Positions 1 to 64,000 of a stretch of 64,000 nucleotides of DNA are shown here, one piece after another. Location: assembly GCA_937872985.1 (NCBI GenBank), contig CALMUW010000087.1, positions 1-64,000 of the forward strand, written 5' to 3'. Position 1 is the first letter of the stretch. Each line of letters starts with the position of its first letter. This DNA comes from an uncultured Alphaproteobacteria bacterium. GTDB lineage: Bacteria > Pseudomonadota > Alphaproteobacteria > Rhizobiales > Aestuariivirgaceae. The notes below the pieces were generated by a model that was not told the origin of the DNA, did not search any database, and worked only from the letters and a program-made list of their open reading frames with translations. Position numbers and translations under genes: made by a program.

Positions 1-241
1 CGGCCTCGGCGCCGAGCGGGCCCCCCCCCCGGCGGCCGGGGGCGGGGGCCGCGCCGTGCCCGCCCCGGGGAGGGAGCGCAAAGAGAGGCCGGGAACCCGC
101 CACAACGGCGCTCACCACCATGAATACCAATGCCACCACATCGCGCATTGCGCCTAACCCCGTCGGCACAGCCGAATCACCCATGCGGCAGACTACAGAC
201 TATGACCCTGCTTGGGAATCAGGAGAGACTTCCCCAATGCA

Positions 242-271
242 CAGGGCCGGCCCCATGCGGGACCGGCCCTG
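242..271 (-). terminator. Terminator-like hairpin after the aminotransferase gene
   Basis: A perfect 9-bp inverted repeat (CAGGGCCGG at 242-250 and CCGGCCCTG at 263-271), extendable by CCC/GGG, lies 22 nt past the aminotransferase stop. There is no clear T-run on the minus strand, so it may be a hairpin stabiliser rather than a true intrinsic terminator. Upstream of it, 1-241 holds no supported gene; bases 19-60 are long C and G runs of poor information content. Confidence 0.5.
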
Positions 272-292
272 ATTTGCCATCACCCGAAGAGC

Positions 293-1645
293 TTACGATA
301 CCGACTTCAGCACCTTGGGCATGATGTGGGTGAAGATCTCATCGATCTGGTTCTCGCTGATGATGAGGGGCGGCGACATGGCGATGCTGTCGCCCATGAT
401 GCGCATCATGAAGCCGTAATCATGGAAGGCATTCTCCATGGCCTGATAGGTGCGCAGGCCGGGCTTGCCATCCATGGGCTTGAGGTCGATGCCCGCCACC
501 AGACCGATGGTGCGGATGTCCTCCACCAGCGGGTGGCCCTGCAGCGTCATGGCGGCATCGGCCCAGACCGATTCCAGCTTGGCGGCGCGCTCGAAGAGCT
601 TCTCGTCGCGGTAGACATCGAGGGTCGCCAGACCCGCCGCCGCCGCCACCGGATGACCGGAGTAGGTATAGCCATGGAAGAGTTCATGGACGTGGTCCGG
701 GCCCTGCATGAAGGCATCATAAATGCCCTGACGCACCACCACGCCGCCCATGGGGATGGTGCCGTTGGTGACGCCCTTGGCGAAGGTGATGATATCCGGC
801 ACGACGCCGAAGCGCTCTGCCGAGAAGGCGGCCCCGAGGCGGCCGAAGCCGGTGATGACCTCGTCGAAGATCAAGAGGATGCCGTGCCTGGTGCAGAGTT
901 CGCGGAGCCGCTTCAGATAGCCCTTGGGCGGCGGCAGGGCACCGGTTGACCCCGCCATGGGTTCAACGATGACGGCGGCGATGGTGGAGGCGTCGTGCAG
1001 GGTCACCAGCCGTTCGAGATCGTCGGCCAGGTGGGCGCCCCATTCCGGCTCGCCCCTGGAGAAGGCCTGCTCGGCCCGGTTATAGGTGTGGGGCAGATGG
1101 TCCACGCCGGCGAGATAGGCGCCGAACATCTTGCGGTTGGCGGTCATGCCGCCCACCGAGGTGCCGCCGAAATTGACGCCGTGATAGCCGCGCTCGCGCC
1201 CGATGAGGCGGGTGCGGCCGCCGTTGCCGGTGAGGCGCTGATAGGCGAGCGCGATCTTCAGCGCCGTGTCAGCCGCCTCCGAGCCGGAGTTGCAGAAGAA
1301 GACGTGATTGAGGTCGCCCGGCGCCAGCATGGCAATGCGCGAGGCAAGCTGGAAGACCTTGGGATGGCCATATTGGAAGGTGGGCGCGAAGTCCAGTTCG
1401 GCCACCGAGTCCTGAATGGCGGTGACGATGTGATCGCGGCAGTGGCCGGCGTTGACGCACCACAGGCCGGCGGCGGCGTCCATGACCGGCTTGCCCTCGA
1501 GGTCGTAGTAATACATGTCCTTGGCGCGGGAAATCATGCGCGGGCGGCGCTTGAAGGCGCGGTTGGGGGTGAAGCCCATCCAGAACTGTTCGAGATTGTT
1601 GGGCGAGGCGTCCCAGGCGCCCGTGGTCTTCTTCGGCTTGTCCAT
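293..1645 (-). CDS. Omega-amino acid--pyruvate type class III aminotransferase
   Basis: PLP-dependent cytosolic transaminase, 450 aa, full length for the family. It probably moves the amino group of an omega-amino acid such as beta-alanine, or of an amine, to pyruvate. The PLP lysine is K290 in FAKG, the cofactor-binding aspartate is D261 in FDEV, and a GSEA loop lies at 121-124. The GYHGVN then GGTS block (153-163) and the HLPHT motif near 183 match the beta-alanine:pyruvate subgroup. The ATG at 1645 has GGAGA 8 nt upstream. It is transcribed alone, divergent from the SIMPL gene, so context does not identify the substrate; beta-alanine is inferred from family resemblance only. Confidence 0.9.
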   Translation of the reverse strand: MDKPKKTTGAWDASPNNLEQFWMGFTPNRAFKRRPRMISRAKDMYYYDLEGKPVMDAAAGLWCVNAGHCRDHIVTAIQDSVAELDFAPTFQYGHPKVFQLASRIAMLAPGDLNHVFFCNSGSEAADTALKIALAYQRLTGNGGRTRLIGRERGYHGVNFGGTSVGGMTANRKMFGAYLAGVDHLPHTYNRAEQAFSRGEPEWGAHLADDLERLVTLHDASTIAAVIVEPMAGSTGALPPPKGYLKRLRELCTRHGILLIFDEVITGFGRLGAAFSAERFGVVPDIITFAKGVTNGTIPMGGVVVRQGIYDAFMQGPDHVHELFHGYTYSGHPVAAAAGLATLDVYRDEKLFERAAKLESVWADAAMTLQGHPLVEDIRTIGLVAGIDLKPMDGKPGLRTYQAMENAFHDYGFMMRIMGDSIAMSPPLIISENQIDEIFTHIMPKVLKSVS

Positions 1646-1824
1646 GCGTCAGGTCTCCGGTGGGTGGTAGGTTTGCATGTAGCAGAGGGGGCGGCCAGGC
1701 AACATACCCAGACTCGGGCGAAGCCTTGCGCCAGTTGATTTTGCGGGGGCAGAGGGTGATTGGCCGCAAAGCCACCACAATGGCATCGCAGCATCACGGG
1801 CGATCACAGAAGCGGGAGAGACCC

Positions 1825-2553
1825 ATGCCGTCGCTTGCCAATATCATTGCCGGGGGACTGATCGGGTTGGGCGTGGCCTCGGGCGGCTTTCTGGCGGGCG
1901 AGGGTCTGGTCAAGAGCCGCCTCGGCTTTCGCACCGTGACGGTGAAGGGTCTGGCCGAGCGCGAGGTCAAGGCCGATCTCGGTTTCTGGCCGGTGCGCTT
2001 TGTGGCCACCGGGGCCAGCCTGGAGGAATCGCGGGCCCGGCTTGAAACCTCGGAAACGGCGGTGAAGGGCTTCCTCGCCGCCCAGGGTTTCGATGCCCAG
2101 AGCTTCCAGGTGCAGAACATTCAGGTGGAGGACCGGGCGGCGGGCTACAACAGCGGCGGGGTGCCGCCGGAGAGCCGCTTCGTCCTGACCGAGGACCTGC
2201 TGGTGAAATCAACCGAGGTGGACAAGCTGGCCTCGGCCTCGCGCATGGTGGGCGATCTCCTGAAGGCGGGCGTGGTGTTTTCGGCCGATGCCTATAACGC
2301 CGGGCCGTCCTTCATCTTCACCCGGGTCAATGACCTCAAGGGCGAGATGCTGACCGAGGCCACGGGCCGGGCCAAGGAGGCGGCGCAGAAATTCGCCGCC
2401 GAGTCCGGGGCCCGGGTGGGCGACATCCAGAACGCCAATCAGGGCCTGATCGAGATCAAGCCGGCGGTGGAGATTCCCAACGACCGGCCGGAAAAGCAGA
2501 TCATGAAGACGGTGCGCGTGGTCACCACCATCACCTATTTCCTGAACGACTGA
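1825..2553 (+). CDS. SIMPL (DUF541) domain protein
   Basis: 242-aa protein of the SIMPL/DUF541 family. Residues about 5-25 form one hydrophobic segment (signal anchor), so the rest should be periplasmic. The family signature is visible: VTVKGLAEREVKADLG at about 39-54, then the long alternating strand/helix SIMPL body ending in VRVVTTITYFL. The ATG at 1825 was chosen because it has a GGGAGA SD 6 nt upstream and starts directly before the membrane segment; the upstream in-frame extension has no family features. Function is not established for most members; some are linked to oxidative-stress tolerance. It is convergent with the SGNH hydrolase gene, with 2 bp between the stops. Confidence 0.85.
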   Translation: MPSLANIIAGGLIGLGVASGGFLAGEGLVKSRLGFRTVTVKGLAEREVKADLGFWPVRFVATGASLEESRARLETSETAVKGFLAAQGFDAQSFQVQNIQVEDRAAGYNSGGVPPESRFVLTEDLLVKSTEVDKLASASRMVGDLLKAGVVFSADAYNAGPSFIFTRVNDLKGEMLTEATGRAKEAAQKFAAESGARVGDIQNANQGLIEIKPAVEIPNDRPEKQIMKTVRVVTTITYFLND

Positions 2554-2555
2554 GT

Positions 2556-4556
2556 TCAGTCCTGCCCGCCGTCGATGGCCGCGCGCACGCTGTCGCGGAT
2601 GTCGAGCAGGATGGCGTCAGCCATGGCGGCATTGCCCTCGGCGGTGGGGTGCATGGCGCCCGCCGTCTCGCTGAAGGATGAGGCGGAGGCCTGATCGTCC
2701 ACCTGGCCGCCCCTGGTCATGACCTTCTCGTTCACCGTCATATAGGCGTCGTTCATGGTGCGCACCCAGCGCTGGCGCAGGGCATAGGGCCAGTTCTCGG
2801 TGGAAGGATTATAGGGCCGCCAGTCGCGCGCCTTGCCGGAGAGCGAGGTTTCACAGGTGGCGGTGGCGCGGGCCGCCTTGCCCATGCAGGGGATCATCAG
2901 CGTTTCCGCCGGATCATCGGCATATTGCTTGTTCTGGGCGCAGAAGCCGTGGCCCTGGAAGGGCTTGCCGGTGTAGGCGCGGGCCGCAAAGGTCCAGCCG
3001 TGGTCGCCCGCCAGTTCGCCCATGCGCTGGTGCAGGTTGGCCAGTTGCTCGTGCGCGGCCTGCAGGCGCGGGCCCGTGATGGCAAGCCAGGAGGAAAAGA
3101 CATCGAGCGACTGGTTGGCGGGATAGAGGTCCTCGTCGCCACCCTCCTGGCGCGGGGCGGCACAGATGTTGCCGGTCTCGTCCACCAGAATGTCGGGATA
3201 GGCGGTGAGAATCACGCGCGAGGGATCAAAGGTGTTGTCGGCCCCCTGCAGGGGCACGCCCACCTCCAGCGCCCTGGCCAGGCGGGCATAGGCCCCGGGC
3301 AGGATGTTCTTCATGTTGGCGGCAAATTTCCTGGGCGAGACGGTGGCACCAAGATAGGCGGCGATGGTGACCGAGGTGGTATCGCGCAGGGTGACCCAGG
3401 CGACCAGGTTGGAAAAGCCGATGTCGTTGCCGCCCACGGACAGAAAGACGAAATCCACGGTGCGGCGGAAATTGCCGCCGGGGCAGGTCCAGAAACCCTT
3501 CTTCTGCCTGGGCTTGTCGCGGCACAAGTCCTTCAGCAGGCGGTAGATCTCGGCGTCGCGCTTGCCGCCGGAGAGCGAGGCCGAGGCCGCAACCCCCGCC
3601 GGCGCATTGGGCGTGGCCATGCGGGTCACATAGGTTTGCGGACCGAGGATGCCTTCATCCACCGCGGCCCCCGAGCAGGCATAGCCCAGGAAGGTAACGG
3701 CGCTTTGCGGATTCTCGATCGCGATCTGCAAGGCGGCGCGCAACTGGTGGCCATAGAGCGAGCGGTGGCAATCCTCATCGAGCCAGCGGGCCGAGCCCGT
3801 GGCATCGTTGACGGCGCGGGCCGGATAGAGATTGCGGCTGCGGCGCGCGTCCGAGAAGGCCACGGGGCGGTCGGGGTTGCCCTCGCCCGAGGCGAAGCTG
3901 TCGCCCAGCCCGACGATGAGCAGGTCCTTCACCCTGGCCTCGGTGGTGACGGGCGCCTCGCCCGGCACGTTGACCGAGATGGTGGCACCCTGCGGCCAGG
4001 GCAGCACGGCGGAGATCGGCTGGTCACAGGGAGCGGTGACGGCAGCGCCATCGCCCACATGCCACTCGCAGTTCAACTCGCGCAGCAGGCCTTCCGCCCC
4101 CAGCGGACGCAGGCGGATCTCCACCGCATGGCCCTGGGGCGTCACATAGGCGTCGATGCCGCCACAGGCGGAATGGGTGCGCGATTTCGCATCCCAGCAC
4201 AGGTCGCCAACCCTGGCGGCCCAGCCGCGCCAGTCATAGGTGGGCTTGGGCTGGCGGGTGAAGGTGACGTGGCGGTCGTTCAGCACATGCTCGGTGCCGA
4301 GCACGGCGGTGGTGGCGGCCAGTTGCTCGCGCTGCTCGCCTTTGCTGACCTGGCCCAGCACCGCCTGATATTGCCGCCAGGCATTTTCATGGAGCTTGAA
4401 GGTGGCGGGATCGGCAAATAGACGGAAGCGGTTCGTGACCTTCCACTCGATCTGCACGTTGCTGGCATTCAGCGTCTGGGCCGCCAGGGGCGCGGCGTTG
4501 GCCAGCCCCAGCACAAGCCCGAGAAGCGGCAGCAAAAGGCGGAAATTCCTCAACAA
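2556..4556 (-). CDS. Secreted SGNH/GDSL-family hydrolase
   Basis: About 666-aa exported esterase/lipase-like protein. From the TTG at 4556 it begins with a hydrophobic signal sequence (residues 5-27, cleavage near AAQ). The SGNH blocks are present: GLGDSFASGEG with the catalytic serine at about 220, GGND with the oxyanion Asn at about 377, and HPTAEG near 625-635 with the catalytic His. About 190 residues of unassigned N-terminal domain precede the hydrolase core. No ATG lies near the signal peptide; TTG 4556 has GGGAGAG 4 nt upstream, and a second TTG follows at once. The open frame continues to 5087 but that part is antisense to groES and is not real. The substrate is unknown; several cysteines suggest disulfides. 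Confidence 0.82.
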   Translation of the reverse strand: MLRNFRLLLPLLGLVLGLANAAPLAAQTLNASNVQIEWKVTNRFRLFADPATFKLHENAWRQYQAVLGQVSKGEQREQLAATTAVLGTEHVLNDRHVTFTRQPKPTYDWRGWAARVGDLCWDAKSRTHSACGGIDAYVTPQGHAVEIRLRPLGAEGLLRELNCEWHVGDGAAVTAPCDQPISAVLPWPQGATISVNVPGEAPVTTEARVKDLLIVGLGDSFASGEGNPDRPVAFSDARRSRNLYPARAVNDATGSARWLDEDCHRSLYGHQLRAALQIAIENPQSAVTFLGYACSGAAVDEGILGPQTYVTRMATPNAPAGVAASASLSGGKRDAEIYRLLKDLCRDKPRQKKGFWTCPGGNFRRTVDFVFLSVGGNDIGFSNLVAWVTLRDTTSVTIAAYLGATVSPRKFAANMKNILPGAYARLARALEVGVPLQGADNTFDPSRVILTAYPDILVDETGNICAAPRQEGGDEDLYPANQSLDVFSSWLAITGPRLQAAHEQLANLHQRMGELAGDHGWTFAARAYTGKPFQGHGFCAQNKQYADDPAETLMIPCMGKAARATATCETSLSGKARDWRPYNPSTENWPYALRQRWVRTMNDAYMTVNEKVMTRGGQVDDQASASSFSETAGAMHPTAEGNAAMADAILLDIRDSVRAAIDGGQD

Positions 4557-4644
4557 ATCACTCTCCCGTCGACAATGCGGCGGTTGTGGCCGCAGATCGG
4601 TGCGAAATTGCGGCAGGAATTCGGATTTTAACCATAGCGCCCCC

Positions 4645-4673
4645 TTGACGCCCCGCGGCCCCGCCCCTATTTC
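4645..4673 (+). promoter_or_regulatory. groESL promoter
   Basis: TTGACG (4645-4650), a 17-nt spacer and TATTTC (4668-4673), with CCTATTT overlapping the -10. It fits both a vegetative promoter and the alphaproteobacterial RpoH pattern (CTTGA ... CTATTT). Predicted transcription start is about 4680, which places the CIRCE operator in the early transcribed region. Confidence 0.7.
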
Positions 4674-4684
4674 ACCGGCAGCTG

Positions 4685-4711
4685 TTAGCACTCCCCCTCG
4701 GGGACTGCCAG
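4685..4711 (+). promoter_or_regulatory. CIRCE operator (HrcA binding site) of groESL
   Basis: TTAGCACTC at 4685-4693 matches the CIRCE left arm 9 of 9; after exactly 9 nt, GACTGCCAG at 4703-4711 matches the right arm GAGTGCTAA at 6 of 9. Position just downstream of the -10 and upstream of groES is canonical for HrcA repression. hrcA itself is not in the window. Confidence 0.85.
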
Positions 4712-4778
4712 CACGGCGGGAAGCCCCAGGGGCTCCGCTGGTTTTAAGCCAAATCAACAGGTTACGAGGAGTTATCGC

Positions 4779-6785
<2,007 letters not shown>

Positions 6786-6790
<5 letters not shown>

Positions 6791-6818
6791 CCGGTGGCGA
6801 CACCGGGGTTTTTGTTTT
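6786..6818 (+). terminator. Intrinsic terminator of groESL
   Basis: Stem CCCCGGTG (6789-6796), loop GCGA, CACCGGGG (6801-6808), extended by AAA/TTT, then TTTTTGTTTT. A strong rho-independent terminator 30 nt past the groEL stop. Confidence 0.92.
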
Positions 6819-6838
6819 GCCGCCCATCACCTGAACTG

Positions 6839-6864
6839 GCTTGATGGGCCAAGGTCCATCAAGC
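6839..6864. other. Inverted repeat between the groEL 3' repeats
   Basis: GCTTGATGG (6839-6847) and CCATCAAGC (6856-6864) form a perfect 9-bp inverted repeat around an 8-nt centre; it continues inward with one mismatch. It lies directly before repeat copy 2 and may mark the duplication junction. Confidence 0.6.
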
Positions 6865-6865
6865 T

Positions 6866-6914
6866 GGCGGCATGGACTTCTGATCCGGCCAGCAAACGCT
6901 GTGTATGCGAAACC
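6866..6914 (+). repeat. 49-bp direct repeat, copy 2 (orphan groEL 3' end)
   Basis: Repeats the last groEL codons, stop and following 31 nt, without any upstream groEL coding sequence. It is followed by a decayed hairpin (CCATGGCA, loop ACAA, TGCCGGGG, two mismatches; about 6913-6932) and GGTTTTGTTT, which resembles a degraded version of the groESL terminator. This indicates a duplicated or recombined groEL terminus. Confidence 0.9.
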
Positions 6915-6956
6915 ATGGCAACAATGCCGGGGTTTTGTTTCAGCGAACCCTGCCGC

Positions 6957-7403
6957 CTATTCGGCCGGCGGCGCGGTTTCGACCAGGGCCGCAAGCTGGC
7001 GCAGGGAATCCTGCCAGCCGAGGTAGCACATCTCCAAGGGGATGGCATCCGGCAGGTTCGCCTGGGTGATGCGCACCTCCGTGCCGCAGGACACCTCCAT
7101 CAGTTCCACGGTGGTGGTCATGATGCCCGGCATGTTGGGATCCTCGAACTGGTCGGTGTAGCTGACCTTGCGGTTCGGGATGAGCTCGGTAAACTTGCCG
7201 CCGAAGGCATGTTCCTGACCATTGGCAAAGTTGGTGAACTTCATCCGGTAGGTGCCGTCCTGCACCGGGTTGAACTCATGCACGGTGCAGGTGAAGCCGT
7301 CAGGCGGCAACCACTTGGCCTGGGCCGCGGCATCGGTAAAGGCGCGATACACCCGTTCCGGCGGCGCTTTGAGAACGCGATGCAGAGTCACAGTGTTTCC
7401 CAT
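6957..7403 (-). CDS. SRPBCC (AHSA1/START-like) domain protein
   Basis: 148-aa protein of the Activator of Hsp90 ATPase homologue 1-like family. The N-terminal pattern V-L-APPERVYRAFTD and KWLPP at 11-36 is typical; the C-terminal helix ends in LGWQDSLRQLAALVE. Members are small cytosolic barrels that may bind hydrophobic ligands; the function of this one is unknown. The ATG at 7403 follows GGAGG with a 5-nt spacer, better than the in-frame ATG at 7415. It is transcribed on its own or with the DUF1428 gene 199 bp upstream. Confidence 0.88.
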   Translation of the reverse strand: MGNTVTLHRVLKAPPERVYRAFTDAAAQAKWLPPDGFTCTVHEFNPVQDGTYRMKFTNFANGQEHAFGGKFTELIPNRKVSYTDQFEDPNMPGIMTTTVELMEVSCGTEVRITQANLPDAIPLEMCYLGWQDSLRQLAALVETAPPAE

Positions 7404-7602
7404 GGTAACCTCCATTGTCAGAGTGCCGGGCCGCCCTGGCCCTGTGATGGCAGCGCGCACGGCCCCGCACCATCAGTTGGCGATGTCTGCGCCGCGTTCC
7501 ACGACATGATGGAAGCCGCCATGGCCGCCACCGGAGTGATGGCCTTTGGCCATGGCGAATTCCTTCCGGTCAAGGTGAACGGGGCGAAGGTCCTGCCGGC
7601 CG

Positions 7603-7956
7603 TCAGAATTCCATGATCTTGTCGAAGCCGCCATAGATCATGCGCTTGCCGTCGAAGGGCATGGGATTCTTGTCGGGCTGCATGGCAGGGTCGTTCTGCA
7701 TCCTGCCCCATGCCTCATCGCGTTCTGCCTTCGACGGCCATTCAACGAAGCCCAGGACCACGGCTTCACCGGCAGTGCGTTTTACCGCCAGCGGAAAGGA
7801 CGTGAGCTTGCCGTCCGGCACATCGCTTTCCCAGCTTTCCACTGTGCGGATGGCACCATATTCTTTGAACAGCGGATCCATCTTTTGGCAAAATTCCTCA
7901 TAGGCGGCGCGCTGGTCCTTGGGCACCGCTGAGACGAAAAAGTCGAAGTAGGTCAT
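7603..7956 (-). CDS. DUF1428 family protein
   Basis: 117-aa protein of the DUF1428 (YbaA-like) family, full length. It begins MTYFDFFVSAVPK and contains the conserved W-D-VPDG segment (about 42-49), a V-L-GF-EWPSKAERD block and the C-terminal PFDGKRMIYGGF motif. Members are cytosolic with a dimeric ferredoxin-like fold; no reaction is known. The gene lies upstream of the SRPBCC gene on the same strand; in other bacteria these two families are often neighbours, which suggests a shared but unknown role. Confidence 0.9.
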   Translation of the reverse strand: MTYFDFFVSAVPKDQRAAYEEFCQKMDPLFKEYGAIRTVESWESDVPDGKLTSFPLAVKRTAGEAVVLGFVEWPSKAERDEAWGRMQNDPAMQPDKNPMPFDGKRMIYGGFDKIMEF

Positions 7957-8186
7957 GATCGGCCTCCTGACATGAGCCGTCCGCTCAAATCCTCCGGCGC
8001 GGGCCGGCGGTTCTATGGCAAGGTGTAGGGGTTCAACGTGCCCATCGGTGAAAAGTTCCGCCTGCGCATGGCTTGGTGATCAGCACCTGGGCGCCACCAG
8101 CGAGAAGAGGCGCCCGGCAAAAGCCGTGGCCTCGTCCTCATCCCCACCGGGGTTCTGGTTTATCTGAAATGATCGTATCATGAGTC

Positions 8187-8672
8187 ATGCAGACAAGATC
8201 TGTGATGGCTTTGCTTTGTGGGTTGAGCGGCGCGCTGGCGGTGACGTGCGTCCAGGCGGCGGAGATTGCTCACCCCCTGGGCTGTGACATCAAAGGGAAC
8301 GTGGGCGCGAAAAACAATCTGTTCTATGTTCCCGGCCATCCCCGCTACCACATGGTCAAGATCAATCGCACCGGCGAACGCTGGTTCTGTTCAGAAGGCG
8401 ACGCTCTTGCGGCGGGTTGGAAGCCGGCCGGTTCCCTGACCGGACGCGCTGATTCTTCAACCGCGAAACAGCACACTTGCGCGCCCTCTCCGGATGCCCC
8501 ACCGGGCTGTGCCATCAAGGGTAATATAAACTCGAAAAAGCAACGCATCTATCATGTGCCCTGTTCGGGCCATTACCCGGTGACGGAAATCCGCACCGAA
8601 AGAGGCGAGCGCTGGTTTTGCTCCGAGGACGAGGCCAGATCAGCGGGTTGGCGAGCCCCTCGCGGAAGATGA
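8187..8672 (+). CDS. Exported protein with two tandem sunset-like domains
   Basis: 161-aa protein with a signal peptide (hydrophobic 7-22, likely cleavage after VQA at about 24). The mature part has two copies of the same unit: CDIKGN ... YVPGHPRYH ... GERWFCSEGDALAAGW (about 33-79) and CAIKGN ... YHVPCSGHY ... GERWFCSEDEARSAGW (about 108-156). The unit resembles the small domain found after thermonuclease domains and in ExoI-like proteins (named sunset in some databases), but there is no nuclease here. Repeat 2 carries a Cys in place of the first Gly of VPG. Start ATG 8187 has no strong SD. Convergent with the next gene, the stops touching at 8672/8673. Function unknown. Confidence 0.75.
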   Translation: MQTRSVMALLCGLSGALAVTCVQAAEIAHPLGCDIKGNVGAKNNLFYVPGHPRYHMVKINRTGERWFCSEGDALAAGWKPAGSLTGRADSSTAKQHTCAPSPDAPPGCAIKGNINSKKQRIYHVPCSGHYPVTEIRTERGERWFCSEDEARSAGWRAPRGR

Positions 8673-8954
8673 TTACAAACGGTGCCGGGCCTTGCGGATT
8701 GGCGTGAAGGTCCACCAGTCCCTGGCCTCGCCGGCTCTGGCCTGATGGATGGCGGCGGCGAAGACATCCCAGACGCAGGGGTCGTGGCGCGTGTTGGTGA
8801 GGATTTGCAGGCGGGCATAAAGCTCGTCGGCATCGGCGCGGGCCAGTTGGGCGCGTGAGGTGATGCCCAGCGTGGCGAAGTCGCGCAACATGGCGGGGCC
8901 GACATTGCGCAGGCCCTTCAGGTCATTTGCGGCAGCACGGGCAGGCTTGGTCAT
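8673..8954 (-). CDS. Helix-hairpin-helix protein of the Cdd1 family
   Basis: 93-aa protein matching the small Cdd1 (pathogenicity locus / mitomycin-resistance-like) family. The helix-hairpin-helix motif is LKGLRNVGPAMLRDFATLGI at about 12-31, followed by the family block A-ELYARLQ and RHDPCVWDVFAAAIHQA (about 56-73). HhH motifs usually contact DNA backbones; a direct role of this family is not established. ATG start at 8954. It stands alone between the sunset-like gene (convergent) and the fumarylacetoacetase-family gene 74 bp downstream on the same strand. Confidence 0.85.
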   Translation of the reverse strand: MTKPARAAANDLKGLRNVGPAMLRDFATLGITSRAQLARADADELYARLQILTNTRHDPCVWDVFAAAIHQARAGEARDWWTFTPIRKARHRL

Positions 8955-9027
8955 GGCACGTCTCCCGGCGCGAGACTACACCTCTCCCTGCCCTGCGCCA
9001 ATCACAAGCAGGCCCCCTGGCCCGCGT

Positions 9028-9876
9028 TCACGTCCGGTCGCGCGTGACCGTCTGGGCCTGCTCGCCCAGGCCGTCGCCGCCCAGAGTCACCTCATCACCC
9101 GGTTTCAGGAAGCGCGGCGGCCTGCGCGCCATGCCGACGCCGGGGGGCGTTCCGGTGGTGATGATGTCGCCGGGATGGAGCGTCATGAAGTGCGAGACAT
9201 AGGACACGATCTCCGCCACGCCGAAGACCATGGTGGCGGTGGAGCCCTGCTGCATGCGCTTGCCGTTCACCTCCAGCCAGAGGGACACCTTCTGCGGGTC
9301 GGGGATTTCATCTGATGTGGCAAGCCACGGTCCCACCGGGCCGAAGCTGTCATAGGACTTGCCCTTGGTCCATTGCCCGCCGCGCTCCACCTGAAAGGCG
9401 CGTTCGGAGACATCGTTCACCAGCACATAGCCCGCCACATGAGACAGGGCTGCCGTCTTCGCCACGTTCTTGGCCGTGGTGCCGATGACCAGGCCCAGTT
9501 CCACCTCCCAGTCGGTCTTCTGCGACCGGGGCGGCAGGGTGATGGCGTCATGCGGCCCCGAGAGACAGGAGACGGCCTTGGTGAAGATGATGGGCTCCCT
9601 GGGGATGGCCGCCCCCGTCTCTGCCGCATGGTCGGAATAATTGAGGCCGATGGCGATGAATTTCTGCGGGCGCGCCACCGGCGGGCCAAGGCGCGGTCTG
9701 CCCTTCACCAGCGGCAGGCTTTCGGGCTTCAGTTTTTTCAGCCGCGCCAGCCCGCGCGGGGAGAGAACGTCGCCCGCAATATCCGCCACCACGGCGGAGA
9801 GATCGCGGATGCGGCCACGGGCATCGAGCAGGCCGGGCTTCTCGCGGCCCTTCGGGCCATAGCGCAGCAGTTTCAT
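9028..9876 (-). CDS. Fumarylacetoacetate hydrolase family protein
   Basis: 282-aa enzyme of the FAH superfamily, which hydrolyses or decarboxylates 2-keto acids at a Mg2+ site. The core has FIAIGLNYSDHAAE at about 73-86, the metal ligands in DWEVELGLVIG (about 121-131) and NDVSERAFQ, and the C-terminal GDIITTGTPPGVG motif. An N-terminal about 60-residue lid domain is present, as in 2,4-diketo-3-deoxy-fuconate hydrolases and ureidoglycolate-lyase-like proteins. It lies 5 bp after lutC in an apparent lutA-lutB-lutC-FAH operon, so it may act on a hydroxy- or keto-acid feeding the same pathway. Exact substrate is not deducible. Confidence 0.88.
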   Translation of the reverse strand: MKLLRYGPKGREKPGLLDARGRIRDLSAVVADIAGDVLSPRGLARLKKLKPESLPLVKGRPRLGPPVARPQKFIAIGLNYSDHAAETGAAIPREPIIFTKAVSCLSGPHDAITLPPRSQKTDWEVELGLVIGTTAKNVAKTAALSHVAGYVLVNDVSERAFQVERGGQWTKGKSYDSFGPVGPWLATSDEIPDPQKVSLWLEVNGKRMQQGSTATMVFGVAEIVSYVSHFMTLHPGDIITTGTPPGVGMARRPPRFLKPGDEVTLGGDGLGEQAQTVTRDRT

Positions 9877-9881
9877 GGGGG

Positions 9882-10553
9882 TCAGGCTCCGAGAACGATG
9901 ATGACGTGCAGATCGCGCGGGCCGTGGGCCGGGCGCACGATGGTCTGTTCGATGTCGGCGGTGCGCGAGGGGCCGGAGATCATGTTGAGGGTGGAGGGCA
10001 TGTGGCCGTCGCCAAAACGCGCGCGGACGAGCGGCCAGACATCTTCATAACAGCCATGAAGCCGCGCGGCGGGCAGCACCACCAGGTGCAGTTCCGGCAG
10101 GAAGTTCAGCGTGGCGGGATTGTCGGCCCCCGAGAGCAGCAGGAGGGTGCCGCTTTCCGCCACCCCGGCGAAGGCCATGGACAGGGTGGTGTGATCGGCG
10201 GGGTCAGCGGGGGCGGGGAGAAGCGGGAGACCGGGGGGGCGGGGCCAGGGGAGATGGCGCAGGGTTTCGTCCGCGCCCTTGCGCAGCACGGGCGGCAGGC
10301 CCGCAGCACCGAGATGGGCGGCGACGGCGCGCGGCACATCGTCAAGGGTTTCCACCTGGTCCACCGTGCCGCCGACGCCGATCATCAGTTTACTGAACAA
10401 AGTGATGCGGTGGCCGCTGTCGCCCGCCCCGCGCAGGGGCACGACATGGGCACTGCGCGCCGCCATGTGGCGCACGGCGGCGGCACGGCGGGCGGTGGCA
10501 TCGCCCGGCAGGCGCGCGGCGATGCGCGCGAGGATGACGTCCCGTGCGCTCAT
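9882..10553 (-). CDS. lutC: LUD-domain lactate utilization protein C
   Basis: 223-aa LutC/YkgG-type protein, the third subunit of the LutABC L-lactate oxidation complex. It carries the LUD domain from about 90 to the end, with the typical AFAGVAESGTLLL segment at about 133-145 and GPSRTADIE near 200. The ATG at 10553 overlaps the lutB stop in ATGA, so translation is coupled. The longer open frame upstream lies inside lutB and is not used. Function is inferred from family and operon: electrons from L-lactate pass through the Fe-S proteins LutA and LutB. Confidence 0.9.
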   Translation of the reverse strand: MSARDVILARIAARLPGDATARRAAAVRHMAARSAHVVPLRGAGDSGHRITLFSKLMIGVGGTVDQVETLDDVPRAVAAHLGAAGLPPVLRKGADETLRHLPWPRPPGLPLLPAPADPADHTTLSMAFAGVAESGTLLLLSGADNPATLNFLPELHLVVLPAARLHGCYEDVWPLVRARFGDGHMPSTLNMISGPSRTADIEQTIVRPAHGPRDLHVIIVLGA

Positions 10554-11962
10554 GATTGCCGCTCGCGCCACAGTTCGGTGAAGGTCTTGCCCTGGGCGGC
10601 GGGAAAATCGCGGGTTCTGGTCCAGCCGGAGGCCAGCGGCAGGATGGCAATGCGGCCGTTTTTGCCGCGCCATTTCAGAAAGCGCGCCGCAAGCCGCATG
10701 GCGAGGACGTATAGTCCTGGCCGTTGGGCGAGAAAGGCCCAGGCCCACAGGCCGCTGCGCACCGCCGGGGGCGTCAGGTGTTTTTCAAATTCCTGTTCGC
10801 GCCAGTGGCGCAGCAGACGCGGCAGGGGAATGCGCACCGGGCAGACCTCCTCGCAGCGGCCGCAGAAGGTCGAGGCATTGGGCAGATTCGCGGCATTCTC
10901 GATGCCGATGAGGGCCGGCGTCACCACCGAACCGATGGGGCCGGGATAAACCCAGCCATAGGCATGGCCGCCCACCGCCTGATAGACCGGACAATGATTG
11001 AGACAGGCGCCACAGCGGATGCAGCGCAGCATGTCCTGAAACACCGTGCCCAGAACATTCGACCTGCCATTATCGAGCAGCACCACATGGAATTCCTCCG
11101 GGCCGTCGGGGTCGCCAGTGCGCCTCGGGCCGGTCATCAGGGTGGTGTAGGTGGAAAAGTCCTGCCCCGTGGCCGAGCGCGCCAGCACGCGCAGCAGGGT
11201 TGAGGCATCCTCCAGTGTCGGCACCACTTTTTCGATGGCGGTGACCACGATGTGGGTCTTCGGCAGGAGGCGGGTGAGATCGCCATTGCCCTCGTTGGTG
11301 ACGACGATGCAGCTTCCCGTTTCAGCCACCAGAAAGTTGGCGCCCGTGATGCCGATGTCGGCATCGAGATATTTCTGGCGCAGCACCCGGCGCGCCTCCT
11401 CCACCAGGGCCGGAATCTGCGAGAGATCGCGGGCGGGATTGAACTGGTCATGCACCCGGCGGAAGTCGGCCTCGATCTGCTCGCGGCGCAGGTGCACGGC
11501 GGGGGCGATGATGTGGCTCGGGCGTTCGCCCCGGATCTGGATCAGGTATTCGCCGAGGTCGGTTTCAACCGGGTCATGGCCCGCCGCCGCCAGCGCCTCG
11601 TTCAGCCCGATCTCCTCCGACACCATGGACTTGCCCTTGGTGATGATGCGGGCGCGCTTTTCCGCCGCGATCTTCAGGATGATGGCGCGGGCGTCTTCCG
11701 CCGTCGCGGCCCAGTGGACATGGCCGCCCGCCGCCTGAACCTGTGCTTCGAATTTTTCGAGATAGACATCGAGATGGGCCAGCACATGGTTCTTGATATC
11801 GCGCGCGGCGTCGCGCAACTCGTCGAATTCCGGCAGCGCCACGCGCGCCTTGGCCCGCTTCAACACGAAGTGCGGCCCGGTGGCCACCATGGAGCGTTGC
11901 AGCGGCTCATCGGCCAGGGCGCGGGCGGCAAGTTCCTTGAAGCGGATGGACTCAGGCTGCAT
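10550..11962 (-). CDS. lutB: LutB/LldF iron-sulfur protein
   Basis: 470-aa subunit of the LutABC lactate oxidation complex. An N-terminal LUD domain (about 70-290, with VAETGSCIV at about 210) is followed by two ferredoxin-like clusters, CIRCGACLNHCP and CGRCEEVCP, about 50 residues apart at roughly 308-375, and a C-terminal helical region. Start ATG 11962 overlaps lutA by 11 nt and follows AGGGCGG; an in-frame ATG at 11974 is the alternative. Length fits the family (about 470 aa). Part of the lutABC operon on the minus strand. Confidence 0.92.
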   Translation of the reverse strand: MQPESIRFKELAARALADEPLQRSMVATGPHFVLKRAKARVALPEFDELRDAARDIKNHVLAHLDVYLEKFEAQVQAAGGHVHWAATAEDARAIILKIAAEKRARIITKGKSMVSEEIGLNEALAAAGHDPVETDLGEYLIQIRGERPSHIIAPAVHLRREQIEADFRRVHDQFNPARDLSQIPALVEEARRVLRQKYLDADIGITGANFLVAETGSCIVVTNEGNGDLTRLLPKTHIVVTAIEKVVPTLEDASTLLRVLARSATGQDFSTYTTLMTGPRRTGDPDGPEEFHVVLLDNGRSNVLGTVFQDMLRCIRCGACLNHCPVYQAVGGHAYGWVYPGPIGSVVTPALIGIENAANLPNASTFCGRCEEVCPVRIPLPRLLRHWREQEFEKHLTPPAVRSGLWAWAFLAQRPGLYVLAMRLAARFLKWRGKNGRIAILPLASGWTRTRDFPAAQGKTFTELWRERQS

Positions 11963-12725
11963 CGCCGCCCTCATCCGCCATGGGCGGTGTTTCATGGTCG
12001 CCCGCCAGCACTTCGGCCACATGGCGCACCTTGATGTCGGAGCCCAGGCGCTTCAAGCGTCCTGCCATGTTCATGAGGCAGCCGAGATCGCCCGCCACCA
12101 GCGTGTCAGCCCCGGAGGCGATGATCTTCTCCACCTTCTTGTCCACCATGCGGGTGGAGATGTCGGGATACTTCACGCAGAAGGTGCCGCCGAAGCCGCA
12201 GCACACCTCGGCATCCGCCATTTCCGTGAGGCTGACCCCCGCCACCTGCCGCAGAAGCTGGCGCGGCTCGGTCTTGATGCCCAGTTCGCGCAGGCCGGCA
12301 CATGAGTCATGATAGGTGGCACGGGCCGGAAATTCCGCCGCTAGTTTTTCCACCTTGATGACGCGCACCAGAAATTGCGTCAACTCATGGCAGCGCGCCG
12401 CGAGATCACGGGCCGCGGCATGGTCCTCCGTGTCCGGCGCGAAAAGCTCGGGATAGTGTTGCACCATCATGCCGGCGCAGGAGCCGGAGGGGATCACGAC
12501 AAAGTCAAAATCCTTGAGCCGCGCCATGGTGCGGCGGGCCAGCGTCCGGGCTGTTTTTCTGTCGCCGGAATTGAAGGCGGGCTGGCCGCAGCAGGTCAGC
12601 CCCTCCGGCACCGTCACCGCGCAGCCGGCCTGCTCCAACAGCCTTGCCGCAGCAAAGCCTACGGCGGGACGCATCACGTCCACCAGGCAGGTCGGGAAGA
12701 GGGCTACACGAGGCACGAGGCGCAT
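11952..12725 (-). CDS. lutA: LutA-type (Fe-S) oxidoreductase with two CCG domains
   Basis: 257-aa protein with two cysteine-rich CCG domains, as in LutA, GlcF and heterodisulfide reductase subunit B: C-CCGQPAFNSG in the first (about 13-50) and SCAGL ... CCGFGGTFCVKY in the second (about 137-185). In the Lut complex it carries an Fe-S cluster in L-lactate to pyruvate oxidation. Start ATG 12725 is the first ATG before VALFPTCLVD; the further upstream frame has no family similarity. First gene of lutABC; 122 bp separate it from the divergent glycosyltransferase gene, so the operon promoter must lie there. Confidence 0.92.
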   Translation of the reverse strand: MRLVPRVALFPTCLVDVMRPAVGFAAARLLEQAGCAVTVPEGLTCCGQPAFNSGDRKTARTLARRTMARLKDFDFVVIPSGSCAGMMVQHYPELFAPDTEDHAAARDLAARCHELTQFLVRVIKVEKLAAEFPARATYHDSCAGLRELGIKTEPRQLLRQVAGVSLTEMADAEVCCGFGGTFCVKYPDISTRMVDKKVEKIIASGADTLVAGDLGCLMNMAGRLKRLGSDIKVRHVAEVLAGDHETPPMADEGGDAA

Positions 12726-12847
12726 CTCCGGCAGATGCTTGGTTTTGCCCGTCCACTCCGAAGAGTTCAAGCCACTTGTGACGCGCAGGCTGAAGCCTGG
12801 CCCGGCCCGGCTGGACAAACCCGGCGGTCTCCGGCAATGGTCCCGCC

Positions 12848-14206
12848 ATGACGCCCGACCGACCCTTGCCGCCCGTCTTTCTTCCCTGTGAAAACAAGGC
12901 CCGGGAATTTGACGCCAAATTGCTGCTGGCGGGAATCCTGGCAGAGCGTGGGCATGTGGTCTACGTCGGCTCGCGCAATCTCATGCATCTGGCTCTGGCG
13001 CGATTGCCGCGCGGCATCTATCTGGGCAAGGATGTGCGCCACTCCTCGCGGCATGTGGCGCGCCTGCTGCGCCTTCTGGGGCAGCGTTTCGTGGCCATGG
13101 ATGAAGAGGGCCTGATCTATTATTCGCGGGCCGACTATGTGCGCCTGCGCGTTCATCCCCAGGTGTTGGCAGCGGCGGAAAAACTCCTGGCCTGGGGACC
13201 GGACAATGCCCAGGCCTGGCGCGAGGCATCCTGCTATGACGGCACCCCCATCGTCGAAACGGGCAATGGCCGCATGGACCTGCTGCGCCCCGATTTCATG
13301 GGCCTGCATCAGCGCGAGGCCGAGGCCATCCGCGCCCGCCATGGCCGCTTCGTTCTCATCAATACCAATTTCGGCTCACTCAATCACTTCTTCAAAAATC
13401 TGACGCCGCTGGCGCCACCGGAGAAACTGGGAGAAGCCGCCGACCCCTGGCAGGCCGAACTTTCCCGCCATCGCTATGCGGTGTTCAATGCCTTCACCGC
13501 GCTCGTTCCGCAGCTGGCGAAGGCCTTCCCCGAGCGTCACTTCATCATCCGGCCACACCCTTCGGAAAATCATGAGGTGTGGCAAAAGGCGGCGGGCGGG
13601 GCGGCCAATGTGGCGGTGATCAACCAGGGCAGCGTGGTGGCGTGGCTTCTTGCCTGTGACAGCCTCATCCACAACAGCTGCACCACCGGCATTGAAGCCT
13701 ATCTGCTCAACCGCCGGGCTCTGGCCTATCTGCCGGTCAGGTCGGCCCGCTTCGACCTGCACCTGGCCAATGACCTCGGCATAGCCGCCGAAAGCGCCGA
13801 TCAGGTGATCGGGCTGCTGCGCGAGGGCTTTGCCACAGGTGAGGCCGCCGCGGCGCGAAGCCCGGCGCGCGAGGCCGTCATTGCCCGCCACATCAGCAAC
13901 ACCGGCGGCAGGCTGGCGAGCGAAGCCATTGCGGATGAACTGGAAGGCTTGGCCTCACCAAGGGGAAGTCGGGTTCTCCGTCCGCTGGGCATGGCCTATG
14001 CCGAGGCGCGGGCGCTCATCAAGCGGCGCAACGCCCATCGCACCGGGCACAAGTCCAATGTCGCCTATACCCATCACCGCTTTCCACCGACGCCATTGGC
14101 CGAGGCCAGCCAGCGACTCCGTGACATCGGTTTGGGCCTGCGCCGCTTTCAGGGGTTGCGGGTCACGGCCTATGCGCCCGACGTGTTCATCGTCACGCGT
14201 CAGTAA
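12848..14206 (+). CDS. Surface-carbohydrate glycosyltransferase-like protein
   Basis: 452-aa soluble GT-B-like protein of the family labelled surface carbohydrate biosynthesis protein. Visible motifs are an N-terminal nucleotide-fold half (VFLPCENKAREFDAKLLL at 10-27), RPHPSE at 235-240 and NSCTTGIEA at 276-284; the last two are typical of the donor-binding half in polymer-type glycosyl and glycerophosphate transferases. No membrane segment. It runs towards neuC; the two stops overlap by 7 nt (14200-14206). With neuCBA next to it, a role in adding nonulosonic acid or assembling the glycan that carries it is likely, but acceptor and donor are inferred. Confidence 0.7.
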   Translation: MTPDRPLPPVFLPCENKAREFDAKLLLAGILAERGHVVYVGSRNLMHLALARLPRGIYLGKDVRHSSRHVARLLRLLGQRFVAMDEEGLIYYSRADYVRLRVHPQVLAAAEKLLAWGPDNAQAWREASCYDGTPIVETGNGRMDLLRPDFMGLHQREAEAIRARHGRFVLINTNFGSLNHFFKNLTPLAPPEKLGEAADPWQAELSRHRYAVFNAFTALVPQLAKAFPERHFIIRPHPSENHEVWQKAAGGAANVAVINQGSVVAWLLACDSLIHNSCTTGIEAYLLNRRALAYLPVRSARFDLHLANDLGIAAESADQVIGLLREGFATGEAAAARSPAREAVIARHISNTGGRLASEAIADELEGLASPRGSRVLRPLGMAYAEARALIKRRNAHRTGHKSNVAYTHHRFPPTPLAEASQRLRDIGLGLRRFQGLRVTAYAPDVFIVTRQ

Positions 14207-15363
14207 ACCAGGGCCTTTTCAATGGTCGGCGTCACCGTGGCCAGAACCTCGGCAATGCGCTGGCCGGCGTGGCCGTCGCCATAGATGTCATCGCGCGGGC
14301 GTTCAGTTTGACGCCACATGTTTGCGATGGCGGCGGCAATGGCGGTGGCATCATGGGGCACGTCCACGACATTGCGGCCGCGGTCGCGCCGGGTCTGGCG
14401 ATCACCGATGTTGACGGCGGGCACACCGAGCCAGGAACATTCGCGGATGGCGACCGAGGAATTGCCGATGATGCCCCGGCTGTTGATCAGCACACTGAGG
14501 AAATCGGCGGGCGCCATGTTCTTGTAGAAATGGATGGGGGCTTCGGGATGAAATTCGCGAAAAGTGCGGATGGCCCTGGAGGTGGCATCCGAGCCTGCGT
14601 CGACATTGGGCCAGAACCACAGGGCGGGATGGCCGCAGGCCTGCACCGCCTTCAACGTCTCCTCGGTCTGGACGCGGGCCTGCTGATATTGTGTCGTGAC
14701 CGGATGCTGCATGACCACGAGATAGGGCCGGGTCAGGTCGACCGGCTGGCCGACACCAGAATACTTGGCGGCGAGTTCTGCCATGTCACGCGGTTCGGCG
14801 GCCATGGCCTGACGGGCGAGGTCGATGGAGGGGCAGCCGGTCACGAAGACGCTTTCGGGCCGCTCACCCATGTTGCGCACGCGCGCCGCTGCCGGTTCCG
14901 ACGACACAAGGTGGATGTCGGCGAGCTTGGTGTTGGCGTGGCGGGTCTTTTCGTCGATGGAGCCTGTAACCTCGCCGCCCTGCACATGCACCAGGGGGAT
15001 ATTCATGTAGGCGGCGGCAATGGAGGTGGCGATGGTTTCGTAGCGGTCGGCGATGGTGATCACCATGTCGGGTTTCAGGTCGGCGAAGATGCCGGCCAGT
15101 TCGACGATGCCAAGACCGGTGGACTTGGCCGAGGTGAGCAGGGTTTCACCCTCGATGATCATGTAGGCGGTGCGATCCACCCTGAAGCCTTCGCGCTCGA
15201 TGACCTTGACGGCATTGCCATAGCGGTCGAGCAGGGCCGAGGCTGCCACGACGAGTTGCAGGTCCAGCGCCGGGTGTTCGCGGATGGCGGTCAAGGCCGA
15301 CTTGATGCGCGAATAGGATGGGCGCGCCGTGATCACCACACAGACTTTACGCTTGCTCGTCAC
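14200..15363 (-). CDS. neuC: UDP-N-acetylglucosamine 2-epimerase (hydrolysing), NeuC-like
   Basis: 387-aa epimerase of the NeuC/LegG type that makes ManNAc (or a 2,4-diacetamido analogue) from the UDP- or GDP-sugar, first step of sialic/legionaminic acid synthesis. Motifs: ITARPSYSRIK at about 8-18, HVQGGEVTGSIDE near 124-136, GNSSVAIRE near 310-318. Start is GTG at 15363, overlapping the neuB stop as GTGA, so translation is coupled. Last gene of neuA-neuB-neuC. Whether it acts on UDP-GlcNAc or a modified sugar cannot be read from sequence; no accessory legionaminate genes are present nearby. Confidence 0.88.
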   Translation of the reverse strand: MTSKRKVCVVITARPSYSRIKSALTAIREHPALDLQLVVAASALLDRYGNAVKVIEREGFRVDRTAYMIIEGETLLTSAKSTGLGIVELAGIFADLKPDMVITIADRYETIATSIAAAYMNIPLVHVQGGEVTGSIDEKTRHANTKLADIHLVSSEPAAARVRNMGERPESVFVTGCPSIDLARQAMAAEPRDMAELAAKYSGVGQPVDLTRPYLVVMQHPVTTQYQQARVQTEETLKAVQACGHPALWFWPNVDAGSDATSRAIRTFREFHPEAPIHFYKNMAPADFLSVLINSRGIIGNSSVAIRECSWLGVPAVNIGDRQTRRDRGRNVVDVPHDATAIAAAIANMWRQTERPRDDIYGDGHAGQRIAEVLATVTPTIEKALVY

Positions 15364-16406
15364 TGCACGTCCTCCGGCTTCAATACGTCATTGCGCTTCA
15401 CGGCGCGATTCAGGGTGCGGCCAATGGTGACGTCCAATTGCGCCGCCGGAATGCCGGTGCCGGGCTTTTTCACACCCAGATGTTCACGTTTCAAGACTGT
15501 GCCCTGGGGCAGGTCCTGAAGCGCCACGACGCTTTTGAAGAATATCGCGCGCATGGGGACGACGCGCGGATCAATGGCCTCCTTGTTCAGGGGGGCAGCC
15601 TTCATGCGTTCCATGAAGCCCACGCCGTCCACCAGCACCTTCAATTCATCGGGCGTGAGGGAGGCCACCACATCAGGACCAAACTGGGTGCGGCTGAGGG
15701 TGAGGTGAACTTCGATCAGTTCCGCGCCATGGGCCGCAACCGCAGCGAGGCCGGGATAGATGGTGGCGGAATGATCGGAAATGCCCACGGCGCAGGAGAA
15801 CCTCCGGCGCAGGTCAGCCAGCACGTTGAGACCGATGGCCTCCGGCGGCGAGGGATATTGGGTGGTGCACTGGAAGATGGCGAAGGGGGCGGCGTGGGCT
15901 TGCACCACTGCCACGGCGGCGCCGATCTCGGTCATGGGGCTCATGCCGGTGGAAAGCATGACGGGTTTTCCCGTCTGGGCCATGGCGGCGACCATGGCCA
16001 GGTTGGTCAATTCGCCGGAGGCCACCTTCCAGGCGGCAACTCCCAGACGCTCCAGCAATTCCACCGCCTTCATGGAAAAGGGCGACGACAGGAAGACGAG
16101 GCCCCGGTCCTCCGCGTGGACCTTGAGGCCCGCCCATTGTTCGGCGGTAAATTCCATGCGCCGCCAATAGTCGAAGCGGGTTTCGTCCTGACGCGAGAAT
16201 TTCACCCGCCAGGGTTCGGCGGGGGTGGACTCCTCGGCGGCAATATGAGTCTGAAACTTGACCGCCGTGGCCCCGGTCTGGGCGGCGGCATCGATGTAAG
16301 CATGGGCCATGCCCAGCGAGCCGTCATGGGCCTGGGCCACTTCGGCAATCACGGCACAGGCGGCGCCGGGTTTCGGGTCTGCGAGCCAATGGGCGGGTTG
16401 GGTCAT
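15360..16406 (-). CDS. neuB: N-acetylneuraminate (nonulosonate) synthase
   Basis: 348-aa NeuB-family synthase condensing ManNAc-like sugar with phosphoenolpyruvate. The N-terminal TIM barrel begins CAVIAEVAQAHDGSLG at about 17-32 and contains VKFQTH (about 49-54), the KVASGEL motif (about 131-137) and GISDHS (about 196-201). A C-terminal SAF/antifreeze-like domain starts near 285 (VALQDLPQGTVL) and ends with RAVKRNDVLKPED. Full length for the family. Middle gene of neuA-neuB-neuC: 46 bp after neuA, 4-nt overlap with neuC. Confidence 0.93.
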   Translation of the reverse strand: MTQPAHWLADPKPGAACAVIAEVAQAHDGSLGMAHAYIDAAAQTGATAVKFQTHIAAEESTPAEPWRVKFSRQDETRFDYWRRMEFTAEQWAGLKVHAEDRGLVFLSSPFSMKAVELLERLGVAAWKVASGELTNLAMVAAMAQTGKPVMLSTGMSPMTEIGAAVAVVQAHAAPFAIFQCTTQYPSPPEAIGLNVLADLRRRFSCAVGISDHSATIYPGLAAVAAHGAELIEVHLTLSRTQFGPDVVASLTPDELKVLVDGVGFMERMKAAPLNKEAIDPRVVPMRAIFFKSVVALQDLPQGTVLKREHLGVKKPGTGIPAAQLDVTIGRTLNRAVKRNDVLKPEDVQ

Positions 16407-16452
16407 GGTCGAGATATGTCAGGTTGCCCCGGCCATGGGAAGGGGCGGCGGT

Positions 16453-17166
16453 TCATGTGTCCCGGCGGGCGATGACCAGCCGGGCGAGGTCGAGGTCAAG
16501 GGGGCTGTCAATGTCGATCGCGGTCCATTCCGGCACGATGACGGCACGGCAATCCGCGCTCACCAGCGCGTTCTCTTCGGTCAGCACCCGGCGCAGGGAC
16601 GCATAACAGCCGCCGGAGCGGCGATAGACCCTGGGCAGGGACTGGCGCGGACGCGTATCCTCAAAGCCCTGGTCGATGAAGTTGATGAGCCGGTCGCCGC
16701 AGACCACGCGCTTCATGCGGAAGGGGTGCTTGGACTTTTCCTCGGCCACGGTGACCACGCTCTCCGACTGGCCCTCGGCGAGCTTGGCCAGGGCGGCGGC
16801 CAGATCTTCCGCCCGGGTGAAGGGACTGGTGGCCTGGAGCAGGGCCAAGGCGTCGTAGGGTGTGCCGGTGAGGCGCTCCATTTCGGCCAGTGCGTGCTGG
16901 GCAACCGGCAGGGAGGGCGTTGCGTCTTCGGCCAGCGCCGCGGGGCGCAGGAAGGGCACTTCAGCACCGTGAGCGCGGGCCACGGCGGCGATCTCCGCAT
17001 CCTCGGTGGAGACCACGATATTGGCAAAGCACCGGGCGGCGCGCGCGGCGGCGATGATGTGAGCGATGAGCGGCTTGCCGCCGAGGTCGGCAATATTCTT
17101 GCGGGGGATGCCCTTGGAACCGCCACGGGCCGGGATCAGGGCCAGACTACGCAGGGATGGAGCCAT
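16453..17166 (-). CDS. neuA: CMP-nonulosonate cytidylyltransferase (NeuA-like)
   Basis: 237-aa cytidylyltransferase that activates the nonulosonic acid with CTP. The nucleotide-binding start LALIPARGGSKGIPRKNI (about 8-25) and LLQATSPF (about 107-114) are hallmark motifs; the C-terminal IDIDSPLDLDLA gives the metal-binding aspartates. ATG start at 17166. First gene of the neuABC set, 58 bp after the 3' end of tRNA-His on the same strand. Product is inferred to be CMP-Neu5Ac or a close analogue. Confidence 0.92.
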   Translation of the reverse strand: MAPSLRSLALIPARGGSKGIPRKNIADLGGKPLIAHIIAAARAARCFANIVVSTEDAEIAAVARAHGAEVPFLRPAALAEDATPSLPVAQHALAEMERLTGTPYDALALLQATSPFTRAEDLAAALAKLAEGQSESVVTVAEEKSKHPFRMKRVVCGDRLINFIDQGFEDTRPRQSLPRVYRRSGGCYASLRRVLTEENALVSADCRAVIVPEWTAIDIDSPLDLDLARLVIARRDT

Positions 17167-17224
17167 GGCAGGCGCGGAACCTCGCTTCGGCGTTCAGACC
17201 GTCGCCCTCTGGCGCAGCGGCCGG

Positions 17225-17301
17225 TGGTACCGCCTCCCCGGCTCGAACGGGGGACCCCCAGATCCACAATCTGGTGCTCTAACCAACTGAGCTAAGGCGG
17301 C
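17225..17301 (-). tRNA. tRNA-His (GTG)
   Basis: 77 nt including an encoded CCA. Read on the minus strand: acceptor GCCGCCT/AGGCGGT, D arm GCTC...GAGC, anticodon arm CCAGA-TTGTGGA-TCTGG (anticodon GTG), T arm CCCCG-TTCGAGC-CGGGG. The discriminator is A73, position 72 is T (pairing G1 as G-U) and the base before G1 is T, so the usual G-1:C73 pair of tRNA-His is missing, as is known for many alphaproteobacteria. Confidence 0.97.
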
Positions 17302-17400
17302 ATCCAGCCGGGGGCATCCATAAGCCAAGACGGCGAAAAGGGAAACCCCTCGCCGCCAAAATTTTCGGGCCGATTCCGGGCGGTTCAGGGCCGGGTGACA

Positions 17401-17428
17401 GAAGGGCCCGTGTCACCACGGGCCCTTC
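17401..17428 (-). terminator. Hairpin downstream of the phasin gene
   Basis: Perfect 12-bp stem GAAGGGCCCGTG (17401-17412), loop TCAC, CACGGGCCCTTC (17417-17428), 43 nt past the phasin stop. No T-run of note follows on the minus strand, so termination is probable but not certain. It could also insulate the phasin from tRNA-His. Confidence 0.65.
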
Positions 17429-17470
17429 GGAAAATGCCGGGAGGGAGACGCCCGGCGGGGTTGGAATGGC

Positions 17471-17872
17471 TTACTTGCCGAAGGGCTTGCCGACGTTGGC
17501 GAAGGACTTGGTCATGCTGTCCTGCACCGGCTTCACGGTTTCCTTGGCCAGCGCCACCGACAGCTCATTGAACTGGGCGGTCTGGCGCTGCAAAGCCTCG
17601 GCCTGGGCCTTGATGAAGTCCTGCTGCAGGTTCATGACCTCGCCCAGGTCGCGGACGCCGAGGGCGCGGCGGGCGAATTCAAAGGCGGCGTTCATGTTGT
17701 CCTGGGTGATCTCGATGGCCTTGAGCTGGAGGTCGGCCAGGCGCTGCTTGTAGGCACCGGCGGCGGCGTCCATCATCTGGACATTGCCGTGGGCCATTTC
17801 GCTGGCCTTTTCAAAGGCGGCCTGGGCCTGATCCACCGACTGGCGGGCCATGGAGGCAATGCCATCGGGCAT
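17471..17872 (-). CDS. Phasin family protein (polyhydroxyalkanoate granule coat)
   Basis: About 133-aa (perhaps 146-aa) helical protein with the phasin domain: SVDQAQAAFEKASEMA near 12-27, then long amphipathic helices to the end. Phasins coat PHA/PHB granules and control their size. The start is uncertain: ATG 17872 is used here, but it has no SD, while GGGAGAG at 17916-17922 is followed 4 nt later by an in-frame AGG (17911) where ATG would be expected, within a G/C-run patch that may hold base errors. In-frame ATGs at 17959 and 17980 fall in or next to the promoter. The palindrome at 17973-18006 is probably the PhaR operator. Divergent from the histidine kinase gene. Confidence 0.85.
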   Translation of the reverse strand: MPDGIASMARQSVDQAQAAFEKASEMAHGNVQMMDAAAGAYKQRLADLQLKAIEITQDNMNAAFEFARRALGVRDLGEVMNLQQDFIKAQAEALQRQTAQFNELSVALAKETVKPVQDSMTKSFANVGKPFGK

Positions 17873-17956
17873 GGCGGGGGGGGCGCCCGGGGGGGTTTGC
17901 TTCTTCCGCCTGGGGCTCTCCCGTGGGCAGGGAATGGGTGAGGGAAATCTGCCCCT

Positions 17957-17985
17957 CATATAGGCCGGTTCATTGTGCATTGCAA
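17957..17985 (-). promoter_or_regulatory. Predicted phasin promoter
   Basis: On the minus strand TTGCAA (17985-17980), 17-nt spacer, TATATG (17962-17957). Start of transcription is predicted near 17950, so the GGGAGAG at 17922-17916 lies in the leader. The -35 sits inside the palindrome at 17973-18006. Confidence 0.5.
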
Positions 17986-18006
17986 CATAATTGTTGCGCT
18001 GCACAA
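17973..18006. promoter_or_regulatory. 34-bp imperfect palindrome, probable PhaR operator
   Basis: The arms read TTGTGCA-NN-GCAACA (minus strand) and its complement with a 4-nt centre; 26 of 34 positions are symmetric. TGC/GCA-rich palindromes of this kind are the known binding sites of PhaR, the PHB-responsive repressor of phasin genes in Paracoccus and relatives. It overlaps the -35 of the phasin promoter and lies 122 bp before the divergent kinase start. Confidence 0.6.
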
Positions 18007-18128
18007 AACCCATTAAATTACGTTGGCCTATGGTTAAGCATTGCTTGCCGGAGATGATAAAATCCGCGTAATTTCCCCAAGTGTCCTGCCTGCCCCTGCG
18101 GGCGGGCCGTTTGAGGTTAGGTGATTCC

Positions 18129-20753
18129 GTGACCAGCGCCCTGCCCCCCACTCTGGAAGATCTGCGCCAGTCGCCGCTCGCCGCCTGGCTGTGGGATGGC
18201 GAGCGCGGGCGTATCGTCTGGGCCAACCGGCCCGGCATCACCGCCTTTGCCGGGCAATCGCTGTTCGATCTGGTGGACCGGCCCTTCGACCGGGCCGAGC
18301 CGGGGGTGGAGCGCATCGCCGAGATGACGCGCAACCTGGCGCGGGGCGACAGCGCGCGGGCCGAACTTTCCTTCCCCTCCACCGGGCAGACCCAGGCCTT
18401 CCACTGCCGCTGCCACATTCACGCCCTGGCCGATGGCCGGGCCGGGCTTCTGGCGGTGGCCGAGCCGCCGGCGGTCACGGCGGCAGCCCTTGCCCCGGAT
18501 CTGGTGCAGTCGGCCTTTGAACATATGGCCATGCCGGCGCTGCTCATGGGGCGGGACGGCAGCTTCCTCGGACTCAATGGTGAAGCGCGCGCCCTGGCGG
18601 GCGGGCGGGCGGATGGCTTTGCCGCCCTGCTGGGTGACGAGGCCCAGGCCAGGGAGCTTGTGGCGCGTCTTGCCGCCACGGCAACGGTGAGCGAGGTCGC
18701 GGCCCTGGCGACCCGCGTGGGGCGCCGCGACATTCGCCTCACCCTGCAACGGCTGGCCGAGGGCCAGGATGCGCCCATCCTGCTGCTCATGGACGATGTG
18801 ACCGACCGGCGGCAGCTGGAGCGCCAGATGGACGTGGCCCCGCCCGTGGCCGGAACGCCGCTGGCGGAGGCCGAGGCCAAGGCCTTCGAGACGCTGGGGC
18901 ATCAGATCAACCATGCGCTGGTGCGCCGCCCCGCCGCGCCCGAGGCGGCAGCGCCCGTGGCCGCGGCGGAACCGCCACCCCCGCCTGCCCCTCGGCGCCA
19001 GGCTGCCACCATTCCCGCCATCCTGACCCAGGCCATGGACCGGCTGGAGCGCGCGACCTTCATCATCGCGGGCGACGGCGTGGCCTACATCAACCGGCCG
19101 GGGCTGGCCGCCACGGGCCATGCCACCATGGAGGAGGCCATCAACGATGCGGCCCTGTGGGCGCTCCTGACCGGCACGCCATCATCCGGCCCGGTCGCGG
19201 CCGTGCTGGACAATGGCCAGCGGCTTTCGGGCTGCCTGGAGGTGATGAAGGTGGCCTGGCAGGGTGGACCCGCCCGCCAGTTGGTCTTCACCGCCGACAG
19301 GAACGCGCCGGTCATGTCTGAACCTGTTCCGGCACCCCAGCCCGCCGTGGTGCCGGACCCCTTTGCCGCTGCCGCTGCGCCGGTCGTGGACCCCTTCACC
19401 GCGCCGCCGCCTCTTTCGGCCCGTGCTGAGCCTCACCCTGCCTTAGATCCCTTCGCCGGTCCGCAGCCCGGCTCACCTGATGCCGGGGCTGATCCCCGCC
19501 CCGATCCCTTTGCGCCGCCCGCCGAACCGGCGGCGGCCAGGCCCGTGCCGGAGCTTAATCCCTTCGCCGCAGCCGGGCCGGCAACGCCTGCCATCGTCAT
19601 CCCCGCGCCTCTGCCGGAACCGCCGGTGCCCAGCGCCACGGCGGATGACGAGTTGCGCGCCATTCTCGACACGGTGGCCGATGGCATCATCACGCTCGAC
19701 GCCAAGGGCCATATCCACACCTTCTCCGCCGGGGCCGAGGCGATCTTCGGCTACCGGCTGGCCGAGGTGGTGGACCGGCCGCTGGCCGACCTGTTGACGC
19801 CCGACAGCCGCAAGGTGCTGAACGCCTATCTCGCCTCGCTCGACGGGCCGGGGCTGGCCTCGGTGTTCAACGATGGCCGCGAGGTCACCGCCGTGGTGCG
19901 CCAGGGCGGCGAGGTGCCGCTGTTCCTCACCGTCGGGCTGTTGCAGTCGCCGCGCTCGCTCGCCTCCTTCTGTGCCGTGGTGCGCGACATCACCCAGTGG
20001 AAGCGGAGCGAGGCCGACCTGCGCGAGGCGCGCGACCGGGCCGAAGAGGTGAGCCGCCAGAAGTCGGACTTCCTCGCCCATATCAGCCATGAATTGCGCA
20101 CACCGCTCAATGCCATCATGGGCTTTTCCGACGCCATGCAGGGCGAACGCTTCGGCCCCCTCAATGACAAGTATCGCGCCTATGCCCACGACATTCACGA
20201 GAGCGGCGGCCACCTGTTGTCGCTGATCAATGACCTGCTCGACCTGTCCAGGGTGGAGGCGGGCAAGCTCGAACTGAATTTCACCTCGGTCGATCTGGCC
20301 GCCGTGACCGACCATGGCTTGCGCATGTTGCAGGAACCGGCGGCGGTGGCGCGGGTGGTCATGCGCCGCGCCTTTGCCGAGGGCCTGCCGCCGGTGGTGG
20401 CGGACCTGCGCGCCATGCGCCAGATCATCATCAACCTCCTGTCCAATGCCATCAAGTTCACCGAACCGGGCGGACAGGTCATCGTGGCGGCGGAACTGTT
20501 GCCGTCGGGCGAGCTGGCGCTGCGCGTCAAGGATACGGGCATCGGCATGTCGGCCAAGGATCTGAAGGCGGCGCTGGAACCCTTTGCCCGGGTGGAGACC
20601 GAGGGCCGGGGGCGGCAGGGCACGGGCCTTGGCCTGCCCCTCACCAAGGCGCTGACCGAGGCCAACCGGGCACGCTTCGAGATTTCCTCCGAGCCGCGCA
20701 AGGGCACGCTGGTGGAAGTGATCTTCCCGACCACGCGAGTCCTGGCGGAATAG
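18129..20753 (+). CDS. PAS-domain sensor histidine kinase (PdhS/DivJ-like)
   Basis: 874-aa cytoplasmic hybrid-free histidine kinase. Order: degenerate PAS-like segments (about 10-110, 130-240 and 300-400), a Pro/Ala linker with five (D/N)PF motifs (about 408-481), a clear PAS domain (about 500-625), HisKA with the phospho-acceptor H654 in ISHELRTPLNAI, and HATPase with NLLSNAIKF (N box), DTGIGM (G1) and GTGLGLPLTKAL (G2). The HisKA region (YAHDIHESGGHLLSLINDLLDLSRVEAGK in outline) resembles the PdhS/DivJ cell-cycle kinases of Hyphomicrobiales. GTG 18129 is preferred over GTG 18081 because the leader before it lacks domain similarity. No membrane segment. The kinase's response regulator is not adjacent; DivK is only a guess. 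Confidence 0.85.
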   Translation: MTSALPPTLEDLRQSPLAAWLWDGERGRIVWANRPGITAFAGQSLFDLVDRPFDRAEPGVERIAEMTRNLARGDSARAELSFPSTGQTQAFHCRCHIHALADGRAGLLAVAEPPAVTAAALAPDLVQSAFEHMAMPALLMGRDGSFLGLNGEARALAGGRADGFAALLGDEAQARELVARLAATATVSEVAALATRVGRRDIRLTLQRLAEGQDAPILLLMDDVTDRRQLERQMDVAPPVAGTPLAEAEAKAFETLGHQINHALVRRPAAPEAAAPVAAAEPPPPPAPRRQAATIPAILTQAMDRLERATFIIAGDGVAYINRPGLAATGHATMEEAINDAALWALLTGTPSSGPVAAVLDNGQRLSGCLEVMKVAWQGGPARQLVFTADRNAPVMSEPVPAPQPAVVPDPFAAAAAPVVDPFTAPPPLSARAEPHPALDPFAGPQPGSPDAGADPRPDPFAPPAEPAAARPVPELNPFAAAGPATPAIVIPAPLPEPPVPSATADDELRAILDTVADGIITLDAKGHIHTFSAGAEAIFGYRLAEVVDRPLADLLTPDSRKVLNAYLASLDGPGLASVFNDGREVTAVVRQGGEVPLFLTVGLLQSPRSLASFCAVVRDITQWKRSEADLREARDRAEEVSRQKSDFLAHISHELRTPLNAIMGFSDAMQGERFGPLNDKYRAYAHDIHESGGHLLSLINDLLDLSRVEAGKLELNFTSVDLAAVTDHGLRMLQEPAAVARVVMRRAFAEGLPPVVADLRAMRQIIINLLSNAIKFTEPGGQVIVAAELLPSGELALRVKDTGIGMSAKDLKAALEPFARVETEGRGRQGTGLGLPLTKALTEANRARFEISSEPRKGTLVEVIFPTTRVLAE

Positions 20754-22712
<1,959 letters not shown>

Positions 22713-22813
22713 GGGCGTGTCCGTTTTCCTGTGCTGTGCGGGCCTTGTGGCCCCTGGGGCGACCTTCTATCAACCGCCATGAAAGGGCCGCAAGTGGCGG
22801 ATGGTATGGGGCG

Positions 22814-24694
22814 ATGGCCTTCCTGAAAACAAAATCCGGCATGGCGGTGATCGCCCTGGCCGCCAGTCTTGTGCTGGCCCTGGTCTGGCTGCTGCTGGCA
22901 CCCTCTGCGGTCAGCGCCAGGCTGGCCGACGAGTTGATGCGCCGCACCGGCCGCAGCCTGACGGTGGCGACGACGCGGCTTTCCCTGCTGCCGCAGCCCG
23001 CCGTGGTGCTGAAGGGGGCGAGGCTTGCCAGTGCCGCGGGCATGGAAGGGGCGCTGCTCAGCGCCGAGACGGTGCGGGTGCCGGTGAGCCTCGGCGGTCT
23101 TTTGACCCGGCGCTTCCGGGTGGAAAATATCATGATCGACGGCGCGGCGCTGGCGCTCAGCATCGATGGCAAGGGCCGCACCAGTTTTGCCAACAGCGAG
23201 GCCACGGGCGATAACGCCGCCGCGCCCGACAGCCCCGACGCGCCGCGCCGCCACAAGCCGCTCCATATCGATTTCAGCAACACCAGCGTGAGCTTCGCCG
23301 ATGCCCGCAGCGGCAACCGCTTTGCCGCCGCCAATGGCGTGGGCAGTTTTGACTTCAACACGGCGGGCGAGGTCAATGTGCAGGGCACGGCGACAGTCGG
23401 CGGCGAGGCGGCGGCCTATACGGTTTACCTCGCCGATCTGGCCCGGCTGGCGGACGATGGCTCGCCCTTCGACTTCACCCTCAGGGGCCTGGGCGGGGCC
23501 TTCACCTACACGGGCCGGCTTTCCACCCGCACCACGCTCAACCTTGCCGGCCAGGCGAGCCTTGACAGCGCCGACCTGCGGCGCACGCTGAGCTGGCTCG
23601 GCTTGCCGGTGTCGGGCACGGCGGGGGTGGAGGAGGTCGAGGCCCATGGGGCGGGCGCCGCCGCGGGGGGGTACTTCACCGTCAAGGGTCTGGGGGCCGC
23701 CATGGACGGCATGTCGGCCCAGGGCACGGCCAGCGCCGATTTCAGCGGTGAGAAGCCCATGCTGCGCGCGCGCCTGGCGATGGAGACGCTTGATGTCACG
23801 CCCCATGTGTTGCGCAGCGGCGATGATCCCCTGCCGGCCGGCAAGGGCGACGCAACGCCTGCCGCCGCCTGGTCGGAACAGTTCTGGGATGCCTCGGGGC
23901 TGGCCGCGCTCAACGCCGAGGTTGCGGTGGCGGCGCGGCGGCTGGTGCTGGGGCAATTGACCATGGGCCCGGCGGAGGTGTCCGCCACCTTGAGCAATGG
24001 CCGGCTCACCGCCACCGTGACGACGCAGGGTCTGGAGGGCGGCACCGGCACCATCACCACGAAGCTCGACGGCACCGGACCCCTGCCCCATCTCGATCTG
24101 GATCTCGACCTCAAGGGCGTGGCGGCGGAGGGCTTCCTGCCCAAGCTTCTGGGCTTTGACTGGCTGGCGGGGCCGCTTGCCGTGTCCGCCAGACTATCGG
24201 CCGACGGCAATTCGCAGGCCCGGCTCATCTCCACCCTCTCCGGCACGGCTGACCTGTCGCTCAGCGACGGGCGCATCATCGGCATCGACCTCGACCGGCT
24301 GGCGGCGACGGTGGTAGCCGCGGTGAGCGATGGCTGGGGCATCGAGCCCGAGCGCATGACGGCGCTGTCCCGCGCTTCGGCCCATTTCACCCTGCGCGAC
24401 GGCATTGCCGCGAGCGACGACATCAAGCTTGCGGGCACGGGCCTGTCGGTTGCGGCACAGGGTGATATCGACATTCTGCGGCGCGCGGTGAATCTCGCCG
24501 CACGGCCCAGCCTGACGGGCGGCGGCGGCGACCGCAAGCTGCCGGTGGCGGTGACGCTGGCCGGGCCGTGGGACGGACCGAAGATCAGCGCCGATACGGC
24601 GGGCACCCTGCACGACCTCGGCGTGGACAAGCGCGATGTGAAAAAGGCGCTGAAGGCGGGCAAGAAAATCCTCAAGTCGATCACCGGCAATTGA
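22814..24694 (+). CDS. AsmA family protein
   Basis: 626-aa inner-membrane-anchored periplasmic protein. One N-terminal membrane helix (about 10-30, ALAASLVLALVWLLL) is followed by the AsmA N-terminal pattern with LMRRTGRSLTVATTRLSLLPQPAVVLKGARL (in outline, about 40-70), a long beta-rich repetitive body and the AsmA C-terminal block near 490-600 (GTADLSLSDGRIIGIDL). AsmA proteins are related to bridge-type lipid transporters between membranes; substrate unknown. The ATG at 22814 starts just before the membrane helix; an upstream frame extension has no such features. It is divergent from the acetoacetyl-CoA synthetase gene and 30 bp before moaE. Confidence 0.85.
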   Translation: MAFLKTKSGMAVIALAASLVLALVWLLLAPSAVSARLADELMRRTGRSLTVATTRLSLLPQPAVVLKGARLASAAGMEGALLSAETVRVPVSLGGLLTRRFRVENIMIDGAALALSIDGKGRTSFANSEATGDNAAAPDSPDAPRRHKPLHIDFSNTSVSFADARSGNRFAAANGVGSFDFNTAGEVNVQGTATVGGEAAAYTVYLADLARLADDGSPFDFTLRGLGGAFTYTGRLSTRTTLNLAGQASLDSADLRRTLSWLGLPVSGTAGVEEVEAHGAGAAAGGYFTVKGLGAAMDGMSAQGTASADFSGEKPMLRARLAMETLDVTPHVLRSGDDPLPAGKGDATPAAAWSEQFWDASGLAALNAEVAVAARRLVLGQLTMGPAEVSATLSNGRLTATVTTQGLEGGTGTITTKLDGTGPLPHLDLDLDLKGVAAEGFLPKLLGFDWLAGPLAVSARLSADGNSQARLISTLSGTADLSLSDGRIIGIDLDRLAATVVAAVSDGWGIEPERMTALSRASAHFTLRDGIAASDDIKLAGTGLSVAAQGDIDILRRAVNLAARPSLTGGGGDRKLPVAVTLAGPWDGPKISADTAGTLHDLGVDKRDVKKALKAGKKILKSITGN

Positions 24695-24724
24695 ACCTTC
24701 AGCGGCGCGGTGGCATGTAGGGCC

Positions 24725-25180
24725 ATGATCCGGGTTCAGGAACAGACCTTCGACGTGGGCCATGAGCTGGCGGGCTTCCGCGCCGCCCATGGCCGCGACG
24801 GCGCCACCGCGCTGTTTGTCGGCTCGGTCCGCGATGTCTCCGAGGGGCGCGATGTCTCGGCCATGACGCTGGAGCACTATCCCGGCATGACGGAACAGGC
24901 GCTGGCCGAGATCGAGGCCGAGGCGCAGGCGCGCTGGCCGCTGTCGGCCTCCCTCATCATCCACCGCTTTGGCCGCCTCATGCCGGGTGACGACATCGTG
25001 CTGGTCATCACCGCCGCGCCGCACCGCGAGGAGGCCTTTGCCGCCTGCCAGTTCCTGATGGACTGGCTGAAGACCAAGGCACCCTTCTGGAAGCTGGAGG
25101 AGGGCAGCGACGGCCCGCGCTGGGTTGATGCCAAGGACAGCGACGATGCCGCCGCCGCCCGCTGGAAGGACCAGCCTTGA
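24725..25180 (+). CDS. moaE: Molybdopterin synthase catalytic subunit MoaE
   Basis: 151-aa large subunit of molybdopterin synthase; with MoaD it adds the dithiolene sulfurs to cyclic pyranopterin. The active-site lysines match the E. coli pair: K116 and K123 in DWLKTKAPFWK; the substrate loop GSVRD is at 33-37 and HR-G--PGD at 80-89. ATG 24725 follows the AsmA stop by 30 bp. Its stop overlaps the next start as TTGA. moaD, often directly upstream, is not here, so it must be elsewhere in the genome. Confidence 0.95.
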   Translation: MIRVQEQTFDVGHELAGFRAAHGRDGATALFVGSVRDVSEGRDVSAMTLEHYPGMTEQALAEIEAEAQARWPLSASLIIHRFGRLMPGDDIVLVITAAPHREEAFAACQFLMDWLKTKAPFWKLEEGSDGPRWVDAKDSDDAAAARWKDQP

Positions 25181-25755
25181 GTTCTGGCCGGCCCTGGCGC
25201 TCTCGCCGTCCCTATCAGCCGGGACCGACCCGGCCCCTGTGGCGCAGCCTCATTGACCTCGCGGTGTTTCTGGCGGCCCTGGTGCTGGTGCTCGCAGCCC
25301 TGCGCATGATGGGGGTGACGGAGGTGCAGGGGTCGCGCGCCCAGGTGATAGACGGCGACTCCCTTACCCTCAAGGACCAGGAAATCCGCCTCAACGGCAT
25401 CGATGCGCCGGAATATACCGAAAGCTGCAAGGACGCGGGCGGGCGCGACTACCCCTGCGGCAAGCAGGCGGCCAACGCGCTGCGCGGGCTGGTGCGCGGG
25501 CGCGCGGTGACCTGCCAGACGGGCGAGGCCGACCGCTATGGCCGGGCCGTGTCGGTGTGCTGGGCGGGCGAGGTGGAGTTGAACCGCGAGATGGTGCGCC
25601 TTGGCTGGGCCACGGCCTATCTGCGCCACAGCCACGATTACATCGGCGAGGAAAAGGAAGCCCGCGCCACCAAACGCGGCATCTGGCAGGGCACCTTCGA
25701 GGAACCGGAAGCCTATCGCGCCCGCAATCGCAGCACCGAGAGCCGACCGGAATAG
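25177..25755 (+). CDS. Membrane-anchored thermonuclease-family protein
   Basis: 192-aa SNase-like protein. A cytoplasmic Arg/Pro-rich start is followed by one membrane helix (about 24-46) and a periplasmic staphylococcal-nuclease domain: VIDGDSLTL (about 58-66), RLNGIDAPEY (about 72-81) and DRYGRAV (about 119-125), which hold the Ca2+ and catalytic residues. Start is TTG 25177 in a TTGA overlap with moaE, with AAGGA 6 nt upstream. The target (DNA or RNA) is not deducible; many relatives are called thermonuclease family proteins. It ends the GC-rich block before the RT island. Confidence 0.88.
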   Translation: MSSGRPWRSRRPYQPGPTRPLWRSLIDLAVFLAALVLVLAALRMMGVTEVQGSRAQVIDGDSLTLKDQEIRLNGIDAPEYTESCKDAGGRDYPCGKQAANALRGLVRGRAVTCQTGEADRYGRAVSVCWAGEVELNREMVRLGWATAYLRHSHDYIGEEKEARATKRGIWQGTFEEPEAYRARNRSTESRPE

Positions 25756-25852
25756 CCGGGCAGGTTGAGATTGCGGTGCCGGAAGGTTCGGCATAACATC
25801 GCGGTGTGACGGCAATCGATTTCTCAATGAAGCCGCACGCCTTCGATCATCG

Positions 25853-25870
25853 GCGCCCCTTCTGGGGTGC
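25853..25870 (+). other. Hairpin upstream of the RT gene
   Basis: G-C-G-CCCC (25853-25859), loop TTCT, GGGG-TGC (25864-25870): a 7-bp stem with one G-U pair. It lies between the thermonuclease stop and the RT start in the 207-nt leader 25756-25962. No T-run follows, so it could be part of a structured leader or ncRNA, or a chance structure. The rest of the leader shows no other clear element. Confidence 0.35.
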
Positions 25871-25950
25871 GACGTATTGTAGGGAGGACGGAGGCAGCAA
25901 AGTGGTCAAGACCGGGGCTTCTTGCCGACCTTCTCGCTAGACTTCCGCCC

Positions 25951-25956
25951 TATACT
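25951..25956 (+). promoter_or_regulatory. Possible -10 element of the RT gene
   Basis: TATACT at 25951-25956 (5 of 6 to the consensus) with no good -35 at 16-18 nt. Transcription from it would start near 25963, exactly at the ATG, giving a leaderless message unless the TTG at 26029 is used. Confidence 0.35.
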
Positions 25957-25962
25957 CTTGCA

Positions 25963-27657
25963 ATGGTTGCAGAAAGGACGGGCTGCTGCGTAAGCTGCAA
26001 GTTCCAGCTCAGCAACGAGGGTAGTACTTTGCAGGTTTCCCAAGATCACTTTAGGCGTGCCGCGCTGGAAATAGGGAAGAGCGGAGAGAACGACACGCTA
26101 CCTTATGACATTGACGCTGGTTTCATTCGAGACAGGGCAGAAGACCTCTCAAGAATTTGTTTCAACTTGTTTGAGTCAATAAACGCGAGAACTCAGAAGA
26201 ACGCTGCAGGGTATGTAAATGAATTGACGATTGGGGCCGAGCGACTGCTGACCCCTTCTGGCTCCCATGGGTTTAGAATAACCACAAGAATCCATCCATT
26301 CTGGAACCTTTACTTGAATGGATTAGGTATTGCCATCGCTGAGGCGAATGAGGCAAACCGCAGTCAAAGGGCGCACTCCTATAGGTTGGGTGGAGAAGCT
26401 CCCTCCTACTTCGACAGAACGAGGTCTTGGCGAACCTACAAAGAGGCTACCCTTGCAGAGGAGGCGCTGAAAGCGGCTGGCAGTGTTGTCGTGCAGACAG
26501 ACATTTCGAGCTTCTATGAGCACATCTACCATCACCGGCTCGAGAACGTCATCCGTGATCTAGGCGCAGAAAATTCGACGGTTGCGGTTCAGGTTGACCG
26601 CATCCTAAGCAAACTTGCGGCTGGCAGGTCTTTCGGGCTTCCAGTCGGCGGTCAGTGCGCGCGCATCTTGGCAGAAGTGATGATGACGCCGATTGACAGG
26701 TCGCTTTCGGATGCTGGCATCATCTGGCATCGCTACGTTGACGACTTCACCTTGATATGCAGTTCCCAGCACGACGCATACAAGGCGCTTTCCGTCCTGT
26801 CCCACGCGCTTGCTGACTATGGACTTTCACTGAACAGAACCAAGACGACCATTTTGAGTGCCAAGCACTATTCCGACTATGTGGCTGCGCAGTTGGGAGA
26901 CGGTGAAGATGCCAGCGTTGCCTTGCGAGAACTTGATTTGCATTTCGATCCTTATTCAGATGCAGCAAACGCTGAGTATGAGCAGCTTAAAAAGTCATTT
27001 GATGACATAGATGTCCAGTTTCTGCTCGATCTCGAAAAGGAGAAGTCGCAGCCTGACAGTTTCGTTCTTGCGCAGATCGGTCGCGCTCTGAAGTTTCAAA
27101 AGCCAAAGGTTGCCGCTCAATTGTGCGCTACTCTGCTGGACCCCAAGAACTTGGATTCATTCCGGGCCTCTTGGTCCAAGATAATGCGTGGTGTCTATTC
27201 GGTGCGAGCGAACTCTGATTTTGCGGTCGTGTTCCAGCAAATTGACGATCTTCTCGACCAAGTGCCGCAGTCAGCACCCCACCTCCTGATGCCAGAGGCG
27301 AACAACTTGCACTATCTGCGCGCGATACGCTTTGCGCGAACAGATGCGAGGGGGGCATATGTCCGGCGCGTATTCGACACCAGTTCCTCTCCTGCTGTAA
27401 AGCGCGCTTGCATTGATTGCTGGCGGCAATGGCCCGACAGAGCGAGCTTTAACCGCCTGAGGAACCAGTGGCAGAACCTGAGTCCAGATGAACAGCGCAT
27501 GTTTTGGATAGCGGCTGGAGACTTTGGTGACGAAGGCGAGAAGACAAGGAACCAGCTTCGCCGATCACTCGGTCAAGCATGGCGTCTCGGCTTTGAACCT
27601 AACAATGGGCCTACGTTCGCAGGCTGTTTCGCGGAGTGGTCAGAAAATGGCGCTTAG
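25963..27657 (+). CDS. Reverse transcriptase, defence-associated (DRT/UG-like)
   Basis: 564-aa RNA-directed DNA polymerase. RT motifs, numbered from ATG 25963: HPFWNLYL at 111-118, motif A TDISSFYEHIYHHRL at 179-193 (D180), motif B-like GLPVGGQCARILAE at 225-238, catalytic YVDDF at 258-262, and LNRTKTTIL at 290-298. The remaining 250 residues look all-helical with repeated hydrophobic patterns, as in Abi/UG class RTs; there is no maturase, endonuclease or retron VTG feature. The family-like N-terminus (DHFRRAALEIGKSGENDTLP) begins at 28, so TTG 26029, with ACGAGGG 7 nt upstream, may be the real start. It overlaps the next gene by 11 nt. Anti-phage function is inferred; the exact DRT/UG type cannot be told by eye. 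Confidence 0.85.
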   Translation: MVAERTGCCVSCKFQLSNEGSTLQVSQDHFRRAALEIGKSGENDTLPYDIDAGFIRDRAEDLSRICFNLFESINARTQKNAAGYVNELTIGAERLLTPSGSHGFRITTRIHPFWNLYLNGLGIAIAEANEANRSQRAHSYRLGGEAPSYFDRTRSWRTYKEATLAEEALKAAGSVVVQTDISSFYEHIYHHRLENVIRDLGAENSTVAVQVDRILSKLAAGRSFGLPVGGQCARILAEVMMTPIDRSLSDAGIIWHRYVDDFTLICSSQHDAYKALSVLSHALADYGLSLNRTKTTILSAKHYSDYVAAQLGDGEDASVALRELDLHFDPYSDAANAEYEQLKKSFDDIDVQFLLDLEKEKSQPDSFVLAQIGRALKFQKPKVAAQLCATLLDPKNLDSFRASWSKIMRGVYSVRANSDFAVVFQQIDDLLDQVPQSAPHLLMPEANNLHYLRAIRFARTDARGAYVRRVFDTSSSPAVKRACIDCWRQWPDRASFNRLRNQWQNLSPDEQRMFWIAAGDFGDEGEKTRNQLRRSLGQAWRLGFEPNNGPTFAGCFAEWSENGA

Positions 27658-28399
27658 GCGGCTCCCTTTTCGGGACCCAAGAACCGTTGCCCGGGACATC
27701 CCGGGGGTTCTGGATGTGCTGTTCCCACGGCTGAGTGGCGGGCTCGTGGCATCGCTCAACCGGACGGCATTCAAATTTGAAGGCTTAACTGCTGTTCCCG
27801 ACGAGTTGGTTGAACAGAGCGCCCTTCAGAAGGCGATGCTGTTTGAATTGGCCATCGCCCGCGCAGAACGGCTCCTTTCCGGGAAGCTGGAACCTGATTG
27901 GGATGACTGTTTGCAAGTCGCGGCGAAACGGCAGGGCAGGCACTATGATGCCAAGGTTCCGGCGGTGATAGCTGAATGTGACAGGCAGGTGGCGGAGCAC
28001 TCGGCTCAGAACCTTGTCGAAATGCTGCGGCGTGTGCAGGGGCAACACCCCAAGTTCAAGCTGAAGGCCAGCCCGGCGATCCCGGGGATGGGATGGATCG
28101 CAACTGGAGCGGCGGATTTCTCACTTGGTAGCATTCTTATCGAGGTGAAACATACCGACCGAAACTTTGTTTCGGGCGACTTCCGGCAGGTCCTGATGTA
28201 TTGGGTCCTGAAGTATGCCTCCTCGATCGAAGGCGAGTTGGACGTGTGGTCCGATTGCCTGCTTCTGAACCCGCGTAGGAACTCGGCCTTGCTGGTGAAT
28301 TTTGACAAGCTACTTCGCTCTGCTTCCGCGGGTTCCAGTCGCGTCGAAGTGTATGAGCTCCTGCGGTCCATTGTCGGCCATGACTTGGAGAGGAGGTAG
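27647..28399 (+). CDS. RT-linked protein with a PD-(D/E)XK-like nuclease signature
   Basis: 250-aa protein I do not recognise as a named family. The N-terminal half is helical (VLDVLFPRLSGGLV, MLFELAIARAERLL). Residues 155-190 fit a PD-(D/E)XK core: D157 in AADFSLG, then E166-V-K168 in ILIEVKHTD, followed by Q181 and Y185 in a helix. No membrane segment. ATG 27647 has GGAG 10 nt upstream and lies inside the RT 3' end (11-nt overlap), so both are translationally coupled. It shares the lower GC of the RT gene. A DNase effector or a cDNA-processing partner of the RT is inferred; the nuclease call rests on one motif. Confidence 0.7.
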   Translation: MALRRLPFRDPRTVARDIPGVLDVLFPRLSGGLVASLNRTAFKFEGLTAVPDELVEQSALQKAMLFELAIARAERLLSGKLEPDWDDCLQVAAKRQGRHYDAKVPAVIAECDRQVAEHSAQNLVEMLRRVQGQHPKFKLKASPAIPGMGWIATGAADFSLGSILIEVKHTDRNFVSGDFRQVLMYWVLKYASSIEGELDVWSDCLLLNPRRNSALLVNFDKLLRSASAGSSRVEVYELLRSIVGHDLERR

Positions 28400-28519
28400 A
28401 GTACCGTTGCGGGGAAGAGCCGGTCGGGATGCGAGTGATTCCGTGAAGGGTAACGTGGGGTAACGGCTCGCACAGACCGTTTGATCTGTAGTATAAGTGC
28501 TTGATTTTCTTGGGATGGA

Positions 28520-28594
28520 TGGTGCTGCGAGAGAGGATTGAACTCTCGACCTCCCCCTTACCAAGGGGGTGCTCTACCACTGAGCTACCGCAGC
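28520..28594 (-). tRNA. tRNA-Thr (GGT)
   Basis: 75 nt with encoded CCA. Minus strand: acceptor GCTGCGG/TCGCAGC, D arm GCTC...GAGC, anticodon arm CCCCC-TTGGTAA-GGGGG (anticodon GGT), T arm with TTCAATC, A73. Its 3' end faces the RT island 120 bp away. Confidence 0.97.
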
Positions 28595-28715
28595 AGGCCG
28601 GTTCAGATGGGCCGGACACATGCCACAGCCCGCGCCCCGGCGCAACCCTTACAGAGGTTTTGGCCATGATGGTTCAAAACCACGGCTCTGGCGGACGCTT
28701 CCGCCACGGCCTGGC

Positions 28716-28744
28716 TTGACAGGGGACCGCGGCTTCGGCCCAAT
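28716..28744 (+). promoter_or_regulatory. Possible promoter for the murA cluster
   Basis: Perfect -35 TTGACA (28716-28721) with CCCAAT as a weak -10 17 nt later. It lies in the 182-nt gap between tRNA-Thr and the small ORF at 28777. A 7-bp hairpin (TGGCGGA/TCCGCCA, 28689-28706) sits just upstream of the -35. Confidence 0.4.
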
Positions 28745-28776
28745 GGCCAGAACACTCTTGCCAGCCAGTCCGCCCC

Positions 28777-28947
28777 ATGACCCAGCCCGCCAAGCCGCCC
28801 GCCCACCCCGCCGTCCAGCGCAAGGCCCGGCTGGCCCAGGCGCTGCGCGCCAACCTGAAACGGCGGAAGGAGGCCGCCCGCCCGGCTGAGGCGGCTGATC
28901 CCCCGGTTTCTCCACAGGAAGACGGCGCCGGGACGGACCAAGATTAG
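28777..28947 (+). CDS. Small basic protein upstream of murA
   Basis: 56-aa protein rich in Ala, Pro, Arg and Lys. The central block VQRKARLAQALRANLKRRKE (about 13-32) is a basic amphipathic helix of the type seen in the short hypothetical proteins that often precede murA in alphaproteobacteria. The acidic C-terminus is EDGAGTDQD. ATG 28777, stop TAG; 85 bp before murA in the same direction. No function is known. Codon use (GC-rich third positions) matches its neighbours, which supports it being real. Confidence 0.65.
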   Translation: MTQPAKPPAHPAVQRKARLAQALRANLKRRKEAARPAEAADPPVSPQEDGAGTDQD

Positions 28948-29032
28948 GGATTGCCCCAAAGCGGCCATTTGTGCTTGTTAGCGGCAAATTTCCGGGTGCA
29001 GTGCACAAACCCGGCCACAGACAGGGATCTCC

Positions 29033-30325
<1,293 letters not shown>

Positions 30326-30326
30326 C

Positions 30327-30740
30327 ATGCTGAAGCTGGCGGCGCGCGATCCCGACGATCTCGAGGTCATTTCGGCCCAGATGCAGGACGCACTGATCCG
30401 TCTGGCCGATGTCCGCTATGTGAAGAAGACCCGGCAATTTGTCCTGGTGGCCAATCGCTATGCCTGGGAGAGCCTGCCCGCCAAGGAACGCCACCGCAGC
30501 GGGCTGCACTTTGAGAATGTCCTGGCGGTGAAGCGCCATGGCTTGCGGCAGACCGACCCCGATGTCATCCTGTCGCTGATGAGCGTGAGCTTCGCGGAGA
30601 CCGATGCGCCGGCCGGGGTGGTGACGCTGACCTTTGCCAATGGCGCGGTCGTGCAGCTCCATGTCGAATACCTCGACTGCCTGCTGAAGGATCTGGGTGG
30701 GGTGTGGGCGGCGGGCCGCACGCCGGATCACGGGGTCTGA
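30327..30740 (+). CDS. DUF2948 family protein
   Basis: 137-aa protein of DUF2948, found next to murA in alphaproteobacteria. It starts [24 protein letters not shown], which is typical, has [19 protein letters not shown] near 30-48, and ends with the [14 protein letters not shown] helix (about 111-125). ATG 30327 is 1 bp after the murA stop. Cytosolic, function unknown. In most relatives hisD follows; here UPF0262 follows after 2 bp. Confidence 0.9.
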
Positions 30741-30742
30741 CC

Positions 30743-31225
30743 ATGCAGCATCCGCCCGGCCCCGACCGCCTGATTGCCGTGGAACTGCATGAGAGCATCG
30801 GCTGCGGCACCTCGCCCGAGGCCGACCACGAACGGCGCGTGGCGATCTATGACCTGCTGGAGGAAAACACCTTCAAGCTGCTGCCCGATGTGGCGGGGCC
30901 CCATCGTCTCATTCTCTCCCCCCCCCATGGCCGCCCGCTGCTCGGCATCCAAAAAGAGCGCGGGGGACGGAGCACTCCCATCCGGCTGTCCCCGTCGCCC
31001 TTCCGCCGCCTCGTGAAGGATTATTTCATGGTGTGCGAGAGCTATTACAGCGCCATCAAGCTGTCCACGCCCGCCCAGATCGAAACCATCGACATGGCCC
31101 GGCGCGGCCTGCACAACGAGGGCTCCACCCTGTTGCAGGAGCGGCTGGACGGCAAGGTGGACATGGATTTCAACACCGCCCGGCGTCTGTTCACGCTGGT
31201 CTGCGTGCTGCACTGGCGGGGGTGA
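30743..31225 (+). CDS. UPF0262 family protein
   Basis: 160-aa protein of UPF0262, restricted mainly to alphaproteobacteria; function unknown. Family blocks: [12 protein letters not shown] near 35-46, [21 protein letters not shown] near 90-110, [13 protein letters not shown] near 118-130 and the [14 protein letters not shown] end. The middle (about 59-78, [20 protein letters not shown] region) departs from the usual sequence and coincides with a C-run and a G-run, so it may contain base errors. ATG 30743, 2 bp after DUF2948; the stop overlaps the next start as GTGA. Confidence 0.9.
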
Positions 31226-31677
31226 CCCCCGTGCCGCAGCCCCTTCCCAGCGCCGTCCTTTTCGTCTGCACCCATAATGTCATCCGCTCGCCCATGGCGG
31301 CAGCGCTCATGCACCATTATTTCGGCCACCGCGTCTATGTCGCCTCGGCGGGCATCCGCCCCACCGACCCCGACCCCTTCGTGGGCGTGGTCATGGAGGA
31401 AATCGGCATTGACCTGTTCAGCCACCGGCCCCACCTCATCGAGGATCTGGAGGACATGAGCTTCGACGTGGTGGTGTCGCTGTCGCCCGAGGCCCACCAC
31501 CGGGCGGTGGACCTGACCCGCACCATGGCCATCGACATCGAATACTGGCCGACGCTGGACCCTTCGGCCACCACCGGGTCGCGCGAGCATATCCTCGATG
31601 CCTATCGGGCGGTGCGCGACGGGCTGGCCCGCAAGATCCTGGCCCGTTTCCCGCGCGAGCAGGCCCGGGGGGTGTGA
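31222..31677 (+). CDS. Low-molecular-weight protein-tyrosine phosphatase family
   Basis: 151-aa protein of the LMW-PTP/arsenate-reductase fold. The P-loop CTHNVIRS at 16-23 gives the nucleophile C16 and R22 (C-X5-R), and DPS near 113 supplies a candidate general-acid Asp. Start GTG 31222 overlaps the UPF0262 stop (GTGA); GTG 31231 is an alternative. It lies in the murA-infA cluster, where such a phosphatase is usual in alphaproteobacteria. The target is unknown; arsenate reduction is unlikely without the extra cysteines in the usual places. Confidence 0.87.
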
Positions 31678-31754
31678 GGCACGGCCATTGCGGCAGGGCT
31701 TGAATTTCCGCCGGAACGGGTCCATGGGAACAGCCGCCAACCAATGGAGAGTGC

Positions 31755-31973
31755 ATGGCGAAGGAAGAACTTCTGGAATTCGAGGGCACGGTGTCGGAAC
31801 TGCTGCCCAACGCCACGTTCCGGGTGAAACTGGACAATAATCACGAGATCATCGCCCATACCGCCGGCAAGATGCGCAAGAACCGCATCCGGGTTCTGGC
31901 CGGTGACCGGGTGATGGTGGAAATGACGCCCTATGACCTGACCAAGGGCCGCATCAACTATCGCTTCAAGTAG
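31755..31973 (+). CDS. infA: Translation initiation factor IF-1
   Basis: 72-aa S1-like OB-fold protein that binds the ribosomal A site during initiation. Full length with the signature [20 protein letters not shown] and ending [12 protein letters not shown]. It starts at ATG 31755 after a 77-bp gap. The sequence is close to the family consensus throughout. It precedes maf by 12 bp. Confidence 0.99.
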
Positions 31974-31985
31974 GACACGGACCCG

Positions 31986-32624
31986 GTGAGCGACAATCGC
32001 GCCCGACTGGTCCTGGCCAGCGCCTCGCCCCGGCGGCTCACGCTCCTTGACCGGGTGGGGCTTTCGCCTGCCCTGCTCAATCCCGCCGATGTGGACGAGA
32101 CGCCGCTCAAGCGCGAGACACCGCGCCGCCTCTCCATCCGGCTCGCCAAGGCCAAGGCCGAGAAGGCCAGGACCGCGCCGGAAGTTCTAGCCTTGGGGCC
32201 GCATGCCTTCATTCTCGCCGCCGATACGGTGGTGGGCCTGGGCCGGCGCATTCTGCCCAAGGCCGAGACCTATGAGCAGGCCGCCGACTGCCTGAACCTG
32301 CTCTCGGGCCGGTCGCACTGGGTTTATTCCACCATCTGTCTCATTCCACCCTCGGGCAAGGCCATCACCCGCTGCGTGGAAACCAAGGTGCGCTTCAAGC
32401 GCCTGGCGCGCGAGGATGTGGACAGCTATCTCGCCAGCAACGAATGGCGCGGCAAGGCCGGCGGCTATGCCATCCAGGGCCGGGCCGAGGCCTTCGTGCG
32501 CTATCTCGCGGGCTCCCATTCCGGCGTCGTCGGCCTGCCCCTGCAGGAGACAGTGGCGCTTTTGCAGGGCGCGGGCTTTCCGGTCTATCATAGCTGGATG
32601 ACCACGCCCTCGGACATGGTCTGA
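31986..32624 (+). CDS. maf: Maf-like nucleotide pyrophosphatase
   Basis: 212-aa Maf protein; members hydrolyse non-canonical or m5-type nucleoside triphosphates (dTTP/UTP or m7GTP subfamilies). Signature [19 protein letters not shown] at about 7-25, AADTVV at about 79-84 and KAGGYAIQG near 157-165. Start GTG 31986 (GTGAGCGAC) with a GGA-rich leader, 12 bp after infA. Order infA-maf-yacG is conserved in alphaproteobacteria. The substrate subfamily is not clear from sequence reading. Confidence 0.92.
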
Positions 32625-32629
32625 AGACC

Positions 32630-32827
32630 ATGGCGGACCCCACGCCGCTGAGGCCGCGCCGCGCCTGCCCCATCTGCAAGAAACCCGCAAGCCAGAAGGA
32701 TTTTCCCTTCTGCTCGCCGCGCTGCAAAACGGTGGACCTGGGGCGCTGGCTGGGCGAGGCCTATGCCATTCCCGCCGCCGAGGCGGGCGCGCCCGGCGAC
32801 GAGACGGACAAGGGCAGCGACGACTAG
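32630..32827 (+). CDS. yacG: DNA gyrase inhibitor YacG
   Basis: 65-aa zinc-binding protein; YacG binds GyrB and blocks gyrase DNA binding in E. coli. The four zinc cysteines are in CPICKK (about 13-18) and CSPRCK (about 29-34), followed by the conserved [17 protein letters not shown] 32630, 5 bp after maf. Ends the murA-yacG run. It is convergent with the DUF294 gene, 17 bp apart. Confidence 0.95.
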
Positions 32828-32844
32828 ATCTGGCGTCTCAGCAA

Positions 32845-34971
32845 TCAGACAGCGGGGACGCCGAGGAGGTCCCGCGCGGCGGGCACCTGCTCCAGCGCCC
32901 ATTTCAGCCGGTCCTTGTCGAGCTTCTGCAACGCCGAGGGATCAACCCGATTGCCGGGGGAAATGCCCCTGGTGATGTCGGAGAGTTGCTGGCGCAGAAT
33001 GGCGCCCAGCAACACCTCATGGGCCTCCAGCACGGCATTGAGCTGACGCTCCGGCACGTCCTTCCGGCCGCGCAGCGCCTCCAGCCGGAAGAGGGTGGAA
33101 CGCTGGCTGAGACCATGGCGCAGCGCCAGCACGCGGGCGGTGGCGAAGATCGGCAGGATGCCGTTCTTCTTCAGGTCCATGCGGCCATCCTCGTCGGTGG
33201 CGAAGCGCCCGAACCAGCCGATGAGATTTTCCGATTGCGCGGCGGTCACACTCATCAACTGGGTGAAGGAGGCGGTGTGGGCCGCAACCGCGAGCGCCGA
33301 CTGCATGAGATCGTCGGCGAGGCCGCGATCGCCGTGAACCGGCACGGCATCAAAGAAGATGTCGGCGTTGAGGATGTCGTGCGGGTTGGCCTTGGCCAGC
33401 CAGGCGGCCACCTGCTTGCGCCATGCGGCGGAGGTCCTGCGCCAGGTGCCGTTGCCCGCCATGAAGCCGCCCTTGCAGAAGGGCGCGCCCACCTCATAGA
33501 GGATGGCGTTCATGCGGGTGCCCACCCGTTCGAGCCAGGCATCGGCCACGGCTTCATCCGGCGCATCGAAGATGATGGCATTGTCCTGATCGAGCGCCAG
33601 CAGACTTTCGCCCCGGCCGCCGGAACCCAGCACCATGACGGCATAGCGCAGCCCTTCGGGCCGGGGGCTGGCCGCCGCCACCTCGGCTTCCGCCATGCGC
33701 GCGGCATGGGCGGTGAGGCTGCACAGTTCGGACGAGATGATGCCCGCGACATCGCGCGCGCCCACGCCCTCCTCCACCAGGGCACGGGCGGCATCGGCCA
33801 GCTTGCGCCAGACGGCGGCGAGGTCATTGACGCCCACCGCCTCGTCCAGCGCATCGGACAAGGCCACGGCCTCATCACCGCGCAGGCGCATGAGGTCGCG
33901 CTGGGTGAGAGCACCCGTGAGATCGCCCGCCGCATTGACCACGCCCATGTGACGGTAGCGCTTGCGCTGCATGCGGCCAAAGGCGACATAGAGGAAATCC
34001 GTCTCGGCCACGGTGGAGAGCGGGAAGGTGGCGATGGCGGAGATGGGTTTCCAGAAGGCTTTCTCGCCGTCTTTCGCAATGGCGCGGAGAATGTCGCGTT
34101 CGGTGACGATGCCGTGCGGCGCGTCGGGCTTGGCACGGGCCAGAAACACCGAGCTGATCTTGCGTCCGGCGATCATGGTCAGGGCATCGCGCACCGTCAT
34201 GGCGGGATCGGCGAAGATGGGCGGCTTCGACATCACATCTTCGGCGCGGTGGCGATAGGGATAGGAGTCGACCCGCGCCAGGACCCCCATCTGCATGGCG
34301 TTGACGGTCTGGGGCCGCACCACGTCCTGCCAGCCGATGGAGGCCTGTTCGCGTTGCATGTCGGCAAGCTTGCGGCAGGCATCCTCGGCCTCGGCTAGGG
34401 TGCGGATGGAGCGCTCGCGCAGGGGGGGCAGCAGTTTCAGGAAGATTTCCGCCGTGAGGCGCGCATCGGCGAGGGCCCGGTGGCGCGCGCCCAGCGGCAG
34501 ATCAAGCCAGGCGGCAATGGATTCGAGCGAGAAGTCCGGCAGGGTGGGATTGAGCAGGCGCACCAGGTCGCGCACGTCAAGCGAGCGCGGCTGCTTCCAG
34601 GCCAAGGCGGCGCGCTCATGCTCCTGCTTCAGCATGCCAAGGTCATAGCCCAGCGAGTAGCCGAGCGTGACATGGTCGCCCGCGAAGGCCTGATAGCGCT
34701 TGATGACGGTGGCGAAGTCATCGGCCTTCATCACCTCGCCGGTGGTGATGCCGTGAATGGCGGTGGACTCCGGCGGCACCTTTTCGCCGGGGTTCACCAG
34801 TTCCGAGAAGGTCACGGCGTCATCCAGCGCGCCATTGCTGAGGGCGGCGGCGCCCATTTCGATGATGCGGCCCTTCTTCACGTCCAGCGAAGTGGTTTCC
34901 GTGTCGATGACGACGGCGGTGAGCGAGCGCAGGGGGGTTGCCGAGGTGGAAGGAGCCAGACCGGGTTTCAT
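32845..34971 (-). CDS. Exonuclease--CBS--DUF294 nucleotidyltransferase-like protein
   Basis: 708-aa multidomain protein. Residues 15-185: DEDDh exonuclease fold (VIDTETTSLD; D-E at about 21-23; HRALADARLTAEIF for the His and last Asp). About 245-365: CBS pair. About 390-540: DUF294 nucleotidyltransferase with GSGGRGESLLALDQDN (GS and D-x-D metal site). About 570-700: DUF294 C-terminal substrate-binding-like helical domain. GlnD-like folds with CBS pairs usually accompany acetate/solute symporters and probably sense adenine nucleotides or modify a partner; the exonuclease part may act in signalling or RNA turnover. ATG 34971 has GGAG 6 nt upstream; GTG 34974 is alternative. 20 bp after the symporter gene. 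Confidence 0.85.
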   Translation of the reverse strand: MKPGLAPSTSATPLRSLTAVVIDTETTSLDVKKGRIIEMGAAALSNGALDDAVTFSELVNPGEKVPPESTAIHGITTGEVMKADDFATVIKRYQAFAGDHVTLGYSLGYDLGMLKQEHERAALAWKQPRSLDVRDLVRLLNPTLPDFSLESIAAWLDLPLGARHRALADARLTAEIFLKLLPPLRERSIRTLAEAEDACRKLADMQREQASIGWQDVVRPQTVNAMQMGVLARVDSYPYRHRAEDVMSKPPIFADPAMTVRDALTMIAGRKISSVFLARAKPDAPHGIVTERDILRAIAKDGEKAFWKPISAIATFPLSTVAETDFLYVAFGRMQRKRYRHMGVVNAAGDLTGALTQRDLMRLRGDEAVALSDALDEAVGVNDLAAVWRKLADAARALVEEGVGARDVAGIISSELCSLTAHAARMAEAEVAAASPRPEGLRYAVMVLGSGGRGESLLALDQDNAIIFDAPDEAVADAWLERVGTRMNAILYEVGAPFCKGGFMAGNGTWRRTSAAWRKQVAAWLAKANPHDILNADIFFDAVPVHGDRGLADDLMQSALAVAAHTASFTQLMSVTAAQSENLIGWFGRFATDEDGRMDLKKNGILPIFATARVLALRHGLSQRSTLFRLEALRGRKDVPERQLNAVLEAHEVLLGAILRQQLSDITRGISPGNRVDPSALQKLDKDRLKWALEQVPAARDLLGVPAV

Positions 34972-34991
34972 CACATGCTCCGGCGGCGCGG

Positions 34992-37181
34992 TCAGCGGGG
35001 ATCGCGCAGCAGCCGGCCTCCCTCCATCAGTTCCTTGCCGCGCGGGCGGCGCACATCGTCAATGAAGTCGGCCATGGCGGGTGACGGGCGCCGGGTGGCA
35101 AGGCTCACCACGACGAGGGTGAGGAAGCCCAGCGGCAGACCGAAGAGGGCGGAAGAAATATTCTTGATGCCGAACCAGTTGGCGATGGTCTGGGCATGGG
35201 CGTCGAGGGCGGCCCAGGCCGCGGGCTTCAACTCGGCGGCGGCCCCTTCATAGGCGGCCTTGAGGCTCTGGTATTTTTCGATGTCCGCAGGCGACGCACC
35301 CGACAAGCCCGACCACACTTCATAGAAGCCCACGGCGTAATAGCGTGTACCGAAGAGGTAATAGAGCGTCACCAGGAAGCCCACGGCCATGGCCGCCACG
35401 GCCCCCCACTTGTTGGCGCGCTTCCACCACACGCCCATGACCAGCGCCGGGAACAGGCCCGCCGCCGCCAGCGAAAAGGCCCAGGACACCATGGCCAGGA
35501 TGTCGCCGGGGTGGGTGGAGGCGACGAAGGCCGCAAGGATGGCCACCACCACGAGGAAGGCGCGCGACACGATGAGGCGGCGCGCGGTGGGGGCCTGGGG
35601 ATCCACCATCTTGTAGTAGATGTCATGCGACAGGGCGTTGGCGATGGCGAGCAGCAGGCCATCGGCGGTGGACAGGGCCGCCGCCAGGCCGCCAGCGGCC
35701 ACCAGGCCGGCGATGACATAGGGCATGCCGGCGATTTCCGGCGTGGCGAGAACGATGGCGTCATGGTCCAGTGTCAGCGCCCGGTTGGTGATGAGGCCCG
35801 AGGTGTCGCCCGCCTGCTGCGCGGCGAGGTGAATGGCCTGCTGAAAGAGATCAGGCGCGGTGACGGCAGGGGTCTGGGCGATGGTGGTGAAGAGCCACTG
35901 CTTCAGTGGATCGGCCATCTGGTCCCAGGCGGCAAGGGCATCGCCGAGACCCTTGGCCTGAAGGGCGGGCGCAACGGCGGCCCAGTCCTTGGCACCGAGG
36001 AGAATGGCATCGCGCGCCGCAGTGATGGCACCGGCCAGACCATGCAGCGACAGGCCGTGAATCTTCACCAGATCGAGGTTGGAATAGGTGGTGATCCAGC
36101 CCGGCAGATGATCGAGGCTCTGGCCGATGACGTTGGTGTAGACCTCAAGCTTGGCGAAGGCGGCGTAGGACGGGGCGGTGACGTAAAGTATGAAAATGAA
36201 GAGCAGCGACCAGGCCACGGACTTGCGCGCATCGCGCACCGAGGGCGTGGTGAAATAGCGCATGAGAATGTGGGGCAGCGAGGCGGTGCCGACCATGAGG
36301 CAGAGGATGAGGGCGAAGAAATTCACCCGGTCATAGGACAGGAAGGGCGTGAGATAGGAGCGAAGATCGGCGGTGGTGGCAAGGCCCTGCTGGAGCATCT
36401 GCTGTTCGCGCGCGGCAATGTCCGACAGTGCCTGGCCATACATGAGCTGCGGCAGGGGCACGCCGTATTTCTGGGTCGAGAGGATGACGACCGGCACCAG
36501 ATAGGCGACGATGAGGACGATGTATTGCGCCACCTGCGTCCAGGTGACGGCGCGCATGCCGCCCAGCATGGAACAGACGAGAATGCCGGCGAGGGCGGCA
36601 TAGACCGCAATGTCGAAGGGAATGCCGAGGAAGCGCGAGGCGATGAGGCCGGTGCCATAGACCTGGGCCACCAGATAGGTGAAGGAACAGGACATGAGCA
36701 CGATGACGCCGAAGAGGCGGGCGAGCGTGCCGCCGTAACGGGCGGCAAGAAAGTCCGGCACGGTATAGGCGCCGAACTTGCGCAAATAGGGCGCGAGCAG
36801 CACCGCCATGAGCAGGAAGCCGCCGGTCCAGCCGAGGATGAAGGCCAGGCCGTCATAGCCCAGGGCATAAAGCGTGCCCGCCATGCCGACGAAGGATGCC
36901 GCCGACATCCAGTCGGCCCCCGTGGCCATGCCGTTATAGACGGCGGGCACCTTGCGGCCCGCGACATAATATTCCGACACCTGGCTGGTGCGCGCCACGA
37001 TGCCGATGAAGGCGTAGACGGCAACCGTGAAGGCGATGAAGATGTAGCCGAGCACGATGTTGGGCACGCCGAGATATTCGAGCAGCCCCACCAGCAGAAC
37101 GACGGCGAGGAAGCCCACGGTATAGATGCCGTAGATCTTGCCGAGATTGTTGATGAAGCCGCCGTCGTTCTTGAAGGCCAT
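34992..37181 (-). CDS. Sodium:solute symporter, large subunit (VC_2705-type)
   Basis: 729-aa integral membrane protein of the SSS family, close to ActP-type acetate permeases but of the two-subunit VC_2705 group. About 13 membrane helices; the first is at about 20-40 (IYTVGFLAVVLLVGLLEYL). Typical SSS motifs: YYVAGRKVPAVYNGMATGADWMSAASF region near 70-96 (Na+ site) and GLAAALSTADGLLLAI near 495-510. A large insertion of about 120 residues with soluble helices lies near 360-480, as in this subfamily. Substrate is likely a small monocarboxylate such as acetate. It lies 3 bp after the DUF4212 small subunit and upstream of the DUF294 protein. Confidence 0.9.
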   Translation of the reverse strand: MAFKNDGGFINNLGKIYGIYTVGFLAVVLLVGLLEYLGVPNIVLGYIFIAFTVAVYAFIGIVARTSQVSEYYVAGRKVPAVYNGMATGADWMSAASFVGMAGTLYALGYDGLAFILGWTGGFLLMAVLLAPYLRKFGAYTVPDFLAARYGGTLARLFGVIVLMSCSFTYLVAQVYGTGLIASRFLGIPFDIAVYAALAGILVCSMLGGMRAVTWTQVAQYIVLIVAYLVPVVILSTQKYGVPLPQLMYGQALSDIAAREQQMLQQGLATTADLRSYLTPFLSYDRVNFFALILCLMVGTASLPHILMRYFTTPSVRDARKSVAWSLLFIFILYVTAPSYAAFAKLEVYTNVIGQSLDHLPGWITTYSNLDLVKIHGLSLHGLAGAITAARDAILLGAKDWAAVAPALQAKGLGDALAAWDQMADPLKQWLFTTIAQTPAVTAPDLFQQAIHLAAQQAGDTSGLITNRALTLDHDAIVLATPEIAGMPYVIAGLVAAGGLAAALSTADGLLLAIANALSHDIYYKMVDPQAPTARRLIVSRAFLVVVAILAAFVASTHPGDILAMVSWAFSLAAAGLFPALVMGVWWKRANKWGAVAAMAVGFLVTLYYLFGTRYYAVGFYEVWSGLSGASPADIEKYQSLKAAYEGAAAELKPAAWAALDAHAQTIANWFGIKNISSALFGLPLGFLTLVVVSLATRRPSPAMADFIDDVRRPRGKELMEGGRLLRDPR

Positions 37182-37184
37182 GGC

Positions 37185-37442
37185 TCAGTCGTCCTCGGCG
37201 AAGCCATGGGCGCGATCAATCTGGTCCTGCCTGTTGGCAAACCAGAAGAGCAGCACCACGAAGGCGATGAGCGAACCTTGCGCCGCCAGCCAATAGCCGA
37301 GCGGAAAACCCAGGAGCACGATCTCGTTGAGGCGCGCCACCGGCAGATGAATGACGAAGGAGAAGAGCGCCCAGAGCGCCAGCATGACGGCCATGAGCCT
37401 GCGGGTCTGGGCCCAGTGGGCCTTGCCCTGATCGTCCGACAT
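37185..37442 (-). CDS. Symporter small subunit (DUF4212)
   Basis: 85-aa membrane protein of DUF4212, small subunit of the VC_2705-type sodium/solute symporter. Two membrane helices (about 17-36 and 46-68), with HW----R near the start and WF-NRQD-ID after helix 2. ATG 37442 follows GGAG with a 6-nt spacer; the in-frame extension to 37481 is not supported. First gene of the three-gene transport operon. Confidence 0.92.
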   Translation of the reverse strand: MSDDQGKAHWAQTRRLMAVMLALWALFSFVIHLPVARLNEIVLLGFPLGYWLAAQGSLIAFVVLLFWFANRQDQIDRAHGFAEDD

Positions 37443-37675
37443 GCACTTCTCCCTGCGGGCTGACTTCGCCCTGCCCGCCACCTTTGCCCCCGGCTGCGGA
37501 TTTGGCCAAGCCTAACATTGCGGGGAAGACCGCCTAATTGGACTTTGGGCGGAACGGCGTCTGGCACAGGCTTGTTCGCACTTGCAAAATATTTGTTCCG
37601 TATGCGGATGATATGGCGGCGGGAAGCCCCTTTCGGGCGGTTCCGACCCAGGCCAGGGCCCGGCTTCCTCGGGGC

Positions 37676-37704
37676 TGGACAAGGCTTTCGCCCTTGCCTA
37701 TAAG
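37676..37704 (+). promoter_or_regulatory. Promoter of tRNA-Phe
   Basis: TGGACA (37676-37681), 17-nt spacer, TATAAG (37699-37704); predicted transcription start about 37711, 10 nt before the mature tRNA. The rest of the gap 37443-37675 shows no further element. Confidence 0.7.
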
Positions 37705-37720
37705 CCCAACTCCACAGTGT

Positions 37721-37796
<76 letters not shown>

Positions 37797-37895
37797 TTCC
37801 CCCTCCCTGCCCTGCCCGGTTTTTCCCCGCGTCATCGCTGCCGCTTTGCAAAGGCGTGCGCCGTGGCCTATCCATGGCCCGGAACGAGGTGAACC

Positions 37896-39497
37896 ATGCG
37901 GGACGTGATTATCATCGGCGGCGGGCACAACGGGCTGGTCACGGCGGCCTATCTGGCGGGGGCCGGCCTCAAGGTCACGGTGCTGGAACAGCGCCATGTG
38001 GTGGGCGGGGCCGCCGTCACCGAGGAATTTCATCCCGGCTTTCGCAATTCAGTGGCGGCCTATACTGTCTCGCTGCTCAACCCCAAGGTCATCCGCGATC
38101 TCGATCTCGCCCGCCATGGTCTGACCGTGGTGGAGCGCGGGCTGTCCAATTTCCTGCCTTTGCCGGATGGCCGCTATCTCAAGGTCGCACCGGGCCGGAC
38201 CAGGGCCGAGGTTGCCAGGTTTTCGACCCGCGACGCCGAGGCGCTGGACGCCTATGGCGAAAGGCTGGACCGCATGGCGGACACGCTGCGCGCCATGGTG
38301 CTGGAAACGCCGCCCAATGTGGTGACGGGCCAGGGCCTCATGCCGCTCATCACCGAGCTGGTGAGCAGCGTGCGGGTGGCCAGGCGGTTGCGGGGTCTCG
38401 GTCTCGACGGCCAGCGTGACCTCCTGGAGATCATGACGCGGTCGGCGGGGGCCTATCTCGACCAGTGGTTCGAGAGCGACCCTATCAAGGCGGCCTATGG
38501 CTTCGACGGCGTGGTGGGCAACTATGCCTCGCCCTATGCGGCGGGGTCGGCCTATGTGCTGCTGCATCACTGCTTCGGCGAGGTGAACGGGCGAAAGGGC
38601 GTGTGGGGCCATGCCACCGGCGGCATGGGGGCCATCACCCAGGCCATGGCGCGGGCGGTGGAAGCGCGCGGCGGCGAGATCCGCCTCAACACCGGGGTTG
38701 CGGAAATTCTGGTGAAGCAGGGCAAGGCGGTGGGCGTCGTCACCGCGGCGGGCGAGACGCTGGAGGCGCGCGCGGTCGTCTCCAACCTGCACCCCAAGCT
38801 CACCTTCGAGCGCCTGATGGACGGGGCCGTGCTGCCCGCCGATTTCCGCCAGCGCATCAAAACCTATCACTCCGGCTCCGGCACCTTCCGCATGAATGTG
38901 GCGCTCGCCGAACTGCCGAGCTTCACCTGCCTGCCGGGCAAGGAAAGGGCCGAACACCACACGGCGGGAATCATCATGGCGCCGAGCCTGGCCTATATGG
39001 AAAAGGCCTGGATGGACGCCAGGCAGCATGGCTGGTCCAGGGAGCCCATCGTGGAGGTTTTGATCCCCTCCACCCTCGACGACACGCTGGCACCGCCCGG
39101 CCGGCATGTGGCCTCGCTGTTCTGTCAGCATGTGGCGCCGGAACTGCCCGATGGCCGGTCGTGGGACGATCACCGCGAGGAGGTGGCCGACCTGATGATC
39201 GCCACGGTGGACCGCTTTGCGCCGGGCTTTGCCAAGTCGGTGATTGCGCGGCAAATCCATTCGCCGCTCGACCTCGAACGCAAGTTCGGCCTGGTCGCGG
39301 GCGACATCTTCCATGGCCAGCTGGGCATGGACCAGCTTTATTCGGCCCGGCCCGTGCTGGGCCATGCGGATTATCGCGCGCCGTTGAAGGGCCTCTATCT
39401 GTGCGGTTCCGGCACGCATCCCGGCGGCGGCGTGACGGGGGCACCGGGGCATAATGCGGCGCGCGAGATCCTCGCCGACTTCAAGCGGCGGCGTTAA
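37896..39497 (+). CDS. FAD-dependent oxidoreductase (PYROXD2/phytoene-desaturase-like)
   Basis: 533-aa flavoprotein with an N-terminal Rossmann site VIIIGGGHNGLVTAAYLAGAG (about 4-24) and E-RHVVGGAA at 30-40. The C-terminal motif LYLCGSGTHPGGGVTGAPGHNAA (in outline, about 498-520) is the second FAD-contact region. It resembles PYROXD2-type and phytoene-dehydrogenase-related proteins found widely in alphaproteobacteria; there are no carotenoid genes nearby, so a carotenoid role is not supported. The substrate is unknown. ATG 37896 lies 99 bp after tRNA-Phe. Convergent with the NlpE-like gene, 6 bp apart. Confidence 0.85.
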   Translation: MRDVIIIGGGHNGLVTAAYLAGAGLKVTVLEQRHVVGGAAVTEEFHPGFRNSVAAYTVSLLNPKVIRDLDLARHGLTVVERGLSNFLPLPDGRYLKVAPGRTRAEVARFSTRDAEALDAYGERLDRMADTLRAMVLETPPNVVTGQGLMPLITELVSSVRVARRLRGLGLDGQRDLLEIMTRSAGAYLDQWFESDPIKAAYGFDGVVGNYASPYAAGSAYVLLHHCFGEVNGRKGVWGHATGGMGAITQAMARAVEARGGEIRLNTGVAEILVKQGKAVGVVTAAGETLEARAVVSNLHPKLTFERLMDGAVLPADFRQRIKTYHSGSGTFRMNVALAELPSFTCLPGKERAEHHTAGIIMAPSLAYMEKAWMDARQHGWSREPIVEVLIPSTLDDTLAPPGRHVASLFCQHVAPELPDGRSWDDHREEVADLMIATVDRFAPGFAKSVIARQIHSPLDLERKFGLVAGDIFHGQLGMDQLYSARPVLGHADYRAPLKGLYLCGSGTHPGGGVTGAPGHNAAREILADFKRRR

Positions 39498-39503
39498 GGG
39501 TCA

Positions 39504-40211
39504 TCACTTGGGACAGTGCGCGGCCGCCACTTGCGCGAAGACATCGTCCTTGCCGGCAAATTTCTGCGGCGGGTTGGTGTTGCCCTTGATGAAGTCAAGC
39601 CGCAGGCCATGGGCAAAGCTGCCCTTGAAATAGGAAATATTGGGCATGGTGTAGGTCTTGGCCTTGCAGGCGATCACCACATCGGCGCGCAGCGACCGGT
39701 GGCCGCCCTGCATGCGGTGCTCGAAATTGACCAGGCCCTTGAAAGACACGGTGCCCTTGTCGGCCTTGATGCGGGCGGGCGAGACGAGCAGCTGCTGGCC
39801 CAGACCGGCATAGGCTTCCACTTTGCTCAGGCGATAGGGGGCCGAGTTCTTGTCGGGCTGCTTCTGGCCCGCGCCCATCAGTTCGGCAAAGCCTTCGCTG
39901 ACGAAGAGCACGCGGTTCTCGTCCTTGCCCTTGAGGGCGAGGCGCGATCCATCCTTGTTCCAGACAGCCTTGCCCTTGGAGACGAAGGGCTTGTCGGACT
40001 TGCCGAGATAGGTTTCGATCAACTCGTAATGGGTGGTGCCGCCCGCGTCATTGAGGTGCAGCCAGGTTTCAATGCCCGAACAGTCGGCGCAGGGCACGGT
40101 GGCGGTGTAATAGCCATCCCAGTCCACGCTGGTGCGGGTCGAATCCTGGGCAAGGGCGGGAAGGCTGGCGGCGGTGCACAGGGCGGCGGCAAGGGCAAGG
40201 CGGCGGATCAT
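39504..40211 (-). CDS. Exported NlpE-like (copper homeostasis) domain protein
   Basis: 235-aa periplasmic protein. Signal peptide 1-21 (MIRRLALAAALCTAASLPALA, cleaved before QDS); no lipobox Cys, so unlike E. coli NlpE it is not a lipoprotein. The N-terminal NlpE domain has DGYYTATVPCADCSGIET at about 31-48 with the conserved CxxC, then L--YLGKSDKPF near 67-77. A C-terminal domain of about 100 residues carries more Cys (IACKAKTY; AHCPK at the end). The role in copper or envelope stress is inferred. ATG 40211 chosen because it starts the signal peptide; the 21-codon upstream extension lacks one. Confidence 0.82.
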   Translation of the reverse strand: MIRRLALAAALCTAASLPALAQDSTRTSVDWDGYYTATVPCADCSGIETWLHLNDAGGTTHYELIETYLGKSDKPFVSKGKAVWNKDGSRLALKGKDENRVLFVSEGFAELMGAGQKQPDKNSAPYRLSKVEAYAGLGQQLLVSPARIKADKGTVSFKGLVNFEHRMQGGHRSLRADVVIACKAKTYTMPNISYFKGSFAHGLRLDFIKGNTNPPQKFAGKDDVFAQVAAAHCPK

Positions 40212-40343
40212 GGGACGTGTCTCCAGGGTGGTGCTCAACCACGGCACAGGGGCCTTGGGCCAGGATTGTGTCAAAGCTCTGACCTTGTGGTAGAATAACC
40301 GCTGTCCTGCAAAAAAAGGCCTGGACGCGGAGGGGGTATTGTC

Positions 40344-40523
40344 ATGAAGCTGCTCGATCTGCTGCGGAAGCTCGGCATCCTGTCCTACGGCGCGAAGGCC
40401 GGAACCTATACCTCGGCCAAGGACCGGCCCGTCGACATGGATATCGAGGCCGACATGACGGGAGGCTTTGGCCGCAGCGGCGGTGACGACAAGACCACGA
40501 CCGGCGGGGGCGGCGGGTTCTGA
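40344..40523 (+). CDS. Small conserved-looking protein, 59 aa
   Basis: Starts MKLLDLLRKLGIL, then SYGAKAGTYTSAKDRPVDM and a Gly-rich C-terminus (GGFGRSGGDDKTTTGGGGGF). ATG 40344 has a strong GGAGGGGG SD with a 7-nt spacer, which supports translation. No signal peptide; the first 14 residues could form an amphipathic helix. I do not recognise a named family, although similar short N-termini occur in hypothetical proteins of Hyphomicrobiales. It lies between divergent and convergent neighbours and is not in an operon. Confidence 0.65.
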   Translation: MKLLDLLRKLGILSYGAKAGTYTSAKDRPVDMDIEADMTGGFGRSGGDDKTTTGGGGGF

Positions 40524-40632
40524 TCTCCGCGTCAGGGCGACATGCGCTTTGACGGCTCAAGGCCTTCGCTCTGACGTCTTGATGGCGCGCAACTTGCCAG
40601 ACTTCTGCTGGTCCCGCAAAAGCCAGGTTATT

Positions 40633-41589
40633 TCAGAGCTTCCGCAGGAAGACATTGCGCACGCGGTGATCGGCGCCCTTGCGCAGAACCAGCGAGGCGC
40701 GCGGCCGCGTGGGGATGATGTTCTCGCGCAGATTCACCTGATTGATGGTTTCCCAGAAATGGCTGGCGAGCTTCAGGGCCTCGGCGTCGGAAATGTTGGC
40801 GTAGCGGTGGAAGTAGGACTTGGGATTGCGGAAGGCACCGGACCTGAGCGAGAAGAAGCGGTCCACATACCACTGGCGCAACAGCTTCTCTTCGGCGTCG
40901 ATGTAGACGGAGTAATCGAAGAAGTCCGAGACATTGGGAATGCCCCGGCCATCGCGCGGGGGGCGGCCCGTCTGCAGCACGTTGACCCCCTCGACGATGA
41001 GAATGTCGGGCTGGTCGATGGTGACATGCTCGCCCTTCAGCACGTCATAGGAGAGGTGCGAATAGAGGGGGGCCTGAACGTGGCGCTTGCCCGCCTTGAT
41101 GTCGGACATGAAGCGCAGGATGGCGGGCAGGTCATAGCTTTCGGGAAAGCCCTTGCGGCTCATCAGCCCGTCACGCTCCAGCGCGGCATTGGGCATGAGG
41201 AAGCCGTCGGTGGTGACGAGATCGACCTTGGGGTGGTTGGGCCAGCGCGACAGGAGCCGGCGCAGGATGCGCGCGGTGGTTGACTTGCCCACGGCCACCG
41301 AGCCGGTCATGCCGATGACATAGGGCACCTTGCGGTCATGGGCGTGGAGGAAATTGTTGGTGGCGAGGAAGAGTTCCTGGGTTGCCGCCACATAGAGATT
41401 GAGCAGGCGCGACAGCGGCAGATAGATTTCCTCCACCTCGCCCAGGTCCACCCGGTCGGTGAGGCCGGTGAGTTCGTCGAGGTCGGCCTGGGTCAGGGTC
41501 ATGGGTGTGTCGGCACGAAGCTTCGACCATTCCTCACGGTCAAAGCGGCGGAAGGGCGAAACCTCGCGAGCGAAGGAATGATTGAGCAT
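40633..41589 (-). CDS. coaA: Type I pantothenate kinase
   Basis: 318-aa CoaA, which phosphorylates pantothenate, the first step of CoA synthesis. Walker [10 protein letters not shown] is at about 96-104; [10 protein letters not shown] (about 126-135) and GVNVLQ (about 183-188) are family motifs; length fits (about 316 aa). ATG 41589, 5 bp after hisE, so it is the last gene of the hisB-DUF2628-hisH-hisA-hisF-hisE-coaA run. This linkage of coaA with his genes is standard in alphaproteobacteria. Confidence 0.96.
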
Positions 41590-41594
41590 GACGA

Positions 41595-41924
41595 TCAGCG
41601 GTCCTTGCGCGATGCCTTTTCGGAAAGGCCGCTCTGGCTTTCGCGGGCGGCGAGTTCGGCCATCACCTCATCGATCGATACGCCCGAGGCGGTGAGCAGC
41701 ACGAGGAAATGATAGAGCACATCGGCGGCCTCGGCAGTGATGTGGCGGGGCTCGCGCTCCATGGCGGCGATGACCAGTTCCACCGCCTCCTCGCCGAATT
41801 TCTTGGCGCAGCGGTCCACCCCCTTGTGCAGGAGTTTTGCCGTGTAGGAGGTCTCGGGCGAAGCGCCGCGCCGGGCGGCGATGGTCTCGGCGAGTTTGGC
41901 CAGCGTGGTGAGGGAGTGGGTCAT
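41595..41924 (-). CDS. hisE: Phosphoribosyl-ATP diphosphatase
   Basis: 109-aa all-alpha NTP pyrophosphohydrolase, second step of histidine synthesis. The metal-binding motif [14 protein letters not shown] (about 42-55) and [13 protein letters not shown] (about 64-76) are visible. ATG 41924; 9 bp after hisF. hisI is not in this window, so HisE and HisI are separate proteins, as usual in alphaproteobacteria. Confidence 0.95.
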
Positions 41925-41933
41925 GGAAACCTC

Positions 41934-42695
41934 TTAAGCGAGACGCATGGCAAGACCCTCCGCCGCCATATGGGCCTTGGCCTCAGCGATGGTGAAGGTG
42001 CCGAAGTGGAAGATGGAGGCGGCCAGCACCGCCGTGGCGTGGCCGTCGCGGATGCCGGCCACCAGATGATCCAGTGTGCCGACGCCGCCCGAGGCGATGA
42101 CCGGGATGGTGACGGCGTCGGCGATGGCGCGGGTCAAGGGAATGTTGAAGCCCTTGCCGGTGCCGTCGCGGTCCATGGAGGTGAGCAGGATTTCGCCCGC
42201 GCCGAGGGCTGCCACCTCGCGGGCGAAGCCCACGGCGTCAATGCCGGTTTCGCGCCGGCCGCCATGGGTGAAGATTTCGAATTTTCCGGGAGCCGTTTCC
42301 TTGGCGTCGATGGCGACAACCACGCATTGACTGCCGAATTTCTCCGCCGCCTCGCGCACGAAGTCTCGCCGGGCCACGGCGGCGGAATTGATCGACACCT
42401 TGTCGGCCCCGGCGAGCAGAAGGGCGCGAATGTCGTCCAGTGTGCGCACGCCGCCGCCGACGGTCAGCGGCATGAAGCAATGCTCGGCGGTGCGGCGCAC
42501 CACGTCCAGCATGATGCCGCGATTCTCATGGGTGGCGGTGATGTCGAGGAAGCACAGTTCGTCCGCCCCGGCGCGGTCATAGGCGCGGGCCGCCGCCACC
42601 GGGTCTCCGGCGTCGCGCAGGTTGACGAAGTTGACGCCCTTGACCACGCGGCCATCCTTGACATCGAGACAGGGAATGATGCGCGCCTTGAGCAT
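41934..42695 (-). CDS. hisF: Imidazole glycerol phosphate synthase cyclase subunit
   Basis: 253-aa TIM barrel that, with HisH, makes imidazole-glycerol phosphate and AICAR. Catalytic D11 in PCLDVKDGR and the second Asp in TSMDRDG (about 130) are present; the phosphate motifs GGGVR and ASGGVG are seen. Its ATG overlaps the hisA stop by one base (TGATG), so translation is coupled. Confidence 0.97.
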
Positions 42696-43426
42696 CAGCG
42701 CGCCCCGCGGATGAGGGCAAGTGCGGCGGCGGGATCAAGCCTGCCGTCATAGAGTGCCCGACCGGAAATGGCACCCTGCAATCGGGCGCAATCGGGTTCC
42801 AGCAGGCGCTTGATGTCATCGAGCGAGGCCAGCCCGCCCGAGGCAATGACGGGAATGGCAATGGCGTCGGCCAGCGCCAGCGTGCTCTCGATGTTGAGGC
42901 CCTTCAGGATGCCGTCGCGGTCGATGTCGGTGAAGACGATGGCCGCAACGCCTGCATCTTCAAAGCGGTGGGCAAGGTCAATGGCCGTGAGGGAGGAGGT
43001 TTCGCCCCAGCCTTCCACCGCCACATGGCCCGCCTTGGCGTCGATGCCGACGACGATCCGGCCCGGAAACCTGGTGCAGGCCTCCCTCACCAGCGCGGGA
43101 TGACGCAGCGCCACGGTGCCGAGGATGACCCGGCTTATGCCCGCTGAAAGCCAACGTTCGATGGTGGCGAGGTCGCGGATGCCACCGCCCAATTGCACGG
43201 GAATCTTCACCGCCTTCAGGATGGCCTCGACGGCGCGGCCATTGACCGGACGGCCCACGAAGGCGCCGTTCAGGTCGACGAGGTGGAGCCATTCAAAGCC
43301 CTGCTGCTCGAAGGTCCGGGCCTGGGCCGCCGGGTCATCGTTGAAGACGGTGGCCTCGCGCATGTCGCCGAGCTTGAGGCGCACGCATTGGCCGTCCTTG
43401 AGATCAATGGCCGGAAACAGGATCAT
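42695..43426 (-). CDS. hisA: Phosphoribosylformimino-AICAR ribotide isomerase
   Basis: 243-aa TIM barrel that isomerises ProFAR to PRFAR. Catalytic D8 in [13 protein letters not shown] and the second Asp in FTDIDRDG (about 128-135) are present, with GGGIRD at about 78-83. ATG 43426 overlaps the hisH stop (ATGA); the GTG at 43435 is not needed. Middle of the his operon. Confidence 0.97.
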
Positions 43427-44076
43427 GGCCGCCACCTGAGAAAATTGGCGATGAAGGAGAGGCCGAGAGACTGGCTCTTTTCGGGATGAAATTGCGTGCC
43501 CACGATGTTGTCGCGGCCGACGATGGCGGTGATCGCCCCGCCATAATCGGTGGTGGCGAGGACATGGGCGGGGTTGGCCGCCGCCAGATGATAGGAGTGA
43601 ACGAAATAGGCGTGCAGGCCCTTTGGCCCCAGCGGCAGGCCGGCCAAGAGCGGATGGGCGCCCGACACATCGAGCGTGTTCCAGCCCATGTGGGGGATCT
43701 TCAGCGTGGCGTCCGCCGGCTCGATCAGCTTCACGTCGCCCGGAATCCAGCCCAGACCTTCGGTCACGTCATGCTCCAGCCCGCGCGTGGCCAGAAGCTG
43801 CATGCCGACGCAAATGCCGAGGAAGGGCTTGCCGCCGTCCCGCATCGCGCGTTCCAGCGCCGTCACCATGCCGGGCACGGCGTCAAGCCCCCGGCGACAA
43901 TCCTTGAAGGCCCCCACCCCCGGCAGCACGATGTGGCTGGCGCGGGCTAGGGCTTCGGGATCGGCGGTGACATCGACCGTGCCCTTGAGGCCATGGTCGG
44001 AAAGCGCCCGCTCGAAGGCCTTGGCGGCGGAGTGCAGGTTGCCGGAACCGTAATCGATGATGGCGACGCGGGTCAT
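43423..44076 (-). CDS. hisH: Imidazole glycerol phosphate synthase glutaminase subunit
   Basis: 217-aa class I glutamine amidotransferase that feeds ammonia to HisF. The nucleophile is C89 in [11 protein letters not shown]; the His-Glu pair is in QFHPEKSQ (about 197-204). N-terminus [14 protein letters not shown] is typical. ATG 44076 overlaps the DUF2628 stop (ATGA). Confidence 0.97.
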
Positions 44077-44519
44077 GCGCCCCCCGGTGAAAACAGGCCG
44101 AGCAGATCGGCGGGGGCAGGGCGAGCGACGATGGGCGGCGGCGGGGCTTTGGGCGCAGGCGTGGTGCGGCTGGCGAAGAAGCGCAGTTCCGCCTCGTCCG
44201 CGTTCGCGCCCGGCACTTCTCCCAGGAAGCGGAAGCCGCGTTTTTCATAGAGCCAGTCGCGCAATGTGGCCGCCTCCAGCCCCAGCCAGAGGGCCAGCAG
44301 ATTGGCCAGCAGTCCCGGCAGAAGCGGGTTGACCCCCAGGGCCAGAACCTCCACCACGCCAAAGACCAGCGCCAGCCCCACGGCCAGAAGATAGTGGCGA
44401 TGCCACAGGGCCCAGAGCGCGGTGAAGATCACCGCGCCCCAGGAAAACCTGTGCGCAACGAACACCGCCCGTTCCGCGGTGCTGTCTGCCTTGGGGGCCC
44501 AAACCGAATAGGTGGTCAT
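44073..44519 (-). CDS. DUF2628 membrane protein
   Basis: 148-aa protein with two or three membrane helices (about 28-43, 45-62 and 65-80) and a Pro-rich C-terminal tail ([11 protein letters not shown] near 117-127). DUF2628 proteins sit between hisB and hisH in many alphaproteobacteria; function unknown. It overlaps hisH by 4 nt and hisB by 1 nt, so it is translated with the his genes. Confidence 0.9.
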
Positions 44520-45112
44520 CAGCCTGACAGCGTGCCTTTGGTGGAGGGAATGCGGTCCTTCTGGCGCGGGTCGATCTCCACCGCATCGCGCAGGCTGCGG
44601 GCCACCGCCTTGAAGCAGCTTTCAGCGATATGGTGGCAATTGCCGCCATAGAGAGTTTCCAGATGCAGCGTGATCCCGGCATTCATGGCCAGAGCCTGAA
44701 AGAACTCGCGCACCAGTTCGGTGTCAAAACTGCCGATCTTGGCGCGGCTGAAGTCGGCCTTGAACACGAGGTAAGGCCGGCCCGACACGTCAATGGCCGC
44801 GCGGGTCAGAACCTCGTCCATGGGAAGATGGCAGGAGGCATAGCGGCGGATGCCCTTGCGGTCGCCCAGCGCCTGGTTCAGCGCCTGACCCAGGGCAATG
44901 CCAACATCCTCCACCGAGTGGTGATCGTCGATGTGGGTGTCGCCCCTGGCCTCAACCGTCATGTCGATGAGGGAATGGCGGGCAAGCTGGTCGAGCATGT
45001 GATCGAAGAAACCCACCCCGGTCGCCATGGAGGACTGGCCGGTGCCGTCGAGGTTGACGGTGACGGAAATGGTGGTTTCGGTGGTCTTGCGGGTGATCAC
45101 GGCCTGGCGCAT
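44519..45112 (-). CDS. hisB: Imidazoleglycerol-phosphate dehydratase
   Basis: 197-aa single-function HisB, the sixth step of histidine synthesis. Manganese-binding motifs [10 protein letters not shown] (about 38-47) and [10 protein letters not shown] (about 61-70), with the second set [10 protein letters not shown] near 163-172. ATG 45112 is the first gene of the his operon; a 153-bp gap separates it from the divergent hslV, which must hold both promoters. Confidence 0.97.
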
Positions 45113-45213
45113 GGGAAGGCGTCCTTTCGGGCGCGCTCATAGCAGAATGGGGGGGATATGGCTATATTCGCCGCCGTCTCAGGGTTAGGAAAAGGGATGA
45201 GGCTTTTAATCGG

Positions 45214-45239
45214 GCCGCCCCCTTCCCATATGGGGCGGC
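45214..45239 (+). other. Inverted repeat in the hslV leader
   Basis: GCCGCCCC (45214-45221) and GGGGCGGC (45232-45239) form an 8-bp stem with a 10-nt loop, 27 nt before the hslV ATG. TATATT at 45163-45168 could be a -10 for hslVU, but no good -35 or RpoH CTTG box is seen. The hairpin may be a leader structure or the end of a short upstream transcript. Confidence 0.4.
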
Positions 45240-45265
45240 GTTAACCAGTACAGGCAGGGATTTCC

Positions 45266-45811
45266 ATGGGCGACATTCCGCAGTGGCACGGCACCACCAT
45301 TCTCACCGTGCGCAAAAAGGGCAAGGTGGTGATTGCGGGCGATGGCCAGGTGAGCCTGGGCCAGACCATCATCAAGGGCAATGCGCGCAAGGTGCGGCCC
45401 CTGGGCACGGGCGGGGTCATTGCCGGATTTGCCGGGGCCACCGCCGACGCCATGACGCTGTTCGAGCGGCTGGAGGGCAAGCTGGAGCAATTTCCCACCC
45501 AACTCACCCGGGCCTGCGTGGAAATGGCCAAGGACTGGCGCACCGACCGCTATTTGCGCCGGCTGGAAGCCATGATGATCGTGGCCGACCGGCAGGTTTC
45601 CCTCGTGCTCACCGGCACGGGCGATGTGCTGGAGCCGGAGAATGGCGTGACCGCCATCGGCTCCGGCGGCAATTATGCGCTGGCGGCGGCGCGCGCGCTC
45701 ATGGACAGCGATCTCGACGCCGAGACCATTGCCCGCAGGGCCATGGCCATCGCCGCCGACATCTGCGTCTATACCAATGGCAACCTCACCGTTGAAACGC
45801 TTGAAGCCTGA
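45266..45811 (+). CDS. hslV: ATP-dependent protease subunit HslV
   Basis: 181-aa proteasome-like peptidase of the HslUV (ClpYQ) heat-shock protease. The catalytic Thr is exposed after removal of MGDIPQWHG, giving the N-terminus [17 protein letters not shown] and [13 protein letters not shown] are family motifs. A propeptide of 9 residues is usual in alphaproteobacteria. Cytosolic. 2 bp before hslU. Confidence 0.97.
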
Positions 45812-45813
45812 GC

Positions 45814-47109
45814 ATGACCGACTTTTCCCCCCGTGAGATCGTTTCCGAACTGGACCGCTACATCGTGGGCCAGACCGAGGCCAAGCGCGCCGTGGCCACC
45901 GCGCTCCGCAACCGCTGGCGGCGGCGGCAGATCGAAGGGCCCTTGCGCGACGAAGTGGTGCCCAAGAACATCCTGATGATCGGCCCCACCGGCGTGGGCA
46001 AGACCGAGATCGCGCGCCGGCTGGCGCGGCTGGCGCAGGCCCCCTTTCTGAAGGTGGAGGCCACCAAGTTCACCGAGGTCGGCTATGTCGGCCGCGACGT
46101 GGACCAGATCGTGCGCGATCTGCTGGAGGCGGGCATCGCCATGGTGAAGGCCGCGCGGCGCAAGGACGTGGCGGCACAGGCCCATCTGAACGCCGAAGGC
46201 CGCGTGCTGGAGGCGCTGGTGGGGGCCAATGCGTCGGAGGCCACGCGCGACAGCTTCCGCAAGAAGCTGCGCAACAGCGAGCTGGACGCGCGCGAGATTG
46301 AAATCCAGGTGGCGGACACGGGCCTGCCCGGCGGCTTTGATATTCCAGGCGGTCAGGCGCAGGTCATCAACCTGTCGGAAATGTTCGGCAAGGCCTTTGG
46401 CCAGCGCACCAAGGCGCGGCGCATGACGGTGAAGGCGGCGCACGAGGTGCTGCTGGCCGAGGAGAGCGACAAGCTGCTCGATCAGGACGCGGTGGTGCAG
46501 GAGGCGATTGCCGCGGTGGAGAACAACGGCATCGTCTTCCTCGACGAGGTGGACAAGATCTGCGCCCGCTCCGAACGCCAGGGCGCGGATGTGAGCCGCG
46601 AGGGGGTGCAGCGCGACCTGTTGCCCTTGATCGAGGGGACCACGGTTTCGACCAAATATGGCGCGGTGAAAACCGACCATATCCTGTTCATCGCCTCGGG
46701 TGCCTTCCACATCGCCAAGCCGTCGGACCTGCTGCCGGAGTTGCAGGGGCGGCTGCCCATCCGGGTTGAATTGAAGGCTCTGACCCAGGACGACTTCCGC
46801 CGCATCCTGACCGAGCCGGAGGCGAGCCTGATCAAGCAATATACCGCCCTCATGGCGACCGAGGGGGTGACGCTGACCTTCACCGCGGACGGCATCGCCG
46901 CCATTGCGCGCTATGCCTTCGAGATCAACGCCAGCGTGGAGAACATCGGGGCGCGGCGCTTGCAGACCATCATGGAGCGGGTGCTGGACGAGGTGAGCTA
47001 TACCGCCACCGACCGCAGCGGCGAGACGGTGACGGTGGACGAGGGCTTTGTGACCAAGAACATCGGCGCCCTGGCCAAGAACGCGGACCTGTCGAAGTTC
47101 ATTCTTTAA
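45814..47109 (+). CDS. hslU: ATPase subunit HslU
   Basis: 431-aa AAA+ unfoldase that feeds substrates to HslV. Walker A GPTGVGKT at 57-64, Walker [10 protein letters not shown] near 243-251, sensor-2 region NIGARRLQT near 377-385, and the C-terminus ends ...DLSKFIL, the HslV-docking tail. An I-domain occupies about 110-240. ATG 45814. Its stop is 74 bp from that of the convergent fabI gene; the gap has no obvious terminator. Confidence 0.98.
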
Positions 47110-47183
47110 GGTTTCACACGTCCCTCGCACGCAGATGTGGCGCGGGTTCCAAGCCTGTCGCCGTAACGACCATGAACTAGCCG

Positions 47184-47978
47184 TCAGCCCTTCAGGTCTT
47201 CCGGCCGTGGCATGGCGATCACGTTATAGCCGCCATCGACGTAGTGGATTTCGCCGGTGACGCCGCCGGAGAGGGGCGAGAGGAGATACATGCCGGCGTT
47301 GCCCACCTCTTCCAGCGAAACGGGGCGGCGCAGCGGCGAATGGTTCTGCTGGAAGGCGAACATGGCGCGCGCATCGCCAATGCCCGCGCCCGCCAGGGTG
47401 CGCATGGGGCCGGGCGAGAGCGCGTTGACCCGCAGGCCCATGGGGCCATAATCCGCCGCGAGATAGCGCACCGAGGCCTCCAGCGCCGCCTTGGCCACGC
47501 CCATGACGTTATAGTTCGGCATGGTGCGTGATGAGCCCAGGAAGGTCAGGGTCAAGGCCGCGCCGCCGGGGTTCATCATGGCGGCGGCGCGCTTCACCGC
47601 CTCGGTGAAGGCAAAACACGAAATCACCATGGTGCGCGAGAAATTCTCCCGCGTGGTGTCGGCATATTTGCCCTTGAGTTCGTTCTTGTCGGAGAAGGCG
47701 ATGGCATGGACGAGGAAATCAATGGTGCCCCATTCGCGCTTCAGCCCGTCAAAGGCGGCGTCCACGCTGTCGAGGTTCTCGACATCGCAATCATAGAGGA
47801 GCTTTGAGCCCAGGCTCTCCGCCAGGGGAGCGAGACGTCGGCCGAAGGCTTCGCCCTGATGGGTGAAGGCCAACTCCGCTCCCTGGGCGGCGCAGGCCTG
47901 GGCAATGCCCCAGGCCAGCGAATGATCGTTGGCCACCCCCATGATGAGGCCGCGCTTGCCCTGCATCACGCCGGTCAT
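47184..47978 (-). CDS. fabI: Enoyl-[acyl-carrier-protein] reductase FabI (variant active site)
   Basis: 264-aa NADH-dependent enoyl-ACP reductase, last step of each fatty-acid elongation cycle. GVANDHSLAWGIA (14-26) is the FabI nucleotide motif; the catalytic pair Y156 and K163 is present in PNYNVMGVAK. Two positions differ from E. coli FabI by local alignment: the Gly of HSIGF (G93) is Ala (A94, HAIAF), and Tyr146 is Phe (F146, LTFLG). G93 changes are known to lower triclosan/diazaborine sensitivity. ATG 47978, 5 bp after fabB, third gene of fabA-fabB-fabI. Confidence 0.95.
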   Translation of the reverse strand: MTGVMQGKRGLIMGVANDHSLAWGIAQACAAQGAELAFTHQGEAFGRRLAPLAESLGSKLLYDCDVENLDSVDAAFDGLKREWGTIDFLVHAIAFSDKNELKGKYADTTRENFSRTMVISCFAFTEAVKRAAAMMNPGGAALTLTFLGSSRTMPNYNVMGVAKAALEASVRYLAADYGPMGLRVNALSPGPMRTLAGAGIGDARAMFAFQQNHSPLRRPVSLEEVGNAGMYLLSPLSGGVTGEIHYVDGGYNVIAMPRPEDLKG

Positions 47979-47983
47979 GCGCG

Positions 47984-49198
47984 TCAGCCCTTCAGGCGCT
48001 GGAACACCAGCGTGGCATTGGTGCCGCCGAAGCCGAAGCTGTTGGACATCACCGTATCGATCCTGGCGTTGTCGACGCGCTGGCGCAGGATGGGAACACC
48101 TTCAAACTCGGGATCAAGCTCTTCGATGTTGGCGCTTTCGCACAGGAAGCCCTCCTGCATCATGAGGATGGAGTAGATGGCCTCCTGAACGCCGGTGGCC
48201 CCCAGCGAATGTCCGGTCAGGGACTTGGTGGAGGAGATGGGCGGGATATTGTCGCCGAAGACCTCGCGGATGGCCTCGATCTCCTTCTTGTCGCCCACCG
48301 GCGTCGAGGTGCCGTGGGGGTTGATGTAGTCCACCGTGCCCGTGACCGTTGACAGCGCCATCCTCATGCAGCGCACCGCTCCTTCCCCGGAGGGTGCGAC
48401 CATGTCATAGCCGTCCGACGTCGCGCCATAGCCCACCAGCTCGGCATAGATCCTGGCACCGCGCGCCCGGGCATGTTCCAGCTCCTCCAGCACGATGACG
48501 CCCGCGCCCCCGGCGATGACGAAGCCGTCGCGGTTCTTGTCATAGGCGCGCGAGGCCTTCTCCGGCGTGGCGTTGTATTTCGACGACATGGCCCCCATGG
48601 CGTCGAACAGCACCGACATGGTCCAGTCCAGTTCCTCGCCGCCACCGGCGAACATCACGTCCTGCTTGCCCCACTGGATCATTTCCGCCGCATTGCCGAT
48701 GCAATGGGCCGAGGTGGCGCAGGCCGACGAGATGGAATAGTTGACGCCCTTGATGCCGAAGGGGGTGGCCAGCGTTGCCGAATTGGTGGAGGACATGGCG
48801 GCCGGCACGGCAAAGGGGCCAACGCGCTTCGGCCCCTTTTCGCGGGTGATGTCGGCGGCGGCAACCAGCGTCCGGGCCGAGGGGCCGCCCGAGCCCATGA
48901 TGATGCCGGTGCGCTCGTTCTTCACGTCCTTTTCCGCAAGGCCGGAGTCGGCAATGGCCTGCTGCATGGCGGCATAGTTCCAGGCGGCGCCATCGCCCAT
49001 GAAGCGGCGGGCGCGGCGGTCCACCTGTTCGAGGTCGAAGGTGGGCCTGCCCTGGACCTGGCTGCGGAAGCCGTATTTCACATGGTCCTCGGCGGTGGTG
49101 ATGCCGGACCTGGCCTCGCGCAGGGAGACGATGACCTCGGCGGCATTGTTGCCGATGCAGGAGACAATACCGATTCCGGTGACGACGACGCGGCGCAT
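47984..49198 (-). CDS. fabB: 3-oxoacyl-ACP synthase I
   Basis: 404-aa condensing enzyme needed for unsaturated fatty acid synthesis together with FabA. The Cys-His-His triad: Cys in [10 protein letters not shown] (about 161), His in [11 protein letters not shown] (about 298) and His in GHSLGATG (about 333). Full length. ATG 49198; 9 bp after fabA on the same strand and 5 bp before fabI. Confidence 0.97.
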
Positions 49199-49207
49199 GG
49201 TGTTCCT

Positions 49208-49723
49208 TTATGCCTTTTCCGGTTCGAACAGACCGACCTTCATGTCGGTCACCTGATAGACGGTCTCGCCATCGGCCTTCATGATGCCGTTGGCGACCGC
49301 AAGCTTGAGCTTGCGCAGGATGAGGCGGGTCACATCGACCTCATAGGTGACGGTCTTGATCTTCGGCGTCACCATGCCGGTGAACTTCACCTCGCCCACG
49401 CCAAGCGCCCGGCCCTTGCCCGGTTCGCCCAGCCAGCCGAGATAGAAACCGGTCAATTGCCACAGGGCATCAAGGCCGAGACAGCCCGGCATGACGGGAT
49501 CACCGTGAAAATGGCAGGGGAAGAACCAGAGATCGGGCTTCACGTCCAGTTCCGCCACCACCTTGCCCAGCCCGGCGGAACCGCCGTCCCTGGCGATGTG
49601 GGTGATGCGGTCGAACATCAGCATGGGCGGCAGAGGCAATTGCGCGTTGCCCGGCCCGAACAGCTCGCCCCGGCCACAGGCCAGGAGTTCGTCATAGCGG
49701 AAATGGTCCTTCTGTGCCGACAT
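49208..49723 (-). CDS. fabA: 3-hydroxydecanoyl-ACP dehydratase/isomerase
   Basis: 171-aa hotdog-fold enzyme that introduces the cis double bond in the C10 intermediate. Active-site His in [12 protein letters not shown] (about 70) and Asp in GLDALWQ (about 84). ATG 49723 begins MSAQKDHF; the upstream open frame to 49810 has no similarity. First gene of fabA-fabB-fabI, divergent from irr across a 244-bp gap. Confidence 0.97.
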
Positions 49724-49931
49724 GGAAACGGTCGCCCCTCCAAAACATCGTCTGTGCCGGTGGCCCGGCCCTGCCCCTCTTAACATGCCACTTTTCCGGG
49801 CAACACCCATTGTTCACCGGAATCAGCAGGGCTGTGACCTTGGCCAAAGGTTGAAAGTCCTTGGCTTTTGGCCGTTGTGTCCCGGCAGCGGGCAGGTCTG
49901 CCCCCTCCCGTCAAATGGGTCACTGAGGCAA

Positions 49932-49961
49932 TTGCATATGGGGGCCGGGTTGCGTTATAAT
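49932..49961 (+). promoter_or_regulatory. Strong sigma70-type promoter of irr
   Basis: TTGCAT (49932-49937), 18-nt spacer, perfect TATAAT (49956-49961). Transcription is predicted at about 49968, which is the A of the irr ATG, so the message would be leaderless. The wider gap 49724-49931 contains GGCCAAA/TTTGGCC arms near 49845-49873 but nothing I can assign. Confidence 0.75.
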
Positions 49962-49967
49962 GTCGCC

Positions 49968-50384
49968 ATGCCGACGACCCGCATTCACATCGAGAAGCTG
50001 CGCCAGGCGGGCCTGCGCCCGACGCGCCAGCGCGTGGCTCTGGCCCATCTCCTGTTCGGCGAGGGGGACCGGCACGTCTGCGCCGAGTCGCTCCATGCCG
50101 AAGCCATGTCCGGCAATGTGCGGGTGTCGCTGGCGACCATCTACAACACGCTGAACCAGTTCACGGCGGCGGGGCTGTTGCGCGAAGTGGCCATCGAAGG
50201 CGACCGCAGCTATTACGACACCAATACCTCGGACCATTTCCACTTCTTCCAGGCGGAAAACGGCGAGATGCTGGATATCGACGCCTCGAACCTGACCATC
50301 ACCGGTCTGCCGGATCTGCCGCCGGGCAAGGAAATCGACCGCATCGATGTGATCGTGCGGATCAAGGACGCCAAGCCGCAGTAA
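49968..50384 (+). CDS. irr: Iron response regulator Irr (Fur family)
   Basis: 138-aa Fur-family repressor/activator that senses haem and controls iron genes in Hyphomicrobiales and Rhodobacterales. Winged helix at about 8-80 (LRPTRQRVALAHLLF, VSLATIYNTLNQF), then the Irr-type metal/haem region TSDHFHFF at 85-92 in place of the usual Fur HHDH site. ATG 49968 is the only suitable start, and the TATAAT lies just 7 nt before it. Divergent from fabA. A weak hairpin lies after it. Confidence 0.9.
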   Translation: MPTTRIHIEKLRQAGLRPTRQRVALAHLLFGEGDRHVCAESLHAEAMSGNVRVSLATIYNTLNQFTAAGLLREVAIEGDRSYYDTNTSDHFHFFQAENGEMLDIDASNLTITGLPDLPPGKEIDRIDVIVRIKDAKPQ

Positions 50385-50404
50385 AATCACCTGACACCAT
50401 GAAT

Positions 50405-50421
50405 GCCCGCCAGAAGCGGGC
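50405..50421. terminator. Hairpin between irr and the SH3 gene
   Basis: GCCCGC (50405-50410), loop CAGAA, GCGGGC (50416-50421), 20 nt past the irr stop. Short stem and only two T's follow, so it is a weak terminator candidate for the convergent pair. Confidence 0.45.
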
Positions 50422-50451
50422 TTGCCATTGGCGTGTTGACGGGAAAGAGGA

Positions 50452-51060
50452 TCAGTCCAGCTTTTCGCCGGGATAGACGCCCCAGAGCATGGCCTGCTCG
50501 ACATAGCCGTCATAGCCGCCGGTGGCGACCCGGCACCATTGCCCGTCGCAGGTATCGACCTCAACCTGCACACCTGAGGAGAGCTTGGCCACGTCCCCGG
50601 AGTCATTCCGGCTGGCCTGGCGCATGGCGGTGGTCTGGCCCTGCTTCCAGGGCGCCACCAGCGCGGTGCGCTTGCCGGAGAGCATGGCTTCGAGAATCCA
50701 GCCCTCGGCCCCCTCGCTGTCGCGGATGCGCCGCCAGCTATCCGACTCGGCAATGATCTCCACCGGCATGCCCTTGCGCTGGAACACCCAGGCCACGGGA
50801 TGATCGCTGGAGGGACCGCGGCGGACATTGACCTTTTCGGCCTTGAGCGACACGAAGCGCGGCAGGGGCAGGCCCGACGGGCCCAACTGGTCGGGCGGTG
50901 CCACCGAGCCGGTCTGGCTGCCGGCGGCGCGGGCGGCGGGAAGGCCGCCATCGGCGGGTTGCAGCAGCGACCAGGCCACGGCACCAGCGACCAGCAGGCA
51001 GGCGGCGGCAATGCCGATGGTGCCCCATCGCCGTTGCTGTTCGCCCTGCGCACCCACCAT
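50452..51060 (-). CDS. SH3 domain protein, membrane-anchored
   Basis: 202-aa protein with one N-terminal membrane helix (about 14-34) and two bacterial SH3-like segments in the periplasm: about 70-130 (KVNVRRGPSSDHPVAWVF ... GWILEAMLSGKRTALV) and about 155-195 (VQVEVDTCDGQWCRVATGGYDGYVEQ). The pattern NVR-GPS-- and W--I is the usual SH3_4/SH3_3 signature. Probably binds peptidoglycan or regulates a cell-wall enzyme, as proposed for relatives. ATG 51060. It is convergent with irr and divergent from the dehydrogenase gene. Confidence 0.85.
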   Translation of the reverse strand: MVGAQGEQQRRWGTIGIAAACLLVAGAVAWSLLQPADGGLPAARAAGSQTGSVAPPDQLGPSGLPLPRFVSLKAEKVNVRRGPSSDHPVAWVFQRKGMPVEIIAESDSWRRIRDSEGAEGWILEAMLSGKRTALVAPWKQGQTTAMRQASRNDSGDVAKLSSGVQVEVDTCDGQWCRVATGGYDGYVEQAMLWGVYPGEKLD

Positions 51061-51200
51061 GGGTCTCTTTCCCGCTTGTGCCGCACCCGGATCAGCGTTT
51101 ACACCGCCTGCCGTGCGTTGCCAACTTTCACCCCATGACAGGCTTGGCCGGTCGGGGTTAAGATTGGGTCAACAGGCCAGAAGCCGGACCGGAGAATGCC

Positions 51201-52190
51201 ATGACCACACGGAAACCGCTCGTCATCGTGACCCGCAAACTGCCTGACGCGGTGGAGACCCGGATGATGGAGCTGTTCAACACCAGTCTGAACAGCGACG
51301 ATCACCCCATGAGCAAGGCGGAACTGGTGGAAGCGGTGAAGACCGCCGAGGTGCTGGTGCCCACGGTCACCGACCGCATCGACAAGTCCATCATCATGCA
51401 GGCCGGACCGCAGTTGAAGCTCATCGCCAACTTCGGCAACGGGGTGGACAACATCGACGTCGAGACGGCGATCACGCGCGGCATCACGGTGACCAACACG
51501 CCCGGCGTGCTCACCGAGGACACGGCCGACATGACCATGGCGCTGATCATGGCGGTGTTGCGCCGCGGCGCCGGGGGGGGGCAGGTCACCGGCCCGGACA
51601 AGCAGTGGCAGGGGGGCGCGGCCCCCAGGGTGGTGGGGGCGGCCCCCAGCCGGCAGCGGCTGGGCATCATCGGCATGGGGCGCATCGGCACGGCCCTGGC
51701 CCGCCGGGCCAAGGTCTTCGGCATGCAGATCCACTATCACAACCGCAAGCCCGTGAACGCCAGGCTGGCCGAGGAACTGGAGGCTACCTATTGGGAAAGC
51801 CTCGACCAGATGCTGGCCCGCATGGACATCGTCTCGGTCAATTGCCCGCATACGCCGGGCACCTATCACCTGCTGTCGGCGCGGCGGCTGAAGCTCATGA
51901 AAAAGGACGCCATCATCGTCAACACGGCGCGCGGCGAGATCATCGACGAGAATGCCATGGCGCGCATGCTGGAGGCGGGCGAGCTGGGCGGTGTCGGCCT
52001 TGACGTCTATGAGCACGAGCCGGCCATCAACCCGCGTCTGGTGAAGGCCAGGCAGGCGGTGCTCCTGCCGCACATGGGTTCGGCCACGCTGGAGGGCCGG
52101 GTGGACATGGGCGAGAAGGTCATCATCAACATCAAGACCTGGGTGGACGGCCACAAGCCGCCGGACCGGGTCTTGCCCGCCATGCTGTAA
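51201..52190 (+). CDS. D-2-hydroxyacid dehydrogenase (glyoxylate reductase-like)
   Basis: 329-aa NAD(P)-dependent 2-hydroxyacid dehydrogenase; the closest type is D-glycerate dehydrogenase/glyoxylate reductase. Catalytic Arg in NTARGEI (about 238), Glu in YEHEP (about 271) and His in LPHMGSAT (about 290); Rossmann motif GIIGMGRIG near 154-162. The stretch 124-150 (nt about 51570-51650) is full of G and C runs and has lost the usual W-GW-P--LG consensus while keeping the frame, so base errors there are likely. ATG 51201 with GGAGA upstream. Confidence 0.88.
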   Translation: MTTRKPLVIVTRKLPDAVETRMMELFNTSLNSDDHPMSKAELVEAVKTAEVLVPTVTDRIDKSIIMQAGPQLKLIANFGNGVDNIDVETAITRGITVTNTPGVLTEDTADMTMALIMAVLRRGAGGGQVTGPDKQWQGGAAPRVVGAAPSRQRLGIIGMGRIGTALARRAKVFGMQIHYHNRKPVNARLAEELEATYWESLDQMLARMDIVSVNCPHTPGTYHLLSARRLKLMKKDAIIVNTARGEIIDENAMARMLEAGELGGVGLDVYEHEPAINPRLVKARQAVLLPHMGSATLEGRVDMGEKVIINIKTWVDGHKPPDRVLPAML

Positions 52191-52194
52191 GCTT

Positions 52195-52255
52195 AGGGCA
52201 ACAGTTTCCCATTAATGGCTTTGGAGCACGTTCTCCGGCTCCGGGCGGTTGCCCT
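52195..52255 (+). other. Inverted repeat in the gap before glgP
   Basis: AGGGCAAC (52195-52202) and GTTGCCCT (52248-52255) are a perfect 8-bp inverted repeat 45 nt apart, with a smaller GGAG/CTCC pair inside. It lies between the dehydrogenase stop (52190) and glgP (52338). It might be a terminator-like or leader RNA element of the glycogen operon, or chance. Confidence 0.35.
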
Positions 52256-52337
52256 GCCGGGCGTCACCCGCTAAACCCATCCGCCAAAAGAGGGGCGCTC
52301 ATCAGCCGCCCCGCCAGAGCAACGGGACATCCTCATC

Positions 52338-54824
52338 GTGAACGACACCGTCATCAACCACAACGGCAACCATGCCTTTGACAGCCTGCCGCAGCCCGGC
52401 CCGAACACGGCGGAGCAACTGGCCGCCGACCTGCTGAAGAAGCTGGCCTTTTCGGTGGGCAAGGATCCCGCCGCGGCCGAGGGTCACGACTGGCTGAAGG
52501 CCGCCATTCTGGTGATCCGCGACCGGGTGATCGGCCACTGGCTGAAGTCGGTGCGCGACACGGTCAACCATGAGACGAAGCGGGTCTATTACCTCTCCAT
52601 GGAGTTCCTGATCGGCCGCCTGCTGCGCGATGCCGCAAGCAACCTCGGTCTCTATGACAATCTGCGCAGCGCCCTCGCCAGCCTGGATGTTGATGCCGAC
52701 ATCATTGCCGCGCTGGAGCCGGACGCGGCCCTGGGCAACGGCGGCCTGGGCCGTCTCGCCGCCTGTTTCGTGGAAAGCATGGCGAGCCTCGGGATTTCCG
52801 CCTTCGGATATGGCATCCGCTATCGCTATGGCCTGTTCCGCCAGATCATCATCGACGGCAATCAGGTGGAATTGCCGGAGGACTGGCTGGCCCATGGCAA
52901 CCCCTGGGAATTCGAGCGCCGCGAGCGCGCCTTCGAGATCAGCTTCGGCGGCGTGGTGGAAACCCGCACCCAGGCCGATGGCACGGCGGAGAGCCACTGG
53001 AAACCCAACGACCGTCTGCTGGCGGTGGCCTACGACACGCCCATCTGCGGCTGGAAGGGCGGGCGGGTGAACACGCTGCGCCTGTGGAACGCGCTGCCCA
53101 TCGACCCCATCAAGCTTGACCAGTTCAATTCCGGCGACCACATCGGCGCCCAGGCCGAGGAAGCGCGGGTGGAAGCGCTGACCCGGGTGCTCTATCCCTC
53201 CGATTCGTCGCCCGCGGGCCAGGAGTTGCGTCTGCGGCAGGAATATTTCTTCACCTCGGCCTCGCTGCAGGACCTGATGCGCCGCCACATGCGGCAGTAT
53301 GGCACCATCCATAATCTCGGGGACAAGGCGGCCATCCAGCTCAACGACACCCATCCCGCCATTGCGGTGGCCGAATTGATGCGGCTTCTGATCGACCACT
53401 ATCGGCTGCCGTGGGACGAGGCGTGGAACATCACGCGGGCCACCATCGCCTACACCAATCACACGCTGCTGCCGGAGGCGCTGGAAAGCTGGCCCGTGTC
53501 ACTGGTCGAGCGCCTGCTGCCGCGCCACATGCAGATCATCTACGCCATCAACGCCGGGGTCATTGCCGACGCGCACAAGAAGTCCATGGTGGATTTCGGC
53601 TTCCTCGGGGCCATCTCGCTCATCGACGAGAGCAATGGCCGACGCTTGCGCATGGGGCAATTGGCCTTCGTGGGGGCGCATTCCATCAACGGCGTGTCGG
53701 CGCTGCATTCCGAACTGATGAAGAAGACCGTGTTCAAGGACCTGAACACGCTTTATCCCGGCCGCATCAACAACAAGACCAATGGCATCACGCCGCGGCG
53801 CTGGCTGATGCAGGCCAACCCGGGCCTGACCGGCCTCATCCGCGAGGCCATCGGTGACGGCTTCATGGACAATGCCGAACGGCTCACGGCCCTCGACGGC
53901 TTTGCCGAGGATGCCGCCTTCCGCGAGAAATATGCGGCAGTCAAATGGGCCAACAAGCTGAAGCTGGCCCAGCTCATTTCGACGCGCGCCGGCGTCCACG
54001 CCGATCCCGCCGCCATCTTCGATGTGCAGATCAAGCGCATCCATGAATACAAGCGCCAGCTTCTGGGCATCCTGGAAGCGGTGGCCATGTATAATGCCAT
54101 CAAGGCCGATCCGGCGCGGACCTTTGTGCCACGGGTCAAGATCTTCGCGGGCAAGGCCGCCGCCTCCTATACCGAAGCCAAGACCATCATCCGGCTGATC
54201 AATGACGTGGCCCAGGTGGTGAACAATGATCCGGTGGTGGGTGACCGGCTGAAGGTGGTGTTCCTGCCCAACTACAATGTGACGCTGGCCGAAATGATTG
54301 TGCCCGCCGCCGACATTTCAGAGCAGATTTCCACCGCGGGCATGGAGGCCTCGGGCACCGGCAACATGAAACTGGCGCTGAACGGGGCGATCACCGTGGG
54401 CACGCTGGATGGTGCCAACATCGAGATCCTGGAACAGGCGGGGGCCGACAATCTCTTCATCTTCGGGCTGACCGCCGCCGAGGTGGCGGAAGCGCGCCTG
54501 CGCGGCCACAATTCGCGGGCCATCGTGGAGGGCAATCCGGCATTGAAGCAGGTCATCGACCTCATCGGCTCCGGCGCCTTCTCGCCGGCCGAGCCGGGGC
54601 GCTATCACGGGCTGGTGAACCGCCTGCTCGACCATGATTATTTCATGGTGACCGCCGATTTTGCCGCCTATCTCGCCGCCATGGCCAAGGCCGAGGAGGC
54701 CTGGCGCGACCCCGCCCGCTGGCAGGCCATGGCCATTCACAACACCGCGCGGCTGGGGTGGTTTTCCTCCGACCGGACCATCCGGCAATATGCCTCGGAA
54801 ATCTGGAATGTGCCGGTGACATAA
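52338..54824 (+). CDS. glgP: Glycogen/alpha-glucan phosphorylase
   Basis: 828-aa GT35 phosphorylase that releases glucose-1-phosphate from glycogen. The PLP Lys is in the block EASGTGNMKLALNGA near 665-680, and the family motifs EFLIGRLL (about 80) and ALGNGGLGRLAACF (about 131-144) are complete. Start GTG 52338 (GTGAACGAC). First gene of the operon glgP-glgB-glgC-glgA-pgm-glgX/malQ; 56 bp before glgB. Regulation is not visible beyond the leader inverted repeat at 52195. Confidence 0.96.
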   Translation: MNDTVINHNGNHAFDSLPQPGPNTAEQLAADLLKKLAFSVGKDPAAAEGHDWLKAAILVIRDRVIGHWLKSVRDTVNHETKRVYYLSMEFLIGRLLRDAASNLGLYDNLRSALASLDVDADIIAALEPDAALGNGGLGRLAACFVESMASLGISAFGYGIRYRYGLFRQIIIDGNQVELPEDWLAHGNPWEFERRERAFEISFGGVVETRTQADGTAESHWKPNDRLLAVAYDTPICGWKGGRVNTLRLWNALPIDPIKLDQFNSGDHIGAQAEEARVEALTRVLYPSDSSPAGQELRLRQEYFFTSASLQDLMRRHMRQYGTIHNLGDKAAIQLNDTHPAIAVAELMRLLIDHYRLPWDEAWNITRATIAYTNHTLLPEALESWPVSLVERLLPRHMQIIYAINAGVIADAHKKSMVDFGFLGAISLIDESNGRRLRMGQLAFVGAHSINGVSALHSELMKKTVFKDLNTLYPGRINNKTNGITPRRWLMQANPGLTGLIREAIGDGFMDNAERLTALDGFAEDAAFREKYAAVKWANKLKLAQLISTRAGVHADPAAIFDVQIKRIHEYKRQLLGILEAVAMYNAIKADPARTFVPRVKIFAGKAAASYTEAKTIIRLINDVAQVVNNDPVVGDRLKVVFLPNYNVTLAEMIVPAADISEQISTAGMEASGTGNMKLALNGAITVGTLDGANIEILEQAGADNLFIFGLTAAEVAEARLRGHNSRAIVEGNPALKQVIDLIGSGAFSPAEPGRYHGLVNRLLDHDYFMVTADFAAYLAAMAKAEEAWRDPARWQAMAIHNTARLGWFSSDRTIRQYASEIWNVPVT

Positions 54825-54880
54825 TTCCGGTTGCGCTGCCCCGCCTCACGGTCTCATAGTGGGGGCCACGGGGTGGGTTC

Positions 54881-57091
54881 ATGGGTTACAACAGGCTCAA
54901 CCAGCAAGAAGCCGAAGCCATCGTCACCGGACGCCACGAGAATGTGTTTGCCGTTCTCGGTCTTCATGAAATGGACCAAGGTTTTGTGGCCCGCTGCTTC
55001 CTGCCGGGGGCCGAGGCGGTGGAAGCCTTCGACCCCAGGGGCAAGTCCCTCGGCACCCTCACCCGCATTCATGATGCCGGATTGTTTGAAGGACCGGTCA
55101 AGCTGAAGCAGCGCGCGCTGCTGCGGTTTTTCGCCAGGCGCGGGGGAGACACCTGGGAGGTGGTGGACCCCTACAGTTTCGGCCCGGTGCTGGGGCCCAT
55201 GGACGATTATCTCGCGGTCGAGGGCACCCACTTCCGGCTCCACGAGAAGCTTGGCGCGCATCCCATGGTTCATGGCGGGGTGGCGGGCGTGCATTTCGCC
55301 GTCTGGGCGCCCAATGCCCGGCGCGTGTCAGTGATCGGCGACTTCAACCATTGGCATGGTGCGGTTCATGTCATGCGCAAGCGCATGGCCACCGGCATGC
55401 ACGAGATCTTCATCCCCGCCGCGCGCGCAGGCCAGCTCTACAAGTTCGAGATCATCGGTCCCGATGGCGCGCTCCTGCCGCTGAAGAGCGATCCTTACGC
55501 CTTTGCCGCCGAACTGCGGCCCGGCACGGCCTCGCTCATCACCGATATTTCAACCTTCACCTGGACCGACCAGGACTGGCTGGCAAGGCGGGCCGAGCGC
55601 GACCATCGCCGTTCGCCCATGACCATCTACGAGGTGCACGCCGGATCCTGGCGGCGGGGCGACGACAACCGCTTCCTGACCTACGACGAACTGGCCGAGC
55701 AGCTCATTCCCTATGTGCAGTGGATGGGCTTCACCCACATCGAGTTCCTGCCGCTCAACGAGCATCCCTATGATCCGTCCTGGGGCTATCAGCCCACCGG
55801 GATTTATGCCCCCACCTCGCGCTTCGGCGATCCCGCAGGCTTTGCCCGCTTCGTCAACCGGGCGCATGAGGCGGGCATCGGCATCATCATGGACTGGGTG
55901 CCGGGCCATTTCCCCACCGACCCCTCCGGCCTGGCGCGTTTCGACGGCACGGCCCTGTATGAACACGAGGACCCGCGCCAGGGTTTCCACCCCGACTGGA
56001 ATACGGCCATTTACAATTTTGGCCGCACCGAGGTCACTTCCTTCCTCATCAACAATGCGCTGTTCTGGTTCGAGGTCTATCACATCGATGGCTTGCGCGT
56101 GGATGCGGTGGCCTCCATGCTCTATCTCGATTATTCGCGGCGTGAGGGCGAGTGGATTCCCAATGTCCACGGCGGGCGCGAGAACCTTGAGGCCATCGCC
56201 TTCATGCGCCGCCTCAACGAGGTGGTCTATGCAGCCCACCCCGGCATCATGATGATCGCCGAGGAATCGACCGCCTTTCCCGGCGTGTCGCAGCCGACAT
56301 CAGCCGGGGGGCTGGGTTTCGGTTTCAAGTGGAACATGGGCTTCATGAACGACACGCTGTCCTACATGGCGCGTGACCCCATCTATCGCCGCCACCATCA
56401 CAGCCAGATCACCTTCGGACTGCTCTATGCCTTCTCGGAAAATTTCGTGCTGCCGCTCAGCCACGACGAGGTGGTGCATGGCAAGGGCTCGCTCCTCACC
56501 AAGATGGGCGGCGACGACTGGTGCAAGTTTGCCGGGCTGCGGGCCTATCTGACGCTCATGTGGGCGCATCCCGGCAAGAAGCTCTTGTTCATGGGCCAGG
56601 AACTGGCACCCTGGAGCGAATGGAGCGAGAGCCGCAGCCTCGACTGGCATCTCGAAGCCCATGCGCCGCACCGGGGCCTGCAATGGCTGGTGCGCGACCT
56701 GAACCATCTGCACCGCGACCTCGCCGCGCTGCATGGCCGCGACGCCGAGGGCGAGGGCTTCACCTGGCTCATCCCCGACGACCATGACAATTCGGTCTTC
56801 GCCTGGGCGCGCTTTGCCAGGGATGCGCCGCCCGTGGTGCTCATCGCCAATCTGACGCCGGTGGCGCGCGAGGGCTATGAAGTGCCCCTGCCCCGCGCCG
56901 GCACCTGGCGCGAGCGGGTGAACAGCGACGCCCAGGCCTATTGGGGGTCGGGCCTCGGCAATGGCGGCAGGGTCGAGGCCGAGGCCGTGCCGCACCGGGG
57001 CTTTCCGGCGCGGGCGCGGCTGCTGCTGCCGCCCATGGCCAGCATCATTCTCGAATTTGACGGGTATCACACAAGGGATCTTCACCCATGA
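54881..57091 (+). CDS. glgB: 1,4-alpha-glucan branching enzyme
   Basis: 736-aa GH13_9 branching enzyme that makes alpha-1,6 branches. N-terminal beta domain (about 1-110), CBM48 (about 115-220, [18 protein letters not shown] at about 144-161), then the barrel with the nucleophile Asp in [11 protein letters not shown] (about 407), acid Glu in [10 protein letters not shown] (about 460) and the third Asp in [12 protein letters not shown] (about 528). Full length. ATG 54881; its end overlaps glgC by 4 nt (ATGA). Confidence 0.97.
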
Positions 57092-58349
57092 CCCAGGACA
57101 GGAAATTTGCGCCCCTTTCACGCGATGCCATGGCCTATGTGCTGGCGGGCGGGCGCGGCTCGCGCCTGATGGAACTGACCGACCGGCGCGCCAAGCCCGC
57201 CGTCTATTTCGGCGGCAAGACCCGGATCATCGACTTTGCCCTGTCCAATGCGCTCAACTCCGGCATCCGCCGCTTCGGGGTGGCCACGCAATACAAGGCC
57301 CATTCCCTCATCCGCCATTTGCAGCGCGGCTGGAACTTCCTGCGGCCCGAACGCAACGAGGGTTTTGACGTGCTGCCCGCCTCGCAGCGCGTGTCCGAGG
57401 ACCAGTGGTATAATGGCACGGCGGACGCGGTCTATCAGAACGCCGACATCGTGCAGGACTATGCCCCCGACCACATGGTCATTCTGGCGGGCGACCACAT
57501 CTACAAGATGGACTATGAAATCATGCTGCAACAGCATGAGGACCAGGACGCCGATGTGACCGTGGGCTGCCTGGAGGTGCCCAAGGCGGATGCCTCGGGT
57601 TTCGGCATCATGCATGTGGACGAGCGTGAGCGCATCGTCGACTTCATCGAGAAGCCCAAGGATCCGCCGACCCTTCCGGGCAAGCCCGACACCTGCCTCG
57701 CCTCCATGGGCATCTATGTCTTCCGCACCAAGTTCCTCTTCGATCTTTTGACCGAGGATGCGGCCGACCCGCATTCGTCGCACGATTTCGGCAAGGACAT
57801 CATTCCGCATGTGGTGAAACACGGCAAGGCGGTGGCCCACCGCTTCGCCAAATCCTGCGTGCGGTCCAGTTTCGAACACGAACCCTATTGGCGCGACGTG
57901 GGAACGGTGGACGCCTATTGGGAAGCCAACATCGACCTCACCGCCACGGTGCCGGCGCTTGACATCTATGATCACGAGTGGCCCATCTGGACCTTCTCGG
58001 AAATCACCCCGCCCGCGAAATTCGTGCACGACGAGGACGGCCGGCGCGGCATGGCCATTTCCTCGCTGGTGTCCGGCGGCTGCATTGTCTCCGGCGCCAG
58101 CATCAAGCGCACGCTCTTGTCCACCGGCTGCCGGATCAATTCCTTCTCGCACATGGAGGAGGCCGTGGTGCTGCCCTATGTCCATGTCGGCCGCAAGGTC
58201 CATCTGAAGCGGGTGGTCATCGACCGCGGCGTGGTCATTCCCGATGGCCTGGTGGTGGGCGAGGATCCCGAGGTCGACGCCCAGCGCTTCCGCCGCACCG
58301 CCAACGGCATCTGCCTCATCACCCAGCCCATGATCGACGCGCTCAAGAC

Positions 58350-58353
<4 letters not shown>
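57088..58353 (+). CDS. glgC: Glucose-1-phosphate adenylyltransferase
   Basis: 421-aa ADP-glucose pyrophosphorylase, the committed step of glycogen synthesis, usually allosterically regulated. The signature [21 protein letters not shown] (in outline, about 13-33) holds the catalytic site, with GTADAVYQN near 111-119 and a C-terminal left-handed beta-helix (about 300-421). ATG 57088 overlaps the glgB stop; ATGA overlap with glgA follows. Confidence 0.97.
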
Positions 58354-61409
<3,056 letters not shown>

Positions 61410-61410
<1 letters not shown>

Positions 61411-64000
61411 TGGCAGCACCCCTCGGCATAACGCCGGGCCGCCCCCAGCCCCTCGGCGCGTCGTGCCGTGACGGCGGGGTCAACTTCGCCGTGGCCTCGC
61501 GCCATGCGGAAAGGGTTTTCGTCTGCCTTTTTGACGACACGGGCGAGACGCAGCGCCTTGCCCTGCCGGGGCGCGATGGCGATGTGTGCCACGGTTTCAT
61601 CGCCGGGCTGGCCCCGGGCCAGGCCTATGGGTTGCGGGCCGAGGGGCCATGGGACCCGGCGGCGGGGCATCTTTTCGATGCGGCCAAGCTGCTGGTGGAC
61701 CCCCATGCCACGGCGCTGGACCGACCCTTCCGCTGGCATCCTGATCTCGCCCGGCGCGGGGTCGATACGCACCCTCTGGTGCCGCGCGCCCTGGTGCAGG
61801 ACACGCTTGCCCTGCCACGCCCGCGCGTGGCCCGTGCGCCCCACGTCATCTATGAAATCAATGTGCGCGGGTTCACCATGCGCCACCCGGAGGTGCCGGA
61901 AGCCCAGCGCGGCACCGTTGCGGCGCTGGCCCATCCCGCCGTCATGGCGCATCTGAAAAGGCTCGGCGTCGATACGCTGGAACTGATGCCGCTGGCCGCC
62001 TTCATCGACGAGCGTCACCTGCCGGGCCTCGGCCTTGGCAATGCCTGGGGCTACAACCCGGTGCAGTTCCTGGCCCCCGATCCGCGCCTTGCCCCCGGCG
62101 GCGTGGACGAAATCCGCGCCACGCTGGCCAAACTGCACGCCGAGGGTTTTCAGGTCGTGCTCGACGTGGTGCTGAATCACACGGGCGAAAGCGACCTTCT
62201 GGGGGCGACCCTGGCGCTGCGCGGGCTGGACAATGCCGGTTATTACGCCTGGGCCAAGGGCGAGCCGGTCAATGACACGGGCTGCGGCAACACGCTGGCG
62301 CTGCATCAGCCGCTGGCCTTTGCCTATGGCCTGGCCGCGCTGCGCCACTGGGCCAGCCTTGGCTTCGACGGCTTCCGCTATGACCTGGCCACCGTCATGG
62401 GGCGCGAGGCACAGGGCTTCAACCCCGACGCCGCCTTCCTGACGGCGGTGGTGAATGATCCCGTGCTGGCGGGCTTGCGCCACATCGCCGAGCCCTGGGA
62501 CGTGGGGCCGGGCGGCTATCAGCTCGGCAATTTTCCGCCGGCCTTCGCCGAATGGAATGACCGCTACCGCGACGAGGTGCGCCACTTCTGGCGCGGCGAT
62601 GCCCATGCGCATCAGAGTTTTGCCACCCGCCTTGCCGGCTCGTCCGATCTGTTCGGGCCACGCCACCGGCGGCCTTCGGCCTCCATCAATTTCGCCGCCG
62701 CCCACGATGGCTTCACCCTGGCCGACGTGGCACGCTTCGAGCACAAGGACAATTTCGCCAACGGCGAGGACAATCGCGACGGCAACAGCTTCGAGCCGTG
62801 CTGGGTGAGCGCCACGCCGGAGACCGACGTCGCGGCCATGCTGGCGACGCTCTTCCTGTCGCGCGGCACGCCCATGCTGACGGCGGGCGATGAGTTGGGC
62901 CGCAGCCAGCAGGGCAACAACAATGCCTATGCCCAGAACAACGCGTTGACCTGGACAGACTGGCAGGGGGCCGACCAGCGCCGCCTCGACCTCGTGGCCG
63001 GACTCGTGGCCTTCCGCGCCCGCCATGCCGCCTATTTCGCCGACCGCTTCCTCACCGGGGCAGCCGACGATCCGTGCAGCCCGCCCGATGCGGAATGGTT
63101 TTCGGCCACGGGAGGGGCGCTGACGGCGGCGGGCTGGGAGGCACCTCACCTCGATGTGCTGGTCCTGGCGCTGGGGGCCGAGACGGAGACGGCGCGGCTC
63201 CTCCTCCTCTTTCATCGCGGCCCTGAGGTCTGTGACATCACCCTGCCGCCCGCCGCCGAGGGTCTGGTCTGGGCGGTGGCCGATCCGCTGTTTGCCGGGG
63301 CGATTACCCTGCGGGGTGGCATGGCCAGCCTCGCGCCGCGCGCCGTGGCGGCCCTGAAGGAAGCGGCCCCGCACGGGGGCAAGACGCGCGCCTGCGACCG
63401 CATGGTGCGGGCGGTGGCCGAGGCGGCGGGTCTGGCCAGCCAGTGGCGTGACCTCGATGGCCGCTGGCACCAGACGCCCGTGGCGACGCTGCGCCATCTG
63501 CTGGGCGAGTTGAGGATTGACGCGGAAACGCCCGCGGCGGCGCGCGCCGCCTGCCGGGCGCTGGTGCAGCGGCAGGCGCAGAAGCGCACCCATGTGGTGA
63601 CGGCGGACGCGGCAGTCAGGCTCAACCTTGGTGACGGCGCGGCGGGCTTTCCGGCGCGGCGCCTGACCCTCACGCTGGACAGCGGTGATGCCCTGACCAT
63701 CACCCGGCCCGGCGGCCAGGCCGAGCTTGCCCTGCCGCCGCTGCCCATGGGCATTCATCAGGTGGCGGATGACATGGGCGCGCTCACGGTGATTGCCGCG
63801 CCCGCGACCTGCCATGTGGCGGAGGATATCGCCGCCGGTCAGAAGTGTTTCGGCCTGGGCACCCATCTCTATGCGCTGCGCGACGGGCGCGACTGGGGCA
63901 TCGGCGATTTCACCACGCTCAATTGCTTCATGGCGGAGACGGCGCGGGCGGGCGGCAGTTTTGCCGGGATCAATCCGCTGCATCTGCTCTTCATCAACGA
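61410..64000 (+). CDS. glgX-malQ: Glycogen debranching enzyme GlgX fused to 4-alpha-glucanotransferase MalQ (partial)
   Basis: Open from ATG 61410 to the window edge without a stop: at least 863 codons, so the 3' part is missing. About 1-650 is GlgX-type isoamylase (CBM48, then GH13_11) with the catalytic D325 in FRYDLA, E361 in IAEPWD and D433 in AAHDGF. From about 662 the sequence is MalQ: the N-terminal block RDLDGRWHQTPVATLRHLLGEL near 683-704, then LYALRDGRDWGIGDFTT and GINPLH from about 820, the start of the GH77 barrel. One chain therefore debranches limit dextrin and then rearranges the malto-oligosaccharides. TGATG junction with pgm, last visible gene of the glg operon. Confidence 0.9.

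Follow-up and report, generated by a model that had tools for sequence, protein, structure and literature searches.

A phasin gene with a PhaR-type double operator carries AGG at the position of its relatives' ATG start codon

The window, i.e. the whole stretch of 64,000 nucleotides that was analysed, contains a phasin gene on its minus strand (Table 1). The gene is very probably controlled by PhaR and begins at a codon preceded by a Shine-Dalgarno sequence (17911-17909), in which ATG was turned into AGG either by a base error or by a recent substitution. Gene and control are of a known kind. For the AGG, a change or an error in one base is most likely, rather than a novel mode of initiating translation.

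Table 1. Positions of the phasin gene and its upstream elements in the window.
Feature	Position	Strand	Remarks
Inverted repeat of 34 bp, two boxes with flanks	17973-18006		repeat search
PhaR-type box 1, TGCAGCGCA, followed by ACA	17995-18003	-	palindromic
PhaR-type box 2, TGCAATGCA	17976-17984	-	palindromic; overlaps the -35
-35-like TTGCAA	17980-17985	-	TTGNNN at the same place in 24/24 relatives
-10-like TATATG	17957-17962	-	17-bp spacer to the -35; TATATN equally spaced in 16/24 relatives
Shine-Dalgarno GGAG	17918-17921	-	6 nt before AGG; equal spacing in the nearest relative G014
AGG at the orthologous ATG start position	17909-17911	-	comparison with relatives
12 tag codons, RKKQTPPGAPPA	17873-17908	-	place of the relatives' N-terminal tag (M-x-KK...); runs C7 and C8 inside
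First in-frame ATG after the -10 (MPDG)	17870-17872	-	without Shine-Dalgarno; internal Met in G014
Phasin gene body	17471-17872	-	133 aa plus stop; ATG 17872, stop 17473-17471

The assembly to which the window belongs (G000) has a size of 2.65 Mb in 120 contigs. A search of 37 genomes of the genus gave a match to the phasin in 26 genomes, its own included, and no match in 11. For all comparisons below, the 24 relatives with a closer orthologue (E-value of 4.3e-16 or better) were used, and the weak match of G008 was left out. No second genome of the same species was present among the 37 genus genomes, and G014 is the nearest. When genome contigs were scanned for the phasin, seven loci were obtained, the best of which (90%) is the G014 contig.

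The ORF from ATG 17872 contains the whole match to Phasin_2 (PF09361), at residues 21-119, in a profile search (51.1 bits, E-value 1.7e-13, cut-off 24.9). The phasin subfamily domain TIGR01841 exceeded its cut-off as well (36.4 bits, cut-off 30.2); the phasin_2 equivalog TIGR01985, scored from MPDG onward, missed it (76.6 bits, cut-off 99.7). Between the window and G014, the gene body has a dN of 0.061 and a dS of 0.30. The dN/dS of 0.20 is higher than in 20 of the 25 other ORF rows compared (0.045-0.150), which was counted against the main reading; two of the remaining five rows are at 0.19-0.20, and three, apparently ORFs which are no genes, are above 1. Window and G014 differ at 13 positions of the body, for which a vote was taken among 15 of the 23 other orthologues: the window residue was backed at eight positions and the G014 residue at four, with one tie. 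Judged by these substitutions, the body is under purifying selection, without decay or relaxed constraint. A pseudogene is supported neither by dN and dS nor by the residue vote. The product is an ordinary storage-granule phasin, apparently with repressor control of a well-known type.

On the minus strand, the leader reads GGGAGAG (17922-17916), CCCC and then AGG, in frame with ATG 17872-17870. The preliminary description, made from the letters of the window, had read the leader in this way, had expected a start at the AGG and had found the only later ATG to be without a Shine-Dalgarno sequence, all of which was borne out. At the corresponding place, each of the 24 genus orthologues has an upstream ATG which is in frame and has a GGAG or AGGA in front of it, and none has an AGG; accordingly, a comparison of N-termini, which had been proposed as a check, found no relative starting at MPDG. 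In the phasin of G014, which is 90% identical, ATG AGC AAG AAG is located 39 nt upstream of the internal ATG, and the counterpart in the window, AGG CGG AAG AAG, is likewise located 39 nt upstream of ATG 17872. Given this equal distance and the equal spacing from the Shine-Dalgarno sequence, the AGG occupies the orthologous start codon. A single base sets it apart from ATG, with G in place of T on the coding strand. KK is encoded within six codons of the start ATG in 20 of the 24 relatives, and AAG AAG is kept in the window. Further in-frame codons upstream of the start were present in some relatives, namely GTG or TTG in four (L008, L012, L016, L036) and another ATG in two (L031, L037). In the tag, conservation of codons 2-13 between window and G014 is poor (dN 0.44 and dS 0.65, on few sites). 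This also fits a tag which is no longer translated and was counted against the main reading.

Other places for the start were considered. The tag harbors a C8 and a C7 run close together on the coding strand (17876-17895), two of the nine long homopolymers counted in the window. A frameshift in these runs which shifts the true start was ruled out, since ATG, GTG and TTG are absent from all frames between the -10 and ATG 17872, and since the 39-nt distance is the same as in G014. The in-frame ATGs 17980 and 17959 were also ruled out because of their positions inside the operator and the -10, respectively. ATG 17872 is paired in the minimum-energy fold and unpaired in the centroid. The RNA fold around the start is not stronger than those of shuffled sequences (z of 0), hence, structure tells little about this ATG.

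Upstream of the gene, the arms of the inverted repeat (17973-17987 and 17992-18006) comprise 15 nt each, are 87% complementary and are separated by a gap of 4 nt. A 34-bp palindrome of the PhaR type with an embedded promoter had been described here. The inverted repeat was confirmed, but it consists of two separately palindromic boxes, which are adjacent and whose starts are 19 bp apart; likewise, the -35 is inside the repeat, but the -10 is outside. Assignment to PhaR agrees with the consensus TGCRNYGCASMA, deduced in Bradyrhizobium diazoefficiens according to the available part of PMC6201568. Box 2 and its flank together, TGCAATGCACAA, match this consensus exactly. Box 1, written as the 12-mer TGCAGCGCAACA, has one mismatch, which was counted against the main reading. 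The consensus thus supports a PhaR-type operator, for which binding of PhaR is predicted. A plain scan of the region for σ70 promoters and terminators gave 0 sites; the promoter elements are proposed because they are conserved in the relatives.

The boxes are conserved as well. Box 2 is present as an exact TGCN3GCA in 22 of the 24 relatives. For box 1, the exact motif was found at the same spacing in 11 of 24 and at a spacing of 18 bp in 2 of 24, and 11 of 24 have one mismatch. Each of the 24 orthologues has at least one exact box. When a long pattern of the site was searched in 25 genomes with at most one mismatch, it was found at ten places in ten genomes, by coordinates always just upstream of the phasin; the reversed pattern, used as a control in the same search, gave 0 matches. 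This recurrence upstream of the phasin exceeds chance. The matches are confined to the genus (10 of 16 genomes, own included, versus 0 of 9 from other families). Four of the six genus genomes without a match do not have the orthologue, and the remaining two (G004 and G009) have an orthologue with a more divergent site. If up to three mismatches were allowed, two further places in G000 matched the long pattern (with two and three mismatches), which look like chance hits.

The genome also encodes PhaR (PF07879, 110.8 bits, G000:C74:9019-9201), PhaC (PF07167) and PhaZ (PF06850). A second phasin gene (G000:C64:7688-7969) is preceded by two boxes either side of a TTGACA -35 (L098, about 8052-8091), and G014 has the same two-box arrangement (L101). 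Just upstream of the presumed start of phaZ (G000:C80), there is one box, TGCACTGCAACA. This box is located in the presumed leader, beside a TATGCT (L193, about 846-870). No box was found within the 2,996 nt scanned at phaR (G000:C74) or in the phaC promoter (G000:C98), and both results were counted against the main reading; a single box close to the 5' part of phaC falls inside the coding region. Thus, similar palindromes do occur at other PHA genes, as the assignment to PhaR had implied, but among phaR, phaC and phaZ, where a search had been proposed, only phaZ has one upstream in the stretches scanned.

Paired sites of this kind are known from phasin promoters. For phaP1 of B. diazoefficiens, the accessible part of PMC6201568 describes two PhaR sites, one on each side of the -35 at a distance of 6 bp. 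The arrangement in the window is similar in having two boxes of this consensus type around a phasin -35, and it differs in that the -35 is overlapped by one box and that 19 bp separate the starts of the boxes; here, the evidence is from sequence. In Sinorhizobium meliloti, according to the part of PMC12542648 at hand, paired palindromic PhaR (AniA) sites flank the -35 of phaP1 and phaP2, as demonstrated by EMSA and reporters, and a model is given in which PHB sequesters PhaR. The paired palindromic sites flanking the -35 resemble those of the window, for which the same sequestration model may be assumed. By analogy, free PhaR on the boxes over the -35 would block transcription, and accumulation of polyhydroxybutyrate would draw PhaR to the polymer, upon which phasin would be made. 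Translation in this lineage starts at the Shine-Dalgarno-preceded codon 17911-17909, which is ATG in the 24 relatives. If the AGG is real, some residual phasin may be produced weakly from ATG 17872 with the Phasin_2 domain intact.

For the start codons, about 678 kb of G000 were compared with 785 kb of G014, i.e. parts of both genomes. The survey covered 170 homologous ORFs with 56,071 aligned codons, and 159 of the 170 ORFs are coding-like according to the changes at the codon positions. Of the Shine-Dalgarno-preceded starts in G014, 91 were testable, and 79 of these coincide with the start in G000. Each of the remaining 12 was assessed by eye: five ORFs have another common start with a Shine-Dalgarno sequence in both genomes, one has a common start with a Shine-Dalgarno sequence in G014 only, two have a common ATG without a Shine-Dalgarno sequence, one carries ATG at the next codon, a further two are no genes and one is the phasin. 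Two of the non-matching ORFs are real genes according to Pfam, and their true starts are common to both genomes. The phasin is the only surveyed case in which a clear Shine-Dalgarno-ATG start of the relative stands against a kept Shine-Dalgarno sequence with a non-start codon, and its start is the only one judged lost among the 91 compared. Therefore, AGG is not habitually used as a start in the surveyed part, which gave no sign of genome-wide use either, and no other gene needing an AGG start was found in this partial survey. An earlier and cruder pass (65 ORFs, 23 starts unmatched) was superseded; over-extended starts in G014 accounted for most of its misses.

The same alignments were inspected for lesions. 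By eye, no clear internal stop was seen in a genuine gene among the 170 ORFs: each of the listed stops either precedes a start common to both genomes or is terminal, with the exception of a doubtful ORF of 118 codons. Four frame splits were seen, of which only one was taken as real. In this case, a one-base deletion compared to G014 frameshifts a gene on the same contig outside the window (L102:14835-15994, i.e. G000:C87:74834-75993), which, by the look of the protein, we assume to be RmuC-like. The compared part is not full of errors.

The tRNAs of the assembly were surveyed, too. There were 41 matches, of which 40 could be typed; the last one is cut by a contig end and was not recognised by ARAGORN. 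The typed tRNAs include one tRNA-Arg(CCT) and two tRNA-Met(CAT). Because the tRNA-Arg(CCT) has C1 paired with G72 and no GGG/CCC anticodon stem, it is presumably an ordinary elongator by the initiator hallmarks, which we assume to be missing from both tRNA-Met(CAT) as well. No AGG-reading initiator was found among the 40 typed tRNAs; the ordinary initiator was not recognised among them either, and it, or an altered one, may be missing from the assembly.

How the AGG originated can be explained in two ways, between which the evidence is about even. According to one, 17911-17909 is ATG in the population, and one base of the assembly is wrong. This has nearly an even chance: ATG is present in 24 of 24 orthologues, the phasin body is without decay, and the one-base deletion in the conserved gene on the same contig is a lesion typical of an imperfect consensus. 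On the other hand, the compared part is otherwise clean, with 79 of 91 Shine-Dalgarno-preceded starts at the same place and no clear internal stops. The other explanation, which we consider equally probable, is a real and recent ATG-to-AGG substitution, after which either ATG 17872 serves as a weak fallback and yields a phasin of 133 aa that lacks the lysine tag, or the gene is near-silent and covered by the second phasin. The fallback ORF keeps the whole Phasin_2 match (residues 21-119), the second phasin has PhaR-type boxes of its own, and the tag region is little conserved, which all suit such a substitution. However, ATG 17872 has no Shine-Dalgarno sequence, the original one before the AGG is preserved, and constraint on the body is not relaxed.

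Alternatively, the AGG, or an in-frame ATT at 17935-17933, could be a working non-canonical start which keeps translation of phasin low, in the manner of GTC in Streptomyces sigR. The intact Shine-Dalgarno sequence with its 6-nt spacing would suit this, but the codon is not conserved, ATG being used in 24 of 24 relatives, no other surveyed gene needs AGG, the single tRNA-Arg(CCT) is presumably elongator-like, and ATT 17935-17933 has no near Shine-Dalgarno sequence. We regard such a start as very improbable, notwithstanding the bacterial precedents of GTC in sigR and ATT in infC mentioned in the part of PMC5472188 available. For Streptomyces sigR, the same part reports a proven and conserved GTC start, with GTC in 32 of 34 species. 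The phasin resembles sigR in the non-canonical codon after a Shine-Dalgarno sequence and differs from it in that its relatives have ATG and that AGG departs from ATG at the second base. Marginally less probable still is a scheme in which initiation at AGG, or on a leader without AUG, is achieved mostly by the Shine-Dalgarno sequence, lowers the output of phasin and is sensitive to IF3, as for sigR. Initiation at AGG is possible but unsupported beyond the well-placed Shine-Dalgarno sequence.

If a base error has occurred, the AGG itself is of little importance; in that case, gene callers would put the start at the internal ATG without a Shine-Dalgarno sequence or inside the promoter, and such a start would drop the lysine tag seen in the relatives. 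A genuine AGG in actual use would mean a bacterial start codon mismatched in the middle base. All 24 phasin orthologues show a recognisable double PhaR-type operator, by which the known regulon would be extended to an alphaproteobacterial genus with mostly uncultured members.

The phasin gene is apparently transcribed alone. Downstream of it, beyond a tRNA-His, the window contains ORFs at 14200-17166 which, by the look of their sequences, we assume to be NeuC-, NeuB- and NeuA-like and to belong to a nonulosonic or sialic acid route.
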